Positions 1-64,000 of a stretch of 64,000 bases of DNA are shown piece after piece. The stretch is from the NCBI GenBank assembly GCA_013390375.1, contig JACATA010000004.1, forward strand, positions 1-64,000, given 5' to 3'. The position numbers and the translations under genes are program-made. Position 1 is the first letter of the stretch, and every line of letters starts with the position of its first letter. This DNA comes from Marine Group I thaumarchaeote (lineage in GTDB: Archaea > Thermoproteota > Nitrososphaeria > Nitrososphaerales > Nitrosopumilaceae). The notes under the pieces were generated by a model. The model saw nothing but the letters and a program-made list of their open reading frames with translations. It was not told where the DNA came from and made no database searches.

Positions 1-106
1 GTAGAGTAATTCCGAGTTGAAAGATTTTTCTAACTTCATTATAGTAAAATATTCAAAAATATACTTAAATTTTAACAAAAATTTCTTTTTTTCTATATAA
101 CTGTCA

Positions 107-955
107 CTATTTTTCAGAAAAATGTTGATCATACATTTTTCTTCGTTTAGGGCTTGAGAGAACTTCATACGCCATGTTTATTTGTGCCATTTTCTCCTCA
201 GCATCGTTGCTTTGCTTTTTATCCGGATGCCATTTTTTTGCAAGTAGCCTAAACTGCCTTTTTATCTCATCCTGACTTGCATTTTTTTGTACCTGTAAAA
301 TTGCATAATAATCAGGAAGATTTTCGTTTAATAACGACTTTGTAAATTCGTCATCACTTAGTTTGTTTTTCCCTTTGCGTTCAAAACTAATTTCATCACT
401 CATCCATTCAGAATGATATTTTTCATAATCTCTATTTTTTTTTGAAGCCCAATCACCAGTATCATACTCGGTTTTTTTTCTAAAGATTGAATGTCGTGCA
501 AGAAAAATCAACACGCCGATGATTATTATTATTGCAGATGCAAATATAATTATTTGATCAGATTCTGACAAACTTTCTATTCCACTATTTACTTTACTTG
601 GGTTCACATTATGTCCTGAATCATAAAAGAATTGTTCCATAACCACAGTATCGTCATAAATTACAGAAATATCATAATGCCCGCTACGCTTTAGATCATA
701 ATTTCCTATTGTAATATTATGTGTAAAATCTCCAGGTACTATCGTAACATCTTCATTTAATACGATTATTTCATTTGGACCTGTAATAATGATTTGAAAT
801 GTTGTTTCACTAGAAACATTACCGTAAATTACAATCCTATCTGCATCTGTGTATATTGGAAGATCAACAGAAATATTTACAGAATCAGCAAAAACATCAA
901 ATGGTAAAAACAAAACAAAAAAAATGAAAAAAAAAGCACTAACTTTGTATTTCAT
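107..955 (-). CDS. Membrane-anchored J-domain protein with extracytoplasmic beta domain
   Basis: 282 aa from an ATG. The first 23 residues are a hydrophobic signal-like segment ending DVFADS. Residues about 25-110 look like an Ig-like beta-sandwich (alternating hydrophobic strands, a Y-x-x-A-D-x-I-x-I-x-G pattern). A strong membrane segment of Ile-rich residues follows near 134-153, then a charged linker and a C-terminal J domain (about 215-280) with the HPD motif in WHPDKK. Seen topology predicts the beta domain outside and the J domain in the cytoplasm, where J domains stimulate Hsp70/DnaK ATPase. Inference: it recruits DnaK to the membrane, perhaps for secretion or surface-layer folding. 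It has no Cys-rich zinc region, so it is not a canonical DnaJ. Flanking genes give no functional hint. Confidence 0.85.
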   Translation of the reverse strand: MKYKVSAFFFIFFVLFLPFDVFADSVNISVDLPIYTDADRIVIYGNVSSETTFQIIITGPNEIIVLNEDVTIVPGDFTHNITIGNYDLKRSGHYDISVIYDDTVVMEQFFYDSGHNVNPSKVNSGIESLSESDQIIIFASAIIIIIGVLIFLARHSIFRKKTEYDTGDWASKKNRDYEKYHSEWMSDEISFERKGKNKLSDDEFTKSLLNENLPDYYAILQVQKNASQDEIKRQFRLLAKKWHPDKKQSNDAEEKMAQINMAYEVLSSPKRRKMYDQHFSEK

Positions 956-1114
956 GGATATTTGTGATTGTTAGTTTAGGTTTTATTTGATTATTTGCTA
1001 ATTTGATCACTTGAAAGTTGCCAAAACTGGTTAATTTTGCGTTAATCCCAATCACAACTATGTTAAATCTCATTAACAAAATCCTGCTAATACTCCAATA
1101 CACCCTGTTTTGAC

Positions 1115-1258
1115 ATGACAACAGGTTATTGTGTCAAGTGTAGAACAAAAAGAGAGATTAAAGGTGCAACCGCAGTTACTCTCAAAAATGGCAAGCCCGC
1201 AACAAAAGGTTCTTGCCCTACGTGTAGCACAACGATGTTCCGAATAGGTAAGGGCTAG
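1115..1258 (+). CDS. Small zinc-ribbon protein, DUF5679-like
   Basis: 47 aa reading frame beginning ATG ACA ACA GGT TAT TGT. It carries two knuckles, CVKC near residue 6 and CPTC near residue 34, separated by a short basic/polar segment with NGKPA, the layout of the DUF5679 family of tiny archaeal and bacterial zinc ribbons. Function of that family is not established; nucleic-acid binding is an inference from the knuckles and basic charge. Its last 4 nt overlap the convergent helicase gene. The pattern of paired Cys codons and a compact frame make it a real gene despite its size. Confidence 0.75.
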   Translation: MTTGYCVKCRTKREIKGATAVTLKNGKPATKGSCPTCSTTMFRIGKG

Positions 1259-3018
1259 GAACATTCACCACTTTTTTCATTGTTTAGTATAGTTTCCTTA
1301 TCTTGATTAATTTTATCATGAATTTTATCATGAATTTGTGCAAGAATCAATTTTGCTTTTTCTTTATTTTCATATGAATCATGACTTTCGTCCATTATGG
1401 CATCAATCTCATAACTTTTATCAACTAAAATATTAGCTACGTGCTCATCAAGTGTACTTTTACCAATTAGATAGTAAGCAAAAACGGTATTCTTTTGTCC
1501 AATTCTATGCAATCTGTCTTCAGCCTGGCGATGTATTGCAGGACTCCAGTCCAATTCAGCAAATATAACATATTTTGCTCGTGTTAGATTTATTCCAAGA
1601 TTGCCAGCACGCAAACCGGCAATAAGTAACTTGGTGCCTCCATTTTGAAAACAGTCTATGTTTTCCTGTCGCACTTTATCCCTTTGACCACCAATAATTG
1701 CTGCAGGATTAAATTCTTGTAAACTTTCATGCAATAATTTATGAATATATTTATGATGGCAGAAAACTACAACACTCTCTTCAATTTCCATTATATTTTT
1801 TACAAAATCAATGACATGAGGAAGTTTTGCCACACCCGCAGCTTGTCTCTCACTTTGAATTGCTCTTTGATATGAAGCGAATTTACTAAATTCAGTTTCT
1901 GCGTTTCTTTGTTCGTCTTCAAGTTTGTTCCAAATTTTATTTAGTTCTTTTTTATAGTAAGTTTCATCAGCGTCTATTGTTTCCTTATATCTGACTTTAT
2001 CCTTTAACTCTTTTAATACATCTGATTTTTTTCTGCGAAGCATTACATCTCTTTGTAGTACGTGACGCAAACTATCACGCTTACTAGGAACCACAATCGC
2101 CTTTCCCCTTTCATCCTGATAACAGAAATATTCACAAAATTCTTTGTAATTACCTAATAATCCTGGTTTTAAGATATCAACTATTGGCCATATTTCAGAG
2201 CCATGATTATAAATTGGTGTACCAGAAAGTCCAACCCTATATTTGACTGATTTCATTCCTGCAAGTTTTTTAACTGCACTATACTTTTGGGTTGTTTTAG
2301 AACGAAGATGCTGCACCTCATCACATACAAGTGTTCGAATGTTTAATTTTGACAGATCGATTTGGCGCTTATAAAGTAACTCGTAATTGATAAGATAGAA
2401 ATCATAACCAGAGAGTTCTTTTTGTTTGCCTGAACGTATTGATGTTATAGTTGGCACACCATCCTCAGTAATACGTCCATTCTTACTCTTTTTTTTCATG
2501 AATCTTTCTATTTCACGTTGCCAATTAGTTAGTGTTACAAGCGGAGCTATTACAAGAACTGGCACTGATTGTTTTTCTGTTGCAATATATGCTAGTGTTT
2601 GAACAGTTTTGCCAAGACCCATATCATCAGCAAGTAATGCATTACCTGAAGATTTTAAAAGAAAATCTAGACCCATTTTCTGAAAGTTTAACAGTTTCCC
2701 ACGAAACTGTTTTTTGGGTATAGCTTTCGAAAGTTTTTCGATTTTTGGGTTAGATGGTTTTTTGATAACTTTAGCACGGGCTTTTCGTTGCCAAACAGAT
2801 TTTGATAATATTTCCAATGGGTATCTTTCCAAAATCAGTCTGATTTGTTTAACATTCTTTTCGTTATCGGGAATAATAACCTCGTTAGGACCATTACCAT
2901 ACCATAACTTCGGTATGAGCTTTGAAATCATCATTACAGCTCTAACTCCAGAAATTTTCCATGCCCATGAGCCCGAAAACTTGTCAATTGCATATTCAAG
3001 AGTTCCAAATGTTTTCAT
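1255..3018 (-). CDS. SNF2-family DNA-dependent ATPase/helicase
   Basis: 587 aa from the ATG at 3018 (an in-frame TTG at 3039 would add 7 residues). Helicase motifs appear in order: Walker A in DDMGLGKTVQT (motif I), VCDEVQHLRS (motif II, here DEVQ rather than the usual DEAH/DEGH), LSGTP (motif III), and in the C-terminal half GNLGINLTRA (motif V) and RQAEDRLHRIGQ (motif VI), typical of SWI2/SNF2 enzymes. The N-terminal ~100 residues contain a small beta region like that seen ahead of SMARCAL1-type translocases. These proteins translocate on double-stranded DNA and remodel protein-DNA or branched DNA structures; the specific role here is unknown. Stands alone, convergent with the DUF5679 gene. 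Confidence 0.93.
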   Translation of the reverse strand: MKTFGTLEYAIDKFSGSWAWKISGVRAVMMISKLIPKLWYGNGPNEVIIPDNEKNVKQIRLILERYPLEILSKSVWQRKARAKVIKKPSNPKIEKLSKAIPKKQFRGKLLNFQKMGLDFLLKSSGNALLADDMGLGKTVQTLAYIATEKQSVPVLVIAPLVTLTNWQREIERFMKKKSKNGRITEDGVPTITSIRSGKQKELSGYDFYLINYELLYKRQIDLSKLNIRTLVCDEVQHLRSKTTQKYSAVKKLAGMKSVKYRVGLSGTPIYNHGSEIWPIVDILKPGLLGNYKEFCEYFCYQDERGKAIVVPSKRDSLRHVLQRDVMLRRKKSDVLKELKDKVRYKETIDADETYYKKELNKIWNKLEDEQRNAETEFSKFASYQRAIQSERQAAGVAKLPHVIDFVKNIMEIEESVVVFCHHKYIHKLLHESLQEFNPAAIIGGQRDKVRQENIDCFQNGGTKLLIAGLRAGNLGINLTRAKYVIFAELDWSPAIHRQAEDRLHRIGQKNTVFAYYLIGKSTLDEHVANILVDKSYEIDAIMDESHDSYENKEKAKLILAQIHDKIHDKINQDKETILNNEKSGECS

Positions 3019-3148
3019 TGTTCCTTCGTAATTCTCCAAAATCGTTTTGGTTCTTTATGAATCTTGATTTTCTATATGAGATCGAGTTTGTTTCAAAATA
3101 GTGATATATGGGTAAAATGATTAGGTATGGCTACATGGTTATTTAGTA

Positions 3149-3265
3149 CTAATCATGTTTATGCTGAGTATCATGACAATCGCAACTGCAAAGATGGGTC
3201 TTATGGTCATTTAAACAATCAATACACTCGAAATGCTTATGATTTTCACAATTAGCACATATCAT
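3149..3265 (-). CDS. 38-aa Cys/His-rich putative zinc-binding microprotein
   Basis: A 38-codon frame on the minus strand, ATG to TAG, filling the otherwise empty gap between the helicase and the ABC permease. It contains seven Cys (positions 3, 6, 14, 17, 26, 28, 30) and seven His (9, 11, 21, 24, 31, 35, 37). The spacing C-x2-C-x7-C-x2-C-x3-H-x2-H resembles the zinc-ligand order of B-box fingers; the tail C-S-C-D-C-H could bind a second metal. Such ligand density is very unlikely by chance in an AT-rich region. I do not recognise a named family. A housekeeping metal-storage or protein-interaction role are both possible. Confidence 0.6.
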   Translation of the reverse strand: MICANCENHKHFECIDCLNDHKTHLCSCDCHDTQHKHD

Positions 3266-3338
3266 TAATGCAATTTAGAACATAACCATTGAAAAGTTTT
3301 TGCTAGAAGTTATAAAGTAAATTTCCTTAACTTATTCA

Positions 3339-4391
3339 TTGAGCTTGAAACGATACATAGCTACTAGAGGTATTACTATGTTTGGCGTTTTGATGATAAC
3401 GCTACTGTTAACAATAGCATTGGTGGGATCTAACATGGACATTATTTTAAAGCAAGGAATAGCATACCAAGTACGAGCGGAAATTACGGAAAGTCCTACT
3501 ATTGCTCAAAGCTTTGCAACTGTTGAAGAATTTGATCAATTTGTGCGGGAGCAGATTGATCAACGAATGAAGACGCTTGGACTTGATACTCCATGGTATT
3601 CCCCACAAAGAATTGGCTTTACTATGTATAAAATATTAATTCTAGATTTTGGAAATGCTACATTTCTTACAAGTGATTCTGGATCTTCAAATGTTGGTGA
3701 CATATTATTAGAAAAGATTCCAAGAACTGTTTTACTTTTCACTACAGCAACTATAATCATTTCTATAATTGGGATATTTTTGGGTGCCTTAGCAGGAAGT
3801 AAGGTAGGTTCCGTCGTTGATCGAATTACTTCGGCGTTCGCAGTCATCAGCAGTAGTTTTCCTGTTTGGTGGGTAGGGATGCTTATGATCTTTATGTTTG
3901 CATTTACATATCATATTTTTCCCGCAAGGGCAACACCGTCAATACTTCCAACAGAACCTGATTACATTCTTGCATTGCTTTATCATATGACGCTCCCACT
4001 GATTACAATTGTACTAATTGGATTTGGTACGTGGGCATACCTTGTACGCAATTTTATGGTAGGAACATTACAAGAAGATTTTATCTCAGCAAAAAAAGCC
4101 ATCGGCATTAGTAAGAAAAAGATTATCTACAAACATGCTTTAAAAAATGCTGCACCTCCAATCATCACAATTCTAGCACTAAGCCTTTCAGGTTCACTAG
4201 GCGGTGCAATAATTACAGAGGCAGTTTTTGATTGGCCTGGAATGGGACGGCTTTATTTTGAGGCAATCAGTGTGATGGACTTACCGATCATAATTGGTGC
4301 TACATATGTGCTTACGGTGTTATTTTTGATCAGTATTTTTGTTGCCGATTTACTTTATGGCTATTTTGATCCAAGGGTGAAAACAGAATGA
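3339..4391 (+). CDS. dppB: Peptide/nickel-type ABC transporter permease (DppB/OppB family)
   Basis: 350 aa. The TTG at 3339 is chosen because it supplies the KRYIATRG segment that normally precedes the first membrane helix in this family; the next ATG (3378) would cut into it. About six membrane helices, an extracytoplasmic loop of ~80 residues after helix 1, and the permease EAA-type loop (ISAKKAIGISKKKIIYKHALKN without spaces spans the coupling helix near residues 248-270), followed by the conserved EAVFDWPGMG. The family imports oligopeptides, dipeptides or nickel. Overlaps the next permease gene by 4 nt, so the two are cotranslated. No binding protein or ATPase is adjacent; one matching ATPase lies at 39963. 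Confidence 0.92.
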   Translation: MSLKRYIATRGITMFGVLMITLLLTIALVGSNMDIILKQGIAYQVRAEITESPTIAQSFATVEEFDQFVREQIDQRMKTLGLDTPWYSPQRIGFTMYKILILDFGNATFLTSDSGSSNVGDILLEKIPRTVLLFTTATIIISIIGIFLGALAGSKVGSVVDRITSAFAVISSSFPVWWVGMLMIFMFAFTYHIFPARATPSILPTEPDYILALLYHMTLPLITIVLIGFGTWAYLVRNFMVGTLQEDFISAKKAIGISKKKIIYKHALKNAAPPIITILALSLSGSLGGAIITEAVFDWPGMGRLYFEAISVMDLPIIIGATYVLTVLFLISIFVADLLYGYFDPRVKTE

Positions 4392-5749
4392 GCAATGTAA
4401 GTTCATCTGAAATAAGGCGAGAATTTGCTAAAAGTAAAGTTGGCCTTATCGGTATTGGGATTTTGGCAAGTCTTATCATATTATCAGTGATAGCCGCCGT
4501 TACAATTCCTATAGACACATTCAAACAATGGAATAATCCAGGCAACTGGATTTCATATCCAAAGTCATCAGCGCCAATATGGGTAAACTATTTCATGACA
4601 CAAAAAATTCCAGAGCATCTGATACTAGACAATCCATCAACAATAACTAAAGATGATGTTATATCGTTAACATCGCATCAATTTGGCGTACAATATCACT
4701 ATGATGATTTCCCAAGTGACTTTATTTATGAATTTAGTGTTGAATATTCAGGATCACAACTACTACAGATTTCTGTAATTAGACCAGATCAATCTCAAAT
4801 ACTTCTTTTATCCAGATCATTGCCGCACTCAGATACAAAAATTGTACATCATGAAAGAATTTTTTCAACTGATAATAGCATTAAAAAAAATATTCAAATC
4901 TATTTTTCTGAAATTGGATTCTATAATCAAAATACATCAAGTGAAGATATGATCTTTGCGAACAAGGATGGACAAGTCCTTAAGGGAGATTATCTGTTTT
5001 TACTAAATATTTTTGGAGTTGAAGAAAATGTGGAGATTATTGATTCCAAATTGATTCTTGGTGGAAAAGTATTTGGAATGATGGGAACAGATGAATTACG
5101 AAGAGACCTTGCGGTTGGTCTTTTATGGGGAACCCCTCTTGCATTGTTTATTGGTATTTCAGTAGCGGTTGGTTCCGTAACAGCTGGTCTGATTTATGGG
5201 GTCTATGCTGGCTTTAAAGGAAAAAAGACAGACGAAGCCATGATGAGATTTAATGATGTTATCTATGCACTTCCTGCGCTTCCTTTTTTGATAATTCTTG
5301 CTGTAACCATCAGTAATAGTATATTTTTGTTGGTTGGTTTTCTAATGATCTTTAGTTGGGTTGGAATTGCAAAAGTTTCACGGAGTATGGCACTTCAAAT
5401 CAAAACTAGACAATATGTTGAGGCATCACAAATGATGGGACAAAAAAATTCTAAAATAATTTTCAAACACATTATCCCGCAATTGTTGCCATATGCTTTT
5501 GCTAGTATTGCAATCTCAGTTCCTGCAGCAATTACTACAGAAGCTGGTATAAGTTTTTTAGGCTTGGGTGATCCAACTTTTCCTACGTGGGGGCAAATCT
5601 TGCATGATGCATATACATATGGTGCTGCAGCGAGAGGAATGTGGTGGTGGATAGCTCCACCAGGTATAATGATTGCAATTACAGGTCTTGCATTTGTATT
5701 TATTGGAAATGCGCTAGACGCAATTGTTAATCCTAAACTAAAAAAATAA
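4388..5749 (+). CDS. dppC: Peptide/nickel-type ABC transporter permease (DppC/OppC family) with large insertion
   Basis: 453 aa, well above the usual ~280-320. The N-terminal helix (about 18-40) is followed by ~190 residues of soluble, beta-rich sequence before the transmembrane core starts near residue 240. The core keeps the DppC hallmarks: AVGLLWGTPLALFIGIS, the coupling loop with YVEASQMMGQ, and the ITTEAGISFLGLGDP segment. Inference: the insertion is an extracytoplasmic domain that could substitute for, or dock, the substrate-binding protein. It starts in the ATGA overlap with the upstream permease gene. Ends just before a convergent gene. Confidence 0.92.
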   Translation: MSNVSSSEIRREFAKSKVGLIGIGILASLIILSVIAAVTIPIDTFKQWNNPGNWISYPKSSAPIWVNYFMTQKIPEHLILDNPSTITKDDVISLTSHQFGVQYHYDDFPSDFIYEFSVEYSGSQLLQISVIRPDQSQILLLSRSLPHSDTKIVHHERIFSTDNSIKKNIQIYFSEIGFYNQNTSSEDMIFANKDGQVLKGDYLFLLNIFGVEENVEIIDSKLILGGKVFGMMGTDELRRDLAVGLLWGTPLALFIGISVAVGSVTAGLIYGVYAGFKGKKTDEAMMRFNDVIYALPALPFLIILAVTISNSIFLLVGFLMIFSWVGIAKVSRSMALQIKTRQYVEASQMMGQKNSKIIFKHIIPQLLPYAFASIAISVPAAITTEAGISFLGLGDPTFPTWGQILHDAYTYGAAARGMWWWIAPPGIMIAITGLAFVFIGNALDAIVNPKLKK

Positions 5750-5788
5750 ATTTGATTTTAATTGCTTATTTTGAAGTGTGTTAACTGA

Positions 5789-6115
5789 TTAGAGTTTAAA
5801 TTCCCTGATAATATTCATGGCGGCGTCATTTAGCTTAATGGTGTAAACGGCACTATTTTCATCGTTTGATTCTGAAAGTTTCTCAGCAAATTTTGTCTTA
5901 TCATGCCCTCGTTCATAATTTCCGCCAGATTCCTTAATACATAATGGAAATTTTTTCATAGCCAAGTTTGTTTTTAGTAAATAAGCAATGAATTTTTTGT
6001 ATGTTTCTGTGTTATTCCAATCAGCACCGTGTTCTTGACACATAGCGATCCAGATATCAACTGTGTTCTGATAAGCTACTTTTTTTCGAATATTATCCAG
6101 TGCGAGGTTTGACAT
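5789..6115 (-). CDS. Hypothetical protein, 108 aa
   Basis: Not recognised. 108 aa from ATG, soluble, mildly acidic, mixed helix with one Trp-rich spot (DIWIAMCQEHGADWNN). The second half carries GGNYERGHDKTKFAEKL. No signal peptide, membrane segment or metal-binding cluster. Located convergently behind the permease operon and codirectional with the zinc-ribbon membrane protein downstream (to its right), with 14 nt between them; cotranscription is plausible. Codon use and clean boundaries suggest a genuine gene. Confidence 0.7.
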   Translation of the reverse strand: MSNLALDNIRKKVAYQNTVDIWIAMCQEHGADWNNTETYKKFIAYLLKTNLAMKKFPLCIKESGGNYERGHDKTKFAEKLSESNDENSAVYTIKLNDAAMNIIREFKL

Positions 6116-6129
6116 TTAATCACGTATGG

Positions 6130-6459
6130 CTAAAAATCAGCACGTTTAATTCTAGAGCCGCAACGAGGACAGTCTCCGCCCTTGAATCGGTGGTTACAAG
6201 TTAGGCACACATATCTTACACCAGTACCTTGACCTTGACCAAATAGCCCTCCAAATCCAAATCCTGATCCTGATCCTGATCCTGATCCACCAGAACCTCT
6301 CATTCTTGCCATATACCTTTTTCGTAAAAGTAACGGGAAGACGATGAAGATTGCCAGTGCTGCACCCAAACCATACGGAAATGGTAGAACCAATTGCAAA
6401 CCAATACTTATAGCTAGAGACGCAAACAAAAATACTAGATAACCCTTGTAATTTATCAT
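6130..6459 (-). CDS. Two-helix membrane protein with Gly-Ser linker and C-terminal zinc ribbon
   Basis: 109 aa from ATG 6459 (a TTG at 6477 is possible). Two adjacent hydrophobic helices occupy residues ~5-45, then a basic patch (RKRYMARMRG), a flexible (GS)n run, a Gly-Phe stretch and a zinc ribbon CLTCNHRF...CPRCG. The Gly-Ser run is encoded by near-perfect GATCCT hexanucleotide repeats at about 6262-6290, so its length is probably variable between strains. Inference: a membrane-tethered cytoplasmic zinc ribbon for protein or nucleic-acid contact. A second membrane protein with the same architecture is at 11603. Confidence 0.75.
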   Translation of the reverse strand: MINYKGYLVFLFASLAISIGLQLVLPFPYGLGAALAIFIVFPLLLRKRYMARMRGSGGSGSGSGSGFGFGGLFGQGQGTGVRYVCLTCNHRFKGGDCPRCGSRIKRADF

Positions 6460-6536
6460 ACTGAAAAAAATTATCAAAAAAACTTTATAAAGGTTTGTTA
6501 TAATTTTTGCATTCTTAATTTAACAATCAACTAATG

Positions 6537-6938
6537 TTAAACAATAGCAAATGGAATTTCTTTTCCATCACTATCCCAAGCAAATATGTCATCATCCTCA
6601 TATGGTGACTTCACAATCATTGACACAAGACCAAAGAAGTTATTCAAATCAGTTAGAGATGGTTCAGCTGAACCAACAGGATGAGAATGAACGATGCCAA
6701 CATAACTAGGATCTAATGGTAATGGGTTGTTAGGAAATCCTGCAAAGTCTGCACCAGTTTCAGAAAACGGTGGTATTACTAACCCATCTATGAATACATC
6801 TCCATGCTTTGCTTTTCCGCGTAAAATCAAAATGCCTTCATTAGGATGATTCATCTTGCAAAAAGACAATATGCCATCTCTTGTCTCTTTAGTTAGCGAT
6901 ACTTTACGTTCAAATTTTTTCTTTTTTAATTGCAACAC
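6537..6938 (-). CDS. JAMM/MPN-domain metalloprotease (Mov34 family)
   Basis: 133 aa. The complete JAMM zinc site is visible: a Glu in HPNEGILIL near residue 34 and the H-x-H-P-x(7)-S-x2-D motif in VHSHPVGSAEPSLTD. JAMM enzymes cleave isopeptide or peptide bonds after ubiquitin-like modifiers; archaeal members remove SAMP-type modifiers or process sulfur-carrier proteins. The N-terminal ~12 residues are Lys-rich. The start codon lies 1 nt after the stop of the upstream coiled-coil gene (6940-8223), so they form a two-gene unit. No ubiquitin-like or E1-like gene is near, so the substrate is unknown. Confidence 0.9.
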   Translation of the reverse strand: MLQLKKKKFERKVSLTKETRDGILSFCKMNHPNEGILILRGKAKHGDVFIDGLVIPPFSETGADFAGFPNNPLPLDPSYVGIVHSHPVGSAEPSLTDLNNFFGLVSMIVKSPYEDDDIFAWDSDGKEIPFAIV

Positions 6939-6939
6939 A

Positions 6940-8223
6940 TTACTCCGATCTTATTGTGTATTGTACAGCAGAAATTTGATTTAAAACAGATTCTACAGAT
7001 TTAATTGATTTGGGAATAAATTCGATTGTGTCTGTTAATTCCTTCTCTGTCGATCTGATTTTTGATTCCAAAGTTGATTTGTCATATTGATGCATATTAA
7101 GAGCAGATTCTTTCTGTATCAACTGTTCATTGTTAAATCCTAACAATTTACTTTCAATATCACTTTTGGATCGATTAAAAACGGAAATTTTTTCAATTAA
7201 TCCAGGAATGAGTGAAAGTGTCTCATTAATTTGTAATAACGATTTATCAGCATCCTTAACAGATACTGAACCAGATTGTATTCCTCTTCGTGTAGATTCT
7301 AATATTTGCACTATGTCTTGCTTGTTAGAATCAATCAATACATCATAAGGATTTTCAATCAAATTTACCAATAGTTTTTTTTGCGGCTTGTCAAGTGAAG
7401 AAACATAGACATACTTGTTTAGTGGTCTTGAAATCTTAGTAAACTGAAGTTCAATCTCATTCTTAATTTTATTTTTCTCGGATGATAAAGAATCTAGATT
7501 TTCATTTATTTCTAAAAATTTTGCATATTCACTGCTGTTTTTAATATTCTTAATCTCTTTTTCATCAAGTTCGATTGTAGTAACAAGATCATCTATGGTT
7601 TTCTTAGCTAATTTTTGCTGCTTACCCAAATCAGTAATTAATTTTTTTGATTGCTCAATCTTATTCATAGTCTCAAAAATATGTTCGATTTTAGTTTCTA
7701 ATTCGGAGTGATTCGTAATTATACCAGTAATTTCATCATTCCTATCTGTCATTACCTTAAGATCGCCTTTTAACTTACCAGCATATTTTTTTGCAAATAT
7801 ATGAATAACACGAGATTGTCTTCCCAATGCGTCCCCAATTTTCTTTAACATTCTATTAGATGCTACGTTAAAAATTTTCACATCCTCATAGGAATTTATC
7901 TCTGGTAGTTGAACAATTGATTCTCTCTTGATAGCAGATATCACCTCTTTTTTTCCACGCTCAACCAACCTTTTTAGATGAATATCTATATCATCGATTT
8001 TCAGTGTATCACGTTCTAGATCGATTGCAATGTGCAGAATCGTTTCACAACTTGAATTAATTTTGTTTCTAAATGTTTTAACCTCAGCAATTATTGTTTT
8101 TGTTCGAATTGAACGTATCTCGTTAGCAACATTAGGTACATCAGAAAGTAAGATTTGTTTTTTTTGAGGAGCAATATCAGATTCCTGCTTTTGTGATTTT
8201 TTCTTGCCCCAGCCAAATACCAT
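6940..8223 (-). CDS. Coiled-coil protein cotranscribed with the JAMM protease
   Basis: 427 aa from ATG. After a basic N terminus (VFGWGKKKSQKQ) almost the whole chain is predicted helical: heptad-like runs from about 40-130, 165-250 and 340-410, with a less coiled stretch near 250-330 (SRPLNKYVYVSSLDKPQKK). No Walker A motif, so it is not an SMC/Rad50 ATPase although the coil pattern resembles such proteins. Family not recognised. The tight 1-nt junction with the JAMM gene suggests the two products work together, perhaps as protease and scaffold or substrate. That is inference from layout only. Confidence 0.8.
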   Translation of the reverse strand: MVFGWGKKKSQKQESDIAPQKKQILLSDVPNVANEIRSIRTKTIIAEVKTFRNKINSSCETILHIAIDLERDTLKIDDIDIHLKRLVERGKKEVISAIKRESIVQLPEINSYEDVKIFNVASNRMLKKIGDALGRQSRVIHIFAKKYAGKLKGDLKVMTDRNDEITGIITNHSELETKIEHIFETMNKIEQSKKLITDLGKQQKLAKKTIDDLVTTIELDEKEIKNIKNSSEYAKFLEINENLDSLSSEKNKIKNEIELQFTKISRPLNKYVYVSSLDKPQKKLLVNLIENPYDVLIDSNKQDIVQILESTRRGIQSGSVSVKDADKSLLQINETLSLIPGLIEKISVFNRSKSDIESKLLGFNNEQLIQKESALNMHQYDKSTLESKIRSTEKELTDTIEFIPKSIKSVESVLNQISAVQYTIRSE

Positions 8224-8335
8224 AATTAAATCATCAATTGTAGGTAATTATTTGTAATTAAATACAATTAACTTACCTGTTTATATCAGCCATAATTCAG
8301 CTAGGTATCTATAACGTGAATATTTCGTACTAGAT

Positions 8336-8434
8336 ATGAAATACCTGTGTAAAACTTGCCAAAAAACTTGTAGTGATGTTATAGAACATATTAAGAAAGT
8401 ACATGGCTTTTCAGAATCTTACATAAAAGATTAA
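8336..8434 (+). CDS. 32-aa single C2H2 zinc-finger microprotein
   Basis: Frame from ATG 8336 to TAA 8434 within a 378-nt gap. It reads C-x2-C near residues 5-8, an extra Cys at 12, then H-x4-H at 18/23 (EHIKKVHG), the spacing of a slightly shortened classical C2H2 finger. A TATA-like stretch (ATATTTCG) lies upstream. The rest of the gap (8435-8601) contains only a degenerate 25-nt tandem repeat. Thaumarchaeal genomes commonly carry such tiny fingers; the molecular role is unknown. Confidence 0.6.
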   Translation: MKYLCKTCQKTCSDVIEHIKKVHGFSESYIKD

Positions 8435-8502
8435 CTCAAAACAAACTCAAACAGCTACAAAAATGCTTTTGAAAAAATAAAATAGGTCAGGAAGATAAGA
8501 AT

Positions 8503-8553
8503 GAGTTTTCAGCTTTACTAACTCTAAGAGTTTTCAGGCTTACACACTCGTAA
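8503..8553. repeat. Degenerate 25-nt tandem duplication
   Basis: Two adjacent copies start with the identical 10-mer GAGTTTTCAG (8503 and 8528) and continue with similar sequence ending in ACTCTAA/ACTCGTAA. It lies about 50-100 nt upstream of the GIY-YIG-like gene, between that gene and the small zinc finger. Could be a regulator-binding pair or simple duplication slippage. Nothing else was seen in the gap. Confidence 0.5.
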
Positions 8554-8601
8554 AAAGTCTAAGAGGTGTTTGTATTTATGTAACATCTCAATACACTTAA
8601 C

Positions 8602-8919
8602 GTGGAAATTCTTGAAGGAAAGGTTCTCTTATGGCTTGAAAGTGCAAGATTTGTAAAAAACAAGTCTGGTATCTATGTTCTTTATGATAAAAAGCTTAAT
8701 GTGTTATACATTGGACAAAGTGATAGTCTTCAGAAAGAATTTGAAAAGTATGTTGATACAGACTTTGAGAATGATGAATGTAAACAAAAAACCCATACTT
8801 ATCAAAGATTATTTACTGAAAATCCAAAAGAACGAATACACCAGCTTTTAGAAGATTATAAGAGGGAGTATGGCAAGGTGCCAACTTGTAATGCTGAATC
8901 AGACTTAGTAAACGTATAG
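8602..8919 (+). CDS. Small GIY-YIG-like domain protein
   Basis: 105 aa using GTG 8602. Residues ~22-45 read GIYVLYDKKLNVLYIGQSD, the signature GIY...YIG core of the nuclease superfamily. In active members the helix after YIG carries a catalytic Arg (as in NLRKR); here it reads SLQKEFEKY, so that Arg appears replaced. A downstream Glu-rich region may or may not supply the metal-binding Glu. Catalysis is therefore doubtful and a DNA-binding or structural role is possible. Stand-alone gene, flanked on the right by a long non-coding region with strong hairpins. Confidence 0.7.
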   Translation: MEILEGKVLLWLESARFVKNKSGIYVLYDKKLNVLYIGQSDSLQKEFEKYVDTDFENDECKQKTHTYQRLFTENPKERIHQLLEDYKREYGKVPTCNAESDLVNV

Positions 8920-8951
8920 TTTTTTAGCATGTAAAATTAACATTTCTTATC

Positions 8952-9123
8952 CGTAAGGCTGGCTAGTGTGTTCGAAGCGCATTAGTCAGCTACGAAAGAT
9001 TAACCTCTTTTATCATTCCAAGTATGCATTGATACGCTTTTATTCTGATAAATTAAACAAGTCATAAGTTTGGTTTGCACGCCAACAGAAGAATGAGGGG
9101 TTAAACCCTCAAACTTCATTTTT
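8952..9123 (+). ncRNA. Candidate structured non-coding RNA
   Basis: The 440-nt gap 8920-9360 has no convincing gene. It contains a long hairpin at 8952-8994: CGTA/TACG at the base, a 2-nt bulge, then a 13-bp stem (8958-8970 with 8978-8990, three G-U pairs) closed by the loop TTCGAAG. A second hairpin, TGAGGG/CCCTCA with loop GTTAAA, lies at 9094-9111 and is followed by ATTTTT, like an archaeal terminator. Together they outline an RNA of about 170 nt read on the + strand. No tRNA cloverleaf, C/D boxes or known family could be recognised. The remaining 9124-9360 is AT-rich with nothing identifiable. Confidence 0.35.
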
Positions 9124-9360
9124 GCATTTTCTCCTCTTCTTTTCCTCATCAGATAGTGGTATGAGTAGATTACGAGTTTATAGAATATGAGTTTGTTCTA
9201 GATTCCTTTTAGCAACCGTATGCTCTAGATGTAATTGTAATTAATTATGGGCAAAAAAATTAAGCTTAATCATAAATCACAATTTTAAATATGTTAAAAA
9301 ATCTGCATTATGAAATATGGGATAGAATAGCCTAAAATATTCAAAATACACATTTAGTTT

Positions 9361-9717
9361 GTGAGTGATACACGTTTTATCATATTAGGCGTTGGGTTAA
9401 TTTTTGCAGGAATTATTGTTCTAACGGTTTTTGGTGCTCAGTTTGATGAGATCACTTTACAAGAAGAATTTCGTGAATGTTACGAATATCATGCTGATGC
9501 ACCACCGACAGAAATTGATTGTGATATTGCATTTCAAAATAAGATGAGCTTTTTTGCAATTGTTGTATTACTGATTATATGTGGAATTGCTTCGTTAGTA
9601 AAAGGAGTAAGAGGTAGATGGGACCAAGATGTAAAACCAGAAGATATGGTGGGACCAAATAGATCTTTTGATTCACGTGATGGACCAAATGATTCTGATC
9701 AAAATGACACAAAGTAA
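9361..9717 (+). CDS. Two-helix membrane protein, unknown
   Basis: 118 aa with GTG start. A hydrophobic helix at ~6-26 and another at ~64-84 enclose an acidic 35-residue loop holding two Cys (ECYEYHADAPP, DCDIAF) that could form a disulfide outside the cell. The C-terminal 35 residues are polar and rich in Asp, Asn, Gly. Family not recognised. Followed by another small membrane peptide 31 nt downstream in the same direction, possibly the same transcript. Confidence 0.65.
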   Translation: MSDTRFIILGVGLIFAGIIVLTVFGAQFDEITLQEEFRECYEYHADAPPTEIDCDIAFQNKMSFFAIVVLLIICGIASLVKGVRGRWDQDVKPEDMVGPNRSFDSRDGPNDSDQNDTK

Positions 9718-9748
9718 GATTATCTTTTACAAGGTTTTGGTGAGTTAA

Positions 9749-9844
9749 ATGAATGACACGTTTTTTATCGAGTTCATCATATTAGCTGGAGTAATTGGTT
9801 CAATACTTGCTTTTTTGATAATAAGACGTTGGCGTGAAGAATAA
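9749..9844 (+). CDS. 31-aa single-helix membrane peptide
   Basis: ATG AAT GAC ACG start, TAA at 9842. One hydrophobic helix (FIILAGVIGSILAFLII) followed by a positive RRWREE tail, consistent with a cytoplasmic C terminus. Too small for family assignment. Small single-span peptides of this type recur in the window (49598, 49729). Confidence 0.45.
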   Translation: MNDTFFIEFIILAGVIGSILAFLIIRRWREE

Positions 9845-9879
9845 GATTTTAGTTTTCTATAATCTTATTGTGATATTTG

Positions 9880-10176
9880 TTAAATTTTAATTTCAAAAAT
9901 ATCATCTTTTGAAACACCTTGCCATACTCCTATCATACCTTCTGCTTCTGCTGGCTCCACTTTAGTTATTTTCTGAATCTTGATATGATCAGGGTTTGGA
10001 GGCATCCATAACATTGCCATGTAATCACCCACATTTCCCGCCTCGCTAGGAAGAGCCATGATGATTTTATCTTTTGAAAAACCATTTGCAGTTAACGCAT
10101 TTGTTGATTTTTCTATAAGATCCTGACGACCATGCGTAAACAGATAAACATTTTTTGTCGCATCTATGTCTGCCAT
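9880..10176 (-). CDS. Hypothetical protein, 98 aa
   Basis: Not recognised. 98 aa from ATG, soluble, starting ADIDATKNVYLFTHGRQDL, with a predicted alternation of strands and helices. No metal-binding or membrane signature. Lies between the small membrane peptides and tRNA-Ser, transcribed toward the former. A C-terminal stretch KVEPAEAEGMIGVWQGVSKDD is the most distinctive part for a search. Confidence 0.65.
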   Translation of the reverse strand: MADIDATKNVYLFTHGRQDLIEKSTNALTANGFSKDKIIMALPSEAGNVGDYMAMLWMPPNPDHIKIQKITKVEPAEAEGMIGVWQGVSKDDIFEIKI

Positions 10177-10222
10177 TGCTAATTATCAATTATAATCCTA
10201 CTTTTATGTTATACTAGAAAGA

Positions 10223-10323
10223 TGGCGCCGGGAGAGGGATTCGAACCCCCGCGTGCGGATGCACAGACGCTATCCTGTATAAGATTTCGAGGCGTCCGCC
10301 TTACCAGGCTTGGCTATCCCGAC
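10223..10323 (-). tRNA. tRNA-Ser(CGA) with a 14-nt intron and encoded CCA
   Basis: On the minus strand a full class II cloverleaf is visible. Acceptor 10317-10323 (GTCGGGA) pairs with 10227-10233 (TCCCGGC), one G-U. The D stem is GCC/GGC. The 5-bp anticodon stem GACGC/GCGTC is perfect. The loop reads C-T-C-G-A-A, then 14 extra nt (10272-10285), then A38, placing the intron at the canonical 37/38 site. A long variable arm (GTGC/GCAC) fits Ser, and the T loop is TTCGAAT. Discriminator G73 is followed by an encoded CCA (10223-10225). The intron would be removed by EndA (31805). Confidence 0.93.
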
Positions 10324-10403
10324 AAATCGATTTTATTATACGTCCTAATATAGTAAATCGATAAAAGCGGTAAACAAAAAAACAAGAAAAATATCATTCT
10401 GAT

Positions 10404-11429
10404 ATGGGTGTAGATATCAAAGCACTTCTCTTGCGAGAAAAAACTAATCTCGAATCATTTTCATCAAAGATAATAGCTATTGATGCATACAATGCAATTT
10501 ACCAGTTTTTGGCTATCATCAGAGGACCTGAAGGACTTCATCTTACAGATAACAGAGGGAGAGTAACAAGTCATTTAACTGGACTACTGCATCGAAATGT
10601 CAATTTTTTGTCGATTGGGATAAAACCAGTATACGTGTTTGACGGTAAGCCGCCATCACTAAAGACGGCGGAAATTCAACGGCGAAAATTAGGCAAGAAG
10701 GAAGCAACAATAAAGTATGAAAAGGCCAAGGCAAGTGGCGACTTTGAATCAGCAAGAAAGTACGCACAACAAACAACATCCATGCAGGATACTATGGTTG
10801 AAGACTCGAAACATCTTCTTGATTTATTTGGAATACCTTACATACAGGCAAAAGCAGATGGTGAAGCTACTGCTGCACATATGAACAAAACTGGTAAGGC
10901 ATATGCAGTTGCTAGCCAAGACTATGATTCTATATTGTTTGGTGCAAAAAAACTTGTTCGCAATTTTACTAATTCTGGTCGAAGAAAGCTTCCAAACCGT
11001 AACACCTACGTTGACATCGAGCCTGAAATCATCAGTTATCAGAAAAGCTTGGATGCACTTGGTATTACAGGAGAGCAGATAATTGATATTGGCATACTCA
11101 TTGGAACCGACTTTAACCCTGATGGTTTTGACAGGATAGGTCCAAAAACTGCCCTTAAAATGATTAAAGAATATGGGAAGTTAGAAGATATACCAAAAAT
11201 ACAAGAACAACTTGAACAAATCGACTACGAACAAATTAGAAAAATTTTCCTGCAGACAGATATGCCAGATATAGGCAAAATTGAGTTTAAAGATACTGAT
11301 TATTCAGGAATTGTAGATTATCTGGCAAATGAAAGAAGCTTCTCACAAGAAAGAGTTCAAGCCTCATTAAATCGATTAAAGAGAAGTCTTGAGAAAAGAA
11401 GTCATACGCTGGATCAGTGGTTTAATTAG
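10404..11429 (+). CDS. fen: Flap endonuclease 1
   Basis: 341 aa, the normal archaeal size, starting MGVDIKAL. It removes 5' flaps in Okazaki fragment maturation and long-patch repair. XPG-N residues AIDAYNA and VFDGKPP, XPG-I residues KADGEAT and ASQDYDS, and the helix-hairpin-helix [17 protein letters not shown] supply the acidic metal site and DNA grip. The usual EGEA metal motif reads DGEA here, a conservative change. The C terminus HTLDQWF is a PCNA-interacting (PIP) box, but the usual Gln three residues before the Leu is replaced by Ser. Opposite strand to tRNA-Ser, convergent with a small basic protein gene. Confidence 0.96.
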
Positions 11430-11582
11430 TTAAGATTTTTTTGACCAGGCAGTTTTGCGAGGTTTTTTGATTTTTGTTTTTTTGGTTTTTCTTCTTTGTC
11501 GCACTTTATTCTTTTTTTTCTTTCGTTGTTCTAATGCTTCTGTATAACGACGAGACAAAGCTATTTTTTTTCGAGAGGGCAT
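11430..11582 (-). CDS. 50-aa highly basic protein
   Basis: Frame from ATG 11582 to TAA 11430, abutting the FEN1 stop. About half of the residues are Lys or Arg (e.g. RKKKKNKVRQRRK), with a central acidic/aromatic spot RRYTEALEQ and a C-terminal AWSKKS. Composition resembles small ribosomal or nucleoid-associated proteins, but no family was recognised. Homopolymer A runs encode most Lys residues, which makes this frame sensitive to sequencing indels. Confidence 0.6.
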   Translation of the reverse strand: MPSRKKIALSRRYTEALEQRKKKKNKVRQRRKTKKTKIKKPRKTAWSKKS

Positions 11583-11602
11583 AATATTTTAAAATGTGAA
11601 AA

Positions 11603-11785
11603 CTATCTCCAATTATTCGTTTTTTGTTCACATTTAGGACATTTCAAGCCGTTAATTTTATCTCCACAAATCTTGCAATACATAGAAAATCCTAGTACAT
11701 CATATTTTGAAGTCTTTATGTATTTGTAAATTAAAACTATGACAACTAAAATTCCAATAGCAGCGGCTACAATCCATAGTAACAT
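11603..11785 (-). CDS. Membrane-anchored zinc-ribbon microprotein
   Basis: 60 aa from ATG. One N-terminal membrane helix (residues ~2-22), a short Lys/Tyr linker and a C-terminal zinc ribbon CKICGDKINGLKCPKC. Same architecture as the 6130 gene. The zinc ribbon should face the cytoplasm. Cotranscription with the downstream basic protein (20 nt gap) is likely. Function unknown. Confidence 0.7.
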   Translation of the reverse strand: MLLWIVAAAIGILVVIVLIYKYIKTSKYDVLGFSMYCKICGDKINGLKCPKCEQKTNNWR

Positions 11786-11839
11786 AGAATTATTATAGTA
11801 ATCTAGTATTTATTTAAAATCGTAAATGTCTGACATGGG

Positions 11840-12817
11840 TCATTCCACTACTTGAATGAGTTCTTTAAGATTTCTTCTTGGTTTTGGGGGTCTACGTTTT
11901 TCTGGATAACCAATACATAGAATGGAGGATGGTTTCAAATCTGTACCCAAAATAGATTTGACCTTTTCTTCATTAATCATTCCAATCCAGATTGAACTTA
12001 AGCCCAAACCAGATGCAGCAAGCAACGAAAACCCGGCAGCCAAAGTGGCATCTTGGATTGAAAACTTTTCTAAAATTTCTGGAGGAAAATTCATCTTTAC
12101 CCTTGATGGGTCCATACAAAACACCAAGACAACTGGTGCGTTTACATAAGGTTGGTTGTTTGCTGCCTCAACAAGTGCTTCTTTGACTTTTTGGTTTTTG
12201 ATATAAAATACCTTAAACCCTTGAAAGTTTCCAGCTGTAGGTGCAGTATCGGCTGCTGCTAAAATTTTGTCAACCATCCAGCCCTCTATCCTAGTTTTTG
12301 TAAATTTTCTTGTTGAACGTCTTGTTGCAAATATTCTATACAGGTCTGATTGTGAAAGGTCATGTGAAGTTTTTTTTGATTTTGATGCTAAAATCGCTTC
12401 AAGAAGTGATATTTGAGTAGGTTTTGTCTCATCAACTTTTTTTGGTTCATCATATTTGCGAATTGTGATAGATGGATAGTACTCCTTTGGGTTGATATGG
12501 ATATACTGCGGTATATGTGGAATTTTTGCATAGTCTAGAACATGTTTTTGCAGGTCAGCTGTCTTAACCTCAAGCAAGTCATGGTCTTTCAAATTAAATT
12601 CTGTGACATCTAAATTTACCATTATACGACTAACTTGATCCTCAAGCTCAACCTCACCAGCCGAGTCCCCTTTTAAGAGGTCAATTAATTGTTCGAGTTC
12701 TTTTTTGTTTAGTATGATGGTTTCTAAATCATCTTCCTCAACACCTTTCCAAACTAATCTGCAACCATCTTTTGATGTGTATGATGACTCAATTTTTGAA
12801 AACTGCATTAAGCTCAT
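11840..12817 (-). CDS. Nitroreductase-family protein with N-terminal extension
   Basis: 325 aa. The C-terminal ~175 residues form an FMN-type nitroreductase fold: IFATRRSTRKF (phosphate-binding Arg/Ser cluster), ADTAPTAGNFQGFKVFYI, APVVLVF and the late AAGFSLLAASGLGLSSIWIG and CIGYP segments. The N-terminal ~145 residues are not part of that fold and were not recognised; they are acidic and may form a separate regulatory domain. These flavoproteins reduce nitro, quinone or flavin-like substrates with NAD(P)H, and the substrate cannot be read from sequence. Its promoter region lies against the candidate 5S gene. Confidence 0.85.
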   Translation of the reverse strand: MSLMQFSKIESSYTSKDGCRLVWKGVEEDDLETIILNKKELEQLIDLLKGDSAGEVELEDQVSRIMVNLDVTEFNLKDHDLLEVKTADLQKHVLDYAKIPHIPQYIHINPKEYYPSITIRKYDEPKKVDETKPTQISLLEAILASKSKKTSHDLSQSDLYRIFATRRSTRKFTKTRIEGWMVDKILAAADTAPTAGNFQGFKVFYIKNQKVKEALVEAANNQPYVNAPVVLVFCMDPSRVKMNFPPEILEKFSIQDATLAAGFSLLAASGLGLSSIWIGMINEEKVKSILGTDLKPSSILCIGYPEKRRPPKPRRNLKELIQVVE

Positions 12818-12842
12818 AATATCAAAAACCTCATAAAAAAGT

Positions 12843-12955
12843 AGGGTGGTTTACTGGACTAAGCCAGCAGTAATCTAAATATGCAATGAAGCCATGAGGG
12901 TTGAATTTGTCTGCTGTTTGGTACTAGGATGGGAGTTTTATTTTACATCCACCCT
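12843..12955 (+). rRNA. Candidate 5S rRNA
   Basis: A 113-nt element with a 7-bp terminal helix (AGGGTGG 12843-12849 with CCACCCT 12949-12955). On the + strand it encloses a long first arm (CAGCAG/CTGCTG, then TAAAT/ATTTG and CAAT/GTTG) and a shorter second arm containing GGTACTAGGATGGGAG, very close to the loop E/helix IV signature of eukaryotic-type 5S rRNA. The arm sizes (about 50 and 30 nt) fit 5S on the + strand and not on the minus strand. A TATA-like CATAATAT sits about 26 nt upstream. If right, 5S is unlinked from and convergent with the 16S-23S operon. Strand and identity remain uncertain: loop A is too long and the usual GGGAA is absent. Confidence 0.4.
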
Positions 12956-13094
12956 CGTGCAGATTCATTCTTACGCACTTCCCCCACAGCTATTTAGAAA
13001 AATTAATTACCACATATAATCTTAGTAATTGGTTTTTACTTCAAACCAATTAAAAATATGAATCGTCATGTATAGTCTCTATGTAAGTGGCCGT

Positions 13095-16091
<2,997 letters not shown>

Positions 16092-16234
16092 ATATACGGC
16101 CACATAATACACGACTATACATGACGATCATTGCAAGCCCCCGGTGGAGACCTGCTACATCCTTCATACATCATTTTCATGATGTATTGCATCGATGGTG
16201 ATGCAAAGATTATGTGCTTTCCGTAATTCTTTCT
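16092..16234 (-). other. 16S-23S internal transcribed spacer without tRNA
   Basis: About 140 nt between the 16S and 23S ends. It holds no tRNA (euryarchaeal operons usually have tRNA-Ala here), which fits Thaumarchaeota. It contains a perfect 9-bp hairpin ATACATCAT/ATGATGTAT around 16166-16187, a GCATC/GATGC hairpin at about 16189-16205, the 3' strand of the 16S processing stem (16205-16230) and the 5' strand of the 23S processing stem (16092-16103). These are expected EndA/RNase processing signals. Confidence 0.85.
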
Positions 16235-17707
<1,473 letters not shown>

Positions 17708-17920
17708 CTGAATCTTAGAAGTATCTACTATGATATTATTGGAATTAACGGAATGCACATAATCTTCACATTTCAGATTTGATCATTTGGTCAAATCCAC
17801 ATTTTGTATGCGTAACTGGAGGCCTGTAAATCATAAAATGGTCCAATACCATACTTCATCACAAGCGCCGCTCTTGCGTTACGTATGCAAAAGTTGAGAT
17901 TGATTGAATACATATAAACC
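17708..17920 (-). promoter_or_regulatory. rRNA operon promoter and 16S leader with processing stem
   Basis: On the minus strand a TATA box TTTATATG (17911-17918) predicts transcription start near 17888, giving a ~180-nt leader. The leader segment 17742-17767 (+ strand GAATTAACGGAATGCACATA...) is nearly identical to 16205-16230 read as its partner: AAGATTATGTGC, one mismatch, TTCCGT, one bulge, AATTC. The two sides therefore pair around the 16S as the classical processing stem. A GATTTGA/TCAAATC hairpin at 17776-17797 lies just outside it. No open reading frame is supported in 17708-17989. Confidence 0.75.
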
Positions 17921-17989
17921 ATTCAAAAAAATTTTAAAAAAACATGATCTTATCGATCAGTAATATATTACAAAAAGCAGTGTTTAGAA

Positions 17990-19306
17990 ATGATAAAAAA
18001 TGATCTAAAATCTTATAAAATAAAGACAAAAAAGTCGGCAGAACTTTTTAAAAAATCTAAAAAATTACATGTTAATGGTGTTCATCACAATATACGATTC
18101 TTTGAGCCTTATCCGTTTATAACTAAATCCTCAAGCGGAAAGTTTCTGATTGATGTGGACTCTAACAAATATGTTGATTATTGGATGGGTCACTGGAGCC
18201 TTATTTTAGGTCACTCACCAAAAAATGTTAGAACCAATGTACGAATGCAACTTGATAATGGTTGGATCCATGGAACAGTTAGTAAAAACTCGATTGATTT
18301 GTCAGAAAAAATTTCAAAGGCTGTTCCAGTAGCTGAAAAAATCCGTTATGCATCAACTGGAACAGAGGCTACAATGTATGCTGTTAGGCTTGCTAGAACC
18401 ATAACAAAAAGAAAAACAATTGCTAAAATTGATGGTGGATGGCATGGTTACACTACGGATTTACTTAAAACAATCAATTGGCCATTCCACAAGTCTGAAA
18501 GTAGTGGTTTAACTGATGAAAAGCACATAATATCATTGCCTTACAATAATTTAGAAAAATCAGTCAAAATTTTGAAAACGAAAAAAAATGATTTGGCAGC
18601 TATTATTATTGAACCAGTTTTGGGTGGGGGTGGATGTATTCCTGCTACAAGGGAATACTTGTTAGGTATACAGGAATTTTGTCATAAAAATAACATATTA
18701 TTCATTCTGGATGAAATTGTCACTGGTTTTAGATTTAGATTTGGCTGCCTTTACAATACGATGAAACTTGACCCTGATTTGGTAACTCTTGGAAAAATAG
18801 TTGGTGGCGGGTTTCCAATTGGTGTTATTTGTGGTAAAAATGAACTAATGAAATATGCAAGTACCTCAATATTCTCAAAAACGGATCGTGCATATATCGG
18901 TGGTGGAACATTTTCTGCAAATCCGCTGACAATGATGGCAGGTAGCACCATGCTTACTACAATCAAAAATAAAGGTAATTTACTTTATAAGAAATTAAAC
19001 AGTTTTGGAATTGAAACTAGAAAAATGCTTGACAAAAAATTTGGTGGAAGTGTAATTACAACTGGAATTGGTTCATTGTTTTTAACACACTTTTTGAGTG
19101 ATTCAACGTATGAAATTAACAATGCAGCTGATGCTGCCAAATGTAACATAAAAAAATTACATGATTATCATTTTCACATGATTGCTAAGGATGGAATTTT
19201 CTTTTTACCAGGAAAACTTGGTGCATTTTCAGATGTACACACTAAATCTGATATCGCTAATTTGGCAAAATCTACGGATGAATTTCTTACAAAGTTTAAA
19301 AAATAA
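17990..19306 (+). CDS. Class III aminotransferase, glutamate-1-semialdehyde aminomutase-like
   Basis: 438 aa with ATG start. PLP enzyme features: [15 protein letters not shown] (phosphate-binding), [21 protein letters not shown] (PLP-binding Asp), and [12 protein letters not shown] with the Schiff-base Lys. [15 protein letters not shown] matches the HemL-like branch. Such enzymes either make 5-aminolevulinate from glutamate-1-semialdehyde or transaminate other omega-amino substrates. The N-terminal Lys-rich 25 residues and a C terminus without HemL-typical features suggest a HemL paralogue rather than the housekeeping HemL, but this is not certain. Divergent from the rRNA operon. Confidence 0.85.
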
Positions 19307-19331
19307 ATTAACATAGCATTCACTGATACTT

Positions 19332-20150
19332 ATGATATTTTTTGCTAGCAAAGAAAAAACTGAAGATTTACTTTATCAAGCAATGTCATTTATGGAGAAA
19401 AGGCAACCAAAGTCTGCAATTCCACTCTTCAAAAAGATTGTAAAGCAAGATCCAAAAAATACTGATGCACTGTATAATCAGGGTCTTGCATTAAATCAAT
19501 TAAGGAAATATCAAGATGCAATTACTTGTTTTGACAAAGTGCTTGAGATTAATCCAAAATATATTGCAGCAATTAATAACAGAGGTATTGCACTCGCGGA
19601 GCAAGGTAATACCAGTGATGCGCTCGAATATTACAATAAAGCTATAGAAATAGACCCAAAATATGCGGCAGCGCATTACAATAAGGGTGTACTTTACGAC
19701 AAGTTGTTACAACATGAAGAGGCAATACAAAGTTTGGATGAAGCATTAAAATGTGATTCAGGAAATGTGAATACAGCATTTTACAGGGGTATTGTGTTAG
19801 GAAAGATGAAAAAACATGAAGAAGCCTTAAACTGTTTTGAGAACATTTATCGAAAACATCCAAAACATATGGATGCGTTTTTTCATAAGGGAATGGAATT
19901 AGCAGAGTTAGGAAAACATGAAAGAGCGTTAGAAATTTTTGATAAATTATTGCAGATGCACAATGATAACGTCAGTGTACTCTATGCAATGGCACGAAGT
20001 AATGCTGCTATCTCTAATGTAGATAAGGCATTATATCTATTAGAACAAGCAGCCAAAAAAGATCGAAAAACAATCAAAAAATGGGCCATTGAAGATGAAT
20101 TTTTTGATTCGTTACAGGATGAACCGAAGTTTATGAAACTTATCAAGTAA
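19332..20150 (+). CDS. Tetratricopeptide repeat protein
   Basis: 272 aa. At least six consecutive 34-residue TPRs can be followed from about residue 10 to 235, each with the W/L-G-Y-A-P-like spacing, e.g. DALYNQGLALNQLRKYQDAI and AAHYNKGVLYDKLLQHEEAI. TPRs scaffold protein complexes. There is no catalytic or membrane domain. It begins 25 nt after the aminotransferase gene, so cotranscription is likely, though no functional link is known. The C-terminal 35 residues (KKWAIEDEFFDSLQDEPKF) resemble the closing segment of other archaeal TPR proteins. Confidence 0.88.
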   Translation: MIFFASKEKTEDLLYQAMSFMEKRQPKSAIPLFKKIVKQDPKNTDALYNQGLALNQLRKYQDAITCFDKVLEINPKYIAAINNRGIALAEQGNTSDALEYYNKAIEIDPKYAAAHYNKGVLYDKLLQHEEAIQSLDEALKCDSGNVNTAFYRGIVLGKMKKHEEALNCFENIYRKHPKHMDAFFHKGMELAELGKHERALEIFDKLLQMHNDNVSVLYAMARSNAAISNVDKALYLLEQAAKKDRKTIKKWAIEDEFFDSLQDEPKFMKLIK

Positions 20151-20152
20151 TA

Positions 20153-20842
20153 TTACAATACTTTTTTTCTTATACTATCTATTCGCATGAGACGCACATT
20201 TTTTTTAGGACCAATTAATCTTGCCTCATAAATTGGTACATACAGTTCAATTATTTCATTTATTGTAACTTTCTCCTCCAGATTACGCCTTCCAATTGAA
20301 ACAGACTTCTTTAATTTTGAGGTTAACCTTGCTACTGCAGCATCATAAGTAATTTCAGGTTTTTTTACATTATCTTTTGTTTTTTCTAACGTACGTCTTG
20401 GATAACTCTCAATTAGTCTTGAACTCATTTTGTATGGCATTTTGATTTCCTTGCCGTGATGATCAAATGCAATCTCCTGTTCATCATCAATATATGCATG
20501 CTCCTCTAACTCCAAATCAATTTGGTTTTTTCTTTTCGTCAGGAACCTTCGTTTCTTAATTGGAAATACATTATCACCAACAATTATTTCTCTAACAATG
20601 GGTTCAACATTAATTGTATGAACAGTCTTACGGTAAAAATTTGCATTATACTTTCCTGATAAAATTAAAAATGCTTCATATGACAGTTTTAACGAATGAA
20701 TATGCACTTCGGTTTTTTTGGGTTTTTGTAGCATGCTTCTAAAAAGTGATGTTTTTCTATTTTCAACAATTTGTTGTGCATCATCTGGGTCTAATATGGG
20801 TCGTAAGACCACTGTTCTAATTTTGTATTCCGTGTTGCTCAA
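20153..20842 (-). CDS. Hypothetical basic protein, 229 aa
   Basis: Family not recognised. TTG start at 20842; the next Met is 37 residues in. The chain is rich in Lys/Arg and Ile/Val, with alternating strands and no membrane segment. Distinctive patches are VVLRPILDPDDAQQIVENRK, FPIKKRRFLTKRKNQ and SYPRRTLEKTKD. A possible interaction with RNA or phospholipid head groups is suggested only by charge. Convergent with the TPR gene (2 nt apart). Confidence 0.7.
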   Translation of the reverse strand: MSNTEYKIRTVVLRPILDPDDAQQIVENRKTSLFRSMLQKPKKTEVHIHSLKLSYEAFLILSGKYNANFYRKTVHTINVEPIVREIIVGDNVFPIKKRRFLTKRKNQIDLELEEHAYIDDEQEIAFDHHGKEIKMPYKMSSRLIESYPRRTLEKTKDNVKKPEITYDAAVARLTSKLKKSVSIGRRNLEEKVTINEIIELYVPIYEARLIGPKKNVRLMRIDSIRKKVL

Positions 20843-20905
20843 TCCACTATCACTCTGTTATATGGTATAGTTTTTTATGATTAATGTATTTATTATTAAT
20901 AACAG

Positions 20906-21361
20906 TTGAAAAAAAGTAATATTTTATCCTCACCAGTCAAAAAAGTAAAAACAGACTACTTTACTGGCCCAGTAGAACTTCATGAAATCTCAGGTATTAC
21001 AAAACCAAATGAGCATGATATGTATCATGTAATATTTAAAAAATCATCTAGAACCAAACTGCATTTTCATACTGGTGGCCAACTGCTTATTGTAACTAAG
21101 GGTAACGGTAGTCTAGTTTATTATAAAAAAATCGGTAGTGGTATTTCAAAATTCAAAATCTCAAAAACTAAAATGATTAAATTGAGTAATGGTGATGTAG
21201 TTTACATTCCACCAAAAATACTACATACTCATGGTTCAATCAGAAAAAATTCAGTTTTTTCACATTTAGCCGTGAATTTTTATTCAAAAAAGAATAGAAA
21301 ACCAAAGACAGTGTGGTACGAATCAGATCTCAGATCAAAAGTTATTTCTAAAATACCTTGA
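20906..21361 (+). CDS. Cupin-domain protein
   Basis: 151 aa with TTG start (no earlier ATG in frame). Residues ~45-125 show a single cupin barrel: motif 1 around TKLHFHTGGQLLIVTKGNG, with two His and a Gln/Glu position, and motif 2 around YIPPKILHTHGSI with two His. These residues typically bind a divalent metal. Small cupins are dioxygenases, isomerases or sensors; the substrate cannot be deduced. Adjacent genes (hypothetical on the left, DnaJ-Fer on the right, 43 nt away) give no clear pathway. Confidence 0.8.
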   Translation: MKKSNILSSPVKKVKTDYFTGPVELHEISGITKPNEHDMYHVIFKKSSRTKLHFHTGGQLLIVTKGNGSLVYYKKIGSGISKFKISKTKMIKLSNGDVVYIPPKILHTHGSIRKNSVFSHLAVNFYSKKNRKPKTVWYESDLRSKVISKIP

Positions 21362-21404
21362 AATCTTTGGAATTCTTTTTAAAATATTAATGAATTAAGA
21401 TTGT

Positions 21405-22106
21405 ATGAATAGAACCGAAGCAACGCAAATTTTAATGCTGAGTTCAGATGCCACTTTTGACGATATTAAATACGCATATCGAAAATTGTCGTTAAAATTA
21501 CATCCAGACAGAAATAAGAATGAAAAAGATGGTAGAAGATTCAAGAATGTATTAGAAGCATATCATTTCTTAAAAGGTGAAAACAGGCTAAAAAATTATA
21601 ATGATAGAAATAAATCAACACAAAAAAAGTCAAGTTATAACGATCGTCAACATAATCCAGAGGAAGATTGGAGTAGATTTACAAAAGATTTTGAAATGGA
21701 TGAAAACTTTTGGCGACAATATGAAACAACATTTTGGAAAGATTATGAACTTAGAACCAAGAAAAAATCTGAAAAGAATGACCTTGGAAAAGCGTTTTGG
21801 GATGAGAGCCAAGAAAATGTTAATCCAAAACCCAAAAAGAAATACCAGGATAATCAAGCAAATGTATTTAAACATGATTTAGACGTAGACGTAGACAAGA
21901 GTTTATGCATTGGTTGTTGTAGTTGTGAAACTATTGCACCAAATGTTTTTGTTGTTGATAAAAATGTCATGATGAATCCCAAATCACAAGTTCATAACCA
22001 ACATGGCGCATCAGAGGGAAAAATAATGGATGCTGCTGAAACATGTCCCACAAAGGCAATTCAAGTTAACGAGAAAAAATCTGGAAGAAAAATCTATCCG
22101 CGCTAA
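21405..22106 (+). CDS. DnaJ-ferredoxin fusion protein (DnaJ-Fer)
   Basis: 233 aa. The N-terminal J domain (1-65) carries HPD in LKLHPDRNKNEK. A long charged, aromatic linker (about 70-160) follows. The C-terminal ferredoxin module has the Cys pattern C-I-G-C-C-S-C-E-T near residue 166 and the distal CPTKA near 213, enough for one iron-sulfur cluster; VDVDKSLCIGC resembles a 3Fe/4Fe ferredoxin. J-domain plus ferredoxin fusions are known from plant chloroplasts and Thaumarchaeota, and the archaeal copy has been interpreted as a transfer from plants. Inference: a redox-sensitive cochaperone, perhaps for cluster assembly. Confidence 0.93.
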   Translation: MNRTEATQILMLSSDATFDDIKYAYRKLSLKLHPDRNKNEKDGRRFKNVLEAYHFLKGENRLKNYNDRNKSTQKKSSYNDRQHNPEEDWSRFTKDFEMDENFWRQYETTFWKDYELRTKKKSEKNDLGKAFWDESQENVNPKPKKKYQDNQANVFKHDLDVDVDKSLCIGCCSCETIAPNVFVVDKNVMMNPKSQVHNQHGASEGKIMDAAETCPTKAIQVNEKKSGRKIYPR

Positions 22107-22517
22107 TTAACTGCTCTTTATTTTAGCATACAATTCATCTAATTCTTCATCGGAGAGTTTTGGTCTATCTTTAAACATACTATGTACAGGACCCGCATGA
22201 TCAGATGACTGGCGTGGTATTAGATGGACGTGAACGTGTGGTATTTCTTGCCCGCTGTCTTTACCGTTATGTATTGCTAACAGTGTGGCGCCTGTAAGTT
22301 TATCCACTTTGGAAATTACTTTGTGCACAGTGTTAAACAAGTCAGTATTATCCATATCTGTCATATCTTGAACTTTTTCGTAATGGCATTTTGGAATTAC
22401 CAATGTATGTCCTCGTGATAATGGAAATGCGTCTAAAAATGCAATAGACTTGTTGGTTTCTGTGATTATTTTAGATGGAATTTCCTTTTTAGCAATTTTA
22501 CAAAAAATACAATCCAT
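22107..22517 (-). CDS. HIT-family nucleotide hydrolase
   Basis: 136 aa from ATG. The catalytic triad HVHVHLIPR (H-x-H-x-H) lies near residue 95, with the N-terminal CIFCKIAKKEIPS zinc-type knuckle typical of Hint proteins, and FLDAFPLSRGHTLVIPKCH in the middle. HINT enzymes hydrolyse nucleoside phosphoramidates or adenylated by-products. Convergent with DnaJ-Fer with no gap. Length and motifs match the family fully. Confidence 0.95.
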   Translation of the reverse strand: MDCIFCKIAKKEIPSKIITETNKSIAFLDAFPLSRGHTLVIPKCHYEKVQDMTDMDNTDLFNTVHKVISKVDKLTGATLLAIHNGKDSGQEIPHVHVHLIPRQSSDHAGPVHSMFKDRPKLSDEELDELYAKIKSS

Positions 22518-22554
22518 GTTCTAGTTAAACAGGAATAAAGTATAAAGTGAATCG

Positions 22555-22848
22555 CTATGGATTAACAATTTCTGCATATGCAAGGTCCTTGCCATATTTT
22601 ATAGTAACAATATCACCTATTTCCTTATCACAGTTATCGATTGTTTTAGGAATATTATCTGAAGTGTCCACACTGCACATAGTGCCATACCATGTAGACC
22701 ATTTTCCCATGATTTCAACTTCTTCATAAACATCTTCTCGAATTAAATTCCAAAATGGGAATAGGAGAGTTGCCATGATTATGAAAGCTGCAATAAATAT
22801 GAAGAGAAACATAAGCCCATATTTTTTTGAATCTTTCATCTCCTCCAT
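22555..22848 (-). CDS. Single-helix membrane protein, unknown
   Basis: 97 aa. A short charged N terminus (MEEMKDSKKYG) is followed by one strong membrane helix (residues ~12-33) and a ~60-residue soluble domain likely outside the cell, with two Cys (MCSVDT, NCDKEIG) that may be disulfide-linked. The domain contains GKWSTWYGTMC and DIVTIKYGKDLAYAEI, suggesting a small beta fold. Family not recognised. Codirectional with the C2H2 gene upstream. Confidence 0.7.
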   Translation of the reverse strand: MEEMKDSKKYGLMFLFIFIAAFIIMATLLFPFWNLIREDVYEEVEIMGKWSTWYGTMCSVDTSDNIPKTIDNCDKEIGDIVTIKYGKDLAYAEIVNP

Positions 22849-22880
22849 AATTATCTACCAATTTTTTTACACTAAATAAA

Positions 22881-23051
22881 CTACCACAAGCCACCTTCGC
22901 CTATATTGCCTCCAGAATCATCCATTTTTTTTTCTGGAACATTACCATGTGCCTTTTTTTTATGTCGTTCTAATCGTTCAGGAGTTGGTAATTCTAAATC
23001 ACAAACATCACATTTTGTTTCATTCTTAGCTTTTTTACCAAACATACCCAT
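22881..23051 (-). CDS. Single C2H2 zinc-finger protein
   Basis: 56 aa from ATG 23051 (MGMFGKK); an ATG 6 nt further in and an upstream ATG at 23090 are alternatives, the latter adding a hydrophobic 13-residue stretch that looks non-coding. One classic finger: CDVCDLELPTPERLERHKKKAH. The tail is Gly/Lys/Asp-rich. Related fingers occur at 8336 and 25448. DNA or RNA binding is likely but the target is unknown. Confidence 0.75.
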   Translation of the reverse strand: MGMFGKKAKNETKCDVCDLELPTPERLERHKKKAHGNVPEKKMDDSGGNIGEGGLW

Positions 23052-23104
23052 ATTTTTCGTAATCATGAAACATATTATAAAGGATATCAATTTTCTTGGA
23101 CGGT

Positions 23105-24244
23105 ATGGAAATTAAAAACATTACTGTATTAGGTTCCGGAATAATGGGTCATGGAATAGCTCAAGTTTCTGCAATGGCCGGTTATAATGTAGTGCTCAGA
23201 GATATTGAACAACAATTCTTAGACAAAGCAATGGAAAAAATAAAATGGAGTTTGGATAAGCTTGTCTCAAAAGAAAAAATTTCTGAAAATGAACGAGATG
23301 AAATATTTTCAAGAATCAAACCAATAATTGATTTGAAGGATGCTGTTCATAATTGTGATTTAGTAATAGAAGCAGTTCCAGAGATAATGGATCTTAAAAA
23401 AAAGGTATATGCAGAACTGGATAAGATCGCTGGTGATCAGGTTGTTTTTGCATCAAACACCAGTACACTACCCATAACAGAAATTGCAAATACGATCTCT
23501 AGACCGAAAAAATTTATTGGAATACACTTTTTCAATCCACCACTACTAATGAAGCTAGTTGAAGTAATACCTGGACAAGAAACTTCAAATGATATTACTG
23601 AACTTATAATTAATTTCGTGAAATCTGTTAACAAGATACCTGTTACTTGTAGAAAGGATGTCCCGGGGTTTATTGTGAACAGGCTTTTCATACCACTTGT
23701 TCACGAAGCCTGCTATGTAATGGAAAGACAAAAAATCCAACAAACTGAACTTGACTCTGCGGTGAAATTCAGACTTGGATTCCCAATGGGTATCTTTGAA
23801 TTGGCTGACTTTACAGGATTGGATGTTATTCATAAGGCAACTGTAGAAATGCATACGAGAGATAAAAAAGTAATTTTGCCACACCCAACTATTGAGCAAC
23901 TGTTCAATGAAAAAAAACTGGGACAAAAAAGTGGTGAAGGTTTCTACAAATATTCTGATGATAAATATGAAAGAATACCGCTTTCAGAGGAATTAGCCCA
24001 AAAATGTGATCCTGTGCAAATCATTGCAAACATTCTGAATAATGCAGCATGGCTTGTCACAAACAATGCTAGTGATATTGATGAGATTGAAAAGGCTGCA
24101 AACCTAGGACTTGGACTGAAAAAACCATTATTTGATACTGCAAAAGAAATAGGCATGCAAAAAATTGTAGAAGAGTTAAAAAAATTATCTAATAAACATG
24201 GTACGTTTTATGAACCTGATCCTCTTTTATTATCTATGTGTTAA
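23105..24244 (+). CDS. 3-hydroxyacyl-CoA dehydrogenase (3-hydroxybutyryl-CoA dehydrogenase)
   Basis: 379 aa from ATG 23105 (TTG at 23096 possible). The Rossmann motif GSGIMGHGIAQ, the acidic LRD at the end of strand 2, ASNTSTLPI and IGIHFFNPP (catalytic His in the latter) define the NAD-binding half. NRLFIPLVHEA and later GLGLKKPLFD define two C-terminal 3HCDH helical domains. It oxidises (S)-3-hydroxybutyryl-CoA to acetoacetyl-CoA. In the thaumarchaeal 3-hydroxypropionate/4-hydroxybutyrate cycle this is a separate protein, not fused to crotonase as in Sulfolobales, and the size here agrees. Its last 11 nt overlap the convergent gene. Confidence 0.93.
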   Translation: MEIKNITVLGSGIMGHGIAQVSAMAGYNVVLRDIEQQFLDKAMEKIKWSLDKLVSKEKISENERDEIFSRIKPIIDLKDAVHNCDLVIEAVPEIMDLKKKVYAELDKIAGDQVVFASNTSTLPITEIANTISRPKKFIGIHFFNPPLLMKLVEVIPGQETSNDITELIINFVKSVNKIPVTCRKDVPGFIVNRLFIPLVHEACYVMERQKIQQTELDSAVKFRLGFPMGIFELADFTGLDVIHKATVEMHTRDKKVILPHPTIEQLFNEKKLGQKSGEGFYKYSDDKYERIPLSEELAQKCDPVQIIANILNNAAWLVTNNASDIDEIEKAANLGLGLKKPLFDTAKEIGMQKIVEELKKLSNKHGTFYEPDPLLLSMC

Positions 24245-24740
24245 TCTGTTCTAAAATGTATTTTATTGCTTGTTGAGGAGTTTCAACGCCAACAATTTTC
24301 ACATTTTTTCTGTGGTCTAAATATCCGTCGGCATATTTTGATGCAATTCCACCAGAATTTTTTAGTGCAACAATAGGTTTTTTGTACATATATGCGGCAC
24401 AAATTTCTGATAATGTCCCAGAACCACCTCCAATAACTATAACACCATCTGCTGAAAGTGCATTCAAAAAATCACGTGTAAGACCCATGCCAGAAGGAAT
24501 TACTATGTCACAGAATTCGTTTGCATGAGACGAATCATCTTGAGGAATTATTCCGACAGTTGTGCCGCCAGATTCTTGTGCACCACGGCATGCTGCACGC
24601 ATCACTCCACCAAGTCCACCAGTTATCAAAACGGAGTTGGATTTTGCGACTTCTGATCCAACATCATACGCAAGTTTTTCTGATTCTGGCGTACAACCAT
24701 TATCATTATTACCAATTACTAAGATCTGACGTTTTTTCAC
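24234..24740 (-). CDS. LOG/TIGR00725-like nucleotide-binding Rossmann protein
   Basis: 168 aa with GTG start. Contains VLITGGLGGVMRAACRGAQ and VIVIGGGSGTLSEI, the SLOG-superfamily phosphate-binding loops. The second matches the GG-x-GT-x-x-E motif of cytokinin-riboside phosphorylases (LOG) and of molybdenum-cofactor carrier proteins. Without the PGGxGT form of true LOGs, a nucleotide- or cofactor-binding role is as likely as hydrolysis. Overlaps the 3' end of the dehydrogenase gene by 11 nt, tail to tail. Confidence 0.85.
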   Translation of the reverse strand: MKKRQILVIGNNDNGCTPESEKLAYDVGSEVAKSNSVLITGGLGGVMRAACRGAQESGGTTVGIIPQDDSSHANEFCDIVIPSGMGLTRDFLNALSADGVIVIGGGSGTLSEICAAYMYKKPIVALKNSGGIASKYADGYLDHRKNVKIVGVETPQQAIKYILEQINT

Positions 24741-24824
24741 AATAGAAATTCTTTGTTGCCTATCTAATACTTTTTGAAATACTCAAAGAGTAAAGGATAT
24801 TAATTAAAAAAAATATGTTTGGAT

Positions 24825-24950
24825 ATGACAAAAAGAACAATGCCAATCTGTTGTGATTTAGAACAATACAAATTGATCGAAAAATATGCCAAAAAACGTG
24901 GTATAATAAACGCTAGTCAGGCAGTTGAAAAAATCCTAAACGAGATTTAA
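24825..24950 (+). CDS. 41-aa ribbon-helix-helix-like putative regulator
   Basis: Frame from ATG 24825 to TAA 24950. The N-terminal TKRTMPICCD could form the RHH beta strand, followed by two helices, LEQYKLIEKYAKKRG and NASQAVEKILNEI, joined by a Gly-Ile-Ile-Asn turn, the classic 40-residue MetJ/Arc layout. Such dimers bind DNA operators. It is followed 78 nt later by the zinc proteins in the same direction and may regulate them. Confidence 0.55.
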   Translation: MTKRTMPICCDLEQYKLIEKYAKKRGIINASQAVEKILNEI

Positions 24951-25028
24951 TAATAGTATAATTTTCTAAAATCAATTTTTCTATGATTAAAGTTAACTGC
25001 AAAGAATATTATATTTTTAAAAAATAAG

Positions 25029-25451
25029 ATGCATATGGGTATTTTTAGTCGCAAACCAGCACATTGTACTATTTGCAACAAACAAATTACTCATAAAAAT
25101 AAGGCGAAAAGAGAATGGGGTGTAAAATCTCCACTATGTAGTGATTGTTATTTAGATAAAATGCAGGAATCTTATGATGCGTCTATAATAAAAAAATGTA
25201 TTAGCTGTGGAGTAAAAAGCAAAGTTACTGATTTGTGGGAACCACGGCTACAATGGGACATGGAAGGCTTACTTTGCAAAAAATGCTTTGATGAAAAGGA
25301 GTTGGATTTTAACAAAAAAAGAGATTTTTGTAGTGTTTGTGGTAGCAAACTTGGTTTTATCAGATACAATGCAAAAAAACATTGGAAAATAAAGGGACAT
25401 TTATGTAAAAACTGCTGGGATAATCAAAAATCACAGATAGATAGAAAATGA
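25029..25451 (+). CDS. Protein with three repeated zinc-binding CxxC modules
   Basis: 140 aa. Three internal copies of a ~42-residue unit can be aligned. Each starts with a CxxC (CTIC, CISC, CSVC) and ends with a second CxxC in LCSDCYLDK, LCKKCFDEK and LCKNCWDNQ, separated by about 22-25 residues containing a W/G pair (REWGVKSP, LQWDMEGL, KHWKIKGH). Each unit should bind one zinc. I know no named family with this triplication. Overlaps the following C2H2 gene by 4 nt (ATGA). Confidence 0.8.
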   Translation: MHMGIFSRKPAHCTICNKQITHKNKAKREWGVKSPLCSDCYLDKMQESYDASIIKKCISCGVKSKVTDLWEPRLQWDMEGLLCKKCFDEKELDFNKKRDFCSVCGSKLGFIRYNAKKHWKIKGHLCKNCWDNQKSQIDRK

Positions 25452-25645
25452 TATTCTTTAAAAAATTTCAATGTGAACTATGCCAGAAAAAATTTTCGCA
25501 ACACAAAGATCTTATGCACCACCAAGAAATAACTCATTTCAAGGATTCACCATACGATTGTAAGGAATGTAACGAAAATTTCCATAGTATGTTAGAAATG
25601 CGTGACCATCTTAAGAAAAAACACTCGTATAAAATTGATAGATAG
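25448..25645 (+). CDS. Two-finger C2H2 zinc protein
   Basis: 65 aa. Two fingers in tandem: C-E-L-C with H-H near 27-32, and C-K-E-C with H-x4-H near 55-60, each with the central Phe/Leu hydrophobic positions. Spacing C-x2-C-x12-H-x4-H is canonical, joined by a short linker (FKDSPYD) resembling the TGEKP-type linker. Translation is probably coupled to the upstream triple-module protein through the ATGA overlap. Likely a nucleic-acid-binding factor. Confidence 0.85.
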   Translation: MIFFKKFQCELCQKKFSQHKDLMHHQEITHFKDSPYDCKECNENFHSMLEMRDHLKKKHSYKIDR

Positions 25646-25647
25646 TT

Positions 25648-25884
25648 CTATATCGCTTTTACAGTTTTGACAATTGGTGGTCTTACTTTGGTAAAAACTC
25701 TGAATCCGCAAATGCATTTTATTTCTGGGAGTCTATTTAATTCAGAACTGCTTACTTTTGTATTACACCTTAAACAAGCGTAAATAACATCAAATTTTTC
25801 AGTTTCTGTAACATTATCGGTAGGACCATCATCATTCGTTTCAATGTTAGATTCATCAACCATAACATCACACTCTAAATCCAT
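25648..25884 (-). CDS. rpoP: DNA-directed RNA polymerase subunit P (Rpb12-like)
   Basis: 78 aa. The C-terminal 45 residues match RpoP: YACLRCNTKV, ELNRLPEIKC, CGFRVFTKVRPPIVKTVKAI. The second zinc pair reads C-I-C rather than the usual C-x2-C, and ~33 acidic residues (DESNIETNDDGPTDN) precede the core; most RpoP proteins lack this tail. RpoP bridges the large subunits in the archaeal polymerase core. It lies downstream of rps10 and EF-1A in the same direction, so it is likely part of the translation/transcription transcript. Confidence 0.85.
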   Translation of the reverse strand: MDLECDVMVDESNIETNDDGPTDNVTETEKFDVIYACLRCNTKVSSSELNRLPEIKCICGFRVFTKVRPPIVKTVKAI

Positions 25885-25898
25885 AATAAAAAGTCTGG

Positions 25899-26207
25899 CT
25901 AGGTAAGAGATAATTCGATATAAACATTATCAGGAATTTTTAATCTCATGAGTTGGCGAATTGTTTTATCATCAGCACTAATATCAATAATTCGTCTGTG
26001 TATTTTCATTTCCCATTTTTCATAAGTTTCCGTGCCGCTGCCACATGGAGATTTTCTAGTAACAACGTTTAGCCGTTTCACAGGAAGTGGGATGGGACCT
26101 TTGACTTTAACACCCGTCTTTGTGCCTATATTCATAATTTCAGTGCACACACCAACTAATTTTTTTAAACTTATGCTTGTTAGTTTAACGCGAGCAGGCT
26201 GAGCCAT
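25899..26207 (-). CDS. rps10: Small ribosomal subunit protein uS10
   Basis: 102 aa, full length. Signatures: ARVKLTSISLKKL, KGPIPLPVKRLNVVTRKSPCGSG and the closing IPDNVYIELSLT. It sits 9 nt after the EF-1A stop; the EF-1A-uS10 order is conserved in archaea, in the str operon tail. Ribosome head protein. Confidence 0.97.
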   Translation of the reverse strand: MAQPARVKLTSISLKKLVGVCTEIMNIGTKTGVKVKGPIPLPVKRLNVVTRKSPCGSGTETYEKWEMKIHRRIIDISADDKTIRQLMRLKIPDNVYIELSLT

Positions 26208-26216
26208 TTCCCAGAC

Positions 26217-27515
26217 TCATGCTTTATGTTCTTGAGTAATTTCTTTAACTACACCAGCTGCTATTGTAGAACCCATATCTCGTAACGCAAATCGTCCCAT
26301 TTCTGGAAACTCTTCGAACGTTTCAATACATGTTGGTCTAACTGGTGTAATTCTAACAATTGCAGAATCGCCCACCTTAAGGAATTTTGGATTTTCTTCC
26401 TCTGTTGCACCGGTTGCAGGATTTATTTTAGCTTCAAAGGCAGTTATTGTTGCAGCTACCTGTGCAGTATGACAGTGCATAACAGGTGTATATCCAGGAG
26501 CAAGTGCTGTTGGATGATGAATTACAATGATTTGTGCTCTAAACTCTGTAGCAACTTTAGGTGGGTTATCAGGATGTCCAAGAACGTCACCTCTTTTAAT
26601 ATCCTTTTTCTCAATACCTCTCAAGTTAAAACCAATATTGTCACCGGCTGATGCTGATGGCATTTCTTGGTGATGTGTTTCTATAGATTTTACTTCGCCT
26701 GTAGATCCAGATGGCATAACAATAATTTTATCATTTGGTTTCATTGTTCCAGTTTCAACACGTCCAACTGGAACAGTACCAACACCAGTAATTGAATAAA
26801 CATCTTGTATTGGCAAACGTAAAGGCTTACCTATTGGTTTCTCAGGTATTTTGAAGTCATCAAATGTTTCCAAAAGAGTTTTGCCCTTATACCATGGCAT
26901 ATTTTCAGACTTTTTTACAAGATTCTCTCCTGTCCATCCAGAAACTGGAACGAATGGCACATCCTCAATCTTATAACCGACTGATTTTACAAGTTGTTCA
27001 CCTTTTTGCTTTGCTTTATTGAAAGCATCTTCAGAAAATTTACTATCGTCCATCTTGTTAATTGCAACAATTATTTGCTTTACGCCAAGTGTTTTTAATA
27101 AAAAGGCATGTTCTCTGGCTTGACCGCCAGGTGCTACTGCAGTATCTGTTTCACCTTCTTTTGCTGACAGAACCAAAACAGCACAGTCTGCCTCAGATGC
27201 ACCAGTAATCATGTTTTTTACAAAATCTCTGTGACCAGGTGCATCAATTAATGTGAAGAAAAATTTTGGAGTTTCAAATTTTTGAAAAGCTAAATCGATT
27301 GTAATACCTCTTGCTCTTTCATCCTTAATGGTATCCATAACCCAAGCATATTTGAAAGAATCACCCTTACCGGTTTCTTCTGATTCTTTAGCATGGGAAG
27401 CTATTGTTCTTTCGTCGATTACACCAAGATCCAACAAAAAATGACCCATAGTAGTTGACTTACCATTATCAATATGACCAGTAATTATCATGTTCAAGTG
27501 ATCTTTCTCTGCCAT
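26217..27515 (-). CDS. tuf: Translation elongation factor 1-alpha
   Basis: 432 aa, full length. G1 reads GHIDNGKST (His of the usual DHGKS is Asn, as far as I know common in this lineage), G2 RGITID, G3 DAPGH, G4 NKMD. The C-terminal domains contain VGRVETG, GDNIGFNLRG and FAMRD-like RFALRDMG. Delivers aminoacyl-tRNA to the ribosomal A site as a GTPase. First gene of the EF-1A-rps10-rpoP unit; divergent from the FBP aldolase/phosphatase gene. Confidence 0.98.
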   Translation of the reverse strand: MAEKDHLNMIITGHIDNGKSTTMGHFLLDLGVIDERTIASHAKESEETGKGDSFKYAWVMDTIKDERARGITIDLAFQKFETPKFFFTLIDAPGHRDFVKNMITGASEADCAVLVLSAKEGETDTAVAPGGQAREHAFLLKTLGVKQIIVAINKMDDSKFSEDAFNKAKQKGEQLVKSVGYKIEDVPFVPVSGWTGENLVKKSENMPWYKGKTLLETFDDFKIPEKPIGKPLRLPIQDVYSITGVGTVPVGRVETGTMKPNDKIIVMPSGSTGEVKSIETHHQEMPSASAGDNIGFNLRGIEKKDIKRGDVLGHPDNPPKVATEFRAQIIVIHHPTALAPGYTPVMHCHTAQVAATITAFEAKINPATGATEEENPKFLKVGDSAIVRITPVRPTCIETFEEFPEMGRFALRDMGSTIAAGVVKEITQEHKA

Positions 27516-27620
27516 ATCGAACTCAAAGTGAAATTGGCTTTATTACCCTTTCGTTTTTTTACAACTGTTGGTTTGATTTTTTGCTCTTTGTTCTTTGAAA
27601 TACTTTATGAAATTTCATAT

Positions 27621-27652
27621 ACTATAAATCAAAGTTGCAGTTAGAAAAATTC
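27621..27652 (+). promoter_or_regulatory. Archaeal promoter of the FBP aldolase/phosphatase gene
   Basis: TATA box ACTATAAAT at 27621-27629 is centred about 27 nt upstream of the ATG at 27653. This predicts a leaderless transcript and supports this ATG over the in-frame TTG at 27635. Confidence 0.55.
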
Positions 27653-28789
27653 ATGAGAATAACCGTATCAGTGATCAAAGCTGATGTAGGTGGAATAGGT
27701 GGTCATACACTACCAAGTGATGGACTTCTTAACGCAATAAGAAAAACGGTAAAAGATGCTGGAGACTTGTTAATTGATCATTATATTGGATATTGTGGAG
27801 ATGATTCTCACATTGTTATGACTCACACTAAAGGAATTGATAATAAAGAAATTCATCAGCTTGCGTGGAATGCTTTTATGGCTGGTACAAAGGTTGCCAA
27901 GGAAGAAGGACTGTATGGTGCTGGGCAGGATCTGCTAAAGGATTCTTTTTCAGGTAATATCAAAGGAATGGGACCTGGTGTGGCCGAAATGGAGTTTGAT
28001 GAAAGACCAAACGAGGTGTTCACTGTCTTTGCTGCTGATAAAACTGAACCTGGTGCTTTCAATTATCCGATCTATAAGTTGTTTGTTGATGCACTAAGCA
28101 ATACAGGACTAATAGTGAACAAATCACTTGCTAAAGGTGTTAACATTAACATCATGGATGTTGAGGAGGGTAAAATTGCAAATCTTTCTTTGTGGGAAGA
28201 CAAACCAATAATTGAAGCTGCGCTTATGTATCCTGGCCGTTACGTCGTTGATTCAGTTTATTCAAAAGATGGTGAACCGATATTAGATGCTTCGACTGAC
28301 AGACTGCATAACATAGCTGGTATGTATGTTGGTAAGGATGATCCAATATGCATTATTAGAACACAAAAAAACTTTCCTGCAACCGAAGAGGCTGGAAGTG
28401 TATTCAACAATCCGCATTACGTAGCTGGAAATACGCGAGGTAGTCATAACATGCCTTTAATGCCAGTTAAGATCAATTCAGCTGCAACAATCAACTTTTG
28501 TATTCCAATTGTTGAAGCATTGGTTTTCAGCATGCACAATGGTAAATTAACAGGTCCATTTGATGGCTTTTCGACACCAGATTGGGATTACATACGTGAG
28601 ATTGCTACAAAGAAAGCATTAGCAATGAGAAGCCAAGGATTTATCCACCCAGCAACGCTTGTACCATCTGAGTTAGAATATGCAGAAGGATACAAAGCTA
28701 TAATGGATGTTTTACATAGTAAAATGAAACCCGTCCAAGCTCAACCACAAAATGATCAAAGAAAGGAATCTTATGAAGATCCGGATTAA
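27653..28789 (+). CDS. fbp: Bifunctional fructose-1,6-bisphosphate aldolase/phosphatase
   Basis: 378 aa. Begins RITVSVIKADVGGIGGHT, the invariant N terminus of type V FBPases, followed by GYCGDDSHIVMTH and later TRGSHNMPLMPV, GPFDGFSTPDWD. This archaeal enzyme condenses triose phosphates and dephosphorylates FBP to fructose 6-phosphate, committing carbon to gluconeogenesis. This fits an autotroph fixing CO2 to acetyl-CoA/pyruvate. The last ~20 residues are a variable polar tail. Confidence 0.97.
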   Translation: MRITVSVIKADVGGIGGHTLPSDGLLNAIRKTVKDAGDLLIDHYIGYCGDDSHIVMTHTKGIDNKEIHQLAWNAFMAGTKVAKEEGLYGAGQDLLKDSFSGNIKGMGPGVAEMEFDERPNEVFTVFAADKTEPGAFNYPIYKLFVDALSNTGLIVNKSLAKGVNINIMDVEEGKIANLSLWEDKPIIEAALMYPGRYVVDSVYSKDGEPILDASTDRLHNIAGMYVGKDDPICIIRTQKNFPATEEAGSVFNNPHYVAGNTRGSHNMPLMPVKINSAATINFCIPIVEALVFSMHNGKLTGPFDGFSTPDWDYIREIATKKALAMRSQGFIHPATLVPSELEYAEGYKAIMDVLHSKMKPVQAQPQNDQRKESYEDPD

Positions 28790-28832
28790 ATGAATTAAAA
28801 AAGGTTAAATGAAATTAAGATAATGTAAATTT

Positions 28833-29243
28833 ATGCAAGTATCTAAATTGTTTGGTAATCTAAAACCATTTGCTATAACATACATTTCCGTAATAGCTTT
28901 CTCGAATTTTGTTTTTGTATTATTCAGTCAAACAGTTCGTGATATAATTTGGTCATTTTTCAAAGATGCTGGAGGAGTAGTAATACTTGGAATGGTATTT
29001 TTATTTACTCTTGCATGGTTGCTTAAAGCAAGACCACATAAAATTCCAAAACAATACCAAGTTATAGTTTTTGACATATTTGGAAAAGAATCACGGATAG
29101 ATGGATTGAGAACTGAATTTAAGAATCATGATGTAACATGGAGCTTCATGAAGTTTTATAAAAAATCATACCCATTACACAGTTTTGCTATGGTAACAAA
29201 ACAGAAAAATTCACCCAGAAAAATAATTTTCAAATACATCTAG
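28833..29243 (+). CDS. Two-helix membrane protein, unknown
   Basis: 136 aa. Two hydrophobic helices (about 13-33 and 45-68), then a cytoplasmic ~65-residue basic domain starting ARPHKIPKQYQVIVFDIFGKESRIDGLRTEF, which looks like a small alpha/beta fold. Family not recognised. It lies 43 nt downstream of fbp and might share the transcript. Region 29244-29330 holds only the ligase promoter area. Confidence 0.7.
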   Translation: MQVSKLFGNLKPFAITYISVIAFSNFVFVLFSQTVRDIIWSFFKDAGGVVILGMVFLFTLAWLLKARPHKIPKQYQVIVFDIFGKESRIDGLRTEFKNHDVTWSFMKFYKKSYPLHSFAMVTKQKNSPRKIIFKYI

Positions 29244-29330
29244 CTCCACCAACATAGTTTTCATTATATGTCAATTCCGGCATATAATCTCAGCTTCAAA
29301 TTTATTACTTGAGCATACAAAAAAAACCTG

Positions 29331-31088
29331 ATGGATTTCTCAATAGTTGCTGAAATCTTTGAAAAAATGGAAAATACAACAAAGCGCATTGAACTCACAA
29401 ATATTTTAGTTGAATTATTAAAAAAAACGCCAAAAAAAATAATCCCAAATGCTGTGTACCTTTTACAGGGAATTATTAGACCTAATTTCGAGGGTGTAGA
29501 ATTAGGAATTGCTGAAAAACTTGCAATTCGCGCTATTTCAAAATCTGCTGGTTTACCAATTAAAAAAATTGAAGATGATTATAGAGAGTGTGGTGATCTG
29601 GGTCTAACTGCATCAAACATGCTAAAAATAAAAACCCAAACTACATTTACAGCAGAAAAAATTACTGTAGAAAGAGTTTATGAAACTTTATTCAAGATTG
29701 CAAAGTTGGAGGGTAAAGGCTCGCAAGACTTGAAAATGAAATACATTTCAAGTTTGCTAAATGATGCAACCCCGTTAGAAGCAAAATTTGTGTTAAAAAT
29801 TTTGTTAGGTACATTGCGCTTAGGAATAGCGGAAAATACTGTCATGGATGCACTTGCCATTGCATTTACTGGAAAAAAAGAGAATAGAGAGCAAATAGAA
29901 AATGCATACAATGTTTCAAGTGATTTAGGAAAAGTATCCCTAATAGTTGCGACAGATGGAATTGATGAAATAAAAAAATTTAAAATTTCATTATTTAGCC
30001 CAATACGACCCATGCTAGCAGATCGAGTTCAAAGCGAGAAAGACGTTATTAAAAAAATGCCAGAACAGTTTGCGGCAGAATACAAACTAGATGGAGAGCG
30101 TGTGCAAATCCATAAACAATCTGATAAGATAATTTTATTTTCACGCAGGTTAGAAAATATTACACAGTATTATCCAGATATTGTAGAGAATATTGGAAAA
30201 TCTCTAAATGTAAATGAAGGAATTTTTGAGGCAGAAATAGTTCCTATTAACGAAAACACTGGTGACTTCTTACCATTTCAAGAACTGATGCATAGAAGAA
30301 GAAAATACAAACTGGATGAAGCCGTTTCACAATATCCAATCACAGTTAATTTTTTTGATGTACTGTATTTTGATAATAAAGATTGTTTAAATTTAGAGTA
30401 TTCTGAAAGAAGAAAAATTTTAGAAAAACTAGTTAATGAAGATAACTTTTCAAAACTTGTACCTATGTTGTTGGTTAAAAATGAAAATGAGGTTGGGGAT
30501 TTTCTAGAAAATTCTATTAATGCTGGTTGTGAAGGATTGATGCTAAAAACTCCTAGTGCGCCATATCGTGCTGGAACAAGAGGCAGTAATTGGCTAAAGC
30601 TAAAACGTGAATATAGAAACGAACTAGGTGACAGTTTTGATTTAATTGTTATAGGTGCATACTTTGGAAGGGGTCGAAGAACAGGCCTATATGGCACGTT
30701 ACTATTAGCGACATATAATCCGGAAAAGGATAATTTTCCTAGTATCTGTAAAGTTGGTACAGGTTTTACTGATGAAAGTTTGGATCAATTGTACCAAATT
30801 CTCTCCAACAATGTCACACTCAAAAAAAATTCTAGAATTGTAAGTGAAATGGAAGCGGATGTTTGGTTCGAACCTAAATTAGTTTTAGAAATTGTTGGAT
30901 CAGAAATAACTTTAAGCCCTATTCATAAAACTGGCTTGGATTTAATTAGAAAAAGTAGTGGATTTGCCTTAAGATTTCCAAAATTCACAGGAAAAATTAG
31001 ATATGAAAAAGCAGTTGAGGATGCTTCTACAGTTGAAGAAGTGTTAGCATTGTATAAGAGACAATCTAAAATCAATCAAGAAATATGA
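29331..31088 (+). CDS. lig: ATP-dependent DNA ligase
   Basis: 585 aa, the usual archaeal size. N-terminal DNA-binding domain (1-205); adenylation domain with motif I AEYKLDGERVQIH (nucleophilic Lys), motif III EAEIVPI, motif IV EGLMLK and motif V WLKLKREY; C-terminal OB fold ending LRFPKFTGKIRYEKA. Seals Okazaki nicks together with FEN1 and PCNA. Followed in the same direction by the DUF47 and endA genes. Confidence 0.97.
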   Translation: MDFSIVAEIFEKMENTTKRIELTNILVELLKKTPKKIIPNAVYLLQGIIRPNFEGVELGIAEKLAIRAISKSAGLPIKKIEDDYRECGDLGLTASNMLKIKTQTTFTAEKITVERVYETLFKIAKLEGKGSQDLKMKYISSLLNDATPLEAKFVLKILLGTLRLGIAENTVMDALAIAFTGKKENREQIENAYNVSSDLGKVSLIVATDGIDEIKKFKISLFSPIRPMLADRVQSEKDVIKKMPEQFAAEYKLDGERVQIHKQSDKIILFSRRLENITQYYPDIVENIGKSLNVNEGIFEAEIVPINENTGDFLPFQELMHRRRKYKLDEAVSQYPITVNFFDVLYFDNKDCLNLEYSERRKILEKLVNEDNFSKLVPMLLVKNENEVGDFLENSINAGCEGLMLKTPSAPYRAGTRGSNWLKLKREYRNELGDSFDLIVIGAYFGRGRRTGLYGTLLLATYNPEKDNFPSICKVGTGFTDESLDQLYQILSNNVTLKKNSRIVSEMEADVWFEPKLVLEIVGSEITLSPIHKTGLDLIRKSSGFALRFPKFTGKIRYEKAVEDASTVEEVLALYKRQSKINQEI

Positions 31089-31149
31089 ACATTCGCCCTA
31101 GAAAAGCATGATATAAATTAGAAAGCGGTAATTTAGTTAATTATTCATC

Positions 31150-31803
31150 ATGTATAGCGGGGAATTAGAAGTTCAAGCAAAAAGGAAAGCTTTGGCTGTT
31201 TTACAAGATGAGATAAACAGAATTCTTAATGCAGGTAGAGTACTTTCAACACTGCCAAAAATGTTGGTAAAAAAAGATAAAGCAGGGATAAAAATTGCCC
31301 TTGAACAAATTTCAAGTATTGAAGATGAAGTAGAAAATCTTAGACGCAAAATTACAAGGGATGTAGCGGATGTTGGTGGTTTGATTTTGAACAGGGATAA
31401 TATTCTAAACACTGCTTATACAATGGATGAAATTAGTGGTTATATAACTGGAATTTCCTTCAAACTTTCAAACATCAAAGTTTCAACAATGAAAACTTCA
31501 AACCTAGATAAAGACTTGACTGAACTTATTGAACTTGTGGTTGATGAAATATACAAATTAAATGAAATTATCAGAAGCTTAAACGTTGATTCTTCTAAAT
31601 CTATTGAACTTGCTCAAGAAACACAAAAAATTGAGCGTGATATTGATACCAAATACCGTATTATGGAAATTAAAGCTCTAAATGAAATTCATGACACCAA
31701 AGAATTACTGTTAATGAAAGATGTCATTGAATTGATAGAAGAAATGGCTGATAAATGCCAGGAAGTTTCCGACTCGTTCATTTTATTGGCACTAAGTCTT
31801 TGA
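31150..31803 (+). CDS. PhoU-like DUF47 family protein
   Basis: 217 aa, almost entirely helical, with the DUF47 pattern of repeated Glu/Asp-rich helices (VENLRRKITRDVADVGG, IYKLNEIIRSL, ALNEIHDTKELLLMKDVIE, and a closing IEEMADKCQEVSDSF). DUF47 proteins resemble PhoU and often accompany Pit-type phosphate transporters as regulators. No transporter gene is adjacent here; the next gene, endA, begins 1 nt after its stop, so the pair is cotranscribed. Confidence 0.85.
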   Translation: MYSGELEVQAKRKALAVLQDEINRILNAGRVLSTLPKMLVKKDKAGIKIALEQISSIEDEVENLRRKITRDVADVGGLILNRDNILNTAYTMDEISGYITGISFKLSNIKVSTMKTSNLDKDLTELIELVVDEIYKLNEIIRSLNVDSSKSIELAQETQKIERDIDTKYRIMEIKALNEIHDTKELLLMKDVIELIEEMADKCQEVSDSFILLALSL

Positions 31804-31804
31804 C

Positions 31805-32341
31805 TTGAAAGGCGAACTATTAGAAAACAGAATTGTTGTTTGGAATATACAAGAATCTAGAAATTTATTTGCCAATGGTTATTTTGGAAAACCGATAGGG
31901 ATTCCAAAGCCAAATGTAAATGACATCAACGTTCCACTAATTTTAGATCTTATTGAGGGATGCTACCTTCAAGAAATTTCAAAAATTAAGATCACCAAAA
32001 ATGGAAAGAAAGTTTCTTTAGACACTTTAATTAAAATTTGCAGAAAGGAATATCATAATTTCGACAAGAAATTTCAAGTGTACAAAGATTTTCGAGAAAA
32101 GGGATATGTTATTAATCCTGGAATAAAATTTGGTTGTGACTTTGCAGTATACCAAAAAGGACCAGGCATTGATCATGCACCATATTTAGTACAGGTTTAC
32201 AACAAAAATGATGACATTTCTTCTACTGCCGTAGTGTTAGCAGGCAGACTAGCTAGCAGTGTTAAGAAGCAATTCATTCTAGCCATACCACGTGATAAAG
32301 ATAAAATTGATTATTTAGCACTTGACTGGTGGAGAGCTTAG
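31805..32341 (+). CDS. endA: tRNA-splicing endonuclease, catalytic subunit
   Basis: 178 aa with TTG start, the length of single-repeat archaeal EndA. The catalytic triad is visible in the C-terminal half: Tyr in GCDFAVYQKG, His in GIDHAPYLVQV and Lys in SVKKQFILA. It cuts bulge-helix-bulge (BHB) RNA at tRNA introns and rRNA processing stems. Thaumarchaeal enzymes are thought to pair this subunit with a structural partner, giving relaxed substrate choice; the partner is not in the window. Likely substrates here are tRNA-Ser(CGA), the rRNA stems and, by inference, the carB insertion at 54735. Confidence 0.95.
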   Translation: MKGELLENRIVVWNIQESRNLFANGYFGKPIGIPKPNVNDINVPLILDLIEGCYLQEISKIKITKNGKKVSLDTLIKICRKEYHNFDKKFQVYKDFREKGYVINPGIKFGCDFAVYQKGPGIDHAPYLVQVYNKNDDISSTAVVLAGRLASSVKKQFILAIPRDKDKIDYLALDWWRA

Positions 32342-32715
32342 TGAATCTTCTTTATGTAACCTGCAATCTTGTTGTAAATCTCAAATAATTCCTTTGAAAT
32401 ACCGAAATCGTAACTGCTTTTCCATTTTCCGTAAATCCGTATACCATTATCTGTAGGATCAACAAAAATTGTTGCGTCATTGATTGATTGCTTTGTGATC
32501 ATTTCATTTAATGATGAATCAGTGTTTAGCTCTTCAGCTAGTTTTCCACCTTCCCATGTTACACCAATTAGTTTTTTTGAACCAAAATGACCTGTAGTTT
32601 TCAGTCTAGTTCTAGCAGTGAACTGAATTACCTTATCTCCAGGATCCTGTTGTACAATAAAGTGTGCTTGAAATCTATCCTGAGCGCCCCATGGAAGTGG
32701 ATTTGGATCTTGCAT
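32338..32715 (-). CDS. Hypothetical protein, 125 aa
   Basis: Not recognised. Soluble, mixed alpha/beta, starting QDPNPLPWGAQDRFQAHFIVQQDPGD. The pattern VTWEGGKLAEEL, FVDPTDNGIRIYGKW suggests a small beta-rich domain. Convergent overlap of 4 nt with endA. Starts 1 nt after the stop of the next gene upstream (32717), so the two form an operon. Confidence 0.7.
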   Translation of the reverse strand: MQDPNPLPWGAQDRFQAHFIVQQDPGDKVIQFTARTRLKTTGHFGSKKLIGVTWEGGKLAEELNTDSSLNEMITKQSINDATIFVDPTDNGIRIYGKWKSSYDFGISKELFEIYNKIAGYIKKIH

Positions 32716-32716
32716 T

Positions 32717-32953
32717 TTATCCCTTCTGTATTATTTGCACTGCATCAATGTTTGTGCCAGAAATTTTCAACGAGCCCTTATTGGTAACCATTCTAGTAGT
32801 TTGTGAGAAACACCTGCTGTAGTAATCTCCCTTCTCAACTTCCCCTTCACCTATCTCATTAGGTGTCGCACTAACACCAATCTCATTTAAAATATCAGAA
32901 AATTTTTCAGGCCAATTTTTTATTACAATAGTTTCAGGTTCAGAATCTTCCAT
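32717..32953 (-). CDS. Hypothetical protein, 78 aa
   Basis: Not recognised. Acidic, soluble, with NWPEKFSDILNEIGVSATP and a central YYSRCFSQTTRMVTNKG. Cotranscribed with the 32338 gene by spacing. No motif supports a function. Confidence 0.65.
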   Translation of the reverse strand: MEDSEPETIVIKNWPEKFSDILNEIGVSATPNEIGEGEVEKGDYYSRCFSQTTRMVTNKGSLKISGTNIDAVQIIQKG

Positions 32954-33050
32954 GCCGTACTTGATTTTAGCACATAATTTAACATTTCTTGTTGCCTTGG
33001 ATTAGAAATTAGCAACCAAATAAATACATGAAAAACTAATTTTTGATCTC

Positions 33051-34685
33051 ATGCTAAAGTTCCAAAATAAAACTATACTAGTCACTGGAAGTGGCACTGG
33101 AATTGGACAAGCCATTACAAAGAAATTTGTGGAAAATGGTGCAAGTGCCATAATACTAGGAAGAAGAAAGGAACCGTTAGAGGAAACTGCAGAAATGCTA
33201 GAGGAAATTATCAAAGACAAACAAAGTAACGCTACCGTCAAAATTTTTGCTGGGGTAGACGTTAGCGACGAAAAAGCTGTTACTGGTATGTTTGATGCAT
33301 TAAAAAGTGAAAATGTAAATCTGGATGTTGTTGTAAACAATGCTGGAGTGTCAGGTCCTGTAACATGTTTTGTGCATGCGCCGCTGGATGATTTTAGAAG
33401 CACAGTAGATATTCATCTGACTGGAACTTTTTGGACTTCAGTTCAGGCACTAAAAGTTATGAAAAAAGGAGCAAAAATTATTACAATTTCAACATTTTTT
33501 GCGGAAGAAAGACCGTTGGAACAAAGACCATACAGATTCCGAAGTCCGTATACCGCATCTCAGGGAGCAAAAAACAGGCTTGTAGAGGCAATGTCATGGG
33601 AGCTTCTAGAAAAGGGAGTAATGTCGATTGGAACTAACCCTGGTCCAGTCCATTCGGATAGAATTTACAAGACAGTTTATCCAAAGGCTGCATCAGAATT
33701 TCTACGTGTAAGTGGTTTTGAAGACCTATCACCAAGTGAAGTTGAAGCCGCAAATAATGAAATTGTTGGATTGCTAGGAGAAGATGATGAAACTATAAAG
33801 GCTGGAATAAAATCAGCTGCAGAAAAGTTAGGCAAGGAGGAAACTACACTTACCAATTTACTAGATAAAGTCAAAACCATTGCAGAAAAAATTCAAAAGA
33901 ATACATCAACGATGATTCCAGATCAGCAATTTTTATCTCAAGAACAGGTTGCCACAACAGTTCTAACTCTTGCAGATGACGAACAGGCAAAAATTCTCAA
34001 TGGAAAAATAATTCCTGGTGACAGAGTCTTCTATCCTGTCAAGCCACACATTAGATCATCTGTTCCTAAAGCTGAGAAAAATAACTTGAATGGAAAACGA
34101 GTTCTCTTTGGTGGTATGTCACCAAGCGAACAAAGTGTAAGTTCATGGTATTCCAGTATTACATCAATGATAGAAGAGAAAGGTGGGCAGTTAGAGACTT
34201 CTAATGATTTTGATTTAGCTATTCATATCACTGGTAATCTTCCAGATTTTTCCAAATTAACTGAATTATCCAGAGATGAATGGGATAAACTAGTTGACCA
34301 ATTCATTAACACGCCTGCCAAATGGACACAACATGCCTTGAATGATTTCGTCCCCGGCGGTTCAGATGACCCAAGAAAATTCAAAGACGCAAAGGGAAGA
34401 ATTGTTATTATTGGTCCCGCCCTTCCCGCTGGCAAAAAAATTAGCGGGCATGAAAGGGCAAAGGTTGAAGTTTTCAGAGGTCTCCTTAGACCATTTGTGA
34501 CTACTGTCAATCAGGAATTGAGTGATGTACTGAAATCAAATGTCAGGGTCTTCTTAATTTTGCCTGGAACTGTTGATGGGAAGGAACCCAATGATGAGAA
34601 TATTGTAAATACTATTAACTACTTGGTGTCAGACGAAGCAGCATCAAGTTCGGAAGTAATTTTCTGCCCAGACGAGACAAGATAG
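33051..34685 (+). CDS. Tandem short-chain dehydrogenase protein resembling one half of Chloroflexus malonyl-CoA reductase
   Basis: 544 aa, twice the SDR length. The first SDR unit has TGSGTGIGQ (NAD(P) loop), NNAGVSG and ISTFFAE, but the catalytic Y-x3-K reads YTASQ, with Gln in place of Lys. It is followed by NPGPVHSDRIYKTVY, closely like the PGP-x-x-SDRI segment of Chloroflexus MCR. Next comes a ~70-residue helical insert, then a second, degenerate SDR fold (FGGMSPSEQ, IVIIGPALP, FLILPGTVDG). Size, order and insert match an MCR half. Inference: it could act in malonyl-CoA or malonate semialdehyde reduction, since an MCR for Thaumarchaeota was not identified to my knowledge. Equally it may have lost SDR chemistry. 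Confidence 0.8.
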   Translation: MLKFQNKTILVTGSGTGIGQAITKKFVENGASAIILGRRKEPLEETAEMLEEIIKDKQSNATVKIFAGVDVSDEKAVTGMFDALKSENVNLDVVVNNAGVSGPVTCFVHAPLDDFRSTVDIHLTGTFWTSVQALKVMKKGAKIITISTFFAEERPLEQRPYRFRSPYTASQGAKNRLVEAMSWELLEKGVMSIGTNPGPVHSDRIYKTVYPKAASEFLRVSGFEDLSPSEVEAANNEIVGLLGEDDETIKAGIKSAAEKLGKEETTLTNLLDKVKTIAEKIQKNTSTMIPDQQFLSQEQVATTVLTLADDEQAKILNGKIIPGDRVFYPVKPHIRSSVPKAEKNNLNGKRVLFGGMSPSEQSVSSWYSSITSMIEEKGGQLETSNDFDLAIHITGNLPDFSKLTELSRDEWDKLVDQFINTPAKWTQHALNDFVPGGSDDPRKFKDAKGRIVIIGPALPAGKKISGHERAKVEVFRGLLRPFVTTVNQELSDVLKSNVRVFLILPGTVDGKEPNDENIVNTINYLVSDEAASSSEVIFCPDETR

Positions 34686-34687
34686 TA

Positions 34688-35443
34688 TTAGAAAATACCA
34701 GTAGAATCTATAATCAGCTTAATTGCTGCTGCGATAAGCACAATGATTACTATAATCTTCAATTTGTTTTCCTTTATCTCAAGTGACAATCTGGCACCTA
34801 GAATTCCTCCAGCAAATGCGCCGATCGACAACAACAATGCCTGATAATAGTCAGGATGACCCAGCATGGAATGAACAATCAATCCAGAAAAAGATGCGAA
34901 CATCAGGATGAACTGCGAAGTAGGTGCTGCGCGCTTCATTGAGATACCAAGTGCGACGACCATCAATGGTACGAAGATTAGGCCACCTCCAATACCAAAT
35001 AGACTTGATATTATTCCCGCAAAGAAACTAGCACCCGCTGAGAAAACAAGCAAAAGACGAGATACGTCTATGGGTTTTTCCTCAATTTTTCTTTTGAGAA
35101 ATATGTATGACGCTGAAGAAATAAGAATCAGTGCAAACAAAATTTTGAAAATGTCTGGAGATATCTCAGAAGATACGAATGCCCCAAGTATTGTGCCAGG
35201 AACAGCCATTAAGCCAAGCTTCCAACCAAGTGAAAGTTCTATCCGTTTTTGTCTAGCGTACATAGTTGTTGACGCGACAGAATTACTAAACACAGCAAAT
35301 AGGCTGTTGCTTACAGCTAGTGTAGGAGAAAATCCCATGAATGTCAATACTGGGACAATAATTATCCCGCCACCCAGACCTATTATTGATCCTAATATTC
35401 CCGCAATAAACCCAAGCGGAATTAACCAAAGTTCTTCTAGCAT
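34688..35443 (-). CDS. TauE/SafE-family membrane permease
   Basis: 251 aa with about eight membrane helices. The duplicated signature GLGGGIIIVPVL (helix 1) and FGIGGGLIFVPLMVV (helix 5) identifies the family of sulfite/sulfonate/organic-anion exporters. It starts 1 nt after the DUF192 stop codon upstream, so the pair is cotranscribed. The substrate is unknown. Antisense frames of up to 203 codons here are shadows. Confidence 0.92.
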   Translation of the reverse strand: MLEELWLIPLGFIAGILGSIIGLGGGIIIVPVLTFMGFSPTLAVSNSLFAVFSNSVASTTMYARQKRIELSLGWKLGLMAVPGTILGAFVSSEISPDIFKILFALILISSASYIFLKRKIEEKPIDVSRLLLVFSAGASFFAGIISSLFGIGGGLIFVPLMVVALGISMKRAAPTSQFILMFASFSGLIVHSMLGHPDYYQALLLSIGAFAGGILGARLSLEIKENKLKIIVIIVLIAAAIKLIIDSTGIF

Positions 35444-35444
35444 G

Positions 35445-35939
35445 TTATATCGATATTATTTCCATTTTGGAGTTTTCCGTTATATTGAATTTGTCAACAA
35501 ACCCGGCAGTGACTTCTAACACGTATTTAGCATTATCACCTGAAACGCCGTTTTCTCTGCATGCTACAACTTCAACAGTTGTTATACACTGTGGAATATT
35601 TTTCTCAATTGCAACAACATTCGCATTTTCATCAAACCAAATTACATCTAAATTGAACTGCATGTTCAACATCCACATAGGGCGTGTTTCAGATCCTTCA
35701 AAAACAAACAGCATTCCCTCATTATATGGAAGTTCATCTTGGAACATCAATCCTCTTACTCTTAATGAATCAGTATCTGCAATTTGTACCTCCAAGATTT
35801 TATCATCAACTTTGATTGTGCCACGTGGAAATTCAACATACTCAAGCTTAACATCAGTTGGAATTGTAAGCATCCCAGCTATGCCAATAATAACTGCAGC
35901 CACCACAAGAGGAATTAAAACTCCGGCTCTTGTTGGCAT
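35445..35939 (-). CDS. Membrane-anchored DUF192 protein
   Basis: 164 aa. A single N-terminal signal-anchor helix (about 8-27), then a DUF192 domain: FPRGTIKV, EVQIADTDSLRVRGLMF, MLFVFEGSETRPMWMLNMQFNLDVIWFD and the closing YVLEVTAGF. DUF192 proteins are extracytoplasmic, small beta folds of unknown function. Cotranscribed with the TauE-type permease, 1 nt apart. Confidence 0.9.
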   Translation of the reverse strand: MPTRAGVLIPLVVAAVIIGIAGMLTIPTDVKLEYVEFPRGTIKVDDKILEVQIADTDSLRVRGLMFQDELPYNEGMLFVFEGSETRPMWMLNMQFNLDVIWFDENANVVAIEKNIPQCITTVEVVACRENGVSGDNAKYVLEVTAGFVDKFNITENSKMEIISI

Positions 35940-35981
35940 AAATTAAGATGATAATAATGCGCTTAAAAACTAAAAGAAATG

Positions 35982-36386
35982 TCACATCATAGAGTTTTTG
36001 AAATCACGAATGGTAGAAAAAGTATCTTTGGTATGGTCACCAACATCTGATATCTTTGCACCGTTGTAAACTTTCTCAAGATATTTACCAGCTAATATCA
36101 TTGGCCCCCCAACAGCACATGTAATACCAGTTGGTTCAGGAATCCAAAACATGATGAATCCAATTTTTTGAATCTTTTTACCTGGAGCAGATGCCTTGGT
36201 TAAGGCTCTCAAAGAACGTGTCGTGTTTTCATCATTTAATTTTACAATACCCGAATACAATTCACTGCGCCTCTTGGCTGATTCCTTCATTATTTTCAAT
36301 TTCTCGATATGCTTTTGTAAAGGATCCTTCATATCTGATAATAAAACAAAATTAGATAAATACGGATGTAAAGTTCTGTCAATCAT
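35982..36386 (-). CDS. Hypothetical protein, 134 aa
   Basis: Not recognised. ATG 36386, with a second ATG at 36332 (MKDPLQKHIEKL) as a likely alternative start, giving 116 aa. The N-terminal half is helical and basic, and the middle has a hydrophobic stretch IGFIMFWIPEPTGITCAVGGPMI that could be one membrane segment or hairpin. Codirectional with the DUF192 gene. Confidence 0.65.
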   Translation of the reverse strand: MIDRTLHPYLSNFVLLSDMKDPLQKHIEKLKIMKESAKRRSELYSGIVKLNDENTTRSLRALTKASAPGKKIQKIGFIMFWIPEPTGITCAVGGPMILAGKYLEKVYNGAKISDVGDHTKDTFSTIRDFKNSMM

Positions 36387-36479
36387 AGGTCAAAAAACTA
36401 TTACACACATGACTGTATATAGAATTTCATTAATTAACGAAAGACACTGAATTATACTAGAATAATTTAGTTATTAGGG

Positions 36480-36941
36480 TTGAAAAAAATTAGTAAAAGA
36501 TTAGAATCTATCAAGGCTGCACATATAACTAAAAAAGTATCAAGTACAACAAGAGAGGAAGATTATCTGGAAGTAATTGCAGAATTAGTAGAATTAAAAG
36601 GATATGCAACTGCGTTAGATATTTCCAGATTTATGAATGTAAGTCCACCAAGTGTTACCAAGATGCTTCAAAAACTGGATGAAAAAAAATATCTTGAATA
36701 TGAAAAATATCACGGTATTAATTTAACTGACATGGGCAAACAGGTTGCTGATACAATTCGCCGGAAACACAGTACGTTATTAGAATTTTTTGAGATTTTG
36801 AATATTGGTAAAGAAATTGCTAATCAAGATACTGAAGGGTTAGAACATCATTTAAATCCCAAAACAATTAGGCAGTTAAGAAAATACATCACATTTTTGA
36901 AATCAAACCCAAAAACCATAAAACAGTTTCATGAATTTTAG
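36480..36941 (+). CDS. DtxR/MntR-family metal-dependent transcription regulator
   Basis: 153 aa with TTG start. The winged helix lies at ~25-88 (EEDYLEVIAELVELKGYATALDISRFMNVSPPSVTKML) and then a dimerisation/metal region with DMGKQVADTIRRKHSTLLEFFE and EGLEHHLNP, the typical Glu/His ligands. It lacks the C-terminal SH3-like domain of long DtxR proteins. Likely represses metal uptake genes when Fe or Mn is bound. The regulated genes are unknown; immediate neighbours are hypothetical. Confidence 0.9.
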   Translation: MKKISKRLESIKAAHITKKVSSTTREEDYLEVIAELVELKGYATALDISRFMNVSPPSVTKMLQKLDEKKYLEYEKYHGINLTDMGKQVADTIRRKHSTLLEFFEILNIGKEIANQDTEGLEHHLNPKTIRQLRKYITFLKSNPKTIKQFHEF

Positions 36942-37019
36942 ATGATTAATAGTTTTGAGTTCCATTATACTAAGGATCAATAGTGAATTTTAATTAAACA
37001 GAGAAAATAGAGTGATTTA

Positions 37020-37694
37020 TTGACGTTTCTAACCGATCTCGATGATTTGATCAGATATCGCCATGGAGATGTAAAAAAACTAAGAGAGATTAGAGACACA
37101 GTTAGACATGATAATTTCATTACTACTGATAACAAAAATTATGTTGAATCATTAATTACTATGTACCTAAAAAACAAACCATTTGCCAAACCATTACCTC
37201 GCCAGCAATCAGATACCAAAATTGAATTACAGCCAAAACCTGCTACCAGTAGTTCAGATTCAAAAAGTAATGTCGCATTTAGCTTTTTATCTAATAAAAA
37301 ATTAGGTGTTCTTGCTGGTGTAGCTGCGGCAATTGCTATTATTGTAATTGTAGGATTTACAGCAATTAACCAAACAGGTACAACTGATTCCGCTGTAAGT
37401 GTAACAATAACTGAACCATTATTGGTAAATGTTGATCAAGCTACCTACCAAAGGGCTGATATAATTTCTATCTCAGGTAATTCCAAGTCTGCGAGTACTC
37501 AATCAGTTGAATTATCAATAGAAAACACTGATGGTGTAAAAATATGGAAAGAAAATATCAATCCCAAAAAAGATGGTCAATTTTCAACACTCGTTATAGC
37601 TGGTGGTGGTGGATGGGAAAATGACGGTGTATACATATTAAAAGTAACGCATAGTGATTTAGCAAGCGAAATTAAGTTTAAATTTTTTACATAA
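37020..37694 (+). CDS. Membrane protein with extracytoplasmic beta domain
   Basis: 224 aa, TTG start. The N-terminal ~60 residues are cytoplasmic and helical, including DDLIRYRHGDVKKLREIRD. A polar linker precedes one membrane helix at ~97-118 (GVLAGVAAAIAIIVIVGF), after which ~100 residues form a beta domain (VDQATYQRADIISISGNS, GVYILKVTHSD). That domain has the same Y-x-x-A-D-x-I-x-I-x-G pattern as the 107-955 J-protein, suggesting a shared outer domain. Role in surface or secretion processes is an inference. Confidence 0.75.
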   Translation: MTFLTDLDDLIRYRHGDVKKLREIRDTVRHDNFITTDNKNYVESLITMYLKNKPFAKPLPRQQSDTKIELQPKPATSSSDSKSNVAFSFLSNKKLGVLAGVAAAIAIIVIVGFTAINQTGTTDSAVSVTITEPLLVNVDQATYQRADIISISGNSKSASTQSVELSIENTDGVKIWKENINPKKDGQFSTLVIAGGGGWENDGVYILKVTHSDLASEIKFKFFT

Positions 37695-37697
37695 AAA

Positions 37698-37928
37698 CTA
37701 GTTTACAAGATCTTCATCATTCCATTTTAATCTGTATTTTCCAACAGAACGCATGTATTCTAACTTACCACCCTTTTTGAATACTAGTTTATGCTCTGTA
37801 TGTGAGGTATCACGAATATCCAGTACTACATTATCAACCGTTGTCTCAAAAATGGTTGGATTATTAGATATCAATTTCCAGGACTCTGGTAAAAAATCTA
37901 GATAATGAACTGTGTAAACAAGTCCCAT
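37698..37928 (-). CDS. Hypothetical protein, 76 aa
   Basis: Not recognised. Begins GLVYTVHYLDFLPESWKLISNNPTI-type sequence, with many beta-favouring residues and a closing KYRLKWNDEDLVN. Soluble, no motif. Divergent from the UDG gene. Confidence 0.65.
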   Translation of the reverse strand: MGLVYTVHYLDFLPESWKLISNNPTIFETTVDNVVLDIRDTSHTEHKLVFKKGGKLEYMRSVGKYRLKWNDEDLVN

Positions 37929-37974
37929 AATGTATGAATTAAGTTATTAAGAATATGAACTTACATTACAATTT

Positions 37975-38550
37975 ATGAAAGAAACTTTACTGCTTGAAAT
38001 AATTCAAGAAAAAGTCAAAACTTGCGAAAAGTGTGATTTGTGCATTACTAGAAAAAATGCTGTTCCTGGAAAAGGAAATCAAAATGCAGATATTGTTTTT
38101 ATTGGTGAAGCACCTGGAAAAAATGAAGATCTTCATGGCGAACCGTTTATTGGTACTGCAGGAAAAAAGCTTGATGATGCACTGGAAAATGTTGGGTTGA
38201 CAAGAAACAGTGTATATATCACAAATATTGTAAAATGCAGGCCACCTAAAAACAGAATTCCAAATGATGTTGAAAAAATAATGTGTAGTAATTATCTAGA
38301 GGGTGAGCTTGCGATTATTAATCCAAAAATAATTTGCCTGCTGGGAAGTACATCATATTACTCAATTTTAGGCGGTAAGGAAATTTCAAAGAATCATGGA
38401 AAATTTGTTTCCAAAGATAATCGCATGTATTTTGTAACCTTTCATCCTGCAGCAGCAATTTATAATCAAAAACTTGGAAAAGTTTTCAAAAACGATATTA
38501 GAAAACTAATGAAAGAGTTACAAAAACTAAAAACAAAATCTGCAGATTGA
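37975..38550 (+). CDS. Type 4 uracil-DNA glycosylase
   Basis: 191 aa. Motif 1 GEAPGKNEDLHGEPFIGTAG and motif 2 FHPAAA place it in family 4. Cys residues for the iron-sulfur cluster occur in CEKCDLC and KCRPPKN, with another in IMCSNY. Removes uracil from deaminated DNA. The 3-methyladenine glycosylase gene starts 1 nt after its stop, giving a base-excision repair pair. Confidence 0.95.
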   Translation: MKETLLLEIIQEKVKTCEKCDLCITRKNAVPGKGNQNADIVFIGEAPGKNEDLHGEPFIGTAGKKLDDALENVGLTRNSVYITNIVKCRPPKNRIPNDVEKIMCSNYLEGELAIINPKIICLLGSTSYYSILGGKEISKNHGKFVSKDNRMYFVTFHPAAAIYNQKLGKVFKNDIRKLMKELQKLKTKSAD

Positions 38551-38551
38551 A

Positions 38552-39109
38552 ATGAAGGTCTTACCAAGAAAGTTTTACGTGAACGATACTAAACAGGTTG
38601 CAAAAGATCTTTTAGGAAAAACATTGGTAAGAAAAATTGGAAATCAAGTACTATCTGGAGTCATAATAGAAACTGAAGCATATAAGGGAAAAAATGACTC
38701 GGCTAGTCATGCATCTAGAAAAAAAACTGAACGAAATAAAGTCATGTTTGGTGAAGTAGGACGTGCATATGTTTATTTCACATATGGTATGCATTATTGT
38801 TTTAATGTGGTTGCAAAAAAAGAAGAAGATAAGTCTGGGGCCGTTCTAATACGAGCAATTCAACCACAACAGGGAATTAAACATATGATAAAAAATAGAA
38901 AAACTGATATTGTTTCTAATTTAGCAAATGGACCTGGGAAACTAACTCAAGCAATGCAAATTACTTTAAAACAATATAACCTAGACCTAACAAAAAATTC
39001 ATCTCTGTTTATTATTGATGGTAAAAAGCCAGCAAAAATTATAGCAAAACCTAGAATAGGAATAAAGACAGGTATTAACAAACTATGGAATTTTAGTTAT
39101 AAGATCTAA
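38552..39109 (+). CDS. 3-methyladenine DNA glycosylase (AAG/MPG family)
   Basis: 185 aa. Signatures: PRKFYVNDTKQVAKDLLGK, the catalytic region IETEAYKGKNDSASHA, and YVYFTYGMHYCFNVV. The family flips out and removes alkylated purines such as 3-methyladenine and hypoxanthine. Translationally linked to the UDG gene. Its last 4 nt overlap the convergent VTT gene. Confidence 0.95.
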   Translation: MKVLPRKFYVNDTKQVAKDLLGKTLVRKIGNQVLSGVIIETEAYKGKNDSASHASRKKTERNKVMFGEVGRAYVYFTYGMHYCFNVVAKKEEDKSGAVLIRAIQPQQGIKHMIKNRKTDIVSNLANGPGKLTQAMQITLKQYNLDLTKNSSLFIIDGKKPAKIIAKPRIGIKTGINKLWNFSYKI

Positions 39110-39747
39110 TTTTGATTATTGTCATCATCATCATCTAGTGTCCATGGAGCAACCCTACCAAGTATTCTTTCCCAGTTTAATCGTAGGAGAAGAACTACGA
39201 TAATTGTCATTGCTGCACCCAGTATGATAATACCAACATAAACAGGCAATGGATCTTCAATATCCTGAAGTATTGGTTCTAAAAGTGACAAACCCGTGTA
39301 ATGTGAAATTAATACAATAACGTAATACAAAACAATTTTTCCAAGTAATGTAGCAACGAAGAACCTTTTTGGATTGTATTTTGCTAATCCTAATGGAATG
39401 TAAACTAAATCGTCAGGAATGGGAGTTGCTGCGGCAACAAAAGCTGCGGAGGCACCGTATCGCTTGACTAATTTTTGAAATGGCTTCATTCGTTTTTTAG
39501 TTTTTTCAGAAATAATTTTTCTTCCACCATAACTAGCGTAAAATATTATCTGCTTAGCAGCAGTGGACGTAATAGCTGCAATTAAAACTAAAACATGAAT
39601 GTCAAATTGTTCTCCCGCCGCCATTGTAGCTACCAAAATAAATGAAGGAATTGGTACAAACGGTATAAGTGAACCAAAGAAACTGACAATAGTTAAACCA
39701 AGATAACCAACTTCAGGAGTAAAAGGAAACAATTCCCAAAGATCCAC
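39106..39747 (-). CDS. DedA/VTT-domain membrane protein
   Basis: 213 aa with GTG start. About five membrane helices; the VTT core is visible in FGSLIPFVPIPSFILVATMA and VAAATPIPDDLVYIPLGLAKY, followed by the helix GKIVLYYVIVLISHY. DedA/VTT proteins act as lipid scramblases or flippases and affect membrane homeostasis. The C terminus is Asp-rich (DDDDDNN), encoded by a GAT/CAT repeat-like stretch. Confidence 0.88.
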   Translation of the reverse strand: MDLWELFPFTPEVGYLGLTIVSFFGSLIPFVPIPSFILVATMAAGEQFDIHVLVLIAAITSTAAKQIIFYASYGGRKIISEKTKKRMKPFQKLVKRYGASAAFVAAATPIPDDLVYIPLGLAKYNPKRFFVATLLGKIVLYYVIVLISHYTGLSLLEPILQDIEDPLPVYVGIIILGAAMTIIVVLLLRLNWERILGRVAPWTLDDDDDNNQN

Positions 39748-39849
39748 ACGTCGATCAACATTCTGCGTTATTTAACTCTAAAAAAAATAATTGCTAGTCG
39801 TCAATTGCGATCAAAATATGTTTTTTTATGATCGGTTCATATTATAATC

Positions 39850-39939
39850 ATGTATTCTACATGCTCACAGTGTGGTAGACTAGTAACAGGACCAGAAACA
39901 AAATATTGTTCTGATGAATGTGAGGAAAAAGCAAAGTAA
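39850..39939 (+). CDS. 29-aa zinc-finger microprotein
   Basis: ATG 39850 to TAA 39939. It reads C-S-Q-C near residue 5 and C-S-D-E-C near residue 20 with a Gly/Thr/Pro turn between, a minimal four-Cys zinc knuckle. Located alone in a 215-nt gap. Similar tiny zinc ribbons (DUF2116-like) occur in archaea. The frame is short, but the ligand spacing argues for reality. Confidence 0.55.
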   Translation: MYSTCSQCGRLVTGPETKYCSDECEEKAK

Positions 39940-39962
39940 TGTAAGCTTACAATTGTAAAGCC

Positions 39963-40898
39963 CTACTCATAAAGCCAACATAAAACATAACCAGAATCTG
40001 TCTTTATTTTTGGCGGATCAGTTTTACATTTATCCATTGCCTCAGGACATCTATCAAAAAATCTACATCCTGGTTTAGTAGCGGATAAATCAGGCGGGCT
40101 GCCAGGAATGAATTTTAGTTTTTTTTCTTTGCGTAAGGTTGGAATTGAATTTAATAGTCCTTGCGTGTATGGATGTTTAGGGTTACGAAATATTTCTGAA
40201 GATGTGCCAAACTCAACCATTTTTCCGCCATACATTATGCCAATTTTTTCAGCCACCTCAGATAATATTGCAAGATCATGTGAAATTAACATAAGAGACA
40301 TACCCTTCTTTTTTAAGTTCTTTAGTAAATTGATGATTGTTGCTTGGACGAGTACATCGAGTGCAGTTGTAGGCTCATCAGCTATAACAAATTTTGGTTT
40401 TAACAACAACGCCATTGCAATGACAATTCTTTGTTTCATTCCACCACTAAGTTCATGTGGATATTTTTCCAAAACAGAATAATCCAAATTCACAGCATGA
40501 ATAACATCTCGTATAATTTTATCCGCGTTACTATCAAAGCCATGTTGTTTTAACACCTCATCAAATTGTTGCTGTATTGTAAAAACTGGATCCAGTGAAT
40601 TCATAGCACCCTGAAAGATCATTGAAATTTCTTTCCAGCGTATGCTTTCATCAAATTTGGATTCAGGCATATCAAGAATTGATTCGCCCATAAATGTGAT
40701 TTTTCCTGAAACTATGTTTCCTCCCTGGATCATTCTGATGATCGATAATCCTAAAGTACTCTTTCCGCAAGCACTCTCACCTGCGATTCCAATTGACTCA
40801 CCGTCTTCCAATTGAAATTCAACATTTTCTAATGCATGAATGTTGCCATGTGAAGTTTTGTAATCAACAGACAGATCAGATATTTCTATTTTTGGCAT
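39963..40898 (-). CDS. dppD: Peptide-type ABC transporter ATP-binding protein (DppD/OppD family)
   Basis: 311 aa. Walker A GESACGKST, Q-loop MIFQGAMNSLDP, signature LSGGMKQRI, Walker B FVIADEPTTALD, H-loop LISHDLAIL, and the C-terminal oligopeptide-family tail GCRFFDRCPEAMDKC. This subfamily pairs with DppB/DppC permeases; the only ones in the window are at 3339-5749, about 35 kb away. The partner ATPase (DppF) and binding protein are not present. Probably the same transporter, with genes scattered. Confidence 0.93.
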   Translation of the reverse strand: MPKIEISDLSVDYKTSHGNIHALENVEFQLEDGESIGIAGESACGKSTLGLSIIRMIQGGNIVSGKITFMGESILDMPESKFDESIRWKEISMIFQGAMNSLDPVFTIQQQFDEVLKQHGFDSNADKIIRDVIHAVNLDYSVLEKYPHELSGGMKQRIVIAMALLLKPKFVIADEPTTALDVLVQATIINLLKNLKKKGMSLMLISHDLAILSEVAEKIGIMYGGKMVEFGTSSEIFRNPKHPYTQGLLNSIPTLRKEKKLKFIPGSPPDLSATKPGCRFFDRCPEAMDKCKTDPPKIKTDSGYVLCWLYE

Positions 40899-40966
40899 AA
40901 TGATAACACTTCATACTACATTTTATTTTTTCAAGAAAGGATATATTCAATGGATCATCATTTAAG

Positions 40967-42262
40967 ATGATTTCAGTGAAGATCAATCGAACTCACTATA
41001 TTGAAGATATTAATGCAGATATGAAAGGTCAGGAAGTGATTCTCGGGGGCTGGGTAGAGGATCTAAGAAAAATGGGAAAAATGACATTTCTTACTTTGCG
41101 CGATGTCACTGGTATTACTCAAATCATACTTACGGATGATGTAATGAAATCAATTGACGATATCACCAGACAAAGTGTTGTTAGAGTTACTGGTAAAATT
41201 CAGGATACGAAAGCTAGAGATTTTGAGTGTGAAATTAAGGCTGATGAAATTAACGTGCTAGCAAAGGCTGTTCATCCTCTACCAATTGATCCTCTTGGTA
41301 GGCTGGAAAGCCATATTGACAATAGGCTAAATTCTAGGGCATTAGATATGCGTAACCAAAAAACAGCATCAATCTTTAAAATTAGACATCATGTTTTAGC
41401 ATCATTAAGAAAAATATTCATAGAAAAAAAATTTACCGAAATTACTACGCCTAAAATTATTGGTAGTGCAAGTGAGGGAGGCGCAAATTTATTCTCATTG
41501 GATTATTTTGGAAAACAAGCATACCTAGCACAAAGCCCACAGCTCTATAAGGAACAGATGACAATTGGTCTAGAAAGAGTGTTTGAAATAGCATCATTTT
41601 ATCGAGCAGAAAAATCACATACAGGCAGACACTTAAGCGAATTTACTAGCGTTGATATCGAAGCTGCATTTATGGATTACACTGATGTGATGAATGTTTT
41701 AGAAGATCTTGTTCTTAATACTTTCAAGTATGTTTCCGAAAACTGTAAAAAGGAACAAGAAATTATAGGAAATAAAATTACGATGCCAAATGGCCCGTTC
41801 AAGAAAATTACATACTCACAAGCTTTAGAAGAGCTAAATAGAAAAGATGCTAAACTGGAATTTGGAGACGACCTTTTAGATTCTCACTTGAGAATAATAG
41901 AAGAAAACCATCCTGATTTTTATTTTATAACAGACTGGCCAATCAAGCTTAAACCGTTTTACATTATGGAAAAGGAAGACAATCCTGAACTTTCCGAGTC
42001 ATTTGATTTGCAATATGGTTATCTTGAATTGTCATCTGGTGGTAGTAGACTGCATAACCCAGAGAAGATCAAAATAAGATTAAGCGAGCAAAATCTTGAC
42101 CCTGCAAAATTTTCGGAACACCTACAGGCGTTTGATTGGGGTATGCCGCCACATGCAGGTTGGGGATTAGGATTAGAAAGGCTACTGACGGTAATTCTAG
42201 GAATAGATAATGTAAGAGAAGTTATTTTGTATCCAAGAGATCCAGAAAGATTAAAGCCTTGA
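40967..42262 (+). CDS. aspS: Aspartyl-tRNA synthetase
   Basis: 431 aa, the archaeal size without the bacterial insertion. OB-fold anticodon domain (1-105, GGWVEDLRKMGKMTFLTLRD), then class II motifs: motif 1 with ITTPKIIG, motif 2 FYRAEKSHTGRHLSEFTSVD, motif 3 GWGLGLERLLTVILGI. The C terminus VILYPRDPERLKP is standard. Archaeal enzymes of this type are often non-discriminating (Asp onto tRNA-Asp and tRNA-Asn); that cannot be settled here. Its 3' end overlaps leuB by 12 nt, convergent. Confidence 0.96.
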   Translation: MISVKINRTHYIEDINADMKGQEVILGGWVEDLRKMGKMTFLTLRDVTGITQIILTDDVMKSIDDITRQSVVRVTGKIQDTKARDFECEIKADEINVLAKAVHPLPIDPLGRLESHIDNRLNSRALDMRNQKTASIFKIRHHVLASLRKIFIEKKFTEITTPKIIGSASEGGANLFSLDYFGKQAYLAQSPQLYKEQMTIGLERVFEIASFYRAEKSHTGRHLSEFTSVDIEAAFMDYTDVMNVLEDLVLNTFKYVSENCKKEQEIIGNKITMPNGPFKKITYSQALEELNRKDAKLEFGDDLLDSHLRIIEENHPDFYFITDWPIKLKPFYIMEKEDNPELSESFDLQYGYLELSSGGSRLHNPEKIKIRLSEQNLDPAKFSEHLQAFDWGMPPHAGWGLGLERLLTVILGIDNVREVILYPRDPERLKP

Positions 42263-43270
42263 GATAATTTCTTTAGTAAATTCCATAGTGGTTTTATCTC
42301 CGCCGATATCTTTTGTTTTAATATTATTTTTTACTACATCGTATACAACACTCTCTAATTTTTGCCCAACCTCAATACATTTCTGGTCGTTATGTTTATT
42401 CCCAAGCCAATCCAACATCATTTTGATTGAAAGGATGAATGATGTAGGATTTGCAATCTGTTTTCCTGCAATATCAAATGCTGCCCCATGTACTGGTTCA
42501 AACAAGCCAAAATTATCACCTATATTTGCAGCAGGCGCCATACCTAAACCTCCTACGACTTGAGCTGATTCATCAGAAAGTATATCACCAAACAAATTGG
42601 TTGTAACAATTACATCAAATAGCTGAGGCTGACGAATTAGATTCATCGCACATGCATCAACATACATCTCTTCAAATTTAACATCCGGAAAATCATTGGC
42701 AACTTTTGAACACGTGCTAGCAAATAATCCATCAGTTTTTTTCATTACATTCGATTTATGAACACATGTAACTTTCTTCATTTTCCTTTTACTCGCAATT
42801 GTAAAGGCATAATTTGCAATTCTTTTTGATGCCTTCTCAGAGATGATTCTAAATGCCACAGCTGCATCACCAATATCAAATTCTTCTCCAGTGTACAAAT
42901 CCTCAGTATTTTCTCTAACAATTACTAAATCCACATCGTCGCGCAATGATGGCATGTTTGGATATGACTTTGCAGGTCTAATGTTTGCATAAAGATCTAA
43001 CATACGTCTCAAGTATACTATTACATCTTTTGCACTTTCACCTACTGGTGCCTTTAAGCATGCGTCAGAATTTTTTATTGCTTCAAAAGCTTCAGCAGGT
43101 AATGCTTCACCAATATTTTTTAAAACAGCGTCACCTGCTTCAAGTTTTTTTATTTCAAACCTAATGCCCATATCGTCATTAATTGTTTGCAAAATACTAA
43201 AGGCAGATTCAGATATCTCTGGACCTATTCCATCACCTGTGACTAATGAAATGTTATACTTGTTGCTCAT
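42251..43270 (-). CDS. leuB: 3-isopropylmalate dehydrogenase
   Basis: 339 aa. Beta-decarboxylating dehydrogenase signatures: TGDGIGPEI, VYLRRMLDLYANIRP (substrate Arg residues), VRENTEDLYTGEE, NLFGDILSDESAQVVGGLGMAPAAN and EPVHGAAFDIAGK. The family includes isocitrate and homoisocitrate dehydrogenases; the position 9 nt behind leuA in an ilvBN-leuA operon favours IPMDH. Last gene of that operon. Confidence 0.9.
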   Translation of the reverse strand: MSNKYNISLVTGDGIGPEISESAFSILQTINDDMGIRFEIKKLEAGDAVLKNIGEALPAEAFEAIKNSDACLKAPVGESAKDVIVYLRRMLDLYANIRPAKSYPNMPSLRDDVDLVIVRENTEDLYTGEEFDIGDAAVAFRIISEKASKRIANYAFTIASKRKMKKVTCVHKSNVMKKTDGLFASTCSKVANDFPDVKFEEMYVDACAMNLIRQPQLFDVIVTTNLFGDILSDESAQVVGGLGMAPAANIGDNFGLFEPVHGAAFDIAGKQIANPTSFILSIKMMLDWLGNKHNDQKCIEVGQKLESVVYDVVKNNIKTKDIGGDKTTMEFTKEIISRL

Positions 43271-43279
43271 TTTTCTATA

Positions 43280-44797
43280 CTAATTATTATGCCTTTTTTG
43301 CTTAACTAATTTTTTTAACATAATCCTGTTCATTCCATCAATAACAGCCTGTACACTAGTTATGACAATATCCTCACCAATGGACTTTGAAGAAACAGTA
43401 TTTTGCATAGCATCTTCTAGTTTAACCGTTACCTCACATAATGCACTAGAACCACCAGATATGGACGCTAAATTATAATCCTTAATTCTTATTTCTGAAA
43501 TTGTATCCGTGATTTTCTGAATTGCATTAAGTGATGCATCTACTGGTCCTACACCATAATCTGTTGCCGTATGCTCATTGCCGTCAATATTTAATTTTAT
43601 AAATGCGTATGGCATATTACCAATTCCAGTAGAAACTGAAAAACCTGTTAACTGCACTAGACGTTTTAGTTTAGAGTCGCCCATTACTTCATTTGCAATT
43701 GACACTAATTCAACATCAGTAACATGTTTTCCTGTTTCACCAATTAATTTTACTTTTGTAAGAATTTGTTTTAACTGATCCTTATCAGGTTGTATGCCAT
43801 ATTCTTCAAGCATGGCACTAATCCCATGAGCGCCTGCATGTTTGCCCACTTGGAACCATCTGTTACGACCTACAATTTCAGGACTGATTGGCTCGTAAGT
43901 AAGCGGGTTGCTCAAAACTCCATGAGTATGTATTCCAGATTCGTGACCAAATGCATTTTCACCGATAATTGCCTTGTTAGGTTGAACTGGCATTCCAGAT
44001 AATTTTGAAACATATTTGGATATTTCATAAAGAAGTTCAGTCTTGATGTTGGTCTCCCAAGATTGATCAAATTTCAAGCATTGTAATGCCATCACAAGTT
44101 CTTCGAGAGATGCATTACCTGCACGCTCACCAATACCGTTTATTGTTACATGTGCACACTGTGCACCAGCCTGTATTCCAGATATAGCATTAGCAACTGC
44201 AAGCCCAAAATCATTATGACAATGCATACTAATTGGTAATTTAGTTGCCTCAATAGCATCCTTTGTGATTTCAGCAATATATTGTGGTGTTGAATATCCA
44301 ACGGTATCAGGTATATCTATTCTATCAGCTCCAGCTTTTGTAACCGCAGTAAATATTTTTTTTAAGAAATCACGATCTGTGCGCGTTGCATCTTCAGCTG
44401 AGAATTCTACTTGCAAGCCTCGTGATTTTGCATATTCGACTGACTCGATTGCTTTTTCAAGTACTTGATCTTGTGAAAGATGTAATTTATACTGAAGATG
44501 AATATCTGAGGTTGCGATAAATGTATGAACGTACTTTAAACCACAGTCAACCACTGCGTCAATATCCTGTTGATTTGTTCTAGCAAGACCACATAATTCA
44601 GCAGATAGATTTGCCTGCGTGATCATTTTAATAGCTTTTTGTTCGCCTTCTGAGATAACAGGGAATCCTGTCTCTATAGCATCAACACCTAATTCGTCTA
44701 ATTTTTTTGCAATGTTTAACTTATTTTCAGGTGATAAAGCAACACCGGGCGATTGTTCCCCATCCCTTAATGTAGTATCAAAAATTCTAACTTTCAT
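43280..44797 (-). CDS. leuA: 2-isopropylmalate synthase
   Basis: 505 aa, with catalytic barrel and C-terminal regulatory domain. TLRDGEQSPG, SMHCHNDFGLAVANA (metal-binding His pair) and HVTINGIGERAGNASLEE are present. The linker NKAIIGENAFGHESGIH and the C-terminal dimer domain (VGPVDASLNAI) indicate a leucine-feedback module, as in LeuA. Condenses acetyl-CoA with 2-oxoisovalerate, the first leucine step; a citramalate synthase role is a lesser possibility. Third gene of the ilvB operon. Confidence 0.94.
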   Translation of the reverse strand: MKVRIFDTTLRDGEQSPGVALSPENKLNIAKKLDELGVDAIETGFPVISEGEQKAIKMITQANLSAELCGLARTNQQDIDAVVDCGLKYVHTFIATSDIHLQYKLHLSQDQVLEKAIESVEYAKSRGLQVEFSAEDATRTDRDFLKKIFTAVTKAGADRIDIPDTVGYSTPQYIAEITKDAIEATKLPISMHCHNDFGLAVANAISGIQAGAQCAHVTINGIGERAGNASLEELVMALQCLKFDQSWETNIKTELLYEISKYVSKLSGMPVQPNKAIIGENAFGHESGIHTHGVLSNPLTYEPISPEIVGRNRWFQVGKHAGAHGISAMLEEYGIQPDKDQLKQILTKVKLIGETGKHVTDVELVSIANEVMGDSKLKRLVQLTGFSVSTGIGNMPYAFIKLNIDGNEHTATDYGVGPVDASLNAIQKITDTISEIRIKDYNLASISGGSSALCEVTVKLEDAMQNTVSSKSIGEDIVITSVQAVIDGMNRIMLKKLVKQKRHNN

Positions 44798-44807
44798 TTT
44801 ACTTCAT

Positions 44808-45284
44808 CTATAAAGCAGTTACCCCAGTTCTGGCAGAATCTAAAATACCAAATGGTCTTATCGATTCTTCAAATGCTTTTATTTCATCAGGTGTAGCTGT
44901 TAACTCAACTATCATCGAATCTTTCTGTACATTATGAATTTTTGCACCACATGTATTTGCCAATTTATTAATCTCTGTACTGTCTGATGAGCCACTTAAT
45001 TTAATTTTAAACAACACCAATTCTTTATACACAGTCTTTTTCTCATCCAATCTTTTGACTTCTATTGTATCAATCATTTTATCAAGTTGTTTAACAATCT
45101 GAACAATTTGTTTTTCATCACCGACAGTTGTTATTACCATCTTTGAAAATTCAGGATTTTCCATTACACCTACAGTTAAGCTGTCAATGTTGAAATTTCT
45201 AGATCTAAACAAGTGAGTAACCTTGAACAAGATTCCTGGTTTGTTTTCAACTCTGATTGATATTATTGCCCACATAATACTCAC
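44808..45284 (-). CDS. ilvN: Acetolactate synthase small (regulatory) subunit
   Basis: 158 aa with GTG 45284, or 155 aa from ATG 45275 (MWAIISIRVENKPGIL), which is the more typical N terminus. ACT domain at 1-80 (RVENKPGILFKVTHLFRSRNFNIDSLTVG), then the C-terminal IlvN domain. Confers valine feedback on IlvB. The GTG overlaps the ilvB stop by 1 nt; if the ATG is used the gap is 8 nt. Confidence 0.95.
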   Translation of the reverse strand: MSIMWAIISIRVENKPGILFKVTHLFRSRNFNIDSLTVGVMENPEFSKMVITTVGDEKQIVQIVKQLDKMIDTIEVKRLDEKKTVYKELVLFKIKLSGSSDSTEINKLANTCGAKIHNVQKDSMIVELTATPDEIKAFEESIRPFGILDSARTGVTAL

Positions 45285-46984
45285 TATGATGGTAAGATCA
45301 TTTCCTTTAATGAAGTCCCAGGAGCAACAAATGGTAGGACATCCTCCTCTGGATCTATCGGTATGTCAATCACAGTTGTTACATCACTGCTAAGACCAGT
45401 CTTGATAGCTTTTTCTAACTCATCTAGGGATTGTGCTCTTATACCCTGTGCACCGTATGATTCTGCTAATTTAACGTAATCTGGACAATTTTTTAGATCA
45501 ATCCCAATCATGCGCCTTTCGTAGAATGTTCGCTGCCATTGCGCAACCATACCTAACGAAAAGTTGTTTACAAGAAAAACAATTACTGGGATATTATCTA
45601 ATACTGATGTCGCAAGTGAGTTTTCCGTCATGTTAAAACTGCCTTCGCCAGCTATGTCCAAAACTGGTACATCTGGACGTGCTACCTTAGCACCAATCGA
45701 TGCTGGGAAACCCCATCCCATTGTTCCAAGGCCAGTAGAGCTAAAGAAGGTGCCAGGATGTATTACATCAAAGAATAGAGACGCCCACATTTGATGCTGA
45801 CCAACTTCAGTGGTAACAATTGATTCTTTAGGAAGTACTTCTCTTAATTTTCTTAAAATTCTAGCTGCTGACATTTCGCCAGGATGCATTTTTAGATTTG
45901 CGCGCCAATAGTCCTTTACTTCGTTAACATGTTTTAGCCATTTGTTATCTTCAGATTTTTTAAATGCTTTTTTGACAAGTAGTTTGAGCATTATTCGTAA
46001 TGAAGCTTTAACATCACCTACAACGGCAACTTGTGCTGTCTGATTCTTTCCAATCTCCGCAGGATCCACATCCATATGAATAATTTTCAGATTCCTTTCA
46101 AACTCTTCAAATGTTCCAACAGAACGATCTGAAAATCTTGTTCCAATTGCTAAAACACAGTCTACTTCGGTCATAATCTTATTAGCTTCAGCGTGGCCAT
46201 GCATTCCAATTGGACCAAGTGAAAGTGGATGGTTCTCTGGAAAAGATCCTTTACCCTTGAATGTTGTAACAACTGGAATCATTAGCATTTCAGCAATAGA
46301 TTGTAGTTCTGCAAATGCAGAAGAAATTATTGTTCCACCACCAGCTAAAATTATTGGCTTCTCTGAAGAAAGAAGCAAGTTTATAGCTCTTTCAATATCG
46401 GTGATGTCTATACTAGACCATGGATGATAACCAGGGATTCTTACTTCCTCAGGAAAAGTAATTTCTGCTTCATTTTGCTGAACATCTTTTGGTATGTCAA
46501 GTAATACAGGACCTGGTCTACCAGTTTCTGCAATGTAAAATCCTTTTTTTACCATTTCGGGAATTTCTTCAGGTGTTCTTGGTTGAAATGCATATTTTAC
46601 ACATGGGTTTGACATTCCGATTATATCACTTTCTTGAAATGCGTCACGTCCAATCATTTTTACTGGAACTTGACCAGTAATTGCAACCATTGGGGCAGAA
46701 TCTGCCTGCGCTGTTGCAATTCCGGTTAACAGGTTTGTTGATCCTGGTCCCGATGTTGCAAAACAAACACCGGGTTTTCTACTAACTCTGCCGAAACCAT
46801 CAGCCATATGTGCAGCAGACTGTTCATGCCTGACTAGTATATGACGTATGTTACTTTTGTAAAGCTCGTCATACATTGGAAGGTTTGCACCTCCCGGTAA
46901 GCCAAAGACTTGTTTAACGCCTTCCTTTTCCAACGCTTTCATAAGCGCTTTTCCACCGTTCATAATTTCCATTTTATTGCTCAT
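45284..46984 (-). CDS. ilvB: Acetolactate synthase large (catalytic) subunit
   Basis: 566 aa. ThDP enzyme with the catalytic Glu in LVRHEQSAAHMADGFGR, SGPGSTNLLTGIATA, the FAD/middle domain, and the ThDP Mg site in DIAGEGSFNMTENSLAT, where the usual GDG is GEG. NNFSLGMVAQWQ completes the motif. Makes acetolactate or acetohydroxybutyrate for Val, Leu and Ile. First gene of ilvB-ilvN-leuA-leuB; the transcript likely includes a short upstream region with a candidate leader peptide (47029). Confidence 0.96.
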   Translation of the reverse strand: MSNKMEIMNGGKALMKALEKEGVKQVFGLPGGANLPMYDELYKSNIRHILVRHEQSAAHMADGFGRVSRKPGVCFATSGPGSTNLLTGIATAQADSAPMVAITGQVPVKMIGRDAFQESDIIGMSNPCVKYAFQPRTPEEIPEMVKKGFYIAETGRPGPVLLDIPKDVQQNEAEITFPEEVRIPGYHPWSSIDITDIERAINLLLSSEKPIILAGGGTIISSAFAELQSIAEMLMIPVVTTFKGKGSFPENHPLSLGPIGMHGHAEANKIMTEVDCVLAIGTRFSDRSVGTFEEFERNLKIIHMDVDPAEIGKNQTAQVAVVGDVKASLRIMLKLLVKKAFKKSEDNKWLKHVNEVKDYWRANLKMHPGEMSAARILRKLREVLPKESIVTTEVGQHQMWASLFFDVIHPGTFFSSTGLGTMGWGFPASIGAKVARPDVPVLDIAGEGSFNMTENSLATSVLDNIPVIVFLVNNFSLGMVAQWQRTFYERRMIGIDLKNCPDYVKLAESYGAQGIRAQSLDELEKAIKTGLSSDVTTVIDIPIDPEEDVLPFVAPGTSLKEMILPS

Positions 46985-47028
46985 TGCCTACACCATAATT
47001 TTAATTGTTTTAAAAATTGGCTGCAGAT

Positions 47029-47091
47029 TTACAGCTTCAGATCCACTAGCAATAGGATACTTACAATGCCAGTTTTACTGATTTTATTCAT
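47029..47091 (-). promoter_or_regulatory. Candidate branched-chain-rich leader peptide upstream of ilvB
   Basis: A 20-codon frame (ATG 47091, TAA 47029) lies 44 nt ahead of the ilvB start codon on the same strand. Ten of its 20 residues are Ile, Leu or Val, concentrated in the run IVSILLLVDLKL. The stop codon is followed by a short GCTG/CAGC hairpin and an ATTTTT run before ilvB, like a transcription attenuator. TATA-like sequences upstream (TTAATTAATT about 30 nt before the ATG) could start it. A competing TATA closer to the frame would start inside it. Leader-peptide attenuation is not established in Archaea. Confidence 0.3.
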
Positions 47092-47210
47092 ACAGCAAAA
47101 TATACAACTATTGTTGAATTAATTAATGTTTCTGGAATTCATATTCGAGAATGTTTTTTTTTGAATTTCTATTAACACTTAAACTGATCAAATGAAATGA
47201 AAAAGTAATT

Positions 47211-47615
47211 TTGACAGATAAGGAAGAAGTTCTCAAAGTAATTCAAACTTTTTTTGAGACAGGCAAAACAAAGGATTTCTCAGTGTTAGGGAATATTCAG
47301 CTTAATTCACCAGAATTTTCTAGTTTTAGTGATGTTCCACCATATGGTTTGAAAAGTTATTCTGATTCACTTGTTCTTGAAGAATTAAAATTTGCAAGTT
47401 TTTCAGATTATGATTATGAAATAAAAAATGTTAAAATCAGTATTTTTGGAAGTACAGGAGTTGTCACGTTTGTATTAAACCAAAAAGGCATGCTGGTAGA
47501 CAATAAAGCTTTCACTGGTCAGCATATCACAATTAACGGTAGGGCAACATTTGTTTTAATTAAGGAAGGTGCTTGGAAAATTTTGCATTACCATCTTGAT
47601 AAAATTTCCAACTAA
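47211..47615 (+). CDS. SnoaL/NTF2-like protein
   Basis: 134 aa with TTG start. Cone-fold pattern of the SnoaL/ketosteroid-isomerase superfamily: an N-terminal helix pair (EEVLKVIQTFFETGKTKDF), then strands ending ITINGRATFVLIKEGAWKILHYHLDKI, where the late His-x-His is a typical feature. Such domains bind small hydrophobic ligands or act as isomerases; the substrate is unknown. Convergent with the aldolase gene. Confidence 0.75.
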   Translation: MTDKEEVLKVIQTFFETGKTKDFSVLGNIQLNSPEFSSFSDVPPYGLKSYSDSLVLEELKFASFSDYDYEIKNVKISIFGSTGVVTFVLNQKGMLVDNKAFTGQHITINGRATFVLIKEGAWKILHYHLDKISN

Positions 47616-47626
47616 TTTTTTATGTA

Positions 47627-48442
47627 CTATTTTTCTGCTTTAGGTGATTTTGGTTTCGGTTGGCAAAACTTTTTGTATAATTCATAGGCTTCGTCAACAT
47701 TTACATTCCCATGTATAATAGCACGAACTGCACGGATCATAGGTACAGGATTTTCAGATTGCCAAATATTTCGTCCCATATCAACTCCTACAGCCCCGCC
47801 TTTAATTGAATTATATGTCAATTCAAGCGCGTCACGTTCTGCGATTTTTTTGCCACCAGCCACAATTATTGGCACAGGACAAGATTCTATCACTTTGTCA
47901 AAATCTTCACAATAGTATGTCTTGACAATATGTGCGCCCTGCTCAGCTGCAATTCTGCATGCTAAAGATAGATAACGCGCATCCTTTTGCCCAATTTCTT
48001 TTCCAACAGCTGTAACAGCAAGAACTGGAATACCGTACTCCTCTGCTTCATTAACTAATCTACCAAGGTTAACGATTGTTTGCTGTTCATATTTTGAGCC
48101 GACAAAAATTGACATAGCTAAGGCAGAGGCATTAAGCCGAATGGCATCTTTAATGCTCACAGTGATTTGCTCGTTTGATAAATCTTCGCCAATAATACTA
48201 GAACCGCCAGATACTCTTAAGACAATTGGTACAGAAGATTTTGGATCGATGGATGTTCGTTGTACTCCTCTTGTAAGCATTATCGAATCACAGTACTTGA
48301 GTAATGGTGCAGTTGTTTTTCTAGGAACCTCTAATTTTTCAGTAGGACCTAGAAAATATCCATGATCAACAGCTAGCATTAATGCACGATTATCATTTGG
48401 TTTAATGATATGAGATATTCTATTTTGTAATCCCCAATCCAT
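47627..48442 (-). CDS. DhnA-type class I aldolase
   Basis: 271 aa from ATG 48442 (a TTG at 48460 would add 6). TIM barrel with the DhnA/LsrF signatures: ALMLAVDHGYFLGP, SIMLTRGV, AHIVKTYYCEDFDKV (Schiff-base Lys) and VAGGKKIAERDAL, and GAVGVDMGRNIWQ. The family includes archaeal FBP aldolase, the AroA' enzyme of the alternative shikimate route, and LsrF. A companion aroB'-type gene is not adjacent, and FBP aldolase activity is already provided by the 27653 enzyme, so AroA'-like or another sugar function is possible. The alcohol dehydrogenase gene upstream (46 nt) is codirectional. Confidence 0.85.
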   Translation of the reverse strand: MDWGLQNRISHIIKPNDNRALMLAVDHGYFLGPTEKLEVPRKTTAPLLKYCDSIMLTRGVQRTSIDPKSSVPIVLRVSGGSSIIGEDLSNEQITVSIKDAIRLNASALAMSIFVGSKYEQQTIVNLGRLVNEAEEYGIPVLAVTAVGKEIGQKDARYLSLACRIAAEQGAHIVKTYYCEDFDKVIESCPVPIIVAGGKKIAERDALELTYNSIKGGAVGVDMGRNIWQSENPVPMIRAVRAIIHGNVNVDEAYELYKKFCQPKPKSPKAEK

Positions 48443-48488
48443 TTTACTTCGATTTGACAAGAAACAATTAGCCTTTCTTAAGCCTTTC

Positions 48489-49520
48489 TTAATTATTTAT
48501 GATTATTTTCATAGCATTATCGCCTGATTTGGCATGTACAAAGGCCTGCTGGCACTCTTGTAAATTATATTTATGCGTAATTAGCTGTGACACGTTGATT
48601 TGTTTACTTGATATTTTCTCAAGCGCCTCTTTAGTATCAAAATCAGATGCTGCATAAGAATTAACAATTGTAACACCTTTTGAATACAATTCACTCATGT
48701 CAAGTTCAACTTTTGCACCCTTGCTTGGTACACCGAACATAACAATTGTGCCACCCTTTCTAACAAAATTAATGGCATCTTTTAATGCATTAAGATTGCT
48801 GGTAGACACTATAACAATATCAACACCTTGATTTGCAGTTTCAGATTTTATTTGTTCTAAAGCGTTAGGATTATCAGAATGAATTGTTATCGTTTCAAAT
48901 TTTTTTGCAAAATCTAATCGGAAATCATTCAAATCTAAGCAAAATATTTTCCCAAAACCATATAATTTTGCAAGCAATGCATGCATTATTCCAGTAGGGC
49001 CAACGCCAAGGATGGCAACGCTATCATTCTTTTGACGTGTAAATTTGTTCCAAGCTCTAATACAACATGCAAGCGGTTCAATCATTGCAGCTTCCTCAAA
49101 AGACATGTTATCGGGAATCTTTAACACGCCGCCATGCTTTACATTCCATTCTGGGACGACATATTCATCTGCAAGTCCGCAAGGTTCAAGATTTGATTCA
49201 TAATATCTTTTACACATTGTTTCATTGCCATGGCTACATTCATGACAATCATCTGAATAACATGCAACATGGTGATGAGTGAATACACGATCACTGACGC
49301 TAAAATTTGAAATTTCTGAACCAACTTGTGTTATTATTCCTGCTGGTTCATGTCCAAGTCTCATAGATGGCTGTCCATATTTTCCAAATACTTTTTCCAC
49401 ATCAGAACCACAAATTCCACAAGCACGCATTTTAACAAGTATGTCACCTGGACCTACAAGTGGTTTTTCTATATTTTTAATTTCTATATTGGAATTACTT
49501 TTTACTATTGCAACATTCAT
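48489..49520 (-). CDS. Zinc-dependent MDR alcohol dehydrogenase
   Basis: 343 aa from ATG 49520 (TTG 49526 possible). GroES-like catalytic domain with CGICGSDV (zinc Cys) and GHEPAGIIT (His-Glu), structural zinc lobe CYSDDCHECSHGNETMC, and Rossmann loop GVGPTGIMHALLA. Resembles sorbitol/threonine dehydrogenase-type enzymes. Probably cotranscribed with the DhnA aldolase, suggesting sugar or polyol metabolism. Exact substrate not determinable. Confidence 0.9.
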   Translation of the reverse strand: MNVAIVKSNSNIEIKNIEKPLVGPGDILVKMRACGICGSDVEKVFGKYGQPSMRLGHEPAGIITQVGSEISNFSVSDRVFTHHHVACYSDDCHECSHGNETMCKRYYESNLEPCGLADEYVVPEWNVKHGGVLKIPDNMSFEEAAMIEPLACCIRAWNKFTRQKNDSVAILGVGPTGIMHALLAKLYGFGKIFCLDLNDFRLDFAKKFETITIHSDNPNALEQIKSETANQGVDIVIVSTSNLNALKDAINFVRKGGTIVMFGVPSKGAKVELDMSELYSKGVTIVNSYAASDFDTKEALEKISSKQINVSQLITHKYNLQECQQAFVHAKSGDNAMKIIINN

Positions 49521-49597
49521 GAACAACTACCATCAACAATTCTATGTAAAGTATAGCATTTAGATACTTGGAAAATCTATCCAGTTAGATTCAAAAG

Positions 49598-49726
49598 ATG
49601 GAGATGCTTTTCATAAATATGGCAGAACCTTCATTCTATCCTTATGGATTAGGAATTGCTGTGGTTATTGCATTAGTTATTATTACTCAACTTCTTCGCA
49701 AAAGGAGAAAATCTGGATCTAATTAA
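49598..49726 (+). CDS. 42-aa single-helix membrane peptide
   Basis: ATG 49598 (or the in-frame ATG at 49619) to TAA 49726. One hydrophobic helix (YGLGIAVVIALVIITQLL) followed by RKRRKSGSN, positive-inside. The N-terminal NMAEPSFYPY would face outward. Family not recognised. It is followed 2 nt later by another small membrane peptide. Confidence 0.5.
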   Translation: MEMLFINMAEPSFYPYGLGIAVVIALVIITQLLRKRRKSGSN

Positions 49727-49728
49727 CA

Positions 49729-49842
49729 ATGATTGATACAAATACAGAATCTTTTGGCATGGTGTTACTAATCGCATGTATGATTGGTGCAGTGGCATCT
49801 ATTGTAGGAGTAAGAATGTACATACTTTTCAAGAAAAACTAA
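49729..49842 (+). CDS. 37-aa single-helix membrane peptide
   Basis: ATG 49729, 2 nt after the preceding stop; TAA 49842. Helix MVLLIACMIGAVASIVGVRM with a Lys-Lys C terminus. The tight pairing with the 49598 frame suggests translational coupling and a shared function, perhaps as small subunits of a membrane complex. No family recognised. Confidence 0.5.
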   Translation: MIDTNTESFGMVLLIACMIGAVASIVGVRMYILFKKN

Positions 49843-49903
49843 ATCTGATTACCAAAATCTGCAAACAACTTTAAGGAATTACAAATTAGTCAAAATATAG
49901 AAA

Positions 49904-50464
49904 ATGGTAGGAATTGGCACATTAATCATGCTTGGAATCGTTGGAGGCTCGATTTGTTTTTCAATGTATTGGTTTTTGGATGAACAATTTGTTGATATAA
50001 TTGAAGAGTCAGGCGGCTCGATAACAGTAGGTAATGTTGAATTTTATGTAAATCATATTGGAAATTATGAAATTCTAGAAAAAACTAAGGAGTATACTGA
50101 GATAGAAAAAAAAGAAGCGATAAAAGGCTTAGCTACAAGCGAAATAGCTGAAGGAGTGTATTTTCAAATTCAAATTACCGCTCATAATATTGGTACTGAA
50201 ACTGTAAGGTTTACTGGTGGGCAGTTTCACCTATATGATATTGATAGAACAAAATATGATGCAGTGTTTATTGGATATGCTGACTCGGGTAATATAGAAG
50301 AATTATCAGTGGTAGATCTTTTACCAAACGGTTCTGTTACTGTCACAACACAATTCGATATTCCATACGATGATGAAATGAAATACAATGTTGGAATTAT
50401 TCCAAACAGATTTGGTCTTCAGGATTCTCAAGAAAGAGGTTTTGTTTGCATAAAAAACTGTTAA
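49904..50464 (+). CDS. Membrane-anchored DUF4352-like protein
   Basis: 186 aa. N-terminal anchor helix (about 3-25), then an extracytoplasmic beta domain with VGNVEFYVNHIGNYEI, FQIQITAHNIGTETVRFTGGQFHLYD, VDLLPNGSVTVTTQFDIP, the strand order of DUF4352/telomeric-repeat-like immunoglobulin proteins. Two Cys at the very end (FVCIKNC) might form a disulfide. Adjacent upstream are the two single-helix peptides, all codirectional. Confidence 0.8.
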   Translation: MVGIGTLIMLGIVGGSICFSMYWFLDEQFVDIIEESGGSITVGNVEFYVNHIGNYEILEKTKEYTEIEKKEAIKGLATSEIAEGVYFQIQITAHNIGTETVRFTGGQFHLYDIDRTKYDAVFIGYADSGNIEELSVVDLLPNGSVTVTTQFDIPYDDEMKYNVGIIPNRFGLQDSQERGFVCIKNC

Positions 50465-50486
50465 TGAAAATCACTCATTTATGACA

Positions 50487-50789
50487 TTATAGGCCAGAAA
50501 GCAAACTAGCGATAAAAGATTCATATTCATCATCTGAAAATGTGGTTAATTCTATTTTATTTTTAGCCGTAGCCATTTTAAATGACTCTAAATGGTAACA
50601 TCCATTTTTTCCATCAGATTTGTTAAAATAATATCCGGGACATGAACAAAAATCCAAATCTGGATCTAACCAATATTCTTTTTCCGTTCCCACAACTGTC
50701 CAAATTTTTCTATTACTTGGTTCAAAAAGATGCAGTTTGATACGTTTTTCAGATAAAATCGAATTTATCTTTTCAGATTGTAAATTCAC
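50487..50789 (-). CDS. SWIM zinc-finger protein
   Basis: 100 aa with GTG start. The SWIM motif C-x-C-x(n)-C-x-H is clear in FCSCPGYYF...GCYHLESFK at residues ~48-70. SWIM domains mediate DNA or protein binding; in archaea stand-alone SWIM proteins sometimes accompany recombination mediators. Here it stands between the DUF4352 protein and a divergent phosphoesterase. Function unknown. Confidence 0.85.
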   Translation of the reverse strand: MNLQSEKINSILSEKRIKLHLFEPSNRKIWTVVGTEKEYWLDPDLDFCSCPGYYFNKSDGKNGCYHLESFKMATAKNKIELTTFSDDEYESFIASLLSGL

Positions 50790-50823
50790 AAGAATTTAAT
50801 TAAATTGGATAATTATATTTTTA

Positions 50824-51570
50824 ATGGTTCAAACTAAAATTATTCCCGGATATCCTGCACTCATGATTGAGGGAACTAAAAAAAGTTTAGTTATTACAGA
50901 TTTGCATTTAGGTTTTGAAAGTAATCTATCGTTAAACAACATATTCTTAGGAAAAAACAAAACTGTGATTGAAATTACTAAGGAAATTGAAGAGATAATA
51001 AAGAAAACCAAACCTGATTCGTTAATTCTACTCGGTGATGTAAAATCTGGAATTAAATCAATAACAAAAACAGAATGGGAGACTGTACCAACTTTTTTTG
51101 AAAGAATTAATAATCTAATTGATACAATTCTGGTTCCAGGAAATCATGATGCAAATATAGAAAAACTGATTCCAAATGGAATAACACTTGCTAGTTCAAA
51201 GGGAATTATTATTGATGATATTCTTTTAACTCATGGGCACACAAAGCCATCAGAAAATTTTTCGCAGGTAAATACAATTGTGATGGGTCATGTTCATCCT
51301 GTTTTTTTCCAAGAAGAATCACTCATTAATGGTGAACGAGTGTGGGTATCAATTAAGTGTAAAAAGCAGAAAATATTTTCCTCAAAGTCAGGTAAGTTGG
51401 AAATAATAATTTTGCCATCATTTAATAGATATTTTTATCCAACTCAAAAAAAATTCTATAAAAAATCAATTGCGCCTATATTGGAAAAAATAGATGTGTT
51501 ACAGGCCAAAATTGTAACGCTTGATGGTACAATAATAGGTAATGAATCATTACTGTCAGCTGTAATCTAA
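50824..51570 (+). CDS. Calcineurin-like metallophosphoesterase
   Basis: 248 aa. All metal-site motifs are present: D-x-H in ITDLHLGFE, GD in LLGDVK, GNHD in VPGNHDAN, H in LTHGHTKP and GHVHP in VMGHVHP. Resembles the archaeal branch related to the ligase-associated phosphoesterase (PdeM), implying a nuclease or nucleotide phosphatase role. Its last 4 nt overlap the 3' end of carB, convergent. Confidence 0.92.
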   Translation: MVQTKIIPGYPALMIEGTKKSLVITDLHLGFESNLSLNNIFLGKNKTVIEITKEIEEIIKKTKPDSLILLGDVKSGIKSITKTEWETVPTFFERINNLIDTILVPGNHDANIEKLIPNGITLASSKGIIIDDILLTHGHTKPSENFSQVNTIVMGHVHPVFFQEESLINGERVWVSIKCKKQKIFSSKSGKLEIIILPSFNRYFYPTQKKFYKKSIAPILEKIDVLQAKIVTLDGTIIGNESLLSAVI

Positions 51571-54500
51571 TTAACGTCTTTGTATGATCCTAATGGTTCT
51601 TTTGATGTTTCGTTTTTTTGTAACCACTCTAGTGTTTTAACAAATGATTCCGCTAATTCGATAGTTGAAAGAACTGGAATGCCTAATTCTAATGACTTTC
51701 TTCGTATTTGATATTCATCATAAAGCATTCCAACATATTTTTCCAGAGTTGATGTGTTTGGAATATTTATAATAAAATCAATTTTTTTCTCATAAAGCAA
51801 ATCAGAAATGTTTGGTTTTCTTTCTGGCTCACTAATTTTATGGACAACTTTAACATCTCCTAGTTCTTTCTCAAAAAATTCTGCTGTGGTCTCGGTTGCA
51901 AAAATTTTGAAACCCAAATTTATTAAAAGCGCCGACGTCTGCAATAATTTTTCTCGATTTTCAATACCACCAATTGTAATAAGTGCTGAACCAGTCTTTG
52001 GAAGGTTATAACCAACGGATGTCAATCCCTTTGATAATGCATCATAAAAGCTATTTCCAAAACATGCTGCCTCACCTGTTGACTGCATTTCAACCCCTAA
52101 TACAATATCTGCGCCTTCAAGCTGCATGAAAGAAAATTGTGGAACTTTTATGCCGTACAACCCAGTATTCAACCACATATCTTGAGGTATATTCGGAATA
52201 TCTTTTCCTAATATTGCCTTCGCAGCCAAGCCAATCATGTTTAATTTAATAAACTTGGAAACAAATGGCATAGAACGAGACGCACGAACATTTAACTCTA
52301 TGACATATGCTTGCTCGTTTTGTACTAAAAATTGTAAATTAAATGGTCCTTTAATGTTGAATTCTTTAGCAATTGTATTTGTAGAATCAGTAATGTTCTC
52401 AATAATCTTATTGCTTAATCTCCAAGGTGGTATACACATCATTGCATCGCCGGAATGAACACCTGCACTGTCTATGTGTTCAACTATTGCGCCAATCGCT
52501 ACGTTTTTTCCATCACAAATCCCATCTACGTCAACTTCTAATGCGTCAAGCATAAACTTTGTAATTACAACTGGATGATCGGGCGATACTATTGTTGCTT
52601 CATCAACAAATTTTTTAAGTCCAGTCTGTGACCAAACTACCTTCATGGCTGCGCCGCTGAGCACATATGATGGCCTTACCAATACAGGATAACCAACCTC
52701 CAGTGCAAAGTTTTTAGCATCAGTAATGTTGGTGAATGTTTGCCAAGATGGCTGCCTTATATGAAGTCTATCCAAAACCTGGCTAAACTTTGAACGGTTT
52801 TCAGCCCTATCCACATCCACAGCATTTGTTCCAATAAGGGTAATTCCACTATCAGCTAACTTTGGTGTGAGATTGTTTGCCGTTTGGCCACCAACAGATG
52901 TCACAACACCTTTTGGTTTTTCAAATTCGGATATATCTAAAATTCGTTCAAGTGTAAGTTCTTCAAAATAAAGTCGATTACATATATCATAATCCGTTGA
53001 TACAGTTTCAGGGTTACAATTTACTACAATAATATTTTTTTGACCACCATCCTGAAGACCCCAAACCATGTTCACAGTTCCCCAGTCAAATTCTACACTG
53101 CTTCCAATTCGGTAAGGACCCGCACCAAGAACTATAATTCCCCTATCTACACTTGCAATAGAAATATCATTCTCTGTTCCACCATAAGTAAGATAGAGAT
53201 AGTTAGTTTCTGCGGGCCACTCTGCTGCTAGTGTATCAATTTGCTTAACTGCTGGTATAATACCAAAATCTTTTCTAATTTTTCTTACTTCCAATTCCTC
53301 TTTATTAACAGCTCGGCCAATCTGCTTATCAGAAAATCCAAATTTTTTTGCAGTCGATAAAAGTTTTTGATTTAGTGGTGATGATTTTAATCTTGTTTCG
53401 ATCTCAACAATGTTATTAATTTTTTCTAAGAACCATGGTTCAATTGATGAAAGACGGTAAATTTTTTCAATTGATATGCCTTTACGGAGTGCAGCTACAA
53501 CATAGTATAATATATTATCATCAAGAGTTTGTAGACGTTCCTCAATTTGTTCCTCATCAAACGATTCGCCGTTTTGACGGTTTAAAACAAGTCCATCCTT
53601 TCCGATATCAAGCATCCTAATTGATTTTTGCAGTACTTCTTCGAAGTTTCGCCCAATCGCCATTACTTCGCCAACAGACTTCATTGTAGGACCTAGACTC
53701 CTATTAGCAAGTTCAAATTTTGTAAAATCCCATCTTGGATGTTTGCATACTATGTAGTCCAACGCTGGTTCAAAACAGGCAGTAGTTTTTTTCGTAATAG
53801 TGTTAACTAATTCTGGTAATGAATAGCCAAGTCCTATCTTTGCGGACATGTATGCCAATGGATATCCAGTAGCCTTACTTGCCAGAGCAGAAGAACGTGA
53901 AAGTCTAGGGTTGATTTCAATAGCTGCATACTCATCAGAAGACTGGTCTAATGCAAATTGAATATTACATTCTCCTACAATTCCGACATGTTTTGTTGCT
54001 TGTAGTGCTGCAGATCTTAACATATGATATTCGTGGTTATCTATTGTTTGAGATGGTGCAACAACTATGTTATCGCCAGTATGAACCTTCATTGAAAGCA
54101 CATTTTCCATATTACAGACTATGACACTATTTTTTGAATAGTCTTGCATAACTTCATACTCAATTTGTTTCCAATTACCAACATACTCTTCAACTAGTAT
54201 TTGCCCAACAAGACTTGCTGCGAGACCACGACCAGTAATTTCATACAGTTCTATCTCATTAAATGCAACACCACCACCCTTTCCTCCAAGTGTGTATGCT
54301 ACTCTAACGATTACAGGATAGCCTAATTCTTTTGCTGCTTTTTTTGCCTCATCAAATGTACGAACTGTTTTACTTTTTAAAATTGGTACATTACATTTAA
54401 TCATCGAGTCCTTGAACTTCTGTCTGTCTTCTGTTGCCATAATTCCTGGAATTTGAGTACCCAAAACTGAAACGCCGTATTTTTTTAGTATCCCAGATTC

Positions 54501-54820
54501 ATCAATTTTTACACCACAGTTTAGTGCAGTCTGACCACCATAGCTTAACATAATACCATCAGGTCTTTCTTTTTCAATAATTGACTCTACATACTGTGGA
54601 GTGATTGGCAAAAGATAGACCTGATCAGCAAACCTAGTGTCAGTTTGAATCGTCGCAATATTTGGATTAATTAGAATGCTCTTGAGTCCATCCTCGTGGA
54701 TTGCTTTGAGGCATTGGCTTCCGGAGTAGTCGAATTGACGGTCGGTTTATCGACTTTCGCCCGCTTCTCCGATTTTAATAGCCCCACTACCAAGAACAAG
54801 AATTTTTTCTAACGTCTCAT
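51567..54820 (-). CDS. carB: Carbamoyl-phosphate synthase large subunit, interrupted by a 21-nt intron-like insertion
   Basis: The continuous frame from a TTG at 54611 gives 1014 aa, but CarB needs ~60 more N-terminal residues. These are encoded further upstream in the same frame: LEKILVLGSGAIKIGEAGE (54758-54814) and FDYSGSQCLKAIHED... from 54734, separated by an in-frame 21-nt insertion with a TAA stop. Spliced, the chain is about 1075 aa, normal for CarB, with two ATP-grasp halves and the C-terminal MGS domain. It makes carbamoyl phosphate for arginine and pyrimidines with CarA. The natural ATG (54820, in the ATGA overlap with the carA stop) is out of frame by one nt; no ATG, GTG or TTG is in frame. 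I place the start there tentatively. Confidence 0.85.
54735..54755 (-). other. Putative 21-nt bulge-helix-bulge intron in carB
   Basis: Minus-strand reading: exon GGCGAA, insertion, exon TTCGAC. The insertion contains an in-frame TAA; deleting it makes GGC GAA TTC GAC, i.e. the invariant GEFD. Fold: exon GGCG (54758-54761) pairs with intron CGTC (54737-54740), 4 bp with one G-U. Inner stem GTCG/CGAC closes a 6-nt loop. Bulges are AAA (54755-54757) and AAT (54734-54736); the cuts AA/A and AA/T are the second-third position cuts of archaeal EndA. A distal CGGAG/CTCCG stem (54767-54771 with 54722-54726) brackets it. A competing AGTCGA/TCGACT pairing also exists. Confidence 0.7.
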
Positions 54821-55896
54821 GTTTTCCCAGTTTTTCCCTCCTCCATGATATTTTTCAGCTCATCAAAAATGAATTTACAATCGTAAGGTCCAGGTGATGC
54901 CTCCGGATGAAATTGAACTGCAATACATTTTTTATTTTTATGCTTAACACCTTCTACAGTTTTATCGTCAACATTAGAAAACCATAAATCAAATTCAGTG
55001 TTGTTTAACGAATCTGGATTTATACAATAACCGTGATTTTGGCTAGTAACATAAACCTGATTGTTATCTAGGTTTACACAGGGCTTGTTTTGTCCCCTAT
55101 GTCCATATTTTAGTTTGTATGTTTGAGCACCGCCTGCTACTGCCAAAATTTGTGCGCCAAGACAAATTCCTAATGTAGGAATATTTTTTTCAATTAATGA
55201 TTTGGCGGTAGAAATAGTCTCTAGGCAATTTTCAGGATCCCCCGGACCATTACTTATTACAACACCTTTTGGTTCATGTTTTAGAATTTCTTCAATACTT
55301 GTATCCCACGGAACTTTCACAGTATTATATCCTATATCATGAATATTTCGTATTATTGCATTCTTCGCACCGGTATCAATTAGAACAACATTTTGTGATT
55401 GGTTTCCAAATTTCTCCACTTTCTTAGTAGAGACCGAATTCATGAATTTTTCATGATTATAATTTGGTGCAGATTTTAACTTGTTTTTAATATCATTTTC
55501 ATCTATTTCACTATCAGAAACAGCCAATGCGCCCATCATAACTCCTGATTCCCTTAGTTTTTTTGTTAATTCTCGTGTATCAATACCAGAAATCCCTTGA
55601 ATTTTTTCATTATACAACCACTCGTCAAGGGTCATGATAAGATTCCAATGGCTCGCGAGTAGGGATAGTTCATGAACTACTAGACCACGAACCTGAATTT
55701 TATCTGATTCAAAAAACTTGGATAATCCATCCGCTTTGAGTGTAGGATCAGGAACACCATAATTTCCCACTAGTGGATAAGTTAGAGTAACAATTTGACC
55801 AGAATAAGAAGGATCTGTAAGTGTTTCGGTGTAACCTACCATTCCTGTATTAAATACAATTTCGCCAAAAGTTAATCCAGAATAACCAAATCCCAT
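54817..55896 (-). CDS. carA: Carbamoyl-phosphate synthase small subunit
   Basis: 359 aa from ATG 55896, but this start cuts off conserved CarA sequence: the frame continues upstream without stop through GKLILSDGSVFDG, which belongs to the family N terminus. No ATG, GTG or TTG is in frame up to the TAA at 56007; the best candidate is an ATA at 55965 giving KESKHANKFGKLILS and ~382 aa, the normal length. TATA (CTTAAATT, about 56002-56009) predicts a start near 55979. Glutaminase triad GICLGAQ (Cys), AVQFHPEASPGP (His, Glu) is intact. Supplies ammonia to CarB; the stop overlaps the carB ATG. Confidence 0.93.
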   Translation of the reverse strand: MGFGYSGLTFGEIVFNTGMVGYTETLTDPSYSGQIVTLTYPLVGNYGVPDPTLKADGLSKFFESDKIQVRGLVVHELSLLASHWNLIMTLDEWLYNEKIQGISGIDTRELTKKLRESGVMMGALAVSDSEIDENDIKNKLKSAPNYNHEKFMNSVSTKKVEKFGNQSQNVVLIDTGAKNAIIRNIHDIGYNTVKVPWDTSIEEILKHEPKGVVISNGPGDPENCLETISTAKSLIEKNIPTLGICLGAQILAVAGGAQTYKLKYGHRGQNKPCVNLDNNQVYVTSQNHGYCINPDSLNNTEFDLWFSNVDDKTVEGVKHKNKKCIAVQFHPEASPGPYDCKFIFDELKNIMEEGKTGKT

Positions 55897-56054
55897 TCCA
55901 TCGAAAACAGAGCCATCACTTAAGATCAGTTTTCCAAACTTGTTTGCGTGTTTGGATTCTTTTATGGTTATTGTAACCCTCGAAAAGTGATCTAAAAAGG
56001 GAATTTAAGTTTTTGTAAAAAATAATCAATGTGGAATTTTGATAAATCTTACAA

Positions 56055-57251
56055 TTATAATGCTTTGAATTGTTCGCTCCACTTGTAATATGCCCTAATC
56101 ATATCCATGGAGACGCTTGGTTTTCTTCTTAATATGGTCTCTCTAAAATCCTTCATTGATATGTCACGTGGTTCGGATGGATTTTCACCAGCTACTGGTT
56201 CTTTGTAATCAGATTTACTGAACAGTTCATTCACAACTTTAAGCTGAACAGCCTGACAGATATCCTTGATATCACTTGCGCTATATCCATCAAAAATTGA
56301 TGCCAAAGTGTGAGAACGTACTCTACCGTCTAGTTTTAGCGGATTTGTGTAAAGTACAAAAAGTTTTTCTCTGGCTTCAAGCGATGGCAATGAAACGTAG
56401 ATCCTTTTTTGGAACCTACGTAAAAATGGATGATCAAGACTCCAAGGTTTGTTTGTTGCACCAATTACGTATAACCTGATATCCTTTCCCTTGCCGTTAA
56501 TTCCATCTAGCTCTGTCAAAAATTGATTTCTGCTTCTTACCTCACCGCCAATCTCATTTGTTCGTTCACCTAAAAGTGAATCAAGTTCGTCAATGAATAA
56601 AATTACAGGTTTGCCCTCTCTCTCAGCATAACCACGAGCCATTTTAAATAATTTTGAAACATTTTTTTCTGCCTCACCTAGCCATTTGCTCATCATGGAT
56701 GAACCATCAACATTAATAAAATAACCGTCAAGTTCATGTGCAGTTGCAGCCGCAAGAATTGTTTTACCACAACCAGGTGGACCGTACAATAAAATTCCTC
56801 TTGGCCAGCCTAAGGGAAATAAATCTGGTCTTTTAGTTGGATAAACTATTGATTCACGTAAGGCGTTTTTGGCATCATCCACACCAATTACATCAACCCA
56901 TCTAACATCCGGTCTTTCTTTCATTACCATATCTTCAAAATTATTTTTTGTCTGATTTGCAAGACTTGCTCTCTGCTCTTCCGGTGACGCTGCGGGATTA
57001 ACTACTGGTTCAGCATCAGTTAATGATGTGCTCTGCAGTGCTTTTATTCTATCTTGATATGATTTCATACGTACTGCATAGATTTTGTTTAGTTTGCTAT
57101 CCGGATAAAGGCGCATTAATTTGAGCAATGATTCTGACGCCTTTTGATAATTGGTTATCGCCATCCCACGTGCTCCCTGCGAATCATATTTTATCGCATC
57201 AGTAGCAAATTGGCTGGCAGATTTTTCTAGTTTCTGTGGAGCCATATTCAT
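56055..57251 (-). CDS. cdvC: Vps4-like AAA ATPase of the Cdv/ESCRT division system
   Basis: 398 aa. N-terminal MIT domain (about 1-75, ATDAIKYDSQGARGMAITNYQ) followed by an AAA module: Walker A GPPGCGKTILA, Walker B ILFIDELDSL, sensor 1 VIGATNKPW, arginine finger region HPFLRRF, and the Vps4 C-terminal helix MDMIRAYYKWSEQF. CdvC disassembles CdvB ESCRT-III filaments in cell division of Thermoproteota and Thaumarchaeota. cdvA and cdvB are not adjacent, as usual in this lineage. The 57252-57428 gap holds no gene. Confidence 0.95.
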   Translation of the reverse strand: MNMAPQKLEKSASQFATDAIKYDSQGARGMAITNYQKASESLLKLMRLYPDSKLNKIYAVRMKSYQDRIKALQSTSLTDAEPVVNPAASPEEQRASLANQTKNNFEDMVMKERPDVRWVDVIGVDDAKNALRESIVYPTKRPDLFPLGWPRGILLYGPPGCGKTILAAATAHELDGYFINVDGSSMMSKWLGEAEKNVSKLFKMARGYAEREGKPVILFIDELDSLLGERTNEIGGEVRSRNQFLTELDGINGKGKDIRLYVIGATNKPWSLDHPFLRRFQKRIYVSLPSLEAREKLFVLYTNPLKLDGRVRSHTLASIFDGYSASDIKDICQAVQLKVVNELFSKSDYKEPVAGENPSEPRDISMKDFRETILRRKPSVSMDMIRAYYKWSEQFKAL

Positions 57252-57428
57252 ACAAATTACCTATAATCTAGTTTAGATTTGGTAAGGCACTCTCAGTTGT
57301 AAATATCTGTACAAAATCTAGTAAAATTATTTACACTGCATCCTGTTTTTGCCTGAAATTGAATAAAACTAGTGGGCAAATCATGAACAATATAACCCAG
57401 AAGATATAGACAAATAATTTACTTTTGT

Positions 57429-58475
57429 CTATCCACTGCTAAGATGTGAATTCATTTGACTCACAAATTGTTTGATCTTATCTTTTGGAATAACAGCTCC
57501 ACATGCCTTATCATGTCCTCCTCCAGAACCACCTAATTTAGAAGCAATAGAAGATACTAATTTACCTAGATGAGTTTTGCACGACGGTGAACCTCGTACA
57601 GATACCGCGTATATTCCCTTATCAACACGTTCTTTGTATGTAATAGCAACATCTTTTCCTGAAAAACCAAGTACAAAGTTAGCAGCACCGCTTGCACCTG
57701 AATCAAGAACTTCCATATAACCTAGGTTTTTTGAAATTTTCATTGATGCTTTTACTTTTGATATGATTTCAGCAAGTTTTCCGACTTGAATTTGAGCAAA
57801 TTCATATGTATTTGGAATGTCATGTGGAAATTTTGATTCTGACAGTTCGTCAACCAAATAATAAAGGTAGTCAATATCTTGTTTACGTTGATGTCCTACT
57901 ATATTGTAAGTTAACACAGTAGCGTTTATCAAGGCAAATTGTCTATCATATATTTGTAAAAGTTTTGAAGCTATTGGTTTGTTTTCCATATAATCTGTGA
58001 TTGCTCCACACACTGCAATAAATATAGAATGTTCTGGCAATTTTTTCTTAAATGCATTATAGACAAGGACTGAAGTACATTCAGATGTATCATGAATTAG
58101 TTTCACTTTAACTTTTTTAAGTTTAGCAATAATTTTTGAATCTACGTAATGATGATCTACATAGGTTATAGAAACTTGTTTTTTTCTTAATTCTGTGAGC
58201 AGATCAACAAAATAATCACTGTTTTGTTTGTTTAACCCTAGATCACATATGAATAACATTTTTAATTTTTCGTCGTTTCGTAAAGTTTCTAATACATCTG
58301 TCATTCCAGGATAATCCACAAGTATGGTGTCACCTCCAAAAGCTTGTTTGATTAATGCAGCAGAAGAAATACCATCTGCATCTTCCATATGTGAAACACA
58401 AAGAATTTTAGTTCTTTTTGATTTTGTGGTTTTAGACGAGGTTTTTACACTTGATTTTTTAGATTTAATAGACAT
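57429..58475 (-). CDS. DHH-family phosphoesterase
   Basis: 348 aa. A Lys/Ser/Thr-rich N terminus (~22 residues) is followed by HMEDADGISSAA (first DHH metal motif), FICDLGLN, the DHH signature YVDHHYVD, and the C-terminal DHHA1 glycine motif GGSGGGHDKACGAV. Members are RecJ-like nucleases, oligoribonucleases or cyclic-dinucleotide phosphodiesterases. Archaeal RecJ homologues assist replication (GAN) or degrade RNA. The exact branch cannot be fixed by eye. Confidence 0.9.
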   Translation of the reverse strand: MSIKSKKSSVKTSSKTTKSKRTKILCVSHMEDADGISSAALIKQAFGGDTILVDYPGMTDVLETLRNDEKLKMLFICDLGLNKQNSDYFVDLLTELRKKQVSITYVDHHYVDSKIIAKLKKVKVKLIHDTSECTSVLVYNAFKKKLPEHSIFIAVCGAITDYMENKPIASKLLQIYDRQFALINATVLTYNIVGHQRKQDIDYLYYLVDELSESKFPHDIPNTYEFAQIQVGKLAEIISKVKASMKISKNLGYMEVLDSGASGAANFVLGFSGKDVAITYKERVDKGIYAVSVRGSPSCKTHLGKLVSSIASKLGGSGGGHDKACGAVIPKDKIKQFVSQMNSHLSSG

Positions 58476-58521
58476 GTGATCGAATCACTGAAACCCTCAT
58501 TTAAATTTAGAATGACAAGTA

Positions 58522-58719
58522 CTACTTTGAAAAAAGTTTGTTGGTTGTAATATTCTGCTTTTGTTGTATTTGATCTGAAAGATTGCAAATATCATAAAAC
58601 CAAACTCCATCAAGTTGGGTGCTAATATCGGCTTGTTGCAATTTGGTTAATTCCTCTGGAGTTGCGTTTAGAATACGCTCATCTATTAATTGCATTAATT
58701 TACGTTCTTCCTGTGACAT
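58522..58719 (-). CDS. Hypothetical protein, 65 aa
   Basis: Not recognised. 65 aa from ATG, helical and polar, with QEERKLMQLIDERILNATPEE and WFYDICNLSDQIQQKQN. Codirectional with the DHH gene 46 nt downstream. The gap 58720-58836 contains the divergent citrate synthase promoter. Confidence 0.6.
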   Translation of the reverse strand: MSQEERKLMQLIDERILNATPEELTKLQQADISTQLDGVWFYDICNLSDQIQQKQNITTNKLFSK

Positions 58720-58836
58720 GCTATTTAGTTAAAAATAATCTTATAATCTCAGAAGTAAAGGGATTAGACAAAATACTAAATTTTCAAAACGTAATTTAAG
58801 TTGAAAATTTAAAAGTACTATTTTTACAAGGGAAAT

Positions 58837-60006
58837 ATGGACACAAAGAACATAGGGTTGAGAAACATTGAGGTTGCAGACACAAGAATCTCATATATTG
58901 ACGGGCAAAAAGGAAAGCTGATTTATCGTGGATATGATATTTTGGATCTTACAAAGAATTCCAATTTTGAAGAAACTTGTTATCTTCTGCTGCATGATGA
59001 ATTGCCAACTAGTGATGAATATGTTGACTTTAAAACTGAATTAGTGGATGCCAGAATTATCCCTAAACAAATGCAAATTAACATGGGTAATTGGAGAAAG
59101 GATGCTGACCCTATGGATGTTCTGCAAGCCTTTGTTGCTGCGTTTGGAGGTTATTATGATGAAGAATTTTCAACCAAGGAAGCAAGTTACAGTAGAGCCA
59201 TGAATCTGATAGCCAAGGTTCCTACAATTGTATCTAGTTGGCATAGAATTCGCAACAATAAAAAAATCATAGAGCCTGATTCTAATTTAAGTCACGCTGC
59301 CAATTTTTTGTACATGCTGAATGGTGAGAAACCGGATCTGGAAATGGAAAAAATCTTTGATATTTGTCTAATTTTACATGCAGACCATACTTTGAATGCT
59401 TCAACGTTTGCAGCCAGACAAGTTGCATCCACACGTGCGCATATGTATTCTGCTGCTAGCGCAGCAGTTGGTGCATTAAGTGGTGAATTACATGGAGGAG
59501 CAAATTATGAAGTGATGAGAATGCTTCTAGATATAAAAACTGAGGAAAATGTTGAATCTTACATTAAGGAAAAATTTGCAAAGAATGAAAAAGTTATGGG
59601 AATGGGGCATGCAGTGTACAAAACTGTTGACCCTAGATCTCAAGTACTCAAGGAACTATCCAAAAGACTATCAGAAAAAACTGGTCAACCATGGTATGAT
59701 ATAACAAATAGGGTTGAGCACGTAACTGCTGAGTTGATGAAAAAAACTAAAGAGATGGAAATTTTTCCAAATGTTGACCTTTACAGCGCGTCGGTTTACT
59801 ACATGCTAGGCATTCCGATGGATCTTAACACACCCATATTCGCTATATCAAGAGTTGCTGGTTGGGCAGCACATATTATTGAAGAAAAATTTGCAGAAGC
59901 GGCACCAAAACCTATGTTATACAGACCAAAGGCTGTCTATGTTGGAAAATATGCTGGACCACAAGGTTGTAAATATATTCCAATAGAAAAAAGAACTAAA
60001 AAATAA
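58837..60006 (+). CDS. gltA: Citrate synthase
   Basis: 389 aa, type I archaeal length. RYVEVA-like start (GLRNIEVADTRISYID), catalytic residues in ILHADHTLNASTFAAR, GMGHAVYKTVDPR and LYSASVYYMLGIP. Condenses oxaloacetate and acetyl-CoA; in an autotrophic thaumarchaeote it feeds the incomplete oxidative branch to 2-oxoglutarate. Convergent with a small hypothetical gene. Confidence 0.96.
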   Translation: MDTKNIGLRNIEVADTRISYIDGQKGKLIYRGYDILDLTKNSNFEETCYLLLHDELPTSDEYVDFKTELVDARIIPKQMQINMGNWRKDADPMDVLQAFVAAFGGYYDEEFSTKEASYSRAMNLIAKVPTIVSSWHRIRNNKKIIEPDSNLSHAANFLYMLNGEKPDLEMEKIFDICLILHADHTLNASTFAARQVASTRAHMYSAASAAVGALSGELHGGANYEVMRMLLDIKTEENVESYIKEKFAKNEKVMGMGHAVYKTVDPRSQVLKELSKRLSEKTGQPWYDITNRVEHVTAELMKKTKEMEIFPNVDLYSASVYYMLGIPMDLNTPIFAISRVAGWAAHIIEEKFAEAAPKPMLYRPKAVYVGKYAGPQGCKYIPIEKRTKK

Positions 60007-60014
60007 AACGTAAG

Positions 60015-60221
60015 TTAATTTCTAGAGTTAAGCCATTCTTTTGCTTTAGAATTTACATCATGTCTGTACAAAACTTGATAAACCATATCATAAAATGACA
60101 ATCCCTTTTTTTGTGCTTGTTCGTCAAGCCACCTTATACCATCTGATAATTCAGAATCATATTCTGAAAATTCTATTAGCTCATCTACCATTTTTGTGAA
60201 AAAAGTCTGAGATTCAAACAT
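60015..60221 (-). CDS. Hypothetical protein, 68 aa
   Basis: Not recognised. 68 aa from ATG. Acidic helical N terminus (KMVDELIEFSEYDSELSDGI) and a C terminus DVNSKAKEWLNSRN. No metal or membrane motif. Confidence 0.6.
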   Translation of the reverse strand: MFESQTFFTKMVDELIEFSEYDSELSDGIRWLDEQAQKKGLSFYDMVYQVLYRHDVNSKAKEWLNSRN

Positions 60222-60298
60222 TACATGCTACTTTTAATGTTGATCATTAAGCGATAATCCCAAAATATATAGACAAAAAACACCCTTTTGATTGACAG

Positions 60299-60697
60299 TT
60301 GGAACACAAACTATTCCTAGATGGAACTAAAGAAAAAATCTCATGGATAATTCAAACAGGCAATCAGATTAAGAAGGAGTTTAGGGTGCACCCACCAGCA
60401 TATACTTCAGGATACAAGATGGACGTAAAAAATGATGAACAGTCAAAATTCATTGCTTTGCATGCTGGAATCTATTGGGGTATTGGAGTATATGCCATAA
60501 AAGATGGAGATACCGTGGATGTCATGTGTGACTCCAAAAAAATGTATGATATTCTTAGTTCAAAGCATAAAATATCTGATCAAATAATTAATGACAAAAT
60601 TCATTTCATCAATCTTTTCATTGAACAAAGAAAACTTGTTGTGAATTATCATCTAATTGATAGTAATAAAAATCCAGCATCAGATCTTATACGTTAA
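60299..60697 (+). CDS. Hypothetical protein, 132 aa
   Basis: Not recognised. TTG start. Soluble alpha/beta, with FRVHPPAYTSGYKMDVKNDE and FIALHAGIYWGIGVYAIKDGD. Conservation of Gly and aromatic residues suggests a compact domain. Neighbours give no functional hint. Confidence 0.65.
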   Translation: MEHKLFLDGTKEKISWIIQTGNQIKKEFRVHPPAYTSGYKMDVKNDEQSKFIALHAGIYWGIGVYAIKDGDTVDVMCDSKKMYDILSSKHKISDQIINDKIHFINLFIEQRKLVVNYHLIDSNKNPASDLIR

Positions 60698-60797
60698 TTT
60701 CATAATTTAGAACCATGTTTTAGCTAAATAGAATTAAGATGTACTGAATATAAGAACAGACAGTGATTTTTAAATAAGGATTTTTCCTAGATGTATT

Positions 60798-61004
60798 ATG
60801 AATGACATCAATGAGATAATGCCAAAAATTCCATATATGAAATGGGGTGCTTTGATGAATAAAGCACCGACAAACGGTAAAGTTACGGAATTAAACAAAA
60901 TTTTTCCGCCTAATGGAAAATGGCATACGGTCTTTGAAGAAAAAGATCATTCATACATTGATGGCAAGATTATTTGGAAAAAAGACAAAAAAGCTTGGAC
61001 ATAG
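60798..61004 (+). CDS. Hypothetical protein, 68 aa
   Basis: Not recognised. ATG start; content of Trp and Lys near the C terminus (GKIIWKKDKKAWT) and an N-terminal MPKIPYMKWGALMNK. Convergent with the glycerate kinase gene 1 nt away. No motif. Confidence 0.6.
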   Translation: MNDINEIMPKIPYMKWGALMNKAPTNGKVTELNKIFPPNGKWHTVFEEKDHSYIDGKIIWKKDKKAWT

Positions 61005-61005
61005 A

Positions 61006-62289
61006 CTAGTATTTTATGATCAATCCTATATCCATTAAGTTAGTATGAGTGGGTCCTGTTTTTATCAACCCGCCATGCCTTTTGAAAAATGAATAAGAAT
61101 CATTGTTCTCCAAATAGGAAGAGATTTCTTGCAGACCAAATGAATTATTTTCAATTAAGGCACCAGAACATGTTGTATTACCATCAATACCATCCGTTGA
61201 AATTGAAGAAACTAACACATGGTGATCAGAATTCTGGATTAATTTTAAGATCTGTAGAACAAGTTCCTGATTGCGGCCTCCTTTTCCCTTTCCCTTTACT
61301 TGTACTGTTGGTTCACCGCCAAATATTATACATGAATTCTTCTTTCCTGGTATCATTTGTACAATTTTTTTCGCAGATACACTGACATCATGCTTAACTG
61401 GTGAATAAACTTTGGTAGTAAGTCCAAGTGACCGAGATTTTAAAACCATAGCATTCAAACAGTCCTGATTAGTTGCTATGATTTTATTCTTGATTGTTAA
61501 TCTGTTTGGTCTCATTGCCTTTGTATTCAAACCGCGTTTTAGGAGTGTAATTACTTTTTTTGGAAGTTTTTTTCCCAAAGAATATTTTGTTATTACTCTC
61601 ATTGCGTCAGAAAATGTTGTATTATCATTATAAGTACACCCTGATGAAATAACCGATAAATCGTTACTTACAACATCTGACATTACCAATGCACACCCAT
61701 CACAGTTCATGTTTTGAACAAGCTTGCCACCCTTTATCATTGACAGATGTTTTCTAACACAGTTGAATTCATCAATTGTAGCACCACATTGCAATAATAA
61801 TTTGGTCACGTGTTTTTTTTCAGTCAAGGTTATTTTATCCGGAAGAGCCAACAAAGAGGAGCCCCCACCTGATACCAAAAATAGTACAAAATCCCCTTTA
61901 GAACAATTGTTAACAAATTTTTGTACTGCTTTTGCTGCTCTTACACTTTCTTTATCAGGTAATGGGTGACCAGAATAAAACACCTTGAATTTTTTACTAA
62001 CTATTGAAGATTTAGTGTATTTTGGAACTACAACTATTCCTTGTGAAACATTAATTTTCTTTGATACATATTCTGCCATAGAATCTGCTGCCTTGCCATA
62101 TGCAACCACAAAAATTTTTCCATAGTTCGATAAAAATATACGATTTTTTCCCAGTAGAATGTAATTTTTTTTAAAAAATGTTTTTAGGAAATTTTTTGGC
62201 TGTGCGGCGGTTAATCCCACTTCTAATATCTTTAATGCTTTTTTCTTCACTTCTGTATTTGCTAATGAATTAAAATTCTTAATCATCAT
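61006..62289 (-). CDS. Glycerate 2-kinase (MOFRL family)
   Basis: 427 aa. The DUF4147/MOFRL enzyme is shown by VSGGGSSLLALPD, LLQCGATIDEFNCVRKHLS, and the C-terminal MOFRL motif GGEPTVQVKGKGKGGRNQEL with the closing HTNLMDIGLIIK. Phosphorylates D-glycerate to 2-phosphoglycerate, entering the lower glycolytic pathway. Divergent from the alcohol dehydrogenase gene. Confidence 0.93.
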   Translation of the reverse strand: MMIKNFNSLANTEVKKKALKILEVGLTAAQPKNFLKTFFKKNYILLGKNRIFLSNYGKIFVVAYGKAADSMAEYVSKKINVSQGIVVVPKYTKSSIVSKKFKVFYSGHPLPDKESVRAAKAVQKFVNNCSKGDFVLFLVSGGGSSLLALPDKITLTEKKHVTKLLLQCGATIDEFNCVRKHLSMIKGGKLVQNMNCDGCALVMSDVVSNDLSVISSGCTYNDNTTFSDAMRVITKYSLGKKLPKKVITLLKRGLNTKAMRPNRLTIKNKIIATNQDCLNAMVLKSRSLGLTTKVYSPVKHDVSVSAKKIVQMIPGKKNSCIIFGGEPTVQVKGKGKGGRNQELVLQILKLIQNSDHHVLVSSISTDGIDGNTTCSGALIENNSFGLQEISSYLENNDSYSFFKRHGGLIKTGPTHTNLMDIGLIIKY

Positions 62290-62368
62290 TTTATAATTTT
62301 ATTTTAAATAAATAAACCAAGTCTTCAATGATTGGAAGGTATAATAATAATCAGAATCTCAATAATTC

Positions 62369-63316
62369 ATGAATACAGTTAGAATACCAAAAATAATTCA
62401 ATTTGGTGAAAATGCACTTTCTGAAGCGGAATATCCAAAAAATGCTTTAGTTGTAACAACTGCCCCCCCTAAAATATCTGGTAGGTGGTTAGACAAAATG
62501 GGCATACAAGACTATATGTTGTATGATAAAGTTAAACCAGAACCATCCATTGATGATGTAAATGCTGTTGTAGCTGAATACAAAGGAAAAAACCCATCAG
62601 TGCTAATTGGTCTTGGTGGCGGAAGTTCTATGGATGTTGTAAAATATTCCTCGGCAGAATTTGGTGTAGAAAAAATTTTAATCCCTACAACTTTTGGTAC
62701 CGGAGCTGAGATGACAACTTATTGTGTTTTAAAATTTGATGGTAAGAAAAAACTTCTTGGTCCTGAAGAAAGATTCCTTGCAGATCGTGCTATAGTTGAT
62801 TCATATTTTATGGATGGTACGCCAGAACAAATAGTCAAAAACTCTGTATGTGATGCTTGTGCACAAGCAACAGAAGGATATGACAGTAAATTAGGAAATG
62901 CTTTTACAAGAACGCTATGTAAACAGGCGTTTGACGTATTATATGATGCAGTTATGAATGACAAGCCTGAAAATTATCCGTATGGTTCCATGCTTTCTGG
63001 TATAGGTTTTGGAAATTGTTCTACCACACTAGGACATGCATTGTCATATGTATTTTCTAATGAGGGTGTTGCTCATGGGTACTCTTTATCTTCATGCACC
63101 ACTATAGCACATAAACACAACAAATCAATTTTCTATGAAAAATTCAAACAAGTTATTGAAAAAATTGGTTTTGATAAAATGAAGTTAAAGGCTCCTGTTG
63201 ACGAAGCAGCTGACGTTGTAATGACTGACAAGGGACATCTTAATCCAAATCCAATTCCAATTTCAAAAGAAGACGTTATCAAATGTCTTAATGACATTAA
63301 TGATGGCAATCTTTGA
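62369..63316 (+). CDS. Iron-type alcohol dehydrogenase (candidate semialdehyde reductase)
   Basis: 315 aa. Group III ADH signatures: IGLGGGSSMDVVKYSS (nucleotide loop), IPTTFGTGAEMT, and the metal site with GHALSYVFSNEGVAHGYSLS (two His). The first His of the D-x3-H ligand pair is Gln here (DACAQATEGYD). This is not a glycerol-1-phosphate dehydrogenase pattern. In Thaumarchaeota, iron-type ADHs act as malonate or succinate semialdehyde reductases in the HP/HB cycle, and this is a plausible role by family, not proven. Size is slightly short for the family. Confidence 0.85.
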   Translation: MNTVRIPKIIQFGENALSEAEYPKNALVVTTAPPKISGRWLDKMGIQDYMLYDKVKPEPSIDDVNAVVAEYKGKNPSVLIGLGGGSSMDVVKYSSAEFGVEKILIPTTFGTGAEMTTYCVLKFDGKKKLLGPEERFLADRAIVDSYFMDGTPEQIVKNSVCDACAQATEGYDSKLGNAFTRTLCKQAFDVLYDAVMNDKPENYPYGSMLSGIGFGNCSTTLGHALSYVFSNEGVAHGYSLSSCTTIAHKHNKSIFYEKFKQVIEKIGFDKMKLKAPVDEAADVVMTDKGHLNPNPIPISKEDVIKCLNDINDGNL

Positions 63317-63413
63317 ATTTCGAATTTAATTATCATACAAAATTAGCTATGACTTATCCTTGTGAAACTTATTAAGATTGAAATTCAAGTGTTTGTACTA
63401 GGTGTAATATCAA

Positions 63414-64000
63414 GTGCTAAAATTTGGAATTCAAAATGGGCTAAACGTTGCTAGAGCAGGTTATTCTGAAGACCAGATTTTAACTGCGTGCCTGTTAGCT
63501 GACCGGACTGGTTATGACTCTATTTTCTATATGGACCACACAAATGTTCCACAATGGAAAAATGCAGTAGTACTAGACCCCTGGGTTATGTTATCATCAA
63601 TTGCAGCTGTTACTAACCATGTTGAATTAGGAACTTGTGTTACTGATGCAATCAGAAGGCATCCATCAAATATTGCATTGGCAGCTATTACACTGGACAG
63701 AGTTTCAAAGGGACGAGCAATTTTGGGAATTGGCGCAGGTGAAGCTCAAAACCTAAAAGAATTTTGCATACCGTTTGATAAACCAGTTTCTAAATGGGAA
63801 GAACAAATTCAAGTAATCAAAAAATTGTATAGTTCATCGCCAGATAACACTGTGGATTTTGAGGGCAAATATTACAAATTAGAATCTGCTTGCCTTCAAG
63901 CTTCTTCGATAAGAAAACCGCATCCACCAATATACATGGCATCTGGTGGAAAGAGAACGTTAAAACTAACAGGAAAATATGGTGATGGATGGTTACCAAT
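63414..64000 (+). CDS. LLM-class (F420-dependent) oxidoreductase, 3' end beyond window
   Basis: GTG at 63414 opens a frame that runs to the window edge (195 codons seen). The LLM flavin/F420 fold is clear: LKFGIQNGLNVARAGYSEDQ, FYMDHTNVPQW, TNHVELGTCVTDA, RRHPSNIALAAITLDRVSKGRAILGIGAGEAQNL and PPIYMASGGKRT. Relatives include methylenetetrahydromethanopterin reductase-like and F420-dependent oxidoreductases; substrate unknown. Upstream 63317-63413 is a promoter-size gap. Confidence 0.88.
   Translation, partial: MLKFGIQNGLNVARAGYSEDQILTACLLADRTGYDSIFYMDHTNVPQWKNAVVLDPWVMLSSIAAVTNHVELGTCVTDAIRRHPSNIALAAITLDRVSKGRAILGIGAGEAQNLKEFCIPFDKPVSKWEEQIQVIKKLYSSSPDNTVDFEGKYYKLESACLQASSIRKPHPPIYMASGGKRTLKLTGKYGDGWLP

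Follow-up and report, generated by a model that had tools for sequence, protein, structure and literature searches.

Malonyl-CoA reductase activity is present in cell extracts of ammonia-oxidizing archaea (AOA), though the corresponding gene is reported as unidentified (PMC6038301, PMC6964070). In Nitrosopumilus maritimus both the malonyl-CoA and the succinyl-CoA reductase steps are listed in this way, and acryloyl-CoA reductase likewise has no assigned gene in AOA (PMC6038301). Here we ask whether a tandem short-chain dehydrogenase/reductase (SDR) encoded in a 64,000-nucleotide stretch of a Marine Group I thaumarchaeote (the window) could account for one of these steps. A sequence-only reading had proposed it as a candidate for the missing malonyl-CoA/malonate semialdehyde reductase.

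We find that this protein, previously without assignment, is the best present candidate for the missing step of CO2 fixation in AOA. It is probably the AOA malonyl-CoA reductase (MCR): a stand-alone, half-size and NADPH-dependent enzyme that converts malonyl-CoA to malonate semialdehyde. By computation, this assignment is based on homology to the halves of bifunctional MCR, on the succession of a catalytic SDR, an insert and an apparently non-catalytic SDR, on an invariant active site and on restriction to AOA. Among the openly accessible papers searched, none was found to name the gene.

Table 1 The tandem-SDR gene, its parts and other cycle-related genes of the window
Feature	Position	Strand	Evidence
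ORF of the tandem-SDR protein, homologue of an MCR half	33051..34685	+	ATG start, 544 aa
SDR domain 1, catalytic Rossmann domain (residues 1-205)	33051..33665	+	PF00106 E 5e-34; tree with MCR SDR1/SDR3
TGSGTGIG cofactor loop (residues 12-19)	33084..33107	+	invariant in 10 diverse orthologues
R38-R39, predicted contact of NADPH 2'-phosphate	33162..33167	+	invariant in orthologue alignments; role predicted by alignment
T148, position of catalytic Thr165 (MCR-N)/Ser731 (MCR-C)	33492..33494	+	alignment; roles PMC10470521
Active-site stretch Y161-x2-R164-x2-Y167-x3-Q171-x2-K174	33531..33572	+	invariant, 90/90 orthologues
PGPVHSDRI (residues 197-205); R204 aligned to MCR-N R215 and MCR-C R785	33639..33665	+	
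Helical insert (residues ~203-316), corresponding to the extra helices of MCR	33657..33998	+	AlphaFold secondary structure
Second SDR domain, degenerate, partly shortened (residues ~340-544)	34068..34682	+	alignment, model, domain profile
3-Hydroxyacyl-CoA dehydrogenase of the Nmar_1028 type, probably the HP/HB-cycle (S)-3-hydroxybutyryl-CoA dehydrogenase	23096..24244	+	NCBIfam matches
Iron-containing alcohol dehydrogenase (Fe-ADH), probable malonate semialdehyde reductase, Nmar_1110 type	62369..63316	+	PF00465 E 1e-23

The first domain carries the SDR motifs TGSGTGIG, NNAG and PGPVHSDRI. In a Pfam scan the 544-residue protein gave good scores with SDR-type families only, and the semialdehyde dehydrogenase domains PF01118 and PF02774, expected of a Sulfolobales-type MCR, were absent. 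The Sulfolobales malonyl-CoA/succinyl-CoA reductase, which belongs to the aspartate-semialdehyde-dehydrogenase (ASADH) family, shares the expected reaction and the position in the cycle with the AOA protein but differs in fold family. In the AlphaFold model (mean pLDDT 83.6, pTM 0.84, from a 45-row alignment), SDR domain 1 is followed by the insert and then by a second Rossmann domain; the alignments feeding our models consist of Nitrosopumilaceae sequences only. The two SDR folds, the helical insert and the PGP-x-x-SDRI segment first noticed in the translation are confirmed. Because a second-domain profile of 13 orthologues matches FabG-type reductases (E ~1e-5) and contains neither TGxxxGxG nor Y-x3-K, this domain is, judged by its motifs, a non-catalytic, degenerate SDR. 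It is variable among orthologues and shortened in the lineage of the window, where the protein has 544-573 residues compared with about 590-620 in most other AOA; the final 140 residues (EVFRGALRPF region) are conserved.

Orthologues are found in 202 of the 300 genomes of the order, in families f1, f2, f3 and f8. With amoA taken as the AOA marker, the 49 genomes of the order outside the window's own family (f1) divide as follows: the orthologue is carried by 14 of the 15 amoA-positive genomes and by none of the 34 amoA-negative ones, all of these being related genomes and hence not independent samples. The sole amoA-positive genome without it is 67% complete (G086). Of 250 Thermoproteota genomes searched with a full-length profile (E 1e-30), 39 yield the protein, all of them in AOA families. 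Since orthologues track amoA and are absent from amoA-negative genomes and from other Thermoproteota, the gene is a core gene of AOA; the sequence-only reading would have been undone by its absence from autotrophic relatives, and the opposite is seen. As a cycle marker, 4-hydroxybutyryl-CoA dehydratase (PF11794) was discarded, since non-AOA families are also positive for it. The viral contigs searched contained no relatives, and plasmid records yielded generic SDRs only and no MCR. Among named sequences, the window is closest to contigs of marine group I and Nitrosopelagicus (67-89% identity).

Which step would such a gene serve? The window contains two other HP/HB-type genes, both already pointed out in the sequence-only reading and confirmed here (Table 1). 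Nmar_1110 is a known malonate semialdehyde reductase, and as the Fe-ADH of the window is of this type, the step left open is the reduction of malonyl-CoA to malonate semialdehyde. The earlier proposal embraced both reductions; fold, tree and AOA-only distribution support it for the first one, and the second already has a probable enzyme in the Fe-ADH. The other gene probably encodes an (S)-3-hydroxybutyryl-CoA dehydrogenase of the Nmar_1028 type, whose HP/HB role is taken from PMC8287830.

Other enzyme families offer few candidates for the open step. No aldehyde dehydrogenase (ALDH, PF00171) was found in the genome of the window (G000, 95% complete) or in a complete, single-contig relative (G120), and LuxC is absent from both. 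ASADH (PF02774) has no extra copy of the Sulfolobales type: two are present in AOA and two in nearly all non-AOA genomes checked. With these three families checked, the MCR-like protein is the only CoA-acylating candidate left in the genus. This elimination supports its being a malonyl-CoA reductase and makes an additional role possible: as the genus yielded no second CoA-acylating reductase, the same protein may also reduce succinyl-CoA. The lack of a PF00171 protein in this Nitrosopelagicus-type genus (G000, G120) in any case narrows the choice of succinyl-CoA reductases there.

We consider it unlikely, however, that the protein acts mainly on succinyl-CoA, or is shared between the malonyl-CoA and succinyl-CoA steps in the manner of the bifunctional Sulfolobales enzyme. 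Its carboxylate-binding motif would take either dicarboxyl-CoA, both steps lack a gene in Nitrosopumilus maritimus (PMC6038301), and one enzyme may serve both where ALDH, LuxC and an extra ASADH are missing, as in G000 and G120. But in most other AOA there are 1-3 ALDH proteins, which are potential succinyl-CoA reductases; moreover, the residues of the site fit a C3 malonyl pocket, and no sign of a longer one was found.

The reference for these residues is the bifunctional MCR of Chloroflexota and some Proteobacteria (PDB 8hi4, 8hjw, 8a30, 6k8s), with about 1220 residues and four SDRs, compared with which the AOA protein is stand-alone and half-size, with 544 residues and two SDRs. In common with the C-terminal half (MCR-C; SDR3-ED-SDR4) it has the tandem SDR arrangement, the helical insert, a degenerate second SDR, the Ser/Thr, Tyr, Arg and Tyr of the malonyl site, PGP with the Arg following it, and the length of the Ser/Thr-to-Tyr loop. 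It differs in the shorter insert (about 115 versus 150 residues), in having Gln for the Lys of Y-x3-K together with a Lys at Tyr+7, and in overall sequence, identity being 15-18% over the structural alignment. The N-terminal half (MCR-N; SDR1-SDR2; PDB 8hi6, 8aew) is a malonate semialdehyde reductase. It resembles the AOA protein in size (about 545 residues), in its catalytic Thr, in the segment PGP..S-[DE]-RIY and in fold (TMt 0.77 to 8aew_B), but its active-site loop is shorter, the Lys is present, and most AOA families already have an unrelated Fe-ADH for its reaction.

The N-terminal half raises the question of whether the AOA protein is itself a malonate semialdehyde reductase, that is an MCR-N-like 3-hydroxypropionate dehydrogenase, perhaps for thermophilic AOA without Fe-ADH. 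Its catalytic Thr and PGP..S-[DE]-RIY segment are indeed closer to MCR-N than to MCR-C. Fe-ADH homologues occur in f8 AOA but not in f2 and f3 AOA, which retain the MCR-like gene and therefore need another route for malonate semialdehyde reduction. For Nitrosocaldus, the absence of Fe-ADH has been reported and SDRs about 30% identical to Caur_2614 have been proposed instead (PMC5797428). Against this, the gene is kept with an unrelaxed active site in Fe-ADH-bearing AOA, and its Ser/Thr-to-Tyr loop of 19 residues fits MCR-C (18) as opposed to MCR-N (13), which makes such a function quite improbable.

Alternatively, the likeness to MCR could amount to the general SDR fold, in an unrelated tandem SDR with another or a lost catalytic role. 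In sequence, the best PDB matches of the protein are the full-length Roseiflexus and Chloroflexus MCRs, and it aligns to both of their halves. Since this top rank partly sums two domains, the sequence score alone is indecisive: when SDR domain 1 is searched, a single MCR domain scores 57 bits and the ordinary SDR 4iuy 67 bits. In fold searches with the model of a full-length orthologue (L104), PDB ranks 1-24 are taken up entirely by complete MCRs or by one of their two halves, C or N (TMq 0.65-0.72, E 2e-24 to 2e-19), followed by the tandem hydroxyacyl-CoA dehydrogenase 2et6 (TMq 0.54) and then by single SDRs (E 5e-12); another tandem SDR, 6uut, reaches a TMq of 0.29. Ranks 1-25 for the model of the window protein are all MCRs as well. 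Over the whole length, the best PDB matches of both models are thus MCR halves rather than unrelated tandems, in line with the sequence-only reading, and a generic tandem SDR of the 2et6 or FabG4 type was rejected on these scores.

Phylogeny points in the same direction. The MCR rows were taken from PDB alignments that run only to the end of the first domain in each half; the tree is one of the first domain only, with a small outgroup sample of 37 SDRs. When all columns are used, the AOA rows join MCR-N and MCR-C (support 92/83). Without the active-site stretch, the AOA and MCR group also includes one long-branch plasmid SDR (92/86); with this row removed too, AOA and MCR lie on one side of a branch (95/88) and the 37 other SDRs on the other. 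The branching order of AOA, MCR-N and MCR-C is poorly supported (93/22). These trees argue for a descent that the AOA protein and the MCR halves share and the other SDRs do not. An unrelated SDR would agree with the loss of the Lys and the degeneracy of the second domain, but in view of the much lower scores of other tandem SDRs and of active-site residues invariant across four AOA families we deem it very unlikely.

The residues of the active site have been characterised in Roseiflexus MCR. Thr165, Tyr172, Arg175, Tyr178 and Lys182 of the N half and Ser731, Arg746, Tyr749 and Lys753 of the C half are required for activity, which K182A and K753A abolish; simulations show Tyr743, Arg746 and Tyr749 gripping the malonyl group, and members of Y-x2-R-x2-Y bind malonate semialdehyde or malonyl-CoA (PMC10470521). 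In the same work R41 of MCR-N contacts the 2'-phosphate of NADPH (PMC10470521), and R38-R39 of the AOA protein are its expected counterpart. By alignment, T148, Y161, R164 and Y167 occupy the MCR active-site positions, the catalytic Ser/Thr and Tyr among them. All 4 MCR halves and all 90 orthologues have Y-x2-R-x2-Y, which the 38 other SDRs compared lack. Across the 90 distinct orthologues there is zero variation at Y161, R164, Y167, Q171, K174, R176, HSDRI and R219. The last of these follows PGP at a distance similar to that of R799, a substrate contact in the extra domain of Roseiflexus MCR, the MCR alignment itself ending at residue 786.

The sequence-only reading was correct that the Lys of Y-x3-K is replaced by Gln (Q171). 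Because this Gln is found in 90 of 90 distinct orthologues, it is not the decay of a single genome. In MCR-C, Tyr+4 is Lys and Tyr+7 is Gln; in the AOA protein the two are reversed, with K174 at Tyr+7 equally invariant. Such a pairing speaks for a change in chemistry and against its loss, the other outcome that reading had allowed: loss of activity through the Lys-to-Gln change was thought unlikely, as the Gln, its neighbours and the Lys at Tyr+7 are all invariant. By analogy with other SDRs, we infer that K174 replaces the lost Lys. Its spacing is that of the FabI-type active site (Tyr156/Lys163, Tyr-x6-Lys; PMC10864336), though the middle residue of the FabI-type Y-x2-M-x3-K is Ser/Ala instead of Met. 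FabI and InhA, which are divergent enoyl-reductase SDRs, are single-domain, lack Y-x2-R-x2-Y and do not appear among the fold matches listed. Despite the Y167-x6-K174 spacing of enoyl reductases, it is most improbable that the protein is some other acyl-CoA or acyl reductase, such as the acryloyl-CoA reductase still without a gene in AOA, because the invariant Y-x2-R-x2-Y would find no carboxylate to bind in acryloyl-CoA and both fold and tree side with MCR.

We now propose a mechanism for the protein as an AOA malonyl-CoA reductase. NADPH would be bound by the first Rossmann domain, through TGSGTGIG and R38/R39, and the free carboxylate of malonyl-CoA would be held by Y161, R164 and Y167, as it is in the two halves of MCR. 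T148 and Y167 would polarise the thioester carbonyl, and CoA would be expelled on hydride transfer. Lys174 probably covers part of the cofactor or proton-relay role of the classical Lys, like the Lys of FabI-type SDRs. The resulting malonate semialdehyde would then be reduced to 3-hydroxypropionate by the Fe-ADH of the window. Counting against this reading are the Gln in place of a Lys essential in Roseiflexus MCR, the score of one MCR domain below that of 4iuy, the low confidence of the active-site loop in the model (pLDDT <50) and the surroundings of the gene, in which no operon with HP/HB or other carbon-fixation cycle genes was found. More tentatively, the AOA reductase, acting on succinyl-CoA too in Nitrosopelagicus, could possibly be one tandem-SDR module that split off before or near the duplication leading to four-SDR MCR and relocated its Lys to Tyr-x6-Lys.

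A CO2-fixation step with measured activity but no gene thereby gains one named, conserved and AOA-only candidate that can be directly expressed and assayed. The gene is also a possible marker for the AOA CO2-fixation pathway, and its product offers 3-hydroxypropionate biotechnology a natural half-size version of an enzyme already in use there.

As to the surroundings of the gene, most of the Nitrosopumilaceae examined encode a MaoC-like hotdog protein (about 150 residues; best PDB match 1q6w, E 4.5e-6) directly 3' on the same strand, starting a few bases at most from where the MCR-like gene ends (L105:7773-8225, L104:4413-4859, L171:8757-9218, L053:7647-8108). The hotdog gene is absent from the genome of the window and lies elsewhere in the genome in Nitrososphaeraceae. 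Three AOA families share a TauE/SafE permease gene next to the MCR-like gene and convergent with it, at 34688-35443 (minus strand) in the window. Finally, GC content rises to 0.43-0.48 at about 12000-18000 of the window, possibly an rRNA operon, from about 0.34 elsewhere.

Follow-up and report, generated by a model that had tools for sequence, protein, structure and literature searches.

We found that the essential gene for the large subunit of carbamoyl-phosphate synthase (carB) in this thaumarchaeote is interrupted, on the minus strand, by a 21-nucleotide (nt) insert, almost certainly an RNA intron that has gone unnoticed and that needs removal before the enzyme can be made. On the comparative evidence, we consider it very probable that the insert is a miniature bulge-helix-bulge (BHB) intron in the carB pre-mRNA, spliced by the tRNA-splicing endonuclease EndA and the ligase RtcB. 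The presence of the insert, its spread, its variation in length, its covariation, the constraint on the surrounding exons, and the EndA and RtcB genes were established by comparison. The gene lies in the window (the whole 64,000-nt stretch analyzed here), which is part of contig C36 of G000, a 1.05-Mb draft genome in 37 contigs. Exon 1 (54756 to 54830, minus strand) comprises 25 codons from a probable CTG start to GEAGE, as delimited by frame and homology with the start codon inferred. It is followed by the insert (54735 to 54755, minus strand; AGTCGATAAACCGACCGTCAA, with an in-frame TAA), which is bounded by the reading frame and by its recurrence at the same site in relatives. Exon 2 (51567 to 54734, minus strand), the remainder of the large subunit, is open as far as the stop at 51567. 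With the insert, the translation reads ...GSGAIKIGEAGE | SR*TDRQ | FDYSGSQ..., and CarB is split between GEAGE and FDYSG. Exact deletion of the 21 nt leaves a reading frame of 1,077 open codons with the junction GEAGEFDYSG, and the resulting protein matches TIGR01369 at 1,408 bits over profile positions 4 to 1051 of 1052.

These results bear out the first-pass annotation, which had described an in-frame, TAA-containing segment whose removal restores the CarB motif. It was also correct in calling the rest of carB intact, but its figure of 1,014 codons belongs to a mechanical open reading frame (ORF) starting at TTG 54611; ORF callers would place the carB start at that codon. A second intact carB, which would have spoken against splicing, was looked for in genome G000, where only one full-length CarB is encoded. 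Translation of carB probably starts at the CTG at 54830 to 54828, which lies behind a GGAGG and overlaps the end of carA; a CTG is also found at the corresponding position in the relative L033. The carA gene itself (54817 to 55896, minus strand) was taken from the ORF list, lies directly 5' of carB, probably overlapping its start, and was assigned to the small subunit on the basis of gene order and reading.

The insert is widespread in the order Nitrososphaerales, a fact unavailable to the first-pass annotation. In species of the same genus, family, and order, a protein search that read through stops recovered carB genes containing one stop and additional nucleotides, and the DNA of these relatives showed that the insert splits the same codon at the same phase. 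In an even sample of 400 genomes from the order, a loose DNA pattern detected the insert in 212, of which ∼211 are true and one (G091) is clearly not carB; by this pattern, carriers account for 125 of 209 good genomes and 43 of 66 genera. The reversed pattern, used as a control, gave 0 matches in the same 400 genomes, and chance was ruled out by this contrast with the same-site insert in more than 200 genomes. Carriers include single-contig assemblies, “Candidatus Nitrosotalea devanaterra” (L218, LN890280.1, with a 20-nt version), “Candidatus Nitrosotalea bavarica” (L195), “Candidatus Nitrosopumilus salaria” (L198), and other assemblies of the same genus as G000, such as G011 (= L207), which is labeled a single strain. 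The insert is likewise present in G031 and G090 and absent from G127. Nearly all the evidence for the intron comes from DNA, and metagenome assemblies supply much of it.

We extracted 260 loci (some genomes being represented more than once), 211 with the insert and 49 without it, in 105 unique contexts. The first-pass annotation had proposed aligning carB of related thaumarchaea for presence or absence of the 21 nt; among the extracted loci, 211 of the 260 have a same-site insert. Their lengths were 20 nt (24 loci), 21 nt (124), 22 nt (39), and 23 to 34 nt (24), and the frame-breaking lengths of 20, 22, 25, and 26 nt were seen in clean genes. The stop codon within the insert was TAA, TGA, or absent and was not conserved across loci. 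Two genomes, G382 (L102 and L112) and G293 (L124 and C35), each held two different intron-bearing carB genes and are likely mixed bins. Separately, the second half of carB in the single-contig relative L033 (G036:C1; record positions 1154715 to 1155701) contains a TGA, and the first-half frame ends early (662 amino acids), a possible second interruption or frameshift.

Drawn on the window's sequence, the insert and its borders form two opposed bulges around a short helix (all minus strand). Exonic GGCG (54758 to 54761) is predicted to pair with intronic CGTC (54737 to 54740) in a central helix containing one G-U pair. On one side is the 5' bulge A A^A (54755 to 54757; predicted cut between 54756 and 54755), on the other the 3' bulge A A^T (54734 to 54736; predicted cut between 54735 and 54734), and the intron closes on itself in an inner stem-loop with a 6-nt loop, GTCG-ATAAAC-CGAC (54741 to 54754), in which covariation was found. 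All of these elements are as the first-pass annotation had claimed. Two opposed 3-nt bulges were present in 105 of 105 unique contexts, with the 5' bulge reading A R^A/T and the 3' bulge AAT, AGT, or ATT in every one. The consensus over all unique contexts was ...G-G-C/T-G-A-R^N on the 5' side and ...C-G/A-N-N-A-N^T on the 3' side. A cut after the second base of each bulge would give exactly the functional junction, and this register is the same in the 211 insert-bearing loci.

Because the DNA pattern fixes some of the helix bases, we took covariation figures only from an unbiased set of 52 unique introns found by protein search. Three pairs of the central helix (exonic GGCG with intronic CGNN) formed in all 52, and the outermost, fourth pair formed in 47. 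In L149 an exonic C-to-T change is matched by an intronic G-to-A change, giving a compensatory GGTG/CACC in place of GGCG/CGCC. All four inner pairs formed in 52 of 52 introns, whereas swapping the arms between loci gave 29.2 on average and 35 at most. When the drawn structure was laid on the 36 unique 21-nt introns, 98.8% of cells were paired, against 14 to 52% for slid versions, and three of the four inner-stem pairs had changed on both sides, as expected of compensatory change.

Further out, the two exons are predicted to pair with each other. The outer stems, within 54722 to 54771 on the minus strand, are CGGAG/CTCCG (54771 to 54767 with 54726 to 54722) and AGC/GACT (54765 to 54763 with 54731, 54729, and 54728), both built on synonymous codons fixed only in intron-bearing genes. 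A further stem, GGGGC (54785 to 54781) with GCCTC (54712 to 54708), spans 54708 to 54785; both of its halves are present in 80 of 98 intron-bearing but only 2 of 50 intron-less loci. The exon-side helix, which had been described as poor, is thus better than that description with these three stems included, but the description holds for the pairs immediately beside the 3' bulge, which are irregular. Because of this irregularity just outside the 3' bulge, we classify the carB element as a relaxed rather than a textbook BHB.

Calculated folding energies do not single out this structure. For the window's sequence, Vienna gave a minimum of −17.5 kcal/mol versus −13.9 kcal/mol for the drawn BHB, which lies 3.6 kcal/mol above it; across 104 sequences the drawn BHB was within 3 kcal/mol of the minimum in 90 and identical to it in only 8. 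We rejected minimum-energy folding as proof of a BHB on these counts and because the energy model does not favor opposed bulges. The competing AGTCGA/TCGACT pairing noted in the first pass is real, and the Vienna energies prefer the competing fold for the window's sequence; the match is absent from most other species. Group I and group II introns have a catalytic core of hundreds of nucleotides, whereas these inserts are 20 to 34 nt long and returned no Rfam match at E ≤ 1.

The codons on which the outer stems are built differ with the presence of the insert. Intron-bearing genes almost always read ATC GGA ... GGC GAR | TTY GAC TAC TCC GG, and intron-less relatives mostly ATT GGT ... GGA GAA TTT GAT TAT TCT. 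At the five exon-helix codons, GC content at third positions was 0.97 in genes with the intron versus 0.34 further down the same genes; for the same codons in intron-less relatives it was 0.15, versus 0.21 elsewhere in the genes. This codon usage indicates that synonymous positions in the exons are under constraint only in genes that carry the insert. Codons bent to an RNA fold in this way would provide a clean case of synonymous constraint imposed by splicing.

An insert with a hairpin and a stop codon near a possible take-off site also recalls programmed translational bypass, known from phage T4 gene 60, in which the ribosome would hop the hairpin from GAA to TTC and would tolerate inserts of varied length. 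We regard this explanation as very unlikely for carB. Bypass does not require pairing of exon 1 with the 3' end of the intron, a pair of 3-nt bulges facing each other, or long stems between the exons, yet all three are conserved, and the bulges sit where EndA would cut in every unique context. Stop codons vary, and some inserts have no in-frame stop but shift the frame. Nor did we find matched take-off and landing codons: GAA or GAG precedes the gap, whereas the inserts end variably in CAA, CAG, TAA, CAT, or AAA, none of them a match to GAR. We know of no archaeal case of bypass.

The splicing reading accords with the gene content of the genome. The window encodes the catalytic (alpha) subunit of EndA, the splicing endonuclease (31805 to 32341, plus strand, TTG start; PF01974 at 4.5e-32 and PF02778 at 1.6e-16), which can be aligned from end to end with 2cv8 and 3p1z, two archaeal enzymes, and keeps the catalytic Tyr, His, and Lys positions. 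A second EndA-family protein (beta), in which the His is absent, is encoded on contig C16 of the same genome, and the single RtcB gene is on contig C12. Cutting and ligation, and what then becomes of the excised intron, are inferred. In the carB transcript, GGCG near the end of exon 1 would pair with intronic CGTC, the intron would close its own hairpin, and exons 1 and 2 would pair outside it. A heteromeric, alpha2beta2-type EndA would make the cuts AA^A and AA^T, after which RtcB would join ...GGCGAA to TTCGAC..., restoring the GEFDYSG of CarB. The predicted spliced junction, GGCGAR|TTYGACTACTCCGG, should be diagnostic, since only 1 of 400 genomes has these codons in intron-free genomic DNA.

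Splicing by a nuclease-ligase pair other than EndA and RtcB would be in keeping with the irregular helix beside the 3' bulge and with the many energy minima that differ from a BHB. Such a pair seems even less probable than bypass, since EndA substrates have the same two bulges, 4-bp spacing, and cut registers, and the heteromeric EndA present here is of the alpha2beta2 type reported for Thaumarchaeota and linked to unusual and diverse introns (PMC4090602).

The two exons show few nonsynonymous changes. For exon 1, pN/pS was 0.046 with the insert and 0.042 without it, a value that the motif filter biases little because only three protein-found loci failed the filter; for exon 2 it was 0.181. 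These ratios indicate purifying selection on both exons of intron-bearing carB, equally strong with and without the insert for exon 1, which would serve no purpose if it were not joined to exon 2. They bear on gene decay, by which the insertion would have broken carB so that a truncated CarB, or none, is made. The in-frame stop and the lack of a second carB are what decay would predict, but we consider it exceedingly unlikely: hundreds of genomes share the insert in genes that are otherwise intact and under selection, the fold of the insert is maintained by compensatory changes, and translation from a downstream start would lose the near-invariant GSGxIxIGExGEFDYSG motif. Just as improbable is an error of sequencing or assembly, or a duplication by template switching confined to this one assembly. 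The assembly is a draft in 37 contigs, and exon 2 of this genome contains TCGACT, the reverse complement of AGTCGA in the insert. Most other species lack that match, however, and the insert recurs in same-genus, single-contig, and “Ca. Nitrosotalea devanaterra” assemblies. Sharing of the insert by so many assemblies and species therefore excludes, in substance, both assembly error and decay, and it likewise answers the concern, raised in the first pass, that raw reads might lack the insertion. Readthrough, with the stop read as an amino acid and the insert retained as seven extra residues, would suit the 124 of 211 insert-bearing loci that hold an in-frame 21 nt but is practically inconceivable, since many insert lengths break the frame, the stops are not conserved, and the extra residues would interrupt an invariant motif. 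The BHB intron originally proposed thus appears well supported at the sequence level by the same site across species, frame-breaking lengths, covariation, exon constraint, the presence of EndA and RtcB, and a single carB.

The distribution of the intron within Nitrososphaerales is patchy. On a carB tree built without the helix codons, its presence or absence changes at least 13 times, 5 of them forced by well-supported branches. G004 and G012 (L008 and L009), the nearest relatives without the insert, are nested among carriers and retain the intron-type upstream codons ATCGGAGAAGCGGGCGAA; by sequence, each looks like a recent exact loss. Intron-type exon codons without an intron (GGAGAGGCCGGCGAGTTCGACTACTCCGG) were found in only one genome of the 400 (L446, G119:C53:69796-69824), likely a very recent exact loss, perhaps through cDNA. 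The history within the order is probably that of one old intron with repeated precise losses, the simplest reading; several gains would also be compatible with the carB tree. Among the matches listed for a 250-genome sample of the phylum, none outside Nitrososphaerales was an interrupted carB.

Candidate mini-introns at the same carB site also occur in several genomes of archaea outside the order (DPANN). On a contig labeled “Candidatus Woesearchaeota” (L252, 2160 to 2310, minus strand), recovered by the DNA pattern, carB carries two inserts, one of 21 nt at the shared site and another of 32 nt ∼23 nt upstream, between GSGA and LKIG; most carB genes found in 193 related genomes lack an insert. 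Other BHB-like carB inserts in DPANN archaea, whose bounds (L430 to L435) were read by hand, occur in L430 (29 and 18 nt), L431 (21 nt), L432 (20 nt), L433 (29 nt), and L435 (23 nt). In L435 the junction is shifted by 1 nt, and the exon-intron helix is a different one, CTGA/TCAG, that remains complementary. The DPANN inserts may stem from horizontal transfer or from repeated insertion. We suggest, tentatively and at somewhat less than even confidence, that BHB mini-introns have entered carB more than once, in Nitrososphaeria and in DPANN, and that the codons around GEAGEF form a hot spot for them. If so, miniature EndA-spliced introns would be a broad, unnoticed class in archaeal mRNA that gene callers miss. 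The 18-nt insert in L430 would rank among the shortest mRNA introns. L252 also encodes, between carA and its two-intron carB, a 448-amino-acid ORF (2258 to 3604, minus strand) with homing-endonuclease-associated repeats (PF18780, 7.5e-33), possibly linked to intron spread.

Splicing of coding sequence in archaeal pre-mRNA has so far been known from cbf5 alone, and carB would be the second such gene. In 2009, cbf5 was the only archaeal mRNA with confirmed splicing (PMC2738675), and a 2020 paper named it as the only other BHB intron besides the 5' untranslated region (UTR) element described there (PMC7714728). The first-pass annotation knew of no intron in carB, and we found no earlier report of one; novelty is provisional because our search covered open-licence literature only. 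The BHB-folded cbf5 introns of Crenarchaeota (Watanabe 2002; Yokobori 2009, PMC2738675) likewise interrupt coding sequence, are patchy through gain and repeated loss, and have been misread in databases as frameshift or decay (PMC2738675). The carB intron differs from them in gene, position, and lineage, is not found in cbf5, and, unlike the cbf5 introns, is framed by long exon-exon stems with synonymous constraint. It is also shorter, at 20 to 34 nt (18 nt in the DPANN relative) versus 36 bp for two Staphylothermus cbf5 introns (PMC2738675). The cbf5 study scored Cenarchaeum and Nitrosopumilus 0 (PMC2738675).

Other systems share parts of this arrangement. The HVO_1309 5' UTR element of Haloferax likewise places BHB sites in an mRNA and is cleaved by EndA there, whereas cleavage is predicted for carB; that element is untranslated, whereas the carB insert lies inside a conserved coding motif and requires exact removal (PMC7714728). 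Archaeal tRNA introns resemble the carB insert in their exon-intron central helix, two opposed 3-nt bulges, and shortness, but in carB the host is an mRNA and the outer scaffold is coding sequence under synonymous constraint rather than a tRNA. Putative 12-bp introns of rudivirus SIRV1 are likewise very short inserts in archaeal coding genes; as cited in a later paper, they arose during infection and their splicing is putative, whereas the carB insert is kept across an order (Peng 2004, cited in PMC2738675).

CarB is central to the synthesis of pyrimidines and arginine, and carriers make up about half of the sampled genomes in a group that includes ocean and soil ammonia oxidizers, cultured ones among them. 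In carriers, automated annotation would list carB as broken or as too short at its N terminus. The genomes form a natural series (intron kept, intron recently lost, and lengths of 18 to 34 nt) for gauging the smallest spliceable mRNA intron and for studying how EndA reads mRNA and how introns enter and leave coding genes.

We compared G000 with the intron-less G026 of the same genus for further mini-introns, by tblastn of G026 ORFs (1.20 of 1.23 Mb) against G000 (all but the ∼2.9 kb of C36 lying outside the window) and, in reverse, of G000 ORFs (1.00 Mb) against G026. In this comparison, which is blind to introns at the same place in both genomes or near gene ends, carB was the only clean mini-intron difference in both directions. 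Other matches were rejected as spurious reverse-frame ORFs or low-identity matches, and viral contigs yielded no instance of the intron pattern or of the spliced junction. One region of G000 (L286, contig C8, 15945 to 16481) is a low-complexity Gly-Pro-rich repeat that, on the opposite strand, resembles a gene for collagen-like repeats, and a similar region is present in G026.
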